Origin: a virus
DNA: 37,771 nucleotides
Direction: 5' to 3' (one strand)
Virus record (IMG/VR): IMGVR_UViG_3300014838_000749
Location: 1-37,771 of that record
Below, piece by piece: positions 1 through 37,771 of the stretch; position 1 is the stretch's first letter, and the number at the start of each line of letters is the position of its first letter. The notes beneath the pieces were generated by a model. The model saw only the letters and a list, made by a program, of their open reading frames with translations, had not been told where the DNA came from and made no database searches. Both the position numbers and the translations under genes were made by a program.

Positions 1-1
1 A

Positions 2-3000
2 ATGCTGTTTGATATCCAACAGCATGGTAAGAAACCGATCGATTTCAATACAACCCCTTACTCTAATAGACGAGCACTACTAGAGCAGATAGCGAAATAT
101 CTTCCACGGAATAAGTTCCACCTTGCTCCGCAGGTTGAAGGCCCAGAGGCTATTAAGAAACTTCAACAGCGAGTAGCATCTGGCGCGGACCCTCTAACTA
201 ATGAAGGTGTTGTAATACATCCACCAACAGGTAAGCCTATCAAGGTCAAGAATACAGACGAGTACGACGCCCTTATCACTGGTACGTTTCCAGGGCAGGG
301 TAGGCGTGCTGGTACTATTGGTGGACTAACTTATGCGCACCCTGATAAACCAGGTGTAACTGTTGGAAAGGTTGGAACTGGTTTTAATGATGAGCTGTTG
401 AAACTAATAGCATCCGATCCGACTTCGTATATTGGTAGGACGGCTCGTTTAAGATCACAAGAGAAATTACCTAGCGGTGCGCTAAGAGCCCCGAGCTTCT
501 TAGGTTTGCATGAGGATATATCACCGGTTAAGACAGCTGAACTAACACCACTACGAGGCGCGCTATTAGAAAAGCAGGCGGCTGGGGCGAATATTCGTAG
601 GATACTTAAGTTGCTAGCAAACCAAAAGCTGCTCGCCACACATCCCATTGGTGGCAATGCGCAGGTGCAGTCATTGGCAGAGTTTCTTGGCCAACATCCA
701 TTTAATACGGCGGTTAAGGCACTAACTAAGCCAAGCGCGATGGCGGCGCTTAAGCGGAAGTTAATACTACAGGCCAACGCTATTGAGGAATATAAATTCT
801 TACACCCAGAATTGAGTCGTGCTGCGTATGGACAACCTATGCCGCAGTCGCCACTTATGTCCATGGCGCGTTTGCACGATTTGGGCGGTAAGAGGCTTTT
901 TGATGCACTTTATAGTAAAAGCAAACCAATTGTAGAAAAGCCTGATGAGCTATTTACGTGGGGTATACCTTATAAACCATTATTGATTCCATGGCAGCCT
1001 TTGGGTAAAGGGAATAAAGGGTCTTCTAGTGAACTTCTAAAGCTTATTGCACCGAACTTTCCACAAGTATCATTTTCTGAGCATACACCAGTAGCAACTC
1101 CGGGTCTTGATATGCTTGGGGCACAGAAAGTACTACGGCAATTAGTTCCTAACCGAAAAGCACCTATGCAGGTAATTAAATCCGAAGTATTAAAAACCTT
1201 ACCTGTTGATGTAGAAAATTATGCCTATAGAGGTGGCGGTATGGACGGTAAGAGCCCGGTATTTGATGTATCTAAACATATTTTACCGCCTAGTAATGAG
1301 CGGGCATGGATAAGCGGATATCCAGATGTTGCAGCTGGTTACCTTAAAGATGTAAAGGTAGAAGAAGGCGCTACCCCGGTATTCTGGCAAGTTAATACTA
1401 AGCCAATTGATGAAGCGGTTAAGCGTATGCCTGGTTCCGGTGTTGCCACTCCGTTTTTCCATCCGCACCTCGCGAAAGATACAACGCATCTTCCAAGCTG
1501 GCTTGGTAAGTACAGGAATGAACTTGAAACACTTGGCCCGAATGGGTTTGAATTAGGCTCCGGTATACGTAATTGGATTCGCTCTGCGATACTTAACCGT
1601 CGTATGAGCGGTATAGATAATCCGTTTAAAGCAGTCGCTGGAAAAAATCAGGGTTGGGCAGCGCGACCATTTTACGAACGTGTTATTAGACCAGCACTGC
1701 TAGATAGCTCGAAACTAATAAATAATGTTAGCGTCGGCTTGCCGGGCGTGAAAGATACGCTCGGCGCTATACCTAAGTACTTTGCCCAAATTAGTAAATC
1801 GGGTGAATCTTTAGAAGAAAATGATCCGCTATTAGAAAAGCAGGCAGCTGGGGCGAATATCAGTAGGCTGCTAAAAATTCTAGCTAGCCCAAGTTTACGT
1901 AAATCACTTATTGGTGATTTAGAAGCTTCTAAGGGAGTTAATGAGGGCGGCCGTTATGCTTTTAATGCAATGTTAGATTTTATGCACAGTCAAAAACCTA
2001 ATAAGGCTGTCAAAGCATTAGGGCAATGGTCCGGTGATGCTCGTCATAACGTTATTAAGGATTTATTCAATAAAGTTAAAATAACTAGCGATGCTTTTAC
2101 CCGAGACCCGCTAAATAGATTTAAAGCATTAGATATGGACAAAGCGAATGAGGCGTATAGCGCTATGAGTGCTATGCAGATGGCTAATGCTCCGCATATG
2201 TTTAAATCGTTATTGAGTAATTTACGACGACCTCCCAGTGATACACCTGCTGTTTCGGATAATAGTATCCTAGGACTATCTCGGGAGTTTGGTAAAAAGT
2301 TCTCTGATATGATGCGTGAATCATCACCGCATGTTCCTTTTTCTGCAAACACACCTGTGAGTGCGCCAGGATTAGATATAAACAAGGCGCAGAGTATTTT
2401 ACGACGAATAGCACCAAATAGAATACCGGCAAAGTTCGTGACTAATGATGTATTAAAGTCATTACCTGTAGATCCGACTACATTCGCGTATAGAGGTGGA
2501 TCATTACCACTAGCTAATCTAAATAACTTGGATTTAAATGTAAAACAGCCTCAACATGATGTTTTGGCTCGAATTATACCTAAAGGCGATAGCCGGGCTT
2601 GGATTTCAGCTTATCCAGATGTGGCGCATGGCTATACAAATTATAGTGTGTCTCCAACTGTGAAAATGTTTTGGCAATTAAATACTAAACCTATAGATGC
2701 TGTAAATAAGCGCTTTGGTAGATCAAATATAGCTACTCCATATTTCCATCCTCATATTGCGAAAGACTCTACTGGGTATCCCGCCTGGTTAAATTATTTT
2801 CGAAAACCGTTGAGCAATACTAATAGTTTGGCTAGCAAGTTGCTAACATTTACTAATATGGAGAATCCATTTGTTCGTAATGCGGGTAAAGTAGATTGGG
2901 GTTCTAGACCTTTTTATGAGCGTGTTGTTAAACCAGACTTACTACCCGAATCTAATAAACTTATAAATAAAACGTTTATTGGTATGCCTCATCAATTGCA

Positions 3001-6000
3001 AAAAGAAGAGAGTGCGGGCTATTCGCTACTATTTCCTAAGTATTGGGCGCAGATGAGCAAATCTGGTTCAACATTAGAAGTGGAAGATCCGCTATTAGAA
3101 AAGCAGGCGGCTGGGGCGAATATCAGTAGATTAGCAAAGTTTCTAGCTAGTCCAAAATTGTTAAAGGAATTAGAGAGCAGTGCGTTAACTTCCCGATGGT
3201 TTAAACCTTATATGTTTGGACCCGCATTACACGACGTATCACTTACAGATTTATCAAAGTTTGTAAAAGCTAACCCAATAGCTAACACACGGTTACTTAA
3301 TCAATTTGCTAATTCTAGCAAAATTAAGGCCCCAGGTATTGCACCAAATATTACAACTATATTTCCACAGATAGCTAAATGGGACGATCCTAAACAGGTG
3401 GATTCAGCTACTGCCCATTTAGTTAATAGCGTTAAAGAGTTTATACACGGTCTACGGTTAACATTAAATGATACCGGTTATAGTAACACACATAAGCTAT
3501 CGGTTTCTTTTTCTAAAGATACACCAGTAGTAAATCCTGGTTTGGATATCAACTCAGCGCATAAATTACTGCGCCAGATAGTACCACATCGTAAGTTACC
3601 TGTTAAATTTGTCCCAGATGCTGTAATAGATAACCTACCAGTAGATCCGGCTAAATATGCTTATCGAGGGCAGCCATTAAATGTGATGCACGGTGATTCT
3701 AATTTTATGCATTCCTTCGTGAATGCTGGTGCTAAAGGAAGCGATCAGCCTTACAGTGATATTACGCGTCAAATAATTAGCCCTGGCCATACACGTGCTT
3801 GGGTTAGTGCTTATAACGATATTGCTAAAGCATACTCTGGCGAAAAGGCAGTAGGTGGTGAAGGTTTTAATGTGCTGGCTCCGGCCATATGGCAGTTAAA
3901 TACACCAGCAATGCGTGAAGGTGTTGGTACGCCATTTTTCCATAAGCACGTAGCGGTCGATACAAGTCGTTATCCAGCTTGGTTACAGTATCTTAAAGGT
4001 CCATTAAGCACTAATATTATAGGTAAACCGATTCATGCTCTAGCAAAATTGTTCGGTCAAGCGAACCCGTTTGTGCAAGCAGCAGGTCGAAGTGAATGGG
4101 GCGATCGTCCGTTCTACGAGCGCGTTATTCGGCCAGCAACAATGGACCCCGAAAAATTAATTCGTAACACATTTATTGGTCTACCTAATGTATCAGATCG
4201 ACCTGGTTATTGGGCTCAAATTAGTAAATCGGGTGAATCTTTAGAAGAAAATGATCCGCTTCTAATCAAAGAAGCACTCAACCCCAAAACTGTGCTTAAC
4301 GTAGCTAGTCAGTTTGCTAATAAAGTTAATGCAGGCAAATGGATTCCATCGGCAGCAGCAGAGAGACTTGGGCTAACTATGCCAGCTACAAGGCTACTAA
4401 GGTTTGCTAATAAGACACAGCAGTGGATACCAGGTGCTCTTAAGCGTAATTTTGCTGCCATGCAAGCAGGCGAGCACGCAGCGCAATTACCTCGAACTAT
4501 GCCAAGTATTCGCAATAGGTTATTTGGCATGCAAGATGATGTCGTAAAACATATCACCGAGAAAGGCTTTGGTATACCTGCTGAGTCTGTAAATGTTCAA
4601 ATATTTCCAGATGCGCGCGGTGCGGGTGCTTGGATTCCTGATATGAAATGGGAACGTGGTCAGGCTCTTATTGGTGATACGTGGCCAGTAATACTTCATG
4701 AACTTGGACATGCTGCTACGTTAGGTGGTGATCTCAAAGGTTTCGTATCAAAAGTAGTAAAGCAACCTAGTACAGCTAAAGATACTTTTGGTTACGAATT
4801 ATTAGCACGTCTATCCGCCGGGCGTGCAGCTCGTAATTTAGCAGGAACGGCACTTCCTGCGCCAAGCATGGGTAAATTACAAAATGCATGGGAGCCAGCG
4901 ATGAATACGTACCGGCTTGATATATTACAGAAATGGTTAAAGCAGTTTACTGAGTCTGCTGGTAGTCCTGAAACCTGGGGAAAGTCTTTAGGTGACACTG
5001 TAAATAACTTCCCAGCAAGCGTACAACGTGCTTTTCCGAATATATATGACCAAGTTAAACATGCTCCGATACCTGAATGGCTAACCAAGGTATCTTTTGA
5101 GGAAGATCCTTTGCTAGTCAAGGAAGCTTTAAACCCCAAAAAAGTGTTAAATGTAGCTTCTCAATTTGCTAACAAAGTAAATGCAGGTAAGTGGGTCCCA
5201 TCAGCAGTATCCTCTCGGCTTGGTCTAACAATGCCAGCAGAAAGGTTAATGCGATTTGCTAATAAGACACAAAACTGGATACCCGGCGCATCCAACAGGA
5301 TTATAAATAAACTTCCTACTATAGCCAATGAAACTGTTAATGCATTACCTGATAAAATGCCTTTCAAATCTGTAATGGGTAACATAGCCGAAAAGGGTTT
5401 TGGTTTACCTGCTAATCAAATAAAGTTCAATCAGGTGCCTGAGTTAATGCAGTCTAATTGGCTCCCAGTCGCAGAAGGTGGTACAGCACCACTTGGTCAA
5501 GTTAGCACAGTATCGAGTTGGCCGGTTGCGTTACATGAATTAGGTCATGCGCAAACGTTGCAACGACACTTACCAGCATTTAATGCTAATCACGGCATGG
5601 GGGGCTTTCTTGGCGAGCTTCAACATGATAGCATTACTGGAAATTTGCGACCAAGGTGGTGGTCGGAGATGGCTGCTAATAGGGCCGCCGGTGCTGGATC
5701 TAGACAATTAATAAATACTGGTTTAAATGCACCACCTACAAATATATTAACTCAATACTGGCATCCGGCATTAGATACCTATCGGTTACGTATTATGCGG
5801 GAATGGTTAAGCAAATATCGCTTTGCGAATAGAGATAGTGATCCATATATGTGGGGAAGGGGTTTAAATACTGCGGGTAAGAATTTTCCGGCGTGGGTTC
5901 GGCGTTCCTTTCCTTCAATAGCACAAGAAGGTTTCGGTCTTGGCGCTAAGCCTAACTGGATAACCAAGGTATCTTTTGAGGAAGATCCTTTGCTAGTCAA

Positions 6001-6784
6001 GGAAGCAGTCAGTGCGTGGCGTGCCCCAGAGATATTAGCATCACTTGCACGTAGATTTGGCTCTTCCACACCAGGCTATTTATCCGGACCTAATGTATAT
6101 GCTCCGATAGCTAGTTTGAAGCATGTAATAGGTAATGCTTTACAGACAGGTGCGAAAAAACTACCAGAAGCCAGTGAGCAGATGCTGATCCATAATAATG
6201 CTACAGCGAAAGCGTTGTCTAGGTTACCGGGGGCTTATATAGTTGAAGGCGAGACTAACAAAGTAAATCCTAATATGCTTCGTTTATTTCACGGCGCAAA
6301 TAATCCGCTTGGTACTGAGCTACCACACATTAAACAACCAACCACACAAACTGTTCTCTCACATTTCTCACCTAGTAGCGATGTAGGTAAACATTATGGG
6401 TCGTTATATAAGTCCATAGTGGATATACCGAAATCGATTGGTTATCCTATGTTCGAGAAAAATGATGCACGCTATGCACTTACTGATCTGTTTGGTAGTG
6501 GTGATAAAGGTGATGTAGGTGATGCATATAGGCGAATTGTAAATATGTTGGGATTGGATAGATTAAGTTTAAGCGATAAGCTTCAACAATTTGGTCAAGC
6601 ACTAAAAGCATCACCTAGTAAAATTGACCCTGTTAGAGATTTAGCAAGTACTTATGAGACTATAGTACCGTCTGGTGTAGGTGAACGTTCATATTTTACT
6701 GGCACGAATAAGCCTGTTGATATAACTAAGATACCAGTTGATATACTGCGTAAGTGGTGGACTGGTATGACTGCAGGTGCTTAA
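2..6784 (+). CDS. Modular polyprotein: DNA ligase C-terminal half plus tandem effector-like modules (5' partial)
   Basis: The reading frame is open from the window edge, so the true start is probably upstream. Residues 1-183 match the C-terminal half of an ATP-dependent DNA ligase: a FDIQQHGKK segment, motif IV EGVVI, motif V KPIKVK, then the OB-fold features GRRAGTIGGL, VGKVGTGFNDE and SGALRAPSFLGL. The catalytic lysine would lie upstream. Then come modules at residues 188-607, 610-1028 and 1031-1417 (mutually homologous, with YRG and RAWISxYPDxAxGY motifs resembling ADP-ribosyltransferases), 1420-1701 and 1704-1994 (homologous, each with HELGH, typical of zinc metallopeptidases), and 1997-2260 (a different module with LFHG and SHFSPSSDVGKHYG, again ART-like). 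Each module opens with LLEKQAAGANI or DPLLxKEA. A processed, possibly virion-packaged polyprotein is inferred. The ligase call is firm, the ART call tentative. Confidence 0.85.
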   Translation: MLFDIQQHGKKPIDFNTTPYSNRRALLEQIAKYLPRNKFHLAPQVEGPEAIKKLQQRVASGADPLTNEGVVIHPPTGKPIKVKNTDEYDALITGTFPGQGRRAGTIGGLTYAHPDKPGVTVGKVGTGFNDELLKLIASDPTSYIGRTARLRSQEKLPSGALRAPSFLGLHEDISPVKTAELTPLRGALLEKQAAGANIRRILKLLANQKLLATHPIGGNAQVQSLAEFLGQHPFNTAVKALTKPSAMAALKRKLILQANAIEEYKFLHPELSRAAYGQPMPQSPLMSMARLHDLGGKRLFDALYSKSKPIVEKPDELFTWGIPYKPLLIPWQPLGKGNKGSSSELLKLIAPNFPQVSFSEHTPVATPGLDMLGAQKVLRQLVPNRKAPMQVIKSEVLKTLPVDVENYAYRGGGMDGKSPVFDVSKHILPPSNERAWISGYPDVAAGYLKDVKVEEGATPVFWQVNTKPIDEAVKRMPGSGVATPFFHPHLAKDTTHLPSWLGKYRNELETLGPNGFELGSGIRNWIRSAILNRRMSGIDNPFKAVAGKNQGWAARPFYERVIRPALLDSSKLINNVSVGLPGVKDTLGAIPKYFAQISKSGESLEENDPLLEKQAAGANISRLLKILASPSLRKSLIGDLEASKGVNEGGRYAFNAMLDFMHSQKPNKAVKALGQWSGDARHNVIKDLFNKVKITSDAFTRDPLNRFKALDMDKANEAYSAMSAMQMANAPHMFKSLLSNLRRPPSDTPAVSDNSILGLSREFGKKFSDMMRESSPHVPFSANTPVSAPGLDINKAQSILRRIAPNRIPAKFVTNDVLKSLPVDPTTFAYRGGSLPLANLNNLDLNVKQPQHDVLARIIPKGDSRAWISAYPDVAHGYTNYSVSPTVKMFWQLNTKPIDAVNKRFGRSNIATPYFHPHIAKDSTGYPAWLNYFRKPLSNTNSLASKLLTFTNMENPFVRNAGKVDWGSRPFYERVVKPDLLPESNKLINKTFIGMPHQLQKEESAGYSLLFPKYWAQMSKSGSTLEVEDPLLEKQAAGANISRLAKFLASPKLLKELESSALTSRWFKPYMFGPALHDVSLTDLSKFVKANPIANTRLLNQFANSSKIKAPGIAPNITTIFPQIAKWDDPKQVDSATAHLVNSVKEFIHGLRLTLNDTGYSNTHKLSVSFSKDTPVVNPGLDINSAHKLLRQIVPHRKLPVKFVPDAVIDNLPVDPAKYAYRGQPLNVMHGDSNFMHSFVNAGAKGSDQPYSDITRQIISPGHTRAWVSAYNDIAKAYSGEKAVGGEGFNVLAPAIWQLNTPAMREGVGTPFFHKHVAVDTSRYPAWLQYLKGPLSTNIIGKPIHALAKLFGQANPFVQAAGRSEWGDRPFYERVIRPATMDPEKLIRNTFIGLPNVSDRPGYWAQISKSGESLEENDPLLIKEALNPKTVLNVASQFANKVNAGKWIPSAAAERLGLTMPATRLLRFANKTQQWIPGALKRNFAAMQAGEHAAQLPRTMPSIRNRLFGMQDDVVKHITEKGFGIPAESVNVQIFPDARGAGAWIPDMKWERGQALIGDTWPVILHELGHAATLGGDLKGFVSKVVKQPSTAKDTFGYELLARLSAGRAARNLAGTALPAPSMGKLQNAWEPAMNTYRLDILQKWLKQFTESAGSPETWGKSLGDTVNNFPASVQRAFPNIYDQVKHAPIPEWLTKVSFEEDPLLVKEALNPKKVLNVASQFANKVNAGKWVPSAVSSRLGLTMPAERLMRFANKTQNWIPGASNRIINKLPTIANETVNALPDKMPFKSVMGNIAEKGFGLPANQIKFNQVPELMQSNWLPVAEGGTAPLGQVSTVSSWPVALHELGHAQTLQRHLPAFNANHGMGGFLGELQHDSITGNLRPRWWSEMAANRAAGAGSRQLINTGLNAPPTNILTQYWHPALDTYRLRIMREWLSKYRFANRDSDPYMWGRGLNTAGKNFPAWVRRSFPSIAQEGFGLGAKPNWITKVSFEEDPLLVKEAVSAWRAPEILASLARRFGSSTPGYLSGPNVYAPIASLKHVIGNALQTGAKKLPEASEQMLIHNNATAKALSRLPGAYIVEGETNKVNPNMLRLFHGANNPLGTELPHIKQPTTQTVLSHFSPSSDVGKHYGSLYKSIVDIPKSIGYPMFEKNDARYALTDLFGSGDKGDVGDAYRRIVNMLGLDRLSLSDKLQQFGQALKASPSKIDPVRDLASTYETIVPSGVGERSYFTGTNKPVDITKIPVDILRKWWTGMTAGA
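561..594 (+). repeat. 34-nt exact linker repeat (second copy 3090-3123; near copy 1827-1860)
   Basis: The DNA encoding LLEKQAAGAN is identical at 561-594 and 3090-3123, and has one mismatch at 1827-1860. These are the N-terminal linkers of the three ART-like modules. Confidence 0.9.
563..4258 (+). repeat. Three tandem copies of a ~400-residue ART-like module
   Basis: Copies start at 563, 1829 and 3092. Each has in order: the LLEKQAAGANI linker, a variable helical stretch, a VSFSxxTPVxxPGLDI-like segment, YAYRG (R410 in copy 1), RAWISGYPDVAAGY (434-447 in copy 1) or its equivalent, FWQLNTKP, TPFFHPHxAxDT, and a C-terminal xRPFYERVxxP segment before an ISKSGESLEENDPLL-type tail. The order YRG then aromatic-[IV]-S-x-Y-x-D-x-A fits the R and S positions of R-S-E ADP-ribosyltransferases. 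No certain catalytic glutamate was identified. Confidence 0.8.
1787..1830 (+). repeat. 44-nt exact linker repeat (second copy 4217-4260)
   Basis: The 44 nt encoding ISKSGESLEENDP plus flanking bases are identical at 1787-1830 and 4217-4260, at the ends of modules 1 and 3. The modules themselves differ at many silent and replacement sites, so the linker looks recently exchanged or homogenised. Confidence 0.9.
4259..5989 (+). repeat. Two tandem copies of an HELGH metallopeptidase-like module
   Basis: Copies start at 4259 and 5111. Both begin with the KEALNPKxVLNVASQFANK segment, continue through KWxPSA, LGLTMPAxRLxRFANKTQ and GFGxPA, and carry WPVxLHELGHAxTL (H1566-H1570 and H1845-H1849 of the polyprotein). 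Both end with a YRLxIxxxWL helix and the WxTKVSFEEDPLLVKEA tail. HExxH is the zinc-binding and catalytic signature of metallopeptidases; the third ligand was not identified. The middle parts have diverged strongly between copies. Confidence 0.75.
5082..5127 (+). repeat. 46-nt exact linker repeat (second copy 5961-6006)
   Basis: The DNA encoding TKVSFEEDPLLVKEA is identical at 5082-5127 and 5961-6006, at the ends of the two HELGH modules, although what follows (module 5 versus module 6) is unrelated. Confidence 0.9.
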
Positions 6785-6797
6785 GGGAATTAAATAA

Positions 6798-8081
6798 ATG
6801 CCTAACTACAACCCATTAGATGCATCAACCTGGACACCCATACAAAATCTGCCTAATGATATCAGTAAGCTGGGGACTCGGGTGCAGCATGTTGGTAATG
6901 ATCTGTATCAGAGCCTACCAAGTTACGGCGAGATGGCTGGCTGGCTCCCTAAAGGAGTTAAGAATATATCTTGGCCAAGACCTAGCTGGGGAGCACTTGG
7001 GACTAAAGCACTTGGGGCCATTGCTGGGTCGGCCGCTGCGCCGGGTATGCTGAAACCTGGTGGAGTAATAGATGAGCTTAAAAAAGCCAAAGGTGAGTCT
7101 GATCGTAAGAACTACTCCGGTAAGCATAGGATTATGCGCAAGCTTATGGATCAGCATCCGGAGCATTTTCATATTGACAGTCAACACGGCGCTTTTGTTG
7201 GTGTGAGCCATCATAGTGGTTTCCGAATGCACCTGCCCCGTAAAGTAGTTCCTGAATCGGTTATGCATAACAAAGCTGCCGCTTCAATGTCCCCTATGCT
7301 CCAAGGAATGATATCTCCTCGCAAGTCTCCAGCTAAGAAGAAGCGTATAATTAAGCCAGTAGATAATGCATTGGCTGAGCCTTCTCCTACGGAGACTTTT
7401 CAAGATGTTGCACAAACCCTCAGTATCCAAAGATCCAAACAAAGGGCCAAACTGGCTGCAGCGGATATTGAAAAGTGGCGAGAAGTTCCTGGTCGTGTGC
7501 GTCTACGGATGCATCTTGGAGCTGTGGCTTTTACCGGCTCCGATAATATTTGGTCTAGTGCTGATTCTATGGTGTCTAAGCTTGCTACTGCTGCACTGGC
7601 TCTTCCAAAATCAATTTCTCTTCCAAGCGGCGCAGAGTTTGATCCGGTACTTGATGGGAGTGTGATGAGCAAGTACGCTGATATAGGTGTTCCTGGTACT
7701 GGTATTTTCACTCCAAACATCCAAGTTGACAGTTTTAATAATGCCGTATGGAACTCTTACTGGCATAACCCTTTCGGCGAACGATCCCAGTTTGGTACAC
7801 CCGATGAGCCACTACATGTAACACCAGAGGTCGCTGCCTTTACGACTGGTATAGTTTCAGGGGCTGGTGCTGCAAGAAAATCCGATACGGTTTCAATTTG
7901 GGATATTGGCCTGACTGCTGCTCAAACAGCGGGTGTCGGTTGGCTTGGCGGATTAGCCTTTGGTAAAGCTCTTGGATTGTTGGCTGGATTAAACCCGCAA
8001 GCGCAGCAGTCATTAACACGTTCTGGTTTGTATGGCGGAGCCATAGTGGGAGCAACGAAGGCCCTGTTCGGTAATCGCTAA
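6798..8081 (+). CDS. Putative virion-associated protein, unknown function
   Basis: 427 residues, starting 13 nt after the polyprotein stop behind an AAGGGA ribosome site, so probably co-transcribed with it. Around residues 100-155 there is a basic segment (KNYSGKHRIMRKLMDQHPEHF) followed by HIDSQHGAFVGVSHHSGFR and MHLPRK, which looks like a compact folded domain. Ala/Gly-rich stretches near residues 65-90 and 350-420 (for example GVGWLGGLAFGKALGLLAG) could be membrane-active helices. Such composition is common in proteins packaged in the head or ejected with DNA, but no family was recognised, so the role is inferred only from the neighbouring polyprotein. Confidence 0.75.
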   Translation: MPNYNPLDASTWTPIQNLPNDISKLGTRVQHVGNDLYQSLPSYGEMAGWLPKGVKNISWPRPSWGALGTKALGAIAGSAAAPGMLKPGGVIDELKKAKGESDRKNYSGKHRIMRKLMDQHPEHFHIDSQHGAFVGVSHHSGFRMHLPRKVVPESVMHNKAAASMSPMLQGMISPRKSPAKKKRIIKPVDNALAEPSPTETFQDVAQTLSIQRSKQRAKLAAADIEKWREVPGRVRLRMHLGAVAFTGSDNIWSSADSMVSKLATAALALPKSISLPSGAEFDPVLDGSVMSKYADIGVPGTGIFTPNIQVDSFNNAVWNSYWHNPFGERSQFGTPDEPLHVTPEVAAFTTGIVSGAGAARKSDTVSIWDIGLTAAQTAGVGWLGGLAFGKALGLLAGLNPQAQQSLTRSGLYGGAIVGATKALFGNR

Positions 8082-8153
8082 ATTAGTTTGAATAATCAGT
8101 TATTAATAATTGAGGAGGCTTAGCCATTCCAATTAATTCCCGGGAGCAACAAG

Positions 8154-8720
8154 ATGCCTGAGTTCAACCGCGAGACGGCCCCATACCGTGAGCGGGCTGA
8201 GATCTTTGCTTTGCATCCTCAAACAAAGCAGATCTATGGCGGGCAGTGGCACAACGATAGCAAGTTTGCCATTCCTGGTGGCGGCATCGACGACGGCGAA
8301 GATGTTTTACAAGGTGCACTTCGTGAGTTCTATGAGGAGACTGGTCTACGTGCTAGAAATCCTCGGCTGGCTAGTGATGCACCGCCCATTGTTAATGAGT
8401 GGTCAGATTCTTTCCGACGGCAAGCACCGGCCGATCGACAGCACTTCCGTGGAACACGTACACATTCTGTGTACGCCGACCTTGATACCGATCAAGGTGA
8501 TCCCCCGACAGTCAATGATTGGAGCGCGTCTAATCGACGCTTCTATTCATTACCTGAAGCGCTCGATATGATGAAAACACCGGGTCCACCAATGGCACCG
8601 GCTGTATATGCAAACCGGCTACGAATTCTTGAGTCCCTTGCTCGACAACTTGCCACGCCGCCACAGAAGAAGCTAGCCAGCTGGCTTCCGTCAGCTCTGG
8701 CTCGGTGGCTTGGACTTTAA
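8154..8720 (+). CDS. Nudix hydrolase
   Basis: 188 residues with a complete Nudix box near residues 41-65 fitting GX5EX7REUXEEXGU: GGIDDGE, seven residues, then REFYEETGL. Nudix enzymes hydrolyse nucleoside diphosphates linked to another group, such as ADP-ribose, NADH, dinucleotide polyphosphates or RNA caps; the substrate cannot be told here. If the upstream modules are ADP-ribosyltransferases, an ADP-ribose or NAD-related substrate is an attractive guess. The C-terminal tail (KLASWLPSALARWLGL) is an amphipathic helix beyond the usual domain. The start follows GGGAGCAACAAG. A palindrome and a terminator follow directly, so this gene probably ends its transcription unit. Confidence 0.9.
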   Translation: MPEFNRETAPYRERAEIFALHPQTKQIYGGQWHNDSKFAIPGGGIDDGEDVLQGALREFYEETGLRARNPRLASDAPPIVNEWSDSFRRQAPADRQHFRGTRTHSVYADLDTDQGDPPTVNDWSASNRRFYSLPEALDMMKTPGPPMAPAVYANRLRILESLARQLATPPQKKLASWLPSALARWLGL

Positions 8721-8723
8721 TGA

Positions 8724-8745
8724 GATTGATTAACGTTAATCAATC
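8724..8745. promoter_or_regulatory. 22-nt perfect palindrome with ATTAACGTTAAT core (8729-8740)
   Basis: It starts 3 nt after the Nudix stop codon and lies just before a rho-independent terminator. It is the first of ten copies of the 12-bp core in this window. The arms extend the symmetry to 22 nt. Confidence 0.85.
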
Positions 8746-8751
8746 CTGTAA

Positions 8752-8783
8752 GGGTACAGCGAAAACGCTGTATCCTTTTTTTT
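8752..8783 (+). terminator. Rho-independent terminator
   Basis: A 10-bp stem (GGGTACAGCG with CGCTGTATCC, one G-T pair) closes an AAAA loop and is followed by eight T. It ends the polyprotein to Nudix unit. Confidence 0.9.
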
Positions 8784-8869
8784 AGTTATCCGCGCCTGAA
8801 ATTTCTCACTAAACATGACATAAATTATTGCCAAGGCCCTACTTACCTCTTACACATAGGAGCAATAGA

Positions 8870-9307
8870 ATGGCAATTACATGCACCGTGATTGATACAC
8901 TGGGTAATATACTGGCTCGGTTTCCTATAACACGTAAATCAACCACAAAGTTAGCTGGTGAAGGTACAATTGTTATGGGTGGTAAATTTCATCATTATGA
9001 AATTAATGGTGAGCTGCAACCATCGTTTGGTTTGACACACTCAGATTTAATATTAGGCACTATAATTTCCTGGGATGTAGGGATTACAACTGCGTGTAGT
9101 GCCGCCTTAATCGAGAAAATGCTCGATGCCGTTGAATTATACTACGAAGGTTTAGTGCGGCCATTAGTAGGGTTTTCACCGGTCTATAACGGTCCTGCTA
9201 TAACTGTTCCAGTTACAACTATGCCATCCAGTTACATCGTACCTGATCCACCAAAACAGCCCGATCCACCACAGCGCTCTGGCTATAAGTATGGTGGCTT
9301 ATTGTAA
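8870..9307 (+). CDS. Unknown protein with Pro-rich C-terminus
   Basis: 145 residues. ATG at 8870 is chosen over one at 8828 because AGGAG at 8858-8862 sits 7 nt upstream. The first ~110 residues look like a small mixed fold (ITCTVIDTLGNILARFPI at the start, a hydrophobic IISWDVGITTACSAALIEKMLDAV helix), followed by a Pro/Thr-rich tail ending RSGYKYGGLL. It is the first gene after a terminator. A structural role would suit the Pro-rich tail, but no family was recognised. Confidence 0.7.
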   Translation: MAITCTVIDTLGNILARFPITRKSTTKLAGEGTIVMGGKFHHYEINGELQPSFGLTHSDLILGTIISWDVGITTACSAALIEKMLDAVELYYEGLVRPLVGFSPVYNGPAITVPVTTMPSSYIVPDPPKQPDPPQRSGYKYGGLL

Positions 9308-9383
9308 TCAGACTGTACTGACTCATGCCGTGAGCTACAATAGTAGCGGGCTGTGAACAACATTTATACACGGAGTACTTACC

Positions 9384-9614
9384 ATGGCTAAGTTAATTGC
9401 AGAAGGGTCTGATGACAAGAATGACCCTCCAGTTTTTGAGGACGAAGAAGAACGCTGTGACGATTGTGACGAGTTGATCGATGATTGCACTTGCGATGAT
9501 GATGAAGACGACGATTTTGACGACTATGACGAGGACGAGGATACGGAGGAGGACGATGACGACTATGACGACGAAGAGGAATTGGATGAGGACGAAGAAG
9601 AGGACGATGACTAG
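9384..9614 (+). CDS. Extremely acidic small protein with four cysteines
   Basis: 76 residues, 49 of them Asp or Glu. Four cysteines lie in a CxxC-x6-CxC pattern (residues 25-37), possibly one metal site. GGAG sits 8 nt before the ATG. Such composition recalls DNA-mimic proteins of phages, which block host DNA-binding enzymes, and acidic tails of chaperone-like proteins; neither can be shown here. The next gene starts 8 nt downstream behind AGGAGG, so the two are translated from one message. Confidence 0.7.
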   Translation: MAKLIAEGSDDKNDPPVFEDEEERCDDCDELIDDCTCDDDEDDDFDDYDEDEDTEEDDDDYDDEEELDEDEEEDDD

Positions 9615-9622
9615 GAGGAATT

Positions 9623-9997
9623 ATGCCGTTTAGCTTCGAGGAACAGATGTCGCATATCTTTAGTAGCAATGCATCTGATGCCAGACAGTTAGCTGACCGT
9701 GTTGCCAAGCTTGAGCAACAATTCAAGGCGCTCATGCAAATCGCTTCTTTACCGAAAGACCGTTGTTCCTGGACTGATGTCCGGGAGGCATTACCGCCGG
9801 TTGGTGTCGATGTAATCATCGTGGACGCTCACAGCGCCATTCGGATTGCGCATATTACAACGGAGGAGGAACGGAAGAAATTTGGTGGATCACCTGTATG
9901 GCTTGGTGGCCGATACGGCAATGAAGGCGATACTGCTATAGCTTGGATGCCTATGCCAGTTATGTCGCACTCGATCGGCTTACAACTTCGCAAGTAG
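9623..9997 (+). CDS. DUF551-like protein
   Basis: 124 residues. An N-terminal coiled-coil-like helix (about residues 15-40, LADRVAKLEQQFKALMQ) precedes a domain with WTDVREALPPVGVDVIIVD and, near the end, AIAWMPMP. This W..V...LP..G..V plus W[MY]P[LM]P layout is that of DUF551, a small domain frequent in phages, of unknown function. AGGAGG precedes the start. A terminator follows at 10026, ending this three-gene unit. Confidence 0.75.
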   Translation: MPFSFEEQMSHIFSSNASDARQLADRVAKLEQQFKALMQIASLPKDRCSWTDVREALPPVGVDVIIVDAHSAIRIAHITTEEERKKFGGSPVWLGGRYGNEGDTAIAWMPMPVMSHSIGLQLRK

Positions 9998-10025
9998 TCC
10001 GGGCATCGTATAATTGTTTACTCTA

Positions 10026-10053
10026 GGATTCAGCACTAGCTGGATCCTTTTTT
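10026..10053 (+). terminator. Rho-independent terminator
   Basis: A 9-bp stem GGATTCAGC/GCTGGATCC (one T-G pair) with an ACTA loop is followed by six T. TTTTTTAACTATCAG continues past it, a variant of the post-terminator motif seen at 35872 and 36266. Confidence 0.88.
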
Positions 10054-10115
10054 AACTATCAGCTTAAGTTTAAGGTAATATCAGACATATATTTATGATA
10101 CTCAAGGATTCCATT

Positions 10116-10129
10116 TTTTTTAGCTATTA
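10116..10129 (+). repeat. TTTTTTAGCTAT motif
   Basis: Third occurrence of a T-run followed by AGCTAT (others at 35872 and 36266), lying 16 nt upstream of a palindrome. No hairpin precedes it here. The stretch 10054-10115 holds nothing else recognisable. Confidence 0.5.
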
Positions 10130-10141
10130 CAACTTAGCCCC

Positions 10142-10161
10142 TTGAATTAACGTTAATTCAA
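10142..10161. promoter_or_regulatory. 20-nt perfect palindrome with ATTAACGTTAAT core (10146-10157)
   Basis: It is intergenic, between the terminator at 10026 and the gene at 10309. The arms are TTGA/TCAA, the same as in the copy at 35892. Confidence 0.85.
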
Positions 10162-10225
10162 ACTGAAAATAAGTCGCTTATACGTCATAAATCTATGCCA
10201 ACCCTTTAGCCGCTTTCCGTAGATA

Positions 10226-10295
10226 CTTCATTGGAGATCTTGTCCGATTTGTATAGCTACGCGTACAATGAAAGCGTAGTTAACTTCCAATGAAG
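10226..10295 (+). promoter_or_regulatory. Nested inverted repeats before gene 10309, overlapping a possible promoter
   Basis: The outer arms CTTCATTGGA (10226-10235) and TCCAATGAAG (10286-10295) are perfect complements. The inner arms TAGCTACGC (10254-10262) and GCGTAGTTA (10274-10282) pair with one wobble. The structure ends directly at the AAGGA ribosome site of the next gene. A sigma70-like promoter could also be read here: TTGTCC at 10240, an 18-nt spacer, TACAAT at 10264. If transcription started there, the outer RNA stem could not form, so promoter and leader are competing readings. Confidence 0.5.
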
Positions 10296-10308
10296 AAAGG
10301 AACAGAAG

Positions 10309-10548
10309 ATGGAAGACCCGAGAGTTATCGTGCATATTGCTGGAGACAGCACACATGCATTTGATTCACACGAAGAGTACAAGCAGTTCGCGAATGATAA
10401 GTCCCAAGCTGATGTTACTTGGTCCCACGCAACGATCGTTCATCCACGGAAATGGGTGGATCACCGGCGTTGCGGCGTAACTCTTTTTGACTTGATGCTG
10501 TTACCGTTTCTATGGCCGTGTTATCTGTTCTACCCCCTGCCGCGTTAA
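10309..10548 (+). CDS. Small protein with C-terminal hydrophobic segment
   Basis: 79 residues. AAGGA lies 7 nt upstream of the ATG. The first 50 residues are polar (VIVHIAGDSTHAFDSHEEYKQF), and residues 56-77 (GVTLFDLMLLPFLWPCYLFY) could cross or anchor in the membrane. It is the first gene of the group that ends at 13178. No family was recognised. Confidence 0.65.
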   Translation: MEDPRVIVHIAGDSTHAFDSHEEYKQFANDKSQADVTWSHATIVHPRKWVDHRRCGVTLFDLMLLPFLWPCYLFYPLPR

Positions 10549-10562
10549 CGAGGAAGAAGTAA

Positions 10563-11219
10563 ATGAAGTTTCTGCGGAATGCGCTGGTTGGTTTGCTGGC
10601 GCTATCGATTTTGGTTGGAAGTGCCTTCGGACAAGAGCTTCCAGCTATTACTATTACTACTAATAGTGCTAGCACTGTTACGTACGGAACGCCCACTACG
10701 GTAGCGTATTCTGGGCCAATAACTATCAACACTAATGTAGCCGCCGTTGTAACTTACACGGGCAACGTAATTACGATCACTATTAAACAAGAATCGCCAG
10801 CACCTAATCCTACCCCGGTACCGAGCCCAAGTCCACCCCCTGGACCGGCACCAAAACCAGTACCTCCGGCACCATATGTACCTATTATTGTTGGTGATGA
10901 GTGGCTAGTGGCTGTCTTCGATGCAAAGGCTACATTAACACCAGATCAAATTGCATTAAAAGCCAGTAAGACATTACAGTTAACATTGACTAGTCGCAAT
11001 CTATGTGCTTGGTGGTCGACTACTGATAATACAGATCCTAACGCTGCTGAGTTTTTAGCTGATCCGTTGGTTAAGAATCAGTCATTACCAGTACTTCTTC
11101 TTATCACTAAAAACAGCGCAGGCACCGGTGTGATATCTGGTGTGCTGCCGTTGCCGGATAAGAATCTAGAGCCGGCCATTGTAAATATCGCTGAAAGGAC
11201 TCGGCGTAAGACGAGGTAA
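10563..11219 (+). CDS. Secreted Pro-rich protein with C-terminal domain
   Basis: 218 residues. A signal peptide is clear: basic MKFLRNA, hydrophobic LVGLLALSILVGSAFG, likely cleaved before QELP. Then come a Thr/Ser/Val-rich beta-like segment (residues 25-75), a Pro-rich spacer (about 78-105) and a C-terminal domain (110-205; DEWLVAVFDAKATLTPDQ, SLPVLLLITK). The last part has the shape of a thioredoxin-like fold lacking catalytic cysteines (tentative). The next gene starts 8 nt downstream, suggesting a shared role at the cell surface or virion exterior. Confidence 0.75.
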   Translation: MKFLRNALVGLLALSILVGSAFGQELPAITITTNSASTVTYGTPTTVAYSGPITINTNVAAVVTYTGNVITITIKQESPAPNPTPVPSPSPPPGPAPKPVPPAPYVPIIVGDEWLVAVFDAKATLTPDQIALKASKTLQLTLTSRNLCAWWSTTDNTDPNAAEFLADPLVKNQSLPVLLLITKNSAGTGVISGVLPLPDKNLEPAIVNIAERTRRKTR

Positions 11220-11227
11220 TTAGATTC

Positions 11228-12556
11228 ATGGATGAACAAACTAAAACTACGACATATAAAACGGTTAATGGTTTAAAGCTCGGTCGTAAACGATCAGCTC
11301 AGCCAGCACCATTACATTTTAAGAACTACCTAATCGGTAGTGCGCTACCTACGCCGCCAGCGACATGTGATTATACTGCTGCGGCCATGACATCCCTCAA
11401 TAATATCTTTTTGAATGATCAGCTAGGTGATTGTGTTATTGCCGGTGCTGAACATTATTTAGGTGTTATTACAGGTAACGCCGGTAATCTGTTTATTCCG
11501 ACGAACGCGCAAGTAATTGCTGAATATGGTTCTATTGGTGGGTACAACCCTAATAATCCATTCTCGGATCAGGGCTGCGATATGCAGACCGCTATGAACT
11601 ATTATGTATCCACTGGCTTTGCTAATAACACGAAGCTTACTAGTTGGATAGCTGTAGATCCCACTAATCAGACTGAACTACAATTAGCCATCTATCTATT
11701 TGAGGGTTTGTATTTTGGTATGGAGCTACCGAACGCATGGCTCAATGCCGATATGCCACAAGCTAGTGGCTTCACGTGGGATGTGGCTGGTAATCCTGAT
11801 CCTGAAAATGGTCACTGTGTAACTGGTGTTGGTTACAACGCTAATGGCATTGTAATTGATACGTGGGGTATGCTTGGTACTTTAACTTGGGCCGCTATTG
11901 CAGAGTATGCATCTGCCAACAGTAACGGCGAGTTATACATTCTGATCTCGCAGGGCGCATTGAATAAGACTACTAATTTGGCCCCAAATGGTTTTAACTG
12001 GTCTCAGCTTGTAGCTGATTTTGATGCACTAGGTGGTAGTATTACTCCTGTAACACCAACGACTACCGCTACAACTATAAGCTTAGCGTCCTCGGTTAAT
12101 CCATCTAATGTTGGACAAGCTACGACATTAAGCTCTAATGTCAAACCGGCTACTGGAACGGCTGTACCTACCGGTACGGTAACGTTTAATACTGTAAGCG
12201 GTGTTAATGCCACTAGCACCTTAGATAATACTGGGCAAACTAGCGTTAATGTTAGCAATCTGCCCCAAGGATCTAATGTGCTGACTGCTGCCTATAGCGG
12301 TGATGCTAACTTCACTGGAAGTATTTCGCCGGCTTTGACTCAGGTTGTAAATCCAACTATTCCGCCACCGACGCCAACCAGCGTAACTGTTGCTTTTGGT
12401 GTCTATGAATTAACAATCACTGCTATAAGCACTGATCCGACTCCTGTTATTACTCCTCCTTCTCCTATCACTGTTACAATTGGTAATCAAACATTGACGA
12501 TTACTGGTACCGTGATTTCTTCTGGTAAGACCAAGGATGGTCACAATGGATACTAA
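11228..12556 (+). CDS. C39-like cysteine peptidase domain with Ig-like domain
   Basis: 442 residues. Residues about 50-260 resemble papain-like C39-type peptidases: NDQLGDCVIAGAEHY holds a candidate nucleophile C69, DPENGHCVTGVGYN gives H196, and IVIDTWG gives D211, in the expected Cys-His-Asp order. Residues about 275-380 form a bacterial Ig-like domain of the VPTGTVTF...LTAAYSGDANFTGS type, often found on secreted or surface proteins. A final beta-rich tail follows. No signal peptide is visible, so export would be through lysis or virion assembly. It may cut a host surface protein or a virion partner. The next gene begins inside its last codons. Confidence 0.75.
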   Translation: MDEQTKTTTYKTVNGLKLGRKRSAQPAPLHFKNYLIGSALPTPPATCDYTAAAMTSLNNIFLNDQLGDCVIAGAEHYLGVITGNAGNLFIPTNAQVIAEYGSIGGYNPNNPFSDQGCDMQTAMNYYVSTGFANNTKLTSWIAVDPTNQTELQLAIYLFEGLYFGMELPNAWLNADMPQASGFTWDVAGNPDPENGHCVTGVGYNANGIVIDTWGMLGTLTWAAIAEYASANSNGELYILISQGALNKTTNLAPNGFNWSQLVADFDALGGSITPVTPTTTATTISLASSVNPSNVGQATTLSSNVKPATGTAVPTGTVTFNTVSGVNATSTLDNTGQTSVNVSNLPQGSNVLTAAYSGDANFTGSISPALTQVVNPTIPPPTPTSVTVAFGVYELTITAISTDPTPVITPPSPITVTIGNQTLTITGTVISSGKTKDGHNGY

Positions 12557-12782
12557 AACTACTATACAACCCGCTGCTATTACTGGTGTTTCACTCATGC
12601 CGCAGTCTGATGGTACTGCTCAGCTTGTAGTTACGTTTGGTCAGCCCAATCCATCAGCTACTACATTCAATTGGCTGCAACTTTTACAGCTAATCGCTCA
12701 ACTGCTACCTGAGATTATCGCGCTGTTCACCGGTGTACCGCATGTACCAACGCCAGCTCCGGCACCGACTGTGAAAGCGTAA
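12546..12782 (+). CDS. Small amphipathic/hydrophobic protein
   Basis: 78 residues. ATG at 12546 is preferred because AAGGA lies 9 nt before it; it overlaps the end of the peptidase gene by 11 nt, typical of translational coupling. An N-terminal beta-like stretch (ITGVSLMPQ, AQLVVTFGQ) is followed by a hydrophobic helix WLQLLQLIAQLLPEIIALF and a Pro-rich tail. The helix could be membrane-active. With the next gene it could form a lysis pair, but this rests only on hydrophobicity and position. Confidence 0.65.
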   Translation: MDTKTTIQPAAITGVSLMPQSDGTAQLVVTFGQPNPSATTFNWLQLLQLIAQLLPEIIALFTGVPHVPTPAPAPTVKA

Positions 12783-12806
12783 ATTGTATTTTTGTGAGTA
12801 TATCAA

Positions 12807-13178
12807 ATGCCTAAACTAACTCTTGATCAGGCTGCTATCAGCGTATTCCTAATCGCATTAGGTCAACTGGGTGTTGCTATTGGTCAGCATAATGCAAGCG
12901 CTGCGGCTGGTGCTTTTACAGCTCTTGTAGCTTCGTGTTTGCCCGCACTGATTCCAGCTATACGTAAGAATTTTACTCCTGCTGCTGTGGCTGCTGCTGT
13001 CAGTGCATTTACTACATTCCTCACTGTAGTTCTACCGGCAGTAATTCCGGCTGTAGGTAAGTGGTTTACATCTCCTGATGTAGTAGTACCTCCGGTTGAA
13101 CCTGTTGTACCAGTAGAACCAGCTCCCGTATCGCCTCCGGATAAACCTCCGGCTGTGCCACCTGTTCCAACTAAATAA
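12807..13178 (+). CDS. Membrane protein, holin-like in layout
   Basis: 123 residues with hydrophobic segments at about 8-27, 33-52 and 62-85 (Ala-rich), followed by a Pro/Val repeat tail of ~35 residues (VVPPVEPVVPVEPAPV). A small protein with two to three helices next to a peptidase fits a holin, but holins usually end in a charged tail and this one is Pro-rich. It is the last gene before a strong terminator. Function uncertain. Confidence 0.65.
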   Translation: MPKLTLDQAAISVFLIALGQLGVAIGQHNASAAAGAFTALVASCLPALIPAIRKNFTPAAVAAAVSAFTTFLTVVLPAVIPAVGKWFTSPDVVVPPVEPVVPVEPAPVSPPDKPPAVPPVPTK

Positions 13179-13202
13179 TCGGTTCTTGGTTTTAACAACT
13201 AA

Positions 13203-13230
13203 ACAGCGTCCTTTTTAGGGCGCTGTTTTT
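13203..13230 (+). terminator. Rho-independent terminator
   Basis: A 10-bp stem ACAGCGTCCT/AGGGCGCTGT (one T-G pair), TTTT loop, then a T5 run. It closes the 10309-13178 unit. Confidence 0.92.
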
Positions 13231-13247
13231 ATTTACCTGGGGATAAT

Positions 13248-13469
13248 ATGCTCAAACGACGTTATGATGTTGAAACGACGCATTACGCGGTTGCCCTTAT
13301 CGATACGCATGTTGGGCGTGACCATAGTGAAACACTACACCCAGATGCGAAAGGTGTAGTAATACATTGGCGCGGACATCATACCAATGGAAAGTGGTAC
13401 GTAGATCCGCTTTTAATTTACAATGCTAATCGTGTAAAAGATTTACTCAATCGAAGCTATGAGGTGTAG
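13248..13469 (+). CDS. Small unknown protein
   Basis: 73 residues, starting after GGGGATA 18 nt beyond a terminator, so this is probably the first gene of a new transcript. Rich in His and Arg (VIHWRGHHTNGKWYVDPLLI). The C-terminal helix (NANRVKDLLNRSYEV) might be a shortened form of the helix that ends the downstream paralogs. No family was recognised. Confidence 0.6.
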   Translation: MLKRRYDVETTHYAVALIDTHVGRDHSETLHPDAKGVVIHWRGHHTNGKWYVDPLLIYNANRVKDLLNRSYEV

Positions 13470-13471
13470 CA

Positions 13472-13804
13472 ATGCAGAGACCAAGTACAGATACCGAAAT
13501 AAAAGTAGGGACACAATTCGTTGTCACACGGCGTCATCAGCCATTTGAGAGTAGTTTTTACAGAGAGGAAGGGGAAGTTGTTACGGCTGCAAGTTGTCGT
13601 GGTTCAGACAGTAAAACGTGGTGCGATGGGAGATCGCTCCCTAACGGCGAGGAAGGGTTCTTGGCTACTGTGGGGATAGTTGCCGCTATGAATTACAACG
13701 CAGTGCTTTGGTCGCCATGCATTTTCCTTGCGCCTCTCTACTCGCAAGTCGTTGACAACACGCAAACTCTAGCCCAGTTTATTAAGTTGTTAGCAGCTAT
13801 GTGA
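13472..13804 (+). CDS. Member of local small-protein array
   Basis: 110 residues, ATG 2 nt after the preceding stop with GAGGTG upstream. It follows the pattern of the next genes: a start like IKVGTQFVV, a beta-rich middle, and a C-terminal helix ending in a LLAxM motif (QFIKLLAAM). The opening resembles a small SH3/KOW-like barrel. Two extra cysteines occur in the middle (SCRGSDSKTWC). Function unknown; shared ancestry with the downstream genes is likely but remote. Confidence 0.6.
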   Translation: MQRPSTDTEIKVGTQFVVTRRHQPFESSFYREEGEVVTAASCRGSDSKTWCDGRSLPNGEEGFLATVGIVAAMNYNAVLWSPCIFLAPLYSQVVDNTQTLAQFIKLLAAM

Positions 13805-13838
13805 TCTTATCGGACATTCAAATACCAGGAGTACAGTC

Positions 13839-14228
13839 ATGACCGCAGCAGAGGCTAAGTTAGTGCAGCCAGGCGATGAGTTCACAATCAACTTCGCGGC
13901 GTTCGTGCCTCCCATGAATTCGCCGTACAAGTATAAAACAGCAGCAAATAAGATTGTTCTTATACATGACGGCGATATAATCGTCGCGCAAGATCCGCCA
14001 TATCCTACCGATGCTCCGATGGAACTATTACGATCTCAATTTCCTGTTGATTGGGCCGGCGACCCATACTCTCAACTCTTGATACCAATTGGGGTACTGA
14101 CACCGCTAAAATCGGCAAGGTTAACATCAGTTGCCGCAAAATGTAAGTGTAATATTATGGTTACCGGCTGCATCTGTGGCGTGTTTGCAGCAGAACAACT
14201 AACTAAGGAGCACGCTGATGGCACCTGA
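13839..14228 (+). CDS. Array member with C-terminal cysteine cluster
   Basis: 129 residues, AGGAGT upstream. It begins VQPGDEFTIN like its neighbours (PGD near the N-terminus), but ends with a CKCN...CICG cluster of four cysteines that could bind a metal instead of the LLAxL helix. The stop overlaps the next start by 11 nt. Function unknown. Confidence 0.6.
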   Translation: MTAAEAKLVQPGDEFTINFAAFVPPMNSPYKYKTAANKIVLIHDGDIIVAQDPPYPTDAPMELLRSQFPVDWAGDPYSQLLIPIGVLTPLKSARLTSVAAKCKCNIMVTGCICGVFAAEQLTKEHADGT

Positions 14229-14496
14229 AGATATTTCTGTTGGGCAGCGATTAAGAGTGATAGCTAAAACACCGTCTGTAAGTTATGACGCGCCGCCTGA
14301 GTATGGCTACCGAAAATTACAAATCGATGATATTATCACTGTTGCTGGGCTAGTACCGACAGCTAGCGGGATGACAGTTAGGTACAATATACCTAGCGGT
14401 ACATGTAAAATATTTTTAGCTCATTTGGCCCCGGTTGATATGACTCCGGATTTTGATCGGTTCATAGCGTTACTTTCTAGCCTTGATGTCACTTAA
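14218..14496 (+). CDS. Array member, small beta-barrel-like protein
   Basis: 92 residues. AAGGAG lies 7 nt upstream of the ATG, which overlaps the previous gene. Layout: SVGQRLRVI, a beta-rich middle with IDDIITVAGL and MTVRYNI, then FDRFIALLSSL at the C-terminus. This matches the other array members in order and length. Confidence 0.65.
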   Translation: MAPEDISVGQRLRVIAKTPSVSYDAPPEYGYRKLQIDDIITVAGLVPTASGMTVRYNIPSGTCKIFLAHLAPVDMTPDFDRFIALLSSLDVT

Positions 14497-14533
14497 GCCT
14501 GCGCACACCAGTGCAGTGACAGGAGCTTTACGG

Positions 14534-14782
14534 ATGATTGATTTAAACACTACAAAGCCGGGTGATACAGTGATCACTAATCAGAACCTGGGGGGTAGTT
14601 ATTCGTTGGGTACGTTGTGTACGGTCGAAAAAATAGAAATTAATCGTACCAATAGCGCATGCTCGCAGGTTCATATATCCGGCGAAGTTGGCTTTTACTG
14701 GGCATTTAGATTCGATAACATGTCTAGTGATCCGAGCAAAAACTGGGCAAATTTGTTATCGATTTTAGCAAGGGTACCATGA
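14534..14782 (+). CDS. Array member, small beta-barrel-like protein
   Basis: 82 residues. ATG at 14534 is chosen because AGGAG lies 8 nt upstream; an in-frame upstream start at 14483 would overlap the previous gene without a good ribosome site. Pattern: TTKPGDTVIT, LGTLCTVEKIEI, VGFYWAFRFD, and a final NLLSILARV helix. The stop overlaps the next start (ATGA). Confidence 0.65.
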   Translation: MIDLNTTKPGDTVITNQNLGGSYSLGTLCTVEKIEINRTNSACSQVHISGEVGFYWAFRFDNMSSDPSKNWANLLSILARVP

Positions 14783-15036
14783 TAGATATTCATAAGGTAA
14801 AAATCGGCGACCGTGTGATTAATAATACCACATTGTTGGCTGCAGGGGCGCTTCCCGGCACTGAGTTTAAGGTCGCCGACGTCCGGGGAGTGCTCGCTTC
14901 TCTCCTGGTAGAGAGTGACACTGGTGTGCATTTTTTGTATGCAGCGAGTAAGTTTGATCCGGTCGTTTTTGATCCGGTCGTTACTGATAATAATACCTCG
15001 TTGCAGTTATTGCTGGATGCCCTAATGCGAGTCTGA
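14779..15036 (+). CDS. Array member, small beta-barrel-like protein
   Basis: 85 residues, starting in an ATGA overlap with the previous gene. It shows the same order: VKIGDRVINN, LPGTEFKVADV, a VHFLYAASKFDPV strand, and a LLLDALMRV end helix. An internal DPVVFDPVV duplication is visible near residue 65. Confidence 0.65.
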   Translation: MIDIHKVKIGDRVINNTTLLAAGALPGTEFKVADVRGVLASLLVESDTGVHFLYAASKFDPVVFDPVVTDNNTSLQLLLDALMRV

Positions 15037-15039
15037 CTC

Positions 15040-15291
15040 ATGATAGACGAAAGTACGATTAAGCCGGGGGATTTGGTTCGTTTACTAGAACCAAGAGGCG
15101 GAATGCCAGTCGGGCATATTACGACTGTTTTAGCTGTGACATCTAGTCCTGCCTTTGGTGACGCTAGGCTAATACAGTGGCGTAGCGATAATGGTCTTGT
15201 CTACGAACACTATACTTATAGGTTTGAAGCTGTAATGCCCGATCGTAGTGTAGTGATGGATAAGTTCGTAGCATTACTCGCCGCTTTGTAG
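15040..15291 (+). CDS. Array member, small beta-barrel-like protein
   Basis: 83 residues, 3 nt after the previous stop. Pattern: IKPGDLVRLLEP, GHITTVLAV, YEHYTYRFEAV, and FVALLAAL at the end. It is the last member before a strong terminator. The repeated I[KS].GD.V opening resembles KOW/SH3-type barrels that bind nucleic acid or protein, but this is fold-level guesswork. Confidence 0.65.
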   Translation: MIDESTIKPGDLVRLLEPRGGMPVGHITTVLAVTSSPAFGDARLIQWRSDNGLVYEHYTYRFEAVMPDRSVVMDKFVALLAAL

Positions 15292-15318
15292 CGCTAACAT
15301 CAAAGACTAATTCTTGCG

Positions 15319-15360
15319 ATAATTGTTAAATGCGTTTACGCATTTAACAATTATTCTTTT
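15319..15360 (+). terminator. Rho-independent terminator
   Basis: A perfect 16-bp stem (15319-15334 with 15339-15354), TTTA loop, then TCTTTT. It separates the paralog array from the gene at 15377. Confidence 0.9.
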
Positions 15361-15376
15361 GCAGGAGTTAGTTAAC

Positions 15377-15898
15377 ATGTCCGAATTAATCCTTCCGCCT
15401 GATTCTTCTTCAAACAAACAGGCTTATACGTTATTCCCATCTAATGCCGAAATCAAGAAATCGGCTCTCGGTGCACCTAACATCCGCACCTCTTCTACAC
15501 GCAAATACTATACTTTCCGCGACCAGCGTTTTTGGGCGGAGAATGGTCGTATTTGTATTGAAGATGGTAACAACGGGGATTTCACTAGTTGTTCAATAGA
15601 CGAGTTTGGCCTACGAGCGTTAGCCTTAGCACGACAGGCAAGAAAGATGATCGGCCTACAGCTATGGGCAGATGAGATCAAGGAACTCACAGCCGCTGTT
15701 GGGGATATGTCCCATTGCATTATGGAAGCTAAGGAGCAAGGAGATCCACATTGCGAAGAAGTATTACTTTGGAAGTTACGTCAACGAGGACATAAAGTTT
15801 CGCTTGGCGGCTTTAAGCCACACGCTGTGAAGGAAGGACCGATCTCAGGAATCAAGGTCGGAAAGGGTAATGGTATGGGTAGAATCCATATCGATTAA
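15377..15898 (+). CDS. Unknown protein
   Basis: 173 residues. ATG at 15377 is preferred over an upstream in-frame start because GGAG lies 9 nt before it and the upstream start would fall inside the terminator. The N-terminal ~70 residues are polar. A helical region follows (FGLRALALARQARKMIGLQLWADEIKEL is its core), then a basic Gly-rich tail (ISGIKVGKGNGMGRIHID). The tail suggests nucleic-acid contact, but no family was recognised. Confidence 0.65.
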   Translation: MSELILPPDSSSNKQAYTLFPSNAEIKKSALGAPNIRTSSTRKYYTFRDQRFWAENGRICIEDGNNGDFTSCSIDEFGLRALALARQARKMIGLQLWADEIKELTAAVGDMSHCIMEAKEQGDPHCEEVLLWKLRQRGHKVSLGGFKPHAVKEGPISGIKVGKGNGMGRIHID

Positions 15899-15946
15899 TC
15901 TAGAAAGCAAGGTTGAGTTCTGCAGCGAAAGGATTGTCTCAAACCG

Positions 15947-16252
15947 ATGATCACTGAAATCCAGAAACCAGATCGTCCTGTAGGCTCGTATTGTCAGCTT
16001 CGACTTACAAGGGGTAATAGGTTTACGATATGTTGGGTGCGAGAAGAAGTTGCACGACAACATAAACCAATAAGTATCCCGTTACCATATAAACAACCCG
16101 GCGAAGCAGTTGTTTATAACCTATCGCACGGTTGGCAGTTTACTGCACACCTTCCTGTAGATGTGCGTCCGAGACGGCATGGTCGTTGGGACGATGCTCG
16201 AATTTCGACTGATGATGAATTAAGAAAGGGGGCTCACTATGCTATCTGCTGA
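15947..16252 (+). CDS. Unknown small protein
   Basis: 101 residues. The ribosome site is weak (AAAGGA 13 nt upstream). Mixed beta composition (GSYCQLRLTRGNRFTICWV, GEAVVYNLSHGWQFTAHL), rich in Arg and His. It overlaps the next gene by 14 nt. Function unknown. Confidence 0.55.
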   Translation: MITEIQKPDRPVGSYCQLRLTRGNRFTICWVREEVARQHKPISIPLPYKQPGEAVVYNLSHGWQFTAHLPVDVRPRRHGRWDDARISTDDELRKGAHYAIC

Positions 16253-16457
16253 GCAAGCGTTTATGGCTGATGTAGAAGAGATTACGAACACGATACTGGC
16301 TATACAGCAAAAGGAAGCACAGCAGGAGCTTGCTAAGTTAAAATTGAGAGATGAACGCTTGTTTCTACTCGTGCGTCACCGGCTGAGAGAGCTCGGCGCA
16401 TTAATAGCAATACCTAAGGATAGGAAGAACGAACATGGACGCTCGACAGGCTTATAA
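16239..16457 (+). CDS. Small coiled-coil-like protein
   Basis: 72 residues behind AAGGGGG. Almost wholly helical and highly charged (TNTILAIQQKEAQQELAKLK, LFLLVRHRLRELGAL). It overlaps both neighbours (starts in 15947-16252, ends inside the next gene), indicating one tightly coupled message. Function unknown. Confidence 0.6.
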   Translation: MLSAEQAFMADVEEITNTILAIQQKEAQQELAKLKLRDERLFLLVRHRLRELGALIAIPKDRKNEHGRSTGL

Positions 16458-16806
16458 ATTTGCTTTCCTTCAGCGTTGCCTGGAGGAAGGTTTGAATCAA
16501 TCGCAGATACAGGAACGTATTACTAAATCAGCCGCACTAGATGTTACAACCATACTTGGCTGGCTCGGGAAAGCATTAGGTGGTGGTGCCAGACTTGGCG
16601 TAGGTGCATTAGCGGCTGGTATACCTATAGCCGGTGTGACTGGTGCTGCTACTGGACTAGCCGGAGGCACTGCGGCTGCTAAACTGATGGACCCTGGTTA
16701 CGAGCCGGAAGAGATCAACCGTCAAGAATTAGTAAATACGTATGACACACTGACGAAGGACATGGAGGAGAAGCGTAAAGCACAAGCTGAGGTTCGTGGG
16801 CTCTAA
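16435..16806 (+). CDS. Gly/Ala-rich membrane-active protein
   Basis: 123 residues. The N-terminal 35 residues are helical and contain a short helix-turn-like piece (LEEGLNQSQIQERITKSA). Residues about 45-85 are a long Gly/Ala segment (LGGGARLGVGALAAGIPIAG, then GLAGGTAAAK) fit to insert in a membrane, then a charged tail. Proteins of this build occur as minor virion components in large phages. Function unproven. Confidence 0.6.
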   Translation: MDARQAYKFAFLQRCLEEGLNQSQIQERITKSAALDVTTILGWLGKALGGGARLGVGALAAGIPIAGVTGAATGLAGGTAAAKLMDPGYEPEEINRQELVNTYDTLTKDMEEKRKAQAEVRGL

Positions 16807-16824
16807 CTTCAGAAAGGCATAAGT

Positions 16825-17103
16825 ATGTGGCATAAGTATGATCTCGGCAGGGGATTAACTTGCAGCTACGAAGATCTAGAATTGTGCTTGGATCACGTCT
16901 TTAGTTACGAGAGCGGATATACGTTAGGCAACATGCTTATCCGCGCTAGTTCGCATCACGCATTTTGGCGTGGTTGGATGCTGGGCGATAAATGGCAACC
17001 GATCGACTTTGAACTGGCTCGCGAGAAGATTCGTCAGTGCGCTCCGCCACATGGTTGGAAAGCACCCGTAGCAGGTAAGGTTGACTTTGCCGTCGGTCGT
17101 TAG
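16825..17103 (+). CDS. Unknown small protein
   Basis: 92 residues behind AAAGG. Rich in Trp and aromatic residues (SHHAFWRGWMLGDKWQPIDF), suggesting a compact fold. It is the last gene of its unit: the palindrome at 17112 and a terminator-like hairpin at 17129 follow. No family was recognised. Confidence 0.6.
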   Translation: MWHKYDLGRGLTCSYEDLELCLDHVFSYESGYTLGNMLIRASSHHAFWRGWMLGDKWQPIDFELAREKIRQCAPPHGWKAPVAGKVDFAVGR

Positions 17104-17111
17104 TGATCCTG

Positions 17112-17123
17112 ATTAACGTTAAT
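17112..17123. promoter_or_regulatory. ATTAACGTTAAT palindrome
   Basis: A 12-bp core without extended arms, 8 nt after a stop codon and 5 nt before a terminator hairpin: the same order as at 8724-8783. Confidence 0.8.
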
Positions 17124-17128
17124 TCCCG

Positions 17129-17170
17129 ATATGCTCGTATCCTATAAGTAGGGTGCGAGCATATTTTGTT
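17129..17170 (+). terminator. Terminator-like hairpin
   Basis: A 16-bp stem with two wobble pairs (17129-17144 with 17149-17164), TAAG loop, then TTTTGTT. The T-tract is broken, so efficiency is uncertain. Confidence 0.7.
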
Positions 17171-17186
17171 TAAGAGGGCTTTGAAA

Positions 17187-17522
17187 ATGCGTAATCAGAT
17201 CCGGAAGATTGGAGACAGAGTTTGGGTATACCGCTACACTGTAGTACCGCCATTTGGTGGCGTAATTGTTGCGAGCCAGGATTCAAAGCGTGGCCCATAC
17301 GATATTAAAGAAGACAATATTCCTCACTACACACACGATGATTTGGTTCATACTTATGTAGATGAGCGTGAACTTTTTACAGATGCTCTAACTGCATGGC
17401 TTGCGTATCGAGGATGGTTGCAGGATTTAATTATTCGGCGCAAAAACTGGCTAACGTTGGCTGAGGAAATCATGCACGATGCTACAGTCAAAATCCGGAA
17501 TCTCGAAAGGGGAGGCAAATGA
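17187..17522 (+). CDS. Unknown protein, paralog of the gene at 18939
   Basis: 111 residues. ATG at 17187 is preferred because AGAGGG lies 7 nt upstream; a TTG start at 17166 would sit in the terminator. The opening QIRKIGDRVWVYRY resembles KIREVGSNVWCL of the gene at 18939. A beta-rich N-terminal half is followed by helices (DALTAWLAYRGWLQDLIIR). Its stop overlaps the next start (ATGA). Confidence 0.6.
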   Translation: MRNQIRKIGDRVWVYRYTVVPPFGGVIVASQDSKRGPYDIKEDNIPHYTHDDLVHTYVDERELFTDALTAWLAYRGWLQDLIIRRKNWLTLAEEIMHDATVKIRNLERGGK

Positions 17523-17675
17523 GCTTCAATCCAACGCCAAAATCAAAACCTGTGCAGAAGGGTTGGGGACAGTTGAACTGAAATCTGGGGAAATCTAGGG
17601 ATACCTCAAGAAAAATTTTGCCAAATCCGTGATTTCAGACTCAGAAATTCAGGGTCAGCCCTACTATATAACAAC

Positions 17676-18848
17676 ATGCTCGTAGTGGAACGCCACCATA
17701 TCGCCGGAAACGATACCATCATCCGGCTCTGCTCAAACTCAAGGGAACTGTACAACCAGTGCAACTTCCTTATGCGTCACGCTTGGTTCGGCGGACATCC
17801 ACTGCCCGACATCAACATCCTGACTACTGCTGTCAAGGATTTGGACTGCTTCAAGAGCCTGCACAACACAAAGACCGCCAAGCAAACAGTCAGGAAATGC
17901 TTGACCGACTGGACGAACTTCAAGAAGGCACTCAACGCCTACAAGAAAGACCCAAGCAAGTTCATCAAGCGACCGAAGCCGCCGTACTACAAGGATAAAC
18001 TGGCTCAGGTCATTTTCTACAACGAAACCATCAAGGGAGGACAGAACAAGAAGAAGGCGAAGCCCAACACCATTACGCCGACCAATGACTGCTTCGGCAT
18101 CAACAGCACCAGAGACTACAAGCAAGTAATCCTAACTCCGAAGCGGTTCGGGTTCGTGGTGGACGTTCAATATGAACAACCCGCAGAGCCGAAATCTAAG
18201 GCGAAAGGCATTGCGTGCGTTGACATCGGGTTGAACAACCTATGTGCGATAACTACAGACCAGACAACGACTTCCATACTGGTCAACGGTCGCATTTGCA
18301 AGAGTATCAACCAGAAATTCAACAAGCACAACACTAAGCGGGAAAGCCAGAAAAGGTACTTCCGCCTTGAAAACTACTTCCACCACGTTTCCAAATTCGT
18401 CGTTGCTCATTGCCTCAAGAACGGTGTTGGCAAGATCATTGTGGGTAAAAATGACGGGTGGAAAATAAGGATGAACTTGGGCAAGAAGACCAACCAGAAC
18501 TTCCAATACATTCCGTTCTGGCGATTGCTGGAGAAGATCAGGTACAAGGCAATCCTCGCTGGGTTAGAGGTCGTGTTCACAGAGGAAGCGTACACCAGTC
18601 AGGCGAGTTTCCTTGACCGTGATCCGTTGCCTGCTTATGAGAAAGGTGTGTCTCATACTTTCTCAGGCAAGCGTGTGAAGCGTGGCTTGTATCGAGCCGC
18701 CGATGGTCGTGAAGTTAATGCCGATGTGAACGGGAGTTGCAACATCGGACGTAAAGTAATCGGGAACGAGGACTTGTTCCTCCGACTCGATAAGAGCCTT
18801 GCCGCAAGGCCAGTACGGATCAACCCATTGAAAGCATTCTGCGTATAA
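17676..18848 (+). CDS. tnpB: TnpB-family RNA-guided nuclease
   Basis: 390 residues. TnpB proteins of IS200/IS605 elements are RuvC-type nucleases guided by an RNA from the element's right end and help keep the element at its site. The RuvC motifs are visible: CVDIGLNNL (D183), EEAYTSQASFLDRD (E303/E304) and NADVNGSCNI (D350). The usual glutamate of RuvC-II is missing (IIVGKNDGWK), so the EE of EEAYTSQ is the likely substitute, as in TnpB groups with a rearranged catalytic site. There is no CxxC zinc finger. The N-terminal 160 residues are basic and fit RNA/DNA binding (KQTVRKCLTDWTNFKKAL). Confidence 0.88.
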   Translation: MLVVERHHIAGNDTIIRLCSNSRELYNQCNFLMRHAWFGGHPLPDINILTTAVKDLDCFKSLHNTKTAKQTVRKCLTDWTNFKKALNAYKKDPSKFIKRPKPPYYKDKLAQVIFYNETIKGGQNKKKAKPNTITPTNDCFGINSTRDYKQVILTPKRFGFVVDVQYEQPAEPKSKAKGIACVDIGLNNLCAITTDQTTTSILVNGRICKSINQKFNKHNTKRESQKRYFRLENYFHHVSKFVVAHCLKNGVGKIIVGKNDGWKIRMNLGKKTNQNFQYIPFWRLLEKIRYKAILAGLEVVFTEEAYTSQASFLDRDPLPAYEKGVSHTFSGKRVKRGLYRAADGREVNADVNGSCNIGRKVIGNEDLFLRLDKSLAARPVRINPLKAFCV

Positions 18849-18860
18849 CGGCAGAGTGCG

Positions 18861-18900
18861 GGTTGGTTTCGTCAAACCCAGATTTCCCTAGATTTCTGGG
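18861..18900 (+). ncRNA. Candidate omega-RNA 3' part at the element's right end
   Basis: Two alternative hairpins follow tnpB: GGTTT/AAACC (18865-18869, 18874-18878) and CCCAGA/TCTGGG (18877-18882, 18895-18900). In related elements the guide RNA spans the tnpB 3' end and the right end, with the guide copied from flanking DNA. The guide would then be the bases from 18904 on. Inferred from family knowledge. Confidence 0.35.
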
Positions 18901-18938
18901 AACGGTGTTTTCGGTAATATCCCTGGAGGATGGCGCAA

Positions 18939-19304
18939 ATGGCTGAGGAAAAGAAGATTCGCGAGGTAGGTAGTAATGTATGGTGTCTAGCGAACGAGAC
19001 AACTGATGGAATGACTCGGTCATATCCAGTAGCTTGTAGCGTCTTGGCACACCGGCATTCTAAATCTGATGGTGATCAATATCAGATCAGATTTAACGAT
19101 GGTATATTCTGGGTCAGACCTGAAACTTTATTTGATTCAGAGCGATCTGCTTGGGAGCGGTATCATAAACAGCTCTCTACAGAACATGAGCAGCTTGTGG
19201 CTACTATTCGATTCGTTGAATCTGAGTACGCCAAAGCAGCCTGCGAAATTAGTCCACGTATGGATGTGATTCCATTCCCACCTGACTACTGGAAGAAAGG
19301 GTGA
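18939..19304 (+). CDS. Unknown protein, paralog of the gene at 17187
   Basis: 121 residues. ATG at 18939 is preferred over 18930 because GGAGG ends 9 nt before it and touches the earlier ATG. The start (KIREVGSNVWCLANE) parallels the gene at 17187; the rest is beta-rich (YQIRFNDGIFWVRPE) then helical (SAWERYHKQLSTEHEQLVAT). The sigma-like gene begins 2 nt after its stop. Function unknown. Confidence 0.65.
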   Translation: MAEEKKIREVGSNVWCLANETTDGMTRSYPVACSVLAHRHSKSDGDQYQIRFNDGIFWVRPETLFDSERSAWERYHKQLSTEHEQLVATIRFVESEYAKAACEISPRMDVIPFPPDYWKKG

Positions 19305-19306
19305 CC

Positions 19307-19921
19307 ATGTCGCACGAAGCTCTCACAGCGGAACAATCCGCTGAAGTTGCTGCTAATATCGAGTTGGCCTATAAATTTGCACGGCGGTATAGATTTTCGT
19401 ATCTTACCAAAGATGAAGTTGAAGCCGCAGCAATGTATGGGCTGATCATTGCAGTACAAACGTATCGCCACACTGATTGCATGTTGAGCACAGTTGCTTG
19501 GCGCCGCATGCGAAGTGCAGCGATACGAGATAATACAGCGGCGCGCTGCGGCGGTCGCATACCTTTAGGTACCGCTCTGAATGTCCTATTTTCGAAATAC
19601 CCCAATGCCAAAGCTAAGGCAGCTATCTATGCCAAGCGAACGCCATATACAGAAGTGACCGTTACTAATTCAACAGAAGAAACCGGATCAGGTTTAGCTG
19701 CAAAGCGGGAACTGCGTGCATTGGTGCGCGCTGAGATAAACAAGCTGCCAATTGTAGATGCGATGTTAACCACTCGTCGGTGGTTATACGAGCGGTCCCT
19801 CAAGGATATAGCCAAAGAAGCTGGTATATCCAGGCAACGTGTTGCACAGCGTGTCGATCGAGCGAAACTACAGCTGCAAGATCAAATTCTTGCACGTATA
19901 AATGTCAGGAGTAGTATATGA
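19307..19921 (+). CDS. Sigma-70-like RNA polymerase sigma factor
   Basis: 204 residues from ATG at 19307 (a GTG at 19301 overlaps the ribosome site). Residues about 25-85 match sigma region 2: a LTKDEVEAAAMYGLIIAVQ helix, YRHTDCMLSTVAWRRMR and AAIRDN. Residues about 160-192 match region 4, a helix-turn-helix SLKDIAKEAGISRQRVAQRV followed by a dimer-like helix. Region 3 is short. It would direct RNA polymerase to promoters, either the host's enzyme or the phage polymerase encoded at 27411. The downstream gene overlaps its stop (ATGA). Confidence 0.8.
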   Translation: MSHEALTAEQSAEVAANIELAYKFARRYRFSYLTKDEVEAAAMYGLIIAVQTYRHTDCMLSTVAWRRMRSAAIRDNTAARCGGRIPLGTALNVLFSKYPNAKAKAAIYAKRTPYTEVTVTNSTEETGSGLAAKRELRALVRAEINKLPIVDAMLTTRRWLYERSLKDIAKEAGISRQRVAQRVDRAKLQLQDQILARINVRSSI

Positions 19922-20268
19922 ATGACCATCGGTCTACCTGGCTGGCTATTCTAGCAGCTTGGACTATCGTTTTCATCTGCACGGCTATTGTTGTTATTGG
20001 TAGATCGTGCGGCCAAGACGGTATTACTGTAATACCTGACTACGAAATCCAGCTTACTCTGGAGATCCACAATCTGCGTTACGCACGTAGGGTAATTGCA
20101 GAGGCGGACATGGAAATCATGTGGGTTGAATTGGATCGTAAATTAGCAATTGTACATTGGATCTACGATAATCCAACAGTTGCGGAGTTACACAATTCGA
20201 TTCGAATACTTGACAAATCCAAATGGGTACGTGTAGCCGGAGTCTTCAACAAACGGAGAGATTTATGA
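19918..20268 (+). CDS. Single-pass membrane protein, unknown
   Basis: 116 residues, ATGA overlap with the sigma-like gene. A membrane helix at about 8-28 (WLAILAAWTIVFICTAIVVI) precedes a soluble part with helical segments (YEIQLTLEIHNLRYARRVIA, EADMEIMWVELDRKLAIVHW). A small membrane-anchored protein downstream of a sigma gene can be an anti-sigma factor, but no anti-sigma motif was seen. Confidence 0.6.
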   Translation: MNDHRSTWLAILAAWTIVFICTAIVVIGRSCGQDGITVIPDYEIQLTLEIHNLRYARRVIAEADMEIMWVELDRKLAIVHWIYDNPTVAELHNSIRILDKSKWVRVAGVFNKRRDL

Positions 20269-20474
20269 GCGACCCAAAGGAAGAGCCAAAAGCTAAACGT
20301 GGCTGGCAGTACAACGGAATCGTGGTCTATGCGTTTACGAAGAGCGAAGCTCGCGGTATACTTAAACGCATACTGTGGATGAATGAGCACAAAAAGAGCT
20401 CCTGTCCAGGGTTTCATTCATCCGGATTACCCCGTTTACCTGCTGGAGCGCGTGTGGCGGAGTTAGGGATGTGA
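20265..20474 (+). CDS. Small basic protein, unknown
   Basis: 69 residues. ATG at 20265 is chosen for CGGAGAG just upstream and its 4-nt overlap with the previous stop; an in-frame upstream start at 20223 lies well inside the previous gene. Contains WQYNGIVVYAFTKSEARGIL, a strand-helix unit, and a short C-terminal Pro/Gly region (GLPRLPAGARVAELGM). Function unknown. Confidence 0.6.
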   Translation: MSDPKEEPKAKRGWQYNGIVVYAFTKSEARGILKRILWMNEHKKSSCPGFHSSGLPRLPAGARVAELGM

Positions 20475-20478
20475 TTCC

Positions 20479-20817
20479 ATGGCTTCTATACTATTTTTGG
20501 TGTTACTGGTTTTTTGGACTGCGGGTATGTCTATTTTGGCTACCCGCAGCGACGTTTACTATCGACACCGGCACCGCGTTATACAAGAGCCGACAAGCGA
20601 GAATGATCTACAATGTTCAGAGGTAGTATGTACAAACCTTTACGAACCTGAATCATCAGTAGATTCACAGAGGAGGCGATGGTGGAGACAGAAAGTATAC
20701 AGCCAACCGAAGTTGCGACCCCTATATCAATGGCCGAAAACCCCAACGGTAAAAGGGTTTCGGAGCATAAGTCCACAAATATACTTACCAAGCGACCACG
20801 AGGAGCACCTGGAATAG
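20479..20817 (+). CDS. Small membrane protein, unknown
   Basis: 112 residues. An N-terminal hydrophobic segment (ASILFLVLLVFWTAGMSILA) is followed by a polar, basic tail (SQRRRWWRQKVYSQPKLRPL). The ribosome site is weak (AGGGATGTGA). The last 139 nt overlap the next gene in another frame, longer than usual, so the C-terminal part may be less constrained or one of the two starts may be misplaced. Confidence 0.5.
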   Translation: MASILFLVLLVFWTAGMSILATRSDVYYRHRHRVIQEPTSENDLQCSEVVCTNLYEPESSVDSQRRRWWRQKVYSQPKLRPLYQWPKTPTVKGFRSISPQIYLPSDHEEHLE

Positions 20818-21002
20818 AGTGGGCACTGATGTCAGTGGATGATCGTATCTCTACAGCGCGCTCTGAAGATTGGCCAAATGACTTCAAGACTGCGCACGGT
20901 AATTGTGTAGGTACCTGCACGTTTTGCAATCGCATTTTCATCGGCATGAAGCAGCGCCCTATGTGTTACATCTGTGCCAGTAAATATCCAAAGGTTCACT
21001 AA
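20679..21002 (+). CDS. Zinc-finger-like small protein
   Basis: 107 residues. AGGAGG at 20671-20676 is only 2 nt from ATG 20679, so GTG at 20682 may be the real start. The C-terminal 30 residues hold CVGTCTFC and CYIC, two cysteine pairs about 15 apart, fitting one zinc site. The N-terminal half is disordered-looking and rich in Pro, Ser and Thr. It overlaps the preceding gene by 139 nt. Role unknown. Confidence 0.55.
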   Translation: MVETESIQPTEVATPISMAENPNGKRVSEHKSTNILTKRPRGAPGIEWALMSVDDRISTARSEDWPNDFKTAHGNCVGTCTFCNRIFIGMKQRPMCYICASKYPKVH

Positions 21003-21022
21003 ATCTAGAAAGGTTTAGATTC

Positions 21023-21364
21023 ATGACTCCTATTCTGTGGAGTGTAATGCTGGCGTGCGTGTTTATTTCATTGTTAGCGGCCTTGCCAGGTATAGCTGCG
21101 CTATACTTGGTTTTGAGTATGCCGCGAAACAGAGCGGTGCTTGTACCCGACGTAATACCCAAAGCTCTCCCGGCTCCAATACCTAAGGAGTATTACTGTC
21201 GCCACATCAACAAGTTCCCGTGTTGGCGCTGTGAAAAAGAACGGTATCCAAACGAGTCAGATAGGCATCTGGCCGAGTGGTTACGTACTTGCATTCCGTA
21301 CCCAGATGAGGCATTTGAGCATTACAAAGAGAGGAAGCTGGGAAATCCGGTTACTATGGGATAA
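21023..21364 (+). CDS. Single-pass membrane protein with cysteine/histidine motif
   Basis: 113 residues behind AAAGG. Membrane helix at about residues 4-32 (MLACVFISLLAALPGIAALY is its core), a Pro-rich linker (DVIPKALPAPIPKEY), then YCRHINKFPCWRCEKERY with Cys/His spaced as a possible metal site. The C-terminal helix is acidic and aromatic (PYPDEAFEHYKERKLG). Function unknown. Confidence 0.6.
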   Translation: MTPILWSVMLACVFISLLAALPGIAALYLVLSMPRNRAVLVPDVIPKALPAPIPKEYYCRHINKFPCWRCEKERYPNESDRHLAEWLRTCIPYPDEAFEHYKERKLGNPVTMG

Positions 21365-21373
21365 GGAGTACTA

Positions 21374-21631
21374 ATGCGCTCTTTGTGCGAAATTACTGAC
21401 GATGCAGCCAAGTTAGAGATAGAGATATCGGAATACTACGAGGCTGTAATACATCCAAAACTTACAGCCTGTAAAACGACAGAGGAGTGGCGCTCAGTTC
21501 ATAATTGGGCGACAATGGAATGCAGAACAGCAGCTGGGGCGAGCAGAACCATGCCGCTCTTATTGCATTATTACTTTTTGAGATACGGTTCGGAGCATAA
21601 TCTGCTGGGACCGTTGAAAGATCAGGGATGA
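21374..21631 (+). CDS. Small helical protein, unknown
   Basis: 85 residues with a good AAGGAG site. Predicted mainly helical (DDAAKLEIEISEYYEAVIH, TEEWRSVHNWATMECRT). Starts 9 nt after the preceding stop and ends 4 nt before the next ATG, within the same dense cluster. No family was recognised. Confidence 0.6.
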   Translation: MRSLCEITDDAAKLEIEISEYYEAVIHPKLTACKTTEEWRSVHNWATMECRTAAGASRTMPLLLHYYFLRYGSEHNLLGPLKDQG

Positions 21632-21635
21632 TAGT

Positions 21636-21998
21636 ATGACCCCGAAGTATTATGGCGATATTGACCCACAATGGCATCAGGGGCAGTTGCACTATCCAGG
21701 TAATGAATCTGGACATCCGGTTCGTTTACCTCCTGGAAGTGCGCTGCCGCTGTTGCGAGATAAAGAATGGCAGAGACTACAAACCGAATGGGATGTAAAG
21801 TGCGAAGCTTTCTTTACGTGGGAACCGCAATCGCTAGCCCGCTACACGCAGGTGTTGGATAGAATTGCTAATCAGCAATTTTATCTAATTCAAAGAACTA
21901 AACCTGAGTATGACGAAGAACATCAAGGGTGGCGGATCTGGGTGGAGTGGAAACAACCATATGCCAGAATACCAACACCTAATGGTTTACCTGTTTAA
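21636..21998 (+). CDS. Unknown protein
   Basis: 120 residues; the ribosome site is weak (CAGGG). Rich in Trp, Gln and Tyr (DIDPQWHQGQLHYPGNESGH, FTWEPQSLARYTQVLDRIA), with a strand-rich end (GWRIWVEWKQPYARI). Tight spacing on both sides. Function unknown. Confidence 0.6.
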   Translation: MTPKYYGDIDPQWHQGQLHYPGNESGHPVRLPPGSALPLLRDKEWQRLQTEWDVKCEAFFTWEPQSLARYTQVLDRIANQQFYLIQRTKPEYDEEHQGWRIWVEWKQPYARIPTPNGLPV

Positions 21999-22008
21999 GG
22001 TTTTTACA

Positions 22009-22299
22009 ATGACAGCAGGAGATTTATTCTGTCTTATCACTTTGACTTGTTTATGTTTATCATTACCAGTTTTCATGCTGTATGCTCTGGCACATAGACT
22101 CAGCATTCGGCAAAGCCAAAATTGCGACGACGTGCAAAGTGAAGATGCTGAAGACGAAGAGAACTGGGAGCAGCAAACCCCAGAATATGAAGAGACGCGC
22201 CGGTGGTGTACTTGGTGTGGAAAGGAACTATGTGATGTATGTCTTCACTGCTCTAATCCAAAATGCTCGCGGTGTAATTGTTTAGGTAAAGTGCATTGA
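22009..22299 (+). CDS. Membrane protein with C-terminal zinc ribbon-like cluster
   Basis: 96 residues. ATG at 22009 with AAGG 8 nt upstream is preferred over an in-frame start at 21910 that would lie deep in the previous gene. Membrane helix near residues 5-30 (LFCLITLTCLCLSLPVFMLY), an acidic linker, then a cysteine-rich end with WCTWC, CDVCLHC and CSRCNC, eight or more cysteines able to bind two zinc ions. A membrane-tethered zinc domain may hold protein partners at the membrane; inferred. Confidence 0.6.
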   Translation: MTAGDLFCLITLTCLCLSLPVFMLYALAHRLSIRQSQNCDDVQSEDAEDEENWEQQTPEYEETRRWCTWCGKELCDVCLHCSNPKCSRCNCLGKVH

Positions 22300-22317
22300 G
22301 CACAGTCTGGTTGTACG

Positions 22318-22524
22318 ATGCAAATACAAGAACCAGAAGAAATGAGCCCGTTACTTAAATCTGGTTTTCGTTTAAATCACATAAACCGAATAGATAATTC
22401 GTGTAGCGTGATTACTAAGCGGTCCAAGTTAGCTAGGTTTAAGTCTCACGCCACCTCGATAGAGGTAATCACCATACTGATAGGCATCGTAATAGTATGG
22501 TATATCCTTCTATTCTTGGATTAA
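22318..22524 (+). CDS. Small tail-anchored membrane protein
   Basis: 68 residues, no clear ribosome site. A basic N-terminal part and a C-terminal membrane helix (VITILIGIVIVWYILLFLD). The stop codon TAA lies inside the 12-bp palindrome at 22520, so the palindrome ends this gene and probably this transcription unit. Confidence 0.5.
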   Translation: MQIQEPEEMSPLLKSGFRLNHINRIDNSCSVITKRSKLARFKSHATSIEVITILIGIVIVWYILLFLD

Positions 22525-22531
22525 CGTTAAT
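22520..22531. promoter_or_regulatory. ATTAACGTTAAT palindrome overlapping a stop codon
   Basis: The core contains the TAA stop of the preceding gene; symmetry extends to 14 nt. The next gene starts about 40 nt downstream. Confidence 0.8.
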
Positions 22532-22572
22532 CACGCCGCAGGTTTCATTTTCACAACATGAAAGGCATTATT

Positions 22573-23028
22573 ATGTTCGAGGAAGACAATTCTGTTCCGC
22601 CTCAGTTCTGTTTCAATCTGCTAGCCCTTGAGGATATCCGTCCTGGTATGTTTTGTTATCACAATGTGAATACCGGCGATGTAAGTATGTGGCGCATGCC
22701 ATACATCGGCGGGCCTAACTGCTGTGAAGCTGCTGAACCCATCAAACAAGGTCAACGCTTATACCGTAAGGACCATGTTTTGTCTGGCACTACCGATTGG
22801 GCCGGTAATAAATACAAACAGTTCGGTATGCTTTATGTACAAGACGCCGCTGTATCCACCAAACCTTGTGTATCTGGAATCTCACGATTCAAGGAAGCAA
22901 TTGCGGCGAAAGATTTACAACGTGCAGAGCGCTATCACCCTGCGTGCATACGTCCCGGGTGCGGCCAGCCGGTCAAACCTGGAAACAGATACTGCTCATT
23001 CTTGTGTTTCAGCGTAGAAAGTACCTAG
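22573..23028 (+). CDS. Unknown protein with C-terminal zinc finger
   Basis: 151 residues. ATG at 22573 fits AAAGG at 22561-22565; an ATG at 22558 has none. The N-terminal ~95 residues show a strand-rich region with EDIRPGMFCYHNVNTGDVSM and YRKDHVLSGTTDWAGNK, resembling small capsid-decoration-like domains of phages (tentative). The C-terminus holds CIRPGCGQPVKPGNRYCSFLC, a clean four-cysteine zinc finger. First gene after a palindrome. Confidence 0.65.
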   Translation: MFEEDNSVPPQFCFNLLALEDIRPGMFCYHNVNTGDVSMWRMPYIGGPNCCEAAEPIKQGQRLYRKDHVLSGTTDWAGNKYKQFGMLYVQDAAVSTKPCVSGISRFKEAIAAKDLQRAERYHPACIRPGCGQPVKPGNRYCSFLCFSVEST

Positions 23029-23056
23029 TAGTTGGTAACTTTACAAGGAGACGCGC

Positions 23057-23320
23057 ATGCAGATGATGATCTTTGTATCAGTAGCAATCGGCATATGGCT
23101 TGGTCAGTTACTAACTATGTGCTATTGGGTGCGAAAATGCATTCGATTACGCGCGGCTTGTATCGATGCATTGCTCACGGTTACGCGGAAAGAACACATG
23201 CCTAACCCCAACAATAAATGTGACGCATGTGCAGCGGCTTCGGTACTAGTACAAGCATTAGAAAAGGAGGGTGTCCATTGGCCCGCCATATCGAGAAGTG
23301 CGGTACATTCCGGCCACTGA
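23057..23320 (+). CDS. Small membrane protein with CxxC
   Basis: 87 residues, AAGGAG 7 nt upstream. Membrane helix at about residues 4-24 (IFVSVAIGIWLGQLLTMCYW), then a basic turn and CDAC near residue 56 in a helical tail. The last 43 nt overlap the next gene. Function unknown. Confidence 0.6.
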   Translation: MQMMIFVSVAIGIWLGQLLTMCYWVRKCIRLRAACIDALLTVTRKEHMPNPNNKCDACAAASVLVQALEKEGVHWPAISRSAVHSGH

Positions 23321-23565
23321 CGCTATCTGTAATCCTTACAGCGCTACAATCTACATTTGTGGCTAGATATAAGTCAGCCATACGTAACGTACATGGTAAG
23401 AATCTGCCACCTATCACAGAGATTCACGTAACTGATGATCAGTGGCAGGATCTTATGCGTAGCACCGACCCAGAAGCACAACGTGTGGTAGCCCGTGGTC
23501 GGTATCTAGGTATACCGATCAAATGGACACGGGCACCAGAGCTGACAGTCATCTGGCGGGATTGA
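23278..23565 (+). CDS. Unknown protein with probable TTG start
   Basis: 95 residues from TTG at 23278, chosen because the near-perfect AAAAGGAGGG lies about 7 nt upstream; an in-frame ATG at 23227 has no site. Contains TEIHVTDDQWQDLMRSTDPE and a C-terminal strand (LTVIWRD). No family was recognised. A 10-bp hairpin follows 12 nt after the stop. Confidence 0.6.
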   Translation: MARHIEKCGTFRPLTLSVILTALQSTFVARYKSAIRNVHGKNLPPITEIHVTDDQWQDLMRSTDPEAQRVVARGRYLGIPIKWTRAPELTVIWRD

Positions 23566-23577
23566 TTATCATCCTTC

Positions 23578-23603
23578 TATACCTTATCCGCCAATAAGGT
23601 ATA
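23578..23603 (+). other. Perfect 10-bp hairpin without T-tract
   Basis: TATACCTTAT and ATAAGGTATA enclose CCGCCA. No T-run follows, so it is not a typical terminator; it may be an RNA processing site or a protein-binding dyad between two genes. Confidence 0.5.
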
Positions 23604-23639
23604 AACTATAAAGGGGTGCTTCTAAAATTAGGTGACAAA

Positions 23640-23843
23640 TTGCTAATCAATGATCGAGACAAACAACTGATACGTCTTGTACTCACTCTGCAAAACTCGA
23701 TGCTATTGGATCATATCGAAACTTGGCTGGCTACATCTAAAGAGTTTCTGCAGGGAAGTACACCATTAGAAGAGATGCGCAGAGGTAAGGCCGATGAGAT
23801 ATGGCGAGCTGCGCATCTACTTGGATCTGGGATTCCGATCTAA
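23640..23843 (+). CDS. Small helical protein, start uncertain
   Basis: 67 residues from TTG at 23640 (AGGTGA at 23630 upstream) or 75 from GTG at 23616, whose only site (AAGGG) overlaps it. Mostly helical and charged (DKQLIRLVLTLQNSMLLDHI, EEMRRGKADEIWRAAHLLG). Followed 29 nt later by the large Pro-rich gene. Function unknown. Confidence 0.5.
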   Translation: MLINDRDKQLIRLVLTLQNSMLLDHIETWLATSKEFLQGSTPLEEMRRGKADEIWRAAHLLGSGIPI

Positions 23844-23872
23844 TTTTTCCATGGAGTGAAAAATAAATAGTC

Positions 23873-26266
23873 ATGGCTGAAGAAAAGAATGCTGCTATTG
23901 GTAATCCGGACGATCGCACAGCCAGGGCTATGCAGCAACTGCTTGAGTTGGCAGGCGGTGCGGCTGCCACCACTGCTGCTACACGTTCTCTCTTAGGGCT
24001 CAATGAGTGGCTTACTAGACCATCATTCAAAAATAAGATCAAACCACGCAAGTCAGTCATTGAGCTCCCTTATTACGCTGGTGTAAAACCTGTCACACCT
24101 AAGCTAGCTATGGCTAAGATGGCATTGCCACCACGTGGTTATGGTATGGGTTATATGCCGCCTCCTGGTATCGCGCCCAATGTCCATACAATTCCGGCTA
24201 AGCGTTTGGGCAGGAATATTGATCCATCCGACAGCATGATGCGCCTGCAAAGCGACGCGTCTACCAATCCAGCGGCTGGCATCCCTAATAAGAATAACTT
24301 AGGTAGTACACAATATTCGAGCCCTGAAATTAAGAATCAAGTTGCGTATAACATGGCTAGGAATCGAGGTGAGAATCCTATAAATCCTGGTTATGCACGT
24401 GCCAATCCACCTAAACCTCCTGTGCCTAATCCGCCACCGCCGCCGGGGCATAACCTATCCTGGCAGTCATTACCCCCTGGATCACAGCCTCCGTCTTGGT
24501 CTCATGTCCCAACAGGTGGTAGATGGGATATGCAACCGCAGCCAGCGGCGCTACAAGGCCCTGGAAGAGCTGGACAGGCTCCATTGCTTCCAGGATCGTT
24601 AGCTAAGCCAATACCAACGCCGACCCCTACACCGGTTGGTGCAGTCGCTTCTAAACCATCATCGTTAGCTCTAAGTGGGCCGAGCGGTCTGCACGAACCT
24701 GGCCCTGGTGGTGCATACGCGGAGCGATCTCCTGGAGATGCAAAAGATCGTGCGCTTAGAGTGCCTGGCACTGTTTATGGCATGGCTGGAAATGGCGCAT
24801 ATCCTGCTGGTGATCCACGTCTTACTCAGGATTTTCGTCCTGGATTTTATGATGAGAAACCGGACGTATCTGAACAAGCGTCACAGACACCCTCAGTGCC
24901 CTCAGGACCGCTGCCGTACTATAAGAATCGTATGGTAGGTAAGAACCCCGTACAAGCTCCTACAGCGGCCCCTACAGCATCTAGACCGACATCGCCGCAA
25001 CCTAGTCCCGCTCCGGCTAACTCGGTACCAAATCCATTCGATATGACACCGATGAATAGAACTAGGTCGCCATTCCAAGATTTACCTCCATTTCAAAATC
25101 ACCTGCATGGTCCAAATGATTTATCTAAGATACCGAATGCTGGTGGAGTTGGTATGAACGTTCCCGGCGATAGTCCTGTAACTGAACCCGATAGCGCCCT
25201 ACCTCGTACTATGCCACTTTCAGAAATGTTTGGTCAGGACAGAGTGCCAAAACTACCAGGTGCGACCACATATAATCGAGGTGAATCCGAATGGACCGGG
25301 TCTGCTCGAGCACCATTAACATCTAAATCACTTAATACGACTGGTAGGCAACTTACTGCACCACCGGCAAAAGCACCTCCGTTGTGGACAAACCCAACAA
25401 GACCTAATCCTTGGGGGCCTCAAGCATCCAACGGTATTACTCGACCTAGTATAGGCGGATCGCAGCAAATTGGTGATTTGGCTATTAATTCTGGTCCACA
25501 TTATCCTAAGCCTAATATGGGCATGCCCGATATGCTTGGACTAGATCAAGGTATGAAGCTTGGGTGTTATCCTGGATGTTCTAAACCTAAAAAGAAAAAG
25601 AACAAGTTAGTTAAAAGAGCCGATCCTGTAGTCAATGAGCCTTCTGCACTTGCTAAGGGTTTAACCAGTTTCCTTGGGCTTGCTCGTAATGGACAACCTG
25701 ATTCTGGTCTTAGCGGATTACTACGTAGTCATTTGAATCCAGAAGATGCAACGGACATGTTACATATGCCATGGGCTTATGGTGCCGCTATTCCTGCGCT
25801 AGCCGGTGGGCTTTATGCTGGTTGGAAACCTGCTGATATGGCTTTTGATCATCTACGTAAATCAGATGACGAAGCCGCTATCGAAGATGCTAAGAAACGA
25901 TACGAGGAAGAACTACGCCAGCAAGCATTGGCAAAAGCTGGTGAAGCAACTCTTGATAGTAACTTTGAGAAGCTCGGAACGCTAGAGCCGTATGAGGGAT
26001 TACTAGCCGCTATCTTTGGTACATCAGCTCTAGGTACAGGTGCTTACGCTTATAATCAAGTATCTAAATCCAATTCTGCTAAGGTAATGGATGAAGCTAT
26101 CAAACAACGACAACGTGAGCTAATGATGCGTTCACCTAAGCCCTTTGTGGTCAAGCCTGTTCCTGTATATAGAAATGAAGTACCGCAAGAAGATGAAGAA
26201 GATATTAATAAGGAGCGACTAGGTGTGCCAGCACCTCCTCCTGATCTTCAAGGATCATTGCGGTAA
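23873..26266 (+). CDS. Large Pro-rich putative virion protein with two C-terminal membrane segments
   Basis: 797 residues. The N-terminal 100 residues include a Gly/Ala helix (ELAGGAAATTAATRSLLGL). Residues about 110-570 are low-complexity and rich in Pro, Gly, Ser and Asn, likely disordered. A short CYPGC and a Lys cluster (KPKKKKNKLVKRA) follow near 570-590. Two hydrophobic segments lie near 630-655 (WAYGAAIPALAGGLYAGW) and 706-730 (YEGLLAAIFGTSALGTGAY), separated and followed by charged helices. This build suits a minor virion protein that enters a membrane during DNA entry; inferred. The stop touches the palindrome at 26266. Confidence 0.7.
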   Translation: MAEEKNAAIGNPDDRTARAMQQLLELAGGAAATTAATRSLLGLNEWLTRPSFKNKIKPRKSVIELPYYAGVKPVTPKLAMAKMALPPRGYGMGYMPPPGIAPNVHTIPAKRLGRNIDPSDSMMRLQSDASTNPAAGIPNKNNLGSTQYSSPEIKNQVAYNMARNRGENPINPGYARANPPKPPVPNPPPPPGHNLSWQSLPPGSQPPSWSHVPTGGRWDMQPQPAALQGPGRAGQAPLLPGSLAKPIPTPTPTPVGAVASKPSSLALSGPSGLHEPGPGGAYAERSPGDAKDRALRVPGTVYGMAGNGAYPAGDPRLTQDFRPGFYDEKPDVSEQASQTPSVPSGPLPYYKNRMVGKNPVQAPTAAPTASRPTSPQPSPAPANSVPNPFDMTPMNRTRSPFQDLPPFQNHLHGPNDLSKIPNAGGVGMNVPGDSPVTEPDSALPRTMPLSEMFGQDRVPKLPGATTYNRGESEWTGSARAPLTSKSLNTTGRQLTAPPAKAPPLWTNPTRPNPWGPQASNGITRPSIGGSQQIGDLAINSGPHYPKPNMGMPDMLGLDQGMKLGCYPGCSKPKKKKNKLVKRADPVVNEPSALAKGLTSFLGLARNGQPDSGLSGLLRSHLNPEDATDMLHMPWAYGAAIPALAGGLYAGWKPADMAFDHLRKSDDEAAIEDAKKRYEEELRQQALAKAGEATLDSNFEKLGTLEPYEGLLAAIFGTSALGTGAYAYNQVSKSNSAKVMDEAIKQRQRELMMRSPKPFVVKPVPVYRNEVPQEDEEDINKERLGVPAPPPDLQGSLR

Positions 26267-26277
26267 TTAACGTTAAT
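26266..26277. promoter_or_regulatory. ATTAACGTTAAT palindrome overlapping a stop codon
   Basis: It begins on the last base of the preceding TAA stop. The next ATG is only 15 nt downstream, with the ribosome site in between, so this copy cannot be the -35 part of a promoter for a leadered message of that gene. Confidence 0.8.
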
Positions 26278-26292
26278 CCAGAAAGGATAGTA

Positions 26293-26793
26293 ATGTTTCA
26301 TTTTATCCTGCTCATCTTACTCATAGCACAAGATCCAGAAGCTCCGGTTATAAATCAACCGGAGCATCTTATTCCTACATGCCCAACAGTATCGAAGCAT
26401 ACCTGGGAACGAGTTCAAATACAGAGTATGGGTATAGCGCCGAAAGATCCGGCTGTAGATGATTTGATAGATAAACTCAACTCAGATAATTATGAGATGC
26501 GACGGTGTGCTAGTAGACAGCTAAAAAAATTGAAGCAGGATGTACTCCCCGCGCTATACTTCTATGAAGATTCCAAGTTCCCAGAAGTACGATTACGGGT
26601 TCGTACATTACTAAGACAGCTAGCTACATGCGAGAATTGTAAAGGTAATGGTAAGTGTATAAAATTCACACCAGACAAAGATAAAGCAATAATTACCTGT
26701 ACACTTTGTGGTGCACCTGAATACAACCACGGCAACGACTGTATTTGGTGTGATGGTACAGGATGTGATTTGCAGTTTGGAGAGTTATGGTAA
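26293..26793 (+). CDS. Secreted/anchored protein with HEAT-like repeat and DnaJ-like zinc motifs
   Basis: 166 residues. A hydrophobic N-terminus (FHFILLILLIAQ) looks like a signal or anchor. Residues about 55-112 form a HEAT-like unit (DLIDKLNSDNYEMRRCASRQ, then LPALYFYEDSKFPEVRLRVR), a style common in Planctomycetota proteins. The C-terminal 55 residues hold CENCKGNGKC, CTLC and CIWCDGTGCD, like the CxxCxGxG zinc modules of DnaJ. It may bind other proteins; no enzymatic motif is seen. AAAGGATAG precedes the start. Confidence 0.7.
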   Translation: MFHFILLILLIAQDPEAPVINQPEHLIPTCPTVSKHTWERVQIQSMGIAPKDPAVDDLIDKLNSDNYEMRRCASRQLKKLKQDVLPALYFYEDSKFPEVRLRVRTLLRQLATCENCKGNGKCIKFTPDKDKAIITCTLCGAPEYNHGNDCIWCDGTGCDLQFGELW

Positions 26794-26840
26794 ATCCCTC
26801 TGCCGCTTAATTTCTGAATAAAACCCGTCATAGTTATATG

Positions 26841-26898
26841 AGAAGACTTAGATGGTATGTACATGTAATGTACATCTTCTTAAGTCTTCTTTCTTTTT
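26841..26898 (+). terminator. Branched terminator-like hairpin
   Basis: Outer arms AGAAGACTTA (26841-26850) and TAAGTCTTCT (26881-26890) pair perfectly and are followed by TTCTTTTT. Inside, GATG and a TACAT/ATGTA duplication can form a second helix. It stands between two genes and could end or attenuate transcription. Confidence 0.6.
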
Positions 26899-26912
26899 CC
26901 TGGGAGGGTACA

Positions 26913-27260
26913 ATGACCGAGAAAGAGATATTTGAGACTATGATGCAGGATTCACTAGACCAGTTAGATCCGGGCGACATGCCGTCTGAGGAGGCATTTG
27001 CAGCTCTCGAGCCATCACTACGCATAGTGGCAAAGGAGCTGATCGCGAAGGCCGCCACTATATTGCAAGCCAGCGGGGTTTCATTGATCGCCGTCTTGGT
27101 AGACGCACAAGGCGCCAACGACAATGACATCTATGTCTCGTCGCTGATGTCGTTGATGATCCCCAAGAAGAAGAACACGTCCGAGTGGAGGCGAGCCATG
27201 CTCACCGCTGTGCACGAAGCATTGGTGAAGCGTTTGTTACAGCAGTCCGAACGGCCATAA
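26913..27260 (+). CDS. Unknown small protein
   Basis: 115 residues. ATG at 26913 follows GGGAGG; an upstream in-frame ATG at 26838 falls inside the hairpin. Acidic N-terminus (DSLDQLDPGDMPSEEAF), helical core (LRIVAKELIAKAATILQA), a strand LIAVLVDAQ and a basic C-terminus. Base composition is visibly richer in G/C than most neighbours. No family was recognised. Confidence 0.6.
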   Translation: MTEKEIFETMMQDSLDQLDPGDMPSEEAFAALEPSLRIVAKELIAKAATILQASGVSLIAVLVDAQGANDNDIYVSSLMSLMIPKKKNTSEWRRAMLTAVHEALVKRLLQQSERP

Positions 27261-27372
27261 CCGTTTCGGGCAGAGATATAAATGACAACAAAAACAATTG
27301 AATAGGATCTTCAAGGAAGACGGCGCTGACAGACGTAATTACCGACTAGTTGTGTTACTATATTAGTTGGTG

Positions 27373-27384
27373 ATTAACGTTAAT
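27373..27384. promoter_or_regulatory. ATTAACGTTAAT palindrome upstream of the RNA polymerase gene
   Basis: Symmetry extends to 14 nt. It lies 112 nt after the previous stop and 26 nt before the RNA polymerase start, so it is the copy best placed to regulate the polymerase itself. No other signal is evident in 27261-27372. Confidence 0.8.
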
Positions 27385-27410
27385 CCAGCCTTCCTTCAGG
27401 ATGAGTTGCT

Positions 27411-30400
27411 ATGCCAGATCCTTTGCTCGGTAACACCGATCCACTTGGTGTTACTCCATTACCGAATACATCCCCCGACCAGGGCTCTGCTCCCATTATG
27501 GGGGCAGAATCCCCTGGCCGTTCTTTTTTAGATGCTGGAGCTACTCGTAAGGCTATTTATGATAGGACATTGAAGCAAGTTGCATCGCTTAAACCAATGT
27601 CAAATCAGAAGTACACTCTAGCGCTAAAAGATATCAATTATGTTGATCCAGAAGACTTCTCTCTAGCTGAACAGAAGAAAGCAGTTCTTGAAGGTAGAAC
27701 TCTAGCACGAAGACTTAGAGGCACTTGGGATTTAACGGATAATCTTACTGGCAAATCAGTTTCAAGCAAAACGAGTACCCTCGCTGCAGTTCCGTACTAT
27801 ACCAATAGAGGTACGTTTATTCTGAACGGAAGTGATTACACACTAGCCAGTCAACTTAGGTTAAAGCCTGGGGTATATACAAGAAGAAAGGAGAACTCTG
27901 CAACTGAATCGCATTTCAACATTTTACCCGGGCAGGGTCTCTCACATCGTATTGGATTAGACCCCGAGTCCGGTGTATTCCATATGCAAGTTGGACAGTC
28001 AAAGTTATCACTAGTCCCTATCCTTCGCGCAATGGGAGTTAAGGATCAACAACTAAGAGAAGCTTGGGGTAATTTATACGGGGCTAATGCTTATAAAGCT
28101 GATGCATCTGCTGTAGGTAAATTGCATGCACGGCTTATTCGTGGGCCAAATAAAGCTACTGATGAAGGCGGTAAAGCCCAGCAACTCAGCGAAGCTTTAT
28201 CTAAGATGCCCCTTGATCCAGAAGTAACAAAGAGTACCCTCGGCGCTGCCTATGACCACATCTCACCTGATGTATATCTAGCAGCTACTAAGAAGTTACT
28301 AGGGTTAACTAGAGGAGAGGTTGAACCAGATGATAGAGATCATCTGGCTTATATGACGGTACATGGCCCTGAAGATTTGATCTCAGAGAGAGTAAGTAAA
28401 GATCAGTCTATGTTAAGGAAGGCATTGTGGAAGGCCACCATGAAAGGTGATCTTTCGGGGATGCCTACTGGACTATTTACTAAGTCGTTGCAGGCTGCAA
28501 TTATGGGGAGTGGGCTCGGAAATCCTTCAGAAGAGGTGAATCCGACGCAAGTACTTGAACAGATGGGACGTATATCAAGAATGGGTGTTGGGGGCATTCC
28601 TTGTAACTCCTTTGATACCATGGTGTTATGTCAAATCGGTTGGAAGTACTGGCCTGATGTTACCATGGATGATGAACTGGCGTGTAGTATTAATGGTCGG
28701 CTTGAATTCCATAAACCAATTGCATTGCATAGTGCTGATTACACCGGCGATATGTACGTGGGCGAGTCACAACGATTAGCGTATTGTGTAACACCCGACC
28801 ATAGGATGTGGACAACACATCAGTCAGGATCTAGCAAAAATCCAGGTAATTATATACCATGGCATTTTATTACAGCCTCGAATGTACATGGTAAATCTGT
28901 TAAGCATTTGATAACGGCCGGTAGTTACACTGGCGGTAATGATATTCCGTACATGGTGATTAACGTTAATCACCATGTACAATATCCATTTGACTTGTGG
29001 GCCGAGTTTCTTGGAACATATCTTGCAGATGGTAGCACGTACTATAATGAGGCTAAATCTAAGTATTCAATCGAAATAGCTAAGCGTAGATCTTGTAATC
29101 CAGATGAATATGATTTTATTGCGAAGCTACTCGATAAATTAGGTATCACCTGGACTTACTCTGGTGACAAACGATTCAATTTCTCAAGTAAATATCTAGC
29201 CCTGTATTTAAAACAATTTGGTACAGCACATTATAAGTATGTGCCTGATTATATTAAACAAGCTAGTCCCTATATTCGCCGTAAATTCTTCGATGCTATT
29301 ACTACAATGGATTGTGGTGGTAAGCGAGACGGTTATAGACGATACTCATCAGCATCGCAGCAACTTTGTGAAGACGTAGGTTTCATTGCTATAACACTTG
29401 GTTACTCTGTTACCTACAAAACTAGACAACGTAAAGATAAAAAGAAGCATAACGAATACCATGTGGTGATTCGAGAGGCCGATACAGGTTTTATTGAATC
29501 ACGTTACTGCAAAAATAACTATAGAACCATTGAATACAATAACAAAGTCTATTGTGCTACTGTACCTGGAGGCTTGTTATTTACTAGATATAAAGGCAAA
29601 ACATTATGGAGTGGTAACTCAATTGATGCAATCCCGAGTGAAAGTCGGTCAGTGCAGCCTTCTCATTTAGGTTTTGTTGACCCGATTTCGACCCCAGAAA
29701 ATATGCGCGCGGGTGTTGATTCACGCGTGTCTAATACCGCTATCAAGGGACACGACAATAAGCTTTACTCTAAGTTCATTGATGTAAAGACAGGTGAGGA
29801 GAAGATACTTAATTCCGGTAATCTTCTTAATTCTACAATTGCGTTTCCAAATGAACTTGAGAAGGGTGGGAGATTCGTCGCTGCAATGATCGGAGGGAAG
29901 ATTAAATATGTTCCAAGGGAACAAGTTGATTATACACTTCCGTCCATGGAGGATGCATTCGGACCAATATCTAATTTGGTTCCTATGAAGTCAGCAGTAA
30001 AAGGTCAGAGATTAAGTATGGGTGCCCGCATGAGTTTAGCGGGTAACTCGCACGTGCAAATCAGGCGTGCGGATAATAGTTTGTATAGGGGTAGTATTGC
30101 GGAATATGACTGGCAATCAGGTGATACCGCATGCTCGGTAGATAAGACTACACATATAGTAGCATGGAAGCCGGTATGGGCGAAAATTACACATTTAAAT
30201 GTATTGCCGATGTATCGTATCAAGTTGCGTAGCGGGAGAGAAGTAGATGCAACTATGGATCACAGCTTTGTAACTATGGGTGATGATGGTTCGCTGGTAA
30301 AGATTGCGACACAAGATTTACAAGTAGGTAGCGCAATACCATATATCGGCCACACACCAGAAATTGTCAACCCAGAACTTACACACTGGTCTGTACCAGC

Positions 30401-33400
30401 TGGTAATAAACATAACGCAAATCCGGCTACTGATCTACGTTTGGATTTTGATACAGGTTGGATTCATGGCTTATACGCAGCTGAAGGGCATATATGTATA
30501 GGATCTACCACATTCGCGGCGCTAACTCCACAGATTCGTAGGCGGGTAATTGATTTTTTTGCTGGTTATCATATACACGCAATGGAGATAGCTGGTCGAC
30601 CCGATAAGCAACTTGATCGTGCCGTTGTTAATTGGAAGCAATTTAGCATAAAGCTGGGCAGTGAGTTTGGTCAAGGATCTTACAATAAAAGATTACCAGA
30701 TTGGGTATTTACAGCGCCGATTGAGTATAGGCGCGGTTTACTAGCTGGTTATATGGCAGGAGATGGTGTTTTTGCAGTGCATCGAGCACAGGTTGCTGTG
30801 TCTGGTGGATCACGTAGTATTACATTGCGTAATGATTTATGTGATTTATGCGCTACCCTTAACATTGCTACTACAACTTATGAATCTATTGTAAATACAG
30901 GTCCTAAGCATTCCACCGTTACACAGTATACTTTTCGTATTCGCTCTGATGATGTACATAAACTACCAACACTAACACATCCTAGAAAGGATGGATTACT
31001 CAGAACATGTAAGTGGTCTGGGAAGAGATCTAGCGACTGGATACCAATGTACCCGTTGTTACGCGAAACTGTGAGAAAACTAACTAAAAGGAATGATGCT
31101 AATCGGGCACGTACTTATGCGAATTGTCATACACGTTCATCTTTACAATCACTACTTGGTGATACCGGTGAGTCACGAGCGCACCGTTGGATTAGATCCG
31201 CTGTGCGTTGGGATAAAATTGAAGCTATTCAGGAATTAAATGCTGCTGATTATATAAATGTATATGATCTTGATCTGGAAGATAATGTCTTTGTATGTAA
31301 TGGTGGTATTATTGTTCATAACACTACACAGGCTCTTCCATTGGTGGGAGCTGAAACTCCATATGTACAATCTGGAATTCCAGGATCAAACAATGAAAGT
31401 TACGAAGAATTATACGGAGAGCACCTCGGTGCTATAAAGACCGGACCTGGTGGATATGTAAAAAATGTAACACCAGATGGTATAGAGATTGAAGGACCGG
31501 ATGGAAAGATTGAGAAGCATGAGTTAGCGGTTAACATGCCTAATAACCGTAAAACAATGTTTCATCAAACACCAATGGTTAAGGTTGGACAACTACTTAA
31601 TCCTGGGCAGTTAATTGCAAGGTCGAATTATACGAATGAGAAGGGAAGTGTGGCGTTAGGAAAGAATATTAAAATAGCAATGGTACCGGGCTTTGGTGAG
31701 CATTCTAATTACGAAGATGCTTGGATTATTTCTGAGGGGGCAGCTAAGAAGTTTACATCTGAACACGCTTATCAGCATTCTGTTGATGCTGAAGAGGGCA
31801 CTCATTTTGGTAAGAAGACTTATATATCTGCTTTTCCATCGAAGTATCCCCGGGCTATACTGGATAACTTTGATGAAGAGGGTGTGATTAAACCAGGCAC
31901 AATTGTGCAGCCGGATGATCCTTTAATATTGGCTGTTAGAACTAAAGATCCGAATAGGTCACAGGTCTATCGCGGCCGTGGACCGAGTTTTAGTGATAAG
32001 ACTGAAACCTGGGATCATCATACTGAAGGGATTGTAACTGATATTGCGCACACAAAGGATGGACCGAAGGTAGTGGTGAAGACACATGCACCGGCTGAGG
32101 TAGGGGATAAGCTTTGTTTATCCGAGGATCACGATGTATTAACAAGTCGTGGGTGGAAACCGATAGCAACTATAGCATTTGATGACAAGATTTGTTGTTT
32201 AATAGATGGCTCTATTGTCTATCAATATCCGGTAGCTATTCATCGATATCCTACTGGTGGTTTAATGTATCACATTAAATCACAGCAGGTAGATTTATTG
32301 GTTACTGCAAAACATCGTATGTATGTACAACAGCGCGATAATGACAAATTTGAATTATTACCTGCCGAGTCAATTTTTGGTGCATACGTACATTATAAAA
32401 AGAACGGTAAGTGGATCGGACGTTCGCCAAAATATGTACGACTTCCAAGTTATTCGCAGAAGATAAGTAGATCCTATGCATCAGTAGTAACTATGTGCGG
32501 TATTAAACTCAGTACGATTACGTTTATGAAATTATTGGGCGCATTCTTATCTGAAGGATATTGTCTTAAGAATAAACATGGGCAAGGGCAAGGCATCGCT
32601 ATATGTCAAACGAAGCCAGGCGGCCGAAAAATATTTGAGACCGAGTTAATGCCAGAGCTAACCGCCGCTGGTTTACATTGTAGAATCAAATCTGACAGAT
32701 ATGTCATAAGCTCTAAAGCTCTATATATATATTTCAAACGTTTCGGTTATTGCAATGAAAAATATATTCCAGCACGTTTATTCAACTACTCACCTAGGTT
32801 GCTTCAACATCTGTTTCAATGGTTAAATTGGGGCGATTCGTATAGCAAGGGGAGCCGCATTGAGTATTACACATCGTCCCAGCGCCTTGCTGATGATTAT
32901 CAACGGTTATGTCTACATCTTGGTAAAGCCGCTAACATTAGTAAAACTGACCGAGCGGCCTGGAAAGCAATAAAAGGTCATACCTATTACTGTAATGATT
33001 ACTATCGCGTGAGCGTTATTAACAATAAACTTACGCCATCGGTTAATTATGCTAAAGTATTTCGTCCTGATCGAACTACTAAGCAGGAAGAAACATGGAT
33101 AGAGAATTATGATCGGGCAGTATATTGTCTATCTGTCCCGGGTGAAGTATTTTATGTTCGTCGTAATGGCAAACCTGTATGGACTGGTAATTCAAATCGA
33201 TTCGGCGGAAAAGGATTAATTGCGGATATTGTACCTGATGAGCACATGCCCAAAGACGAGGAAGGTAACACCATCGATTTATGCTTTAACCCCGCTGGCG
33301 TGATTACTCGGACGAATCCGGCAGCAGCTTTAGAATTTGCATTAGGTAAAATTGCGGCTAAAACAGGCAAACCTTATAAGATTCAAGACTTCAAGGACAT

Positions 33401-37771: not shown

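What the first reader, a model, noticed from the sequence alone, without database searches (positions are those of the whole stretch)
27411..35714. Four inteins in one phage RNA polymerase gene
Four splice-competent-looking inteins (339, 430, 359 and 154 residues) sit at four different conserved sites of one fused RNA polymerase chain. Each excision restores recognisable beta sequence (for example MGARM+TTQALPL and GDKL+SNRFGGKG). One intein is a nuclease-free mini-intein; the other three carry LAGLIDADG-type nucleases. This is a very high intein load for one gene, all within the beta part, two near active-site residues.
Basis: partly seen in the sequence, partly recalled or inferred. Interest (0 to 1): 0.85.

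Follow-up and report, generated by a model that had tools for sequence, protein, structure and literature searches.

The report
Four inteins in phage RNA polymerase
A gene for the main part of a phage's own RNA polymerase is interrupted by four different self-removing protein inserts (inteins); this equals the highest load per gene I found described, and relatives found here carry up to six, so this polymerase family is an intein hotspot.

Summary
ORF 27411-35714 is RNA polymerase beta fused to the N-terminal part of beta', interrupted by four inteins: residues 398-736, 875-1304, 1569-1927 and 2089-2242. Removing them gives a 1485-residue chain that is colinear with 74 intein-free phage relatives. 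At sites 535, 799 and 960 all 74 align without a gap across the junction; at 397, 67 do. Each intein has the terminal residues and blocks needed for splicing. Three carry LAGLIDADG nucleases and the fourth is a mini-intein. AlphaFold models of inteins 1 and 4 match solved inteins. No splicing was measured.

The load is high but not unique: about 19 of 107 near-complete relatives carry inteins, at some 15 sites. One relative (L033) has six in the same gene and three more in its beta'C gene. Inteins group by insertion site, not by genome, so the load looks like repeated site-specific homing rather than duplication within the gene.

Two things in relatives deserve follow-up: candidate split inteins, and a conserved stop codon plus hairpin just after the site-799 intein, where a short ribosome hop would restore the active-site motif exactly.

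The parts
27411..35714 (+). Precursor ORF, 2767 codons: phage RNA polymerase beta fused to the N-terminal part of beta', with four inteins
27411..28601 (+). Extein 1 (beta, residues 1-397 of the spliced chain)
28602..29618 (+). Intein 1, site 397 (GGIP|S): 339 aa, C1 ... SGN, LAGLIDADG nuclease; fork-loop/rif region
   Evidence: Full-length match to other phage inteins; same-site relatives L070 and L124; AlphaFold pLDDT 89.7, best matches TliVMA, PI-SceI, PhoVMA inteins
29619..30032 (+). Extein 2
30033..31322 (+). Intein 2, site 535 (GARM|T): 430 aa, S1 ... VHN, LAGLIDADG nuclease
   Evidence: Pfam PF14890 1.7e-18; PRK14898 intein part and TIGR01445; PI-PkoII; same-site intein in L033
31323..32114 (+). 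Extein 3
32115..33191 (+). Intein 3, site 799 (GDKL|S): 359 aa, C1 ... TGN, LAGLIDADG nuclease; inserted inside the GDK...KG active-site motif
   Evidence: Full-length match to the P1201 ThyX intein and others; Pfam LAGLIDADG_3; intein HMM 1e-109
33192..33674 (+). Extein 4
33675..34136 (+). Intein 4, site 960 (SHGA|S): 154-aa mini-intein without nuclease, C1 ... VGN
   Evidence: TIGR01443 3.3e-6; PF07591 2.9e-6; AlphaFold pLDDT 86.9, best matches Mtu RecA, PhoCDC21-1, NpuDnaB inteins; full-length match in a 485 kb uncultured phage
34137..35711 (+). Extein 5: end of beta, then N-terminal part of beta' including the catalytic ADFDGD motif
   Evidence: TIGR02386, PF00623; 47-57% identity to relatives

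Best explanation
The gene encodes the large subunit (beta plus N-terminal beta') of a phage-encoded multi-subunit RNA polymerase of the mReC kind. It has been invaded at four sites by four unrelated or distantly related inteins. After translation each intein should excise itself. Residue 1 (Cys or Ser) attacks the upstream peptide bond; the +1 Ser/Thr of the downstream extein takes over the chain; the last Asn cyclises; the exteins join to give a continuous 1485-residue subunit. Because the inserts sit in the catalytic core, the polymerase is presumably inactive until all four are removed. The three LAGLIDADG nucleases spread their inteins by cutting intein-free alleles at the same site in co-infecting phages. 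The mini-intein has lost, or never had, a nuclease. Shown: sequence, boundaries, blocks, fold of inteins 1 and 4, clustering by site. Inferred: splicing, nuclease activity, and the need for splicing.
For: Junctions restored in 67-74 of 74 relatives and against Thermus beta. Full-length matches to inteins in unrelated phage genes that begin and end exactly at the proposed boundaries (the P1201 ThyX record says 'contains hypothetical intein'). C1, TxxH, the block F Cys and the terminal Asn are invariant in an alignment of 17 inteins that includes inteins 1 and 3. Intein folds by AlphaFold and Foldseek. Inteins group by insertion site with the minimum possible number of changes (9 for 10 sites; 0 of 1000 shuffles as low) and not by genome (16 changes against 15.4 in shuffles). 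The +1 residue is Ser or Thr at all four sites.
Against: No splicing or nuclease assay. Three of the four inteins have Gly instead of the usual penultimate His; Kelley et al. (PMC5050341) report frequent variation at that position in phage inteins, and splicing of phage terminase inteins, so this is not disabling by itself. The second LAGLIDADG motif of intein 1 is degenerate (FFDAITTMDCG). The window is a metagenomic fragment, so expression is unknown.
Confidence: 0.94

Rival explanations
1. One or more of the inserts is a decayed intein that no longer splices, so the gene makes a broken or partly processed polymerase.
For: Penultimate Gly in inteins 1, 3 and 4; degenerate second nuclease motif in intein 1.
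Against: All essential splicing residues are present in all four; the whole 8.3 kb frame is open; junction residues are intact; the AlphaFold models show complete Hint folds. Gly in that position is the rule in this intein family across many phages.
Confidence: 0.05
2. The four inteins arose by duplication of one intein inside the gene rather than by separate invasions.
For: Inteins 1 and 3 belong to one broad family (C1, block F Cys; 25% identity).
Against: Intein 1 groups with inteins at the same site in L070 and L124 (100/100), intein 3 falls outside with thymidylate synthase inteins, intein 2 resembles the L033 intein at the same site, and intein 4 is of another family.
Confidence: 0.03
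3. The inteins are retained because they regulate the polymerase, for example by delaying or conditioning its maturation, rather than being only selfish.
For: All sites are in the catalytic core; the Cys-based chemistry could sense redox state; intein regulation has been argued for other hosts (literature seen).
Against: 82 of 107 near-complete relatives have no insert at all, so inteins are dispensable, and the pattern fits homing.
Confidence: 0.08

Closest known systems
Multi-subunit RNA polymerase encoding Caudovirales (mReC), Weinheimer and Aylward 2020, PMC7481178
   Same: Deep-branching phage beta/beta' found in IMG/VR and metagenomes; same kind of polymerase judged by beta/beta' homology
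   Different: The word intein does not occur in that paper in the search; here many members carry them. I did not place this gene on their tree
Trichodesmium erythraeum ribonucleotide reductase with four inteins (Liu et al. 2003, cited in PMC1635734)
   Same: Four inteins in one gene
   Different: Cyanobacterial enzyme of nucleotide metabolism; here a phage RNA polymerase
Inteins in eukaryotic and viral RPB2/RPA2/RPC2 (Goodwin et al. 2006, PMC1635734; giant virus RPB2 inteins, PMC3423634)
   Same: Inteins at conserved sites near the active centre of the homologous polymerase subunit, including fork and hybrid-binding domains
   Different: Described there in eukaryotes and their viruses, not phages; exact site identity could not be compared because figures are not held
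Phage inteins of the thymidylate synthase (Corynebacterium phage P1201), mycobacteriophage nucleotidyltransferase and Lak phage type
   Same: Full-length relatives of inteins 1 and 3 with identical ends
   Different: Other host genes; 24-29% identity
Neighbouring MCM inteins of haloarchaea (PMC10643990)
   Same: Several intein sites in one gene; invaded alleles carry a +1 nucleophile that many uninvaded alleles lack, as at sites 535 and 960 here
   Different: Archaeal helicase; homing there was measured

Membership tests
Intein (protein-splicing element) | In-frame insert whose removal restores a continuous conserved host protein | tested here: met
   67-74 of 74 relatives ungapped across each junction; Thermus beta
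Intein (protein-splicing element) | First residue Cys/Ser/Ala, block B TxxH, last residue Asn/Gln, +1 Cys/Ser/Thr | tested here: met
   C/S/C/C; TPDH, TMDH, TAKH, TRGH; N in all; +1 S, T, S, S
Intein (protein-splicing element) | Hint fold | tested here: met
   Inteins 1 and 4 by AlphaFold and Foldseek; inteins 2 and 3 by sequence profiles only
Intein (protein-splicing element) | Catalyses its own excision and extein ligation | not testable with these tools
   needs expression and mass spectrometry
LAGLIDADG homing endonuclease intein (inteins 1-3) | Two LAGLIDADG motifs between blocks B and F | tested here: met
   PF14528 on the chain, two stretches; I-DmoI, I-SceI and PI-SceI matches of model 1; block alignment. 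Motif 2 of intein 1 degenerate
Class 3 intein | No nucleophile at position 1, WCT triplet | tested here: not met
   C1 invariant in the family of inteins 1 and 3 although block F carries the Cys
mReC multi-subunit RNA polymerase | Beta and beta' clearly homologous to cellular subunits, in a tailed-phage contig, in a clade apart from cells | tested here: inconclusive
   Homology shown and closest relatives are large phage contigs; no tree against cellular subunits was made

The most novel reading that the evidence does not exclude
In this phage polymerase lineage the subunit is not read straight from the gene: several cis-splicing inteins, in some members trans-splicing split inteins, and, at the same GDK site that holds intein 3 of the window, a programmed ribosome stop-hop (take-off GGC/GGU, stop, landing GGU/GGC) linked to a homing intein are all needed to build the active centre. 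The hop part concerns relatives L017/L036/L016, L033 and L058, not the window itself.
Probability: 0.35. Interest if true: 0.88.

Novelty: new member of a known kind. Interest (0 to 1): 0.64.

Why it matters
It shows an essential transcription enzyme of large phages as a hotspot for selfish elements, with about fifteen intein sites and up to six inteins in one gene. That gives a natural series (0, 1, 2, 4 and 6 inteins in orthologues) for asking how many splicing events one protein tolerates, in what order they happen, and whether neighbouring homing nucleases compete. The relatives also offer a rare testable candidate for short programmed ribosome hopping tied to a homing element, as in T4 gene 60.

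Tried and rejected
Single-protein scans with the window's own C-terminal extein, middle extein or intein 4 found no relatives; alignments were needed. The PDB sequence search gave no intein hit for intein 1 and no hit at all for intein 3, so folding and phage inteins were used instead. Frame-breaking interruptions near position 1100 in L019, L020, L023 and L037 are beta/beta' gene separations and are not counted as inteins. The interruption in L004 is a free-standing homing endonuclease gene. In-frame stops flagged in six other relatives lie at or outside the ends of the reading frame except one in L012. Two separate invasions of site 799 (window versus the L033 type) are favoured by the tree but only marginally by the AU test (p = 0.049), and the label count is equally content with 799 as an old site, so this is left open. 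GC content of the inteins is slightly below the exteins (38-42% against 43-46%); not decisive. The beta'C gene was not found in the window.

Full report
What was checked. ORF 27411-35714 (2767 codons) matches RNA polymerase beta and the N-terminal part of beta' in separate stretches, with intein and LAGLIDADG profiles between them. Removing residues 398-736, 875-1304, 1569-1927 and 2089-2242 gives 1485 residues that align from end to end with Salmonella phage Arash gp206 and Vibrio phage D69. Arash ends its chain at the same place, and a second gene annotated as an RNA polymerase beta subunit follows 4.8 kb downstream. No match to that gene is found in the window, which is a 37.8 kb fragment of a virus record.

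Boundaries. With 74 phage relatives that read through in one frame, the eight residues on each side of the junction align without gaps in 67 (site 397), 74 (535), 74 (799) and 74 (960) cases; random positions do so in 85%. Sites are numbered by the last residue of the spliced chain before the insert. Against Thermus beta the sites fall at GGLT|R (fork loop 2 / rif region), MGSNM|Q, GDKL|A (between the two lysines of the GDK...NKG motif) and AYGA|A. That the lysines of this motif contact the RNA end and incoming nucleotide is from general knowledge of bacterial polymerase.

Inteins. Intein 1: 339 aa, C1 ... SGN|S. Intein 2: 430 aa, S1 ... VHN|T. Intein 3: 359 aa, C1 ... TGN|S. Intein 4: 154 aa, C1 ... 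VGN|S. Block B TxxH is present in each. In an alignment of 17 inteins that includes inteins 1 and 3, the invariant columns include C1, T and H of block B, a block F Cys and the last Asn. Intein 1 modelled with these 17 sequences (pLDDT 89.7) matches intein-endonuclease structures first (TliVMA, PI-SceI, PhoVMA, PI-PfuI). Intein 4 (pLDDT 86.9) matches mini-inteins first (Mtu RecA, PhoCDC21-1, NpuDnaB). Intein 2 scores 1.7e-18 against Pfam Intein_splicing and resembles PI-PkoII. Intein 3 matches inteins of Lak phage, the P1201 thymidylate synthase and others from its first to its last residue.

How unusual is it. Relatives were collected in two profile scans of viral contigs (the second found 465 and kept 80). 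Among 107 near-complete chains, 82 have no insert; the window has four and L033 has six. About 19 chains carry at least one intein, some of them near-identical pairs. Sites in window coordinates: 371, 397, 405, 424, 425, 535, 612, 680, 799, 837, 839, 918, 960 and 971, plus a split-intein site near 940 and one candidate in the beta' DFDGD motif of L035. L033 (202 kb contig) has inteins at 424, 535, 612, 799, 839 and 918, and its beta'C gene holds three more, two of them only nine extein residues apart. In the papers I could search, the highest number per gene was four, in Trichodesmium ribonucleotide reductase (PMC1635734). Searches for five or more in one gene, and for inteins in phage RNA polymerase, found nothing. 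The library lacks most subscription journals.

Origin. A tree of 24 inteins of the main family groups them by insertion site: 397 (window, L070, L124; 100/100), 424, 839, 918, and 799 for L033/L036/L058. The site label needs nine changes, the minimum for ten sites; none of 1000 shuffles is as low, and genome labels show no clustering. The window's intein 3 does not group with the others at 799 (AU p = 0.049), so that site may have been invaded twice; this is not firm. Sites 397 and 799 have Ser/Thr at +1 in 98% of empty close relatives, whereas sites 535 and 960 have it in only 3% and 13%. This recalls the MCM-d case, where uninvaded alleles lack the nucleophile (PMC10643990).

Mechanism. Standard protein splicing for all four is inferred from residues and fold. 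The three nucleases would home into empty alleles. None of this was measured. Penultimate Gly in three inteins is not the textbook His, but variation at this position is described for phage inteins (PMC5050341).

Side findings in relatives. (1) In L017/L036/L016, L033 and L058 the site-799 intein is followed by SGRYG and then a stop codon: GGC TGA GGT, GGC TA GGT and GGT TGAA GGC. In the intein-free relatives listed the motif is unbroken, GRYGDKG or a close variant. Hopping from the Gly codon to the next Gly codon would restore SGRYGDKG in all three despite offsets of 6, 5 and 7 nt; readthrough, -1 and +1 shifting respectively would give an extra residue. A 12-13 bp hairpin ends at the take-off codon (z -5.1 to -5.7, no shuffle as stable). 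Its DNA is identical in L033 and L058 over a 38-base stretch although the inteins are 60% identical in DNA. The reading frame beyond the stop is under purifying selection (dN 0.23-0.40 against dS 1.4-1.6). T4 gene 60 bypassing uses matched Gly codons, a stop and a 5' stem loop, and synthetic 'stop hops' are known (PMC5009743). (2) L126/L127, L131 and L134 show an intein N-half ending in a stop and a C-half starting in another frame, in L131 with about 2 kb between, at one conserved site: candidate natural split inteins.

Verdict. Four real inteins with high confidence; a new member of a known kind, notable for number and host gene, and an entry to an intein-rich polymerase family.

Noticed in passing
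L036:13290-13330, L017:5800-5840, L016, L033:11680-11720, L058:9510-9550: Stop codon directly after SGRYG behind the site-799 intein in three lineages (TGA, TAG, TGA; inserts of 6, 5 and 7 nt), preceded by a conserved 12-13 bp hairpin; a Gly-to-Gly ribosome hop would restore the conserved GRYGDKG motif in each. Candidate programmed stop-hop tied to a homing intein.
   Followed up: partly
L126:9480-9990, L131:7580-9940, L134:9080-9920: Candidate natural split inteins near chain position 940: N-half of about 100 residues ending in a stop, C-half in another frame, in L131 with about 2 kb and another ORF between.
   Followed up: partly
L147:1359-8105 (L033 genome): Beta'C gene with three inteins, the last two separated by only nine extein residues (SEPLSQAQL); with the six in the beta gene this phage has nine inteins in its polymerase.
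   Followed up: partly
L147:14775-18668: 1297-residue ORF of unknown function with two more inteins in the same genome.
   Followed up: no
L035:13055-14640: Long in-frame insert of about 510 residues inside the beta' catalytic DFDGDQM motif with an unusual N-terminus (no clear Cys/Ser at the expected junction).
   Followed up: no
window:19301-19921: Small sigma-like protein (Sigma70_r4, 3e-6) in the same contig; may serve the phage polymerase.
   Followed up: no
window:17676-18848: IS605 OrfB / TnpB-like protein in the contig.
   Followed up: no
window:2-6784: 2260-residue ORF running to the contig end whose first 170 residues look like the C-terminal part of an ATP-dependent DNA ligase; the rest has no family match.
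   Followed up: no
L012:12023: In-frame TGA in the middle of an otherwise conserved polymerase chain (FPEAMSTENR*KLDDDCF).
   Followed up: no
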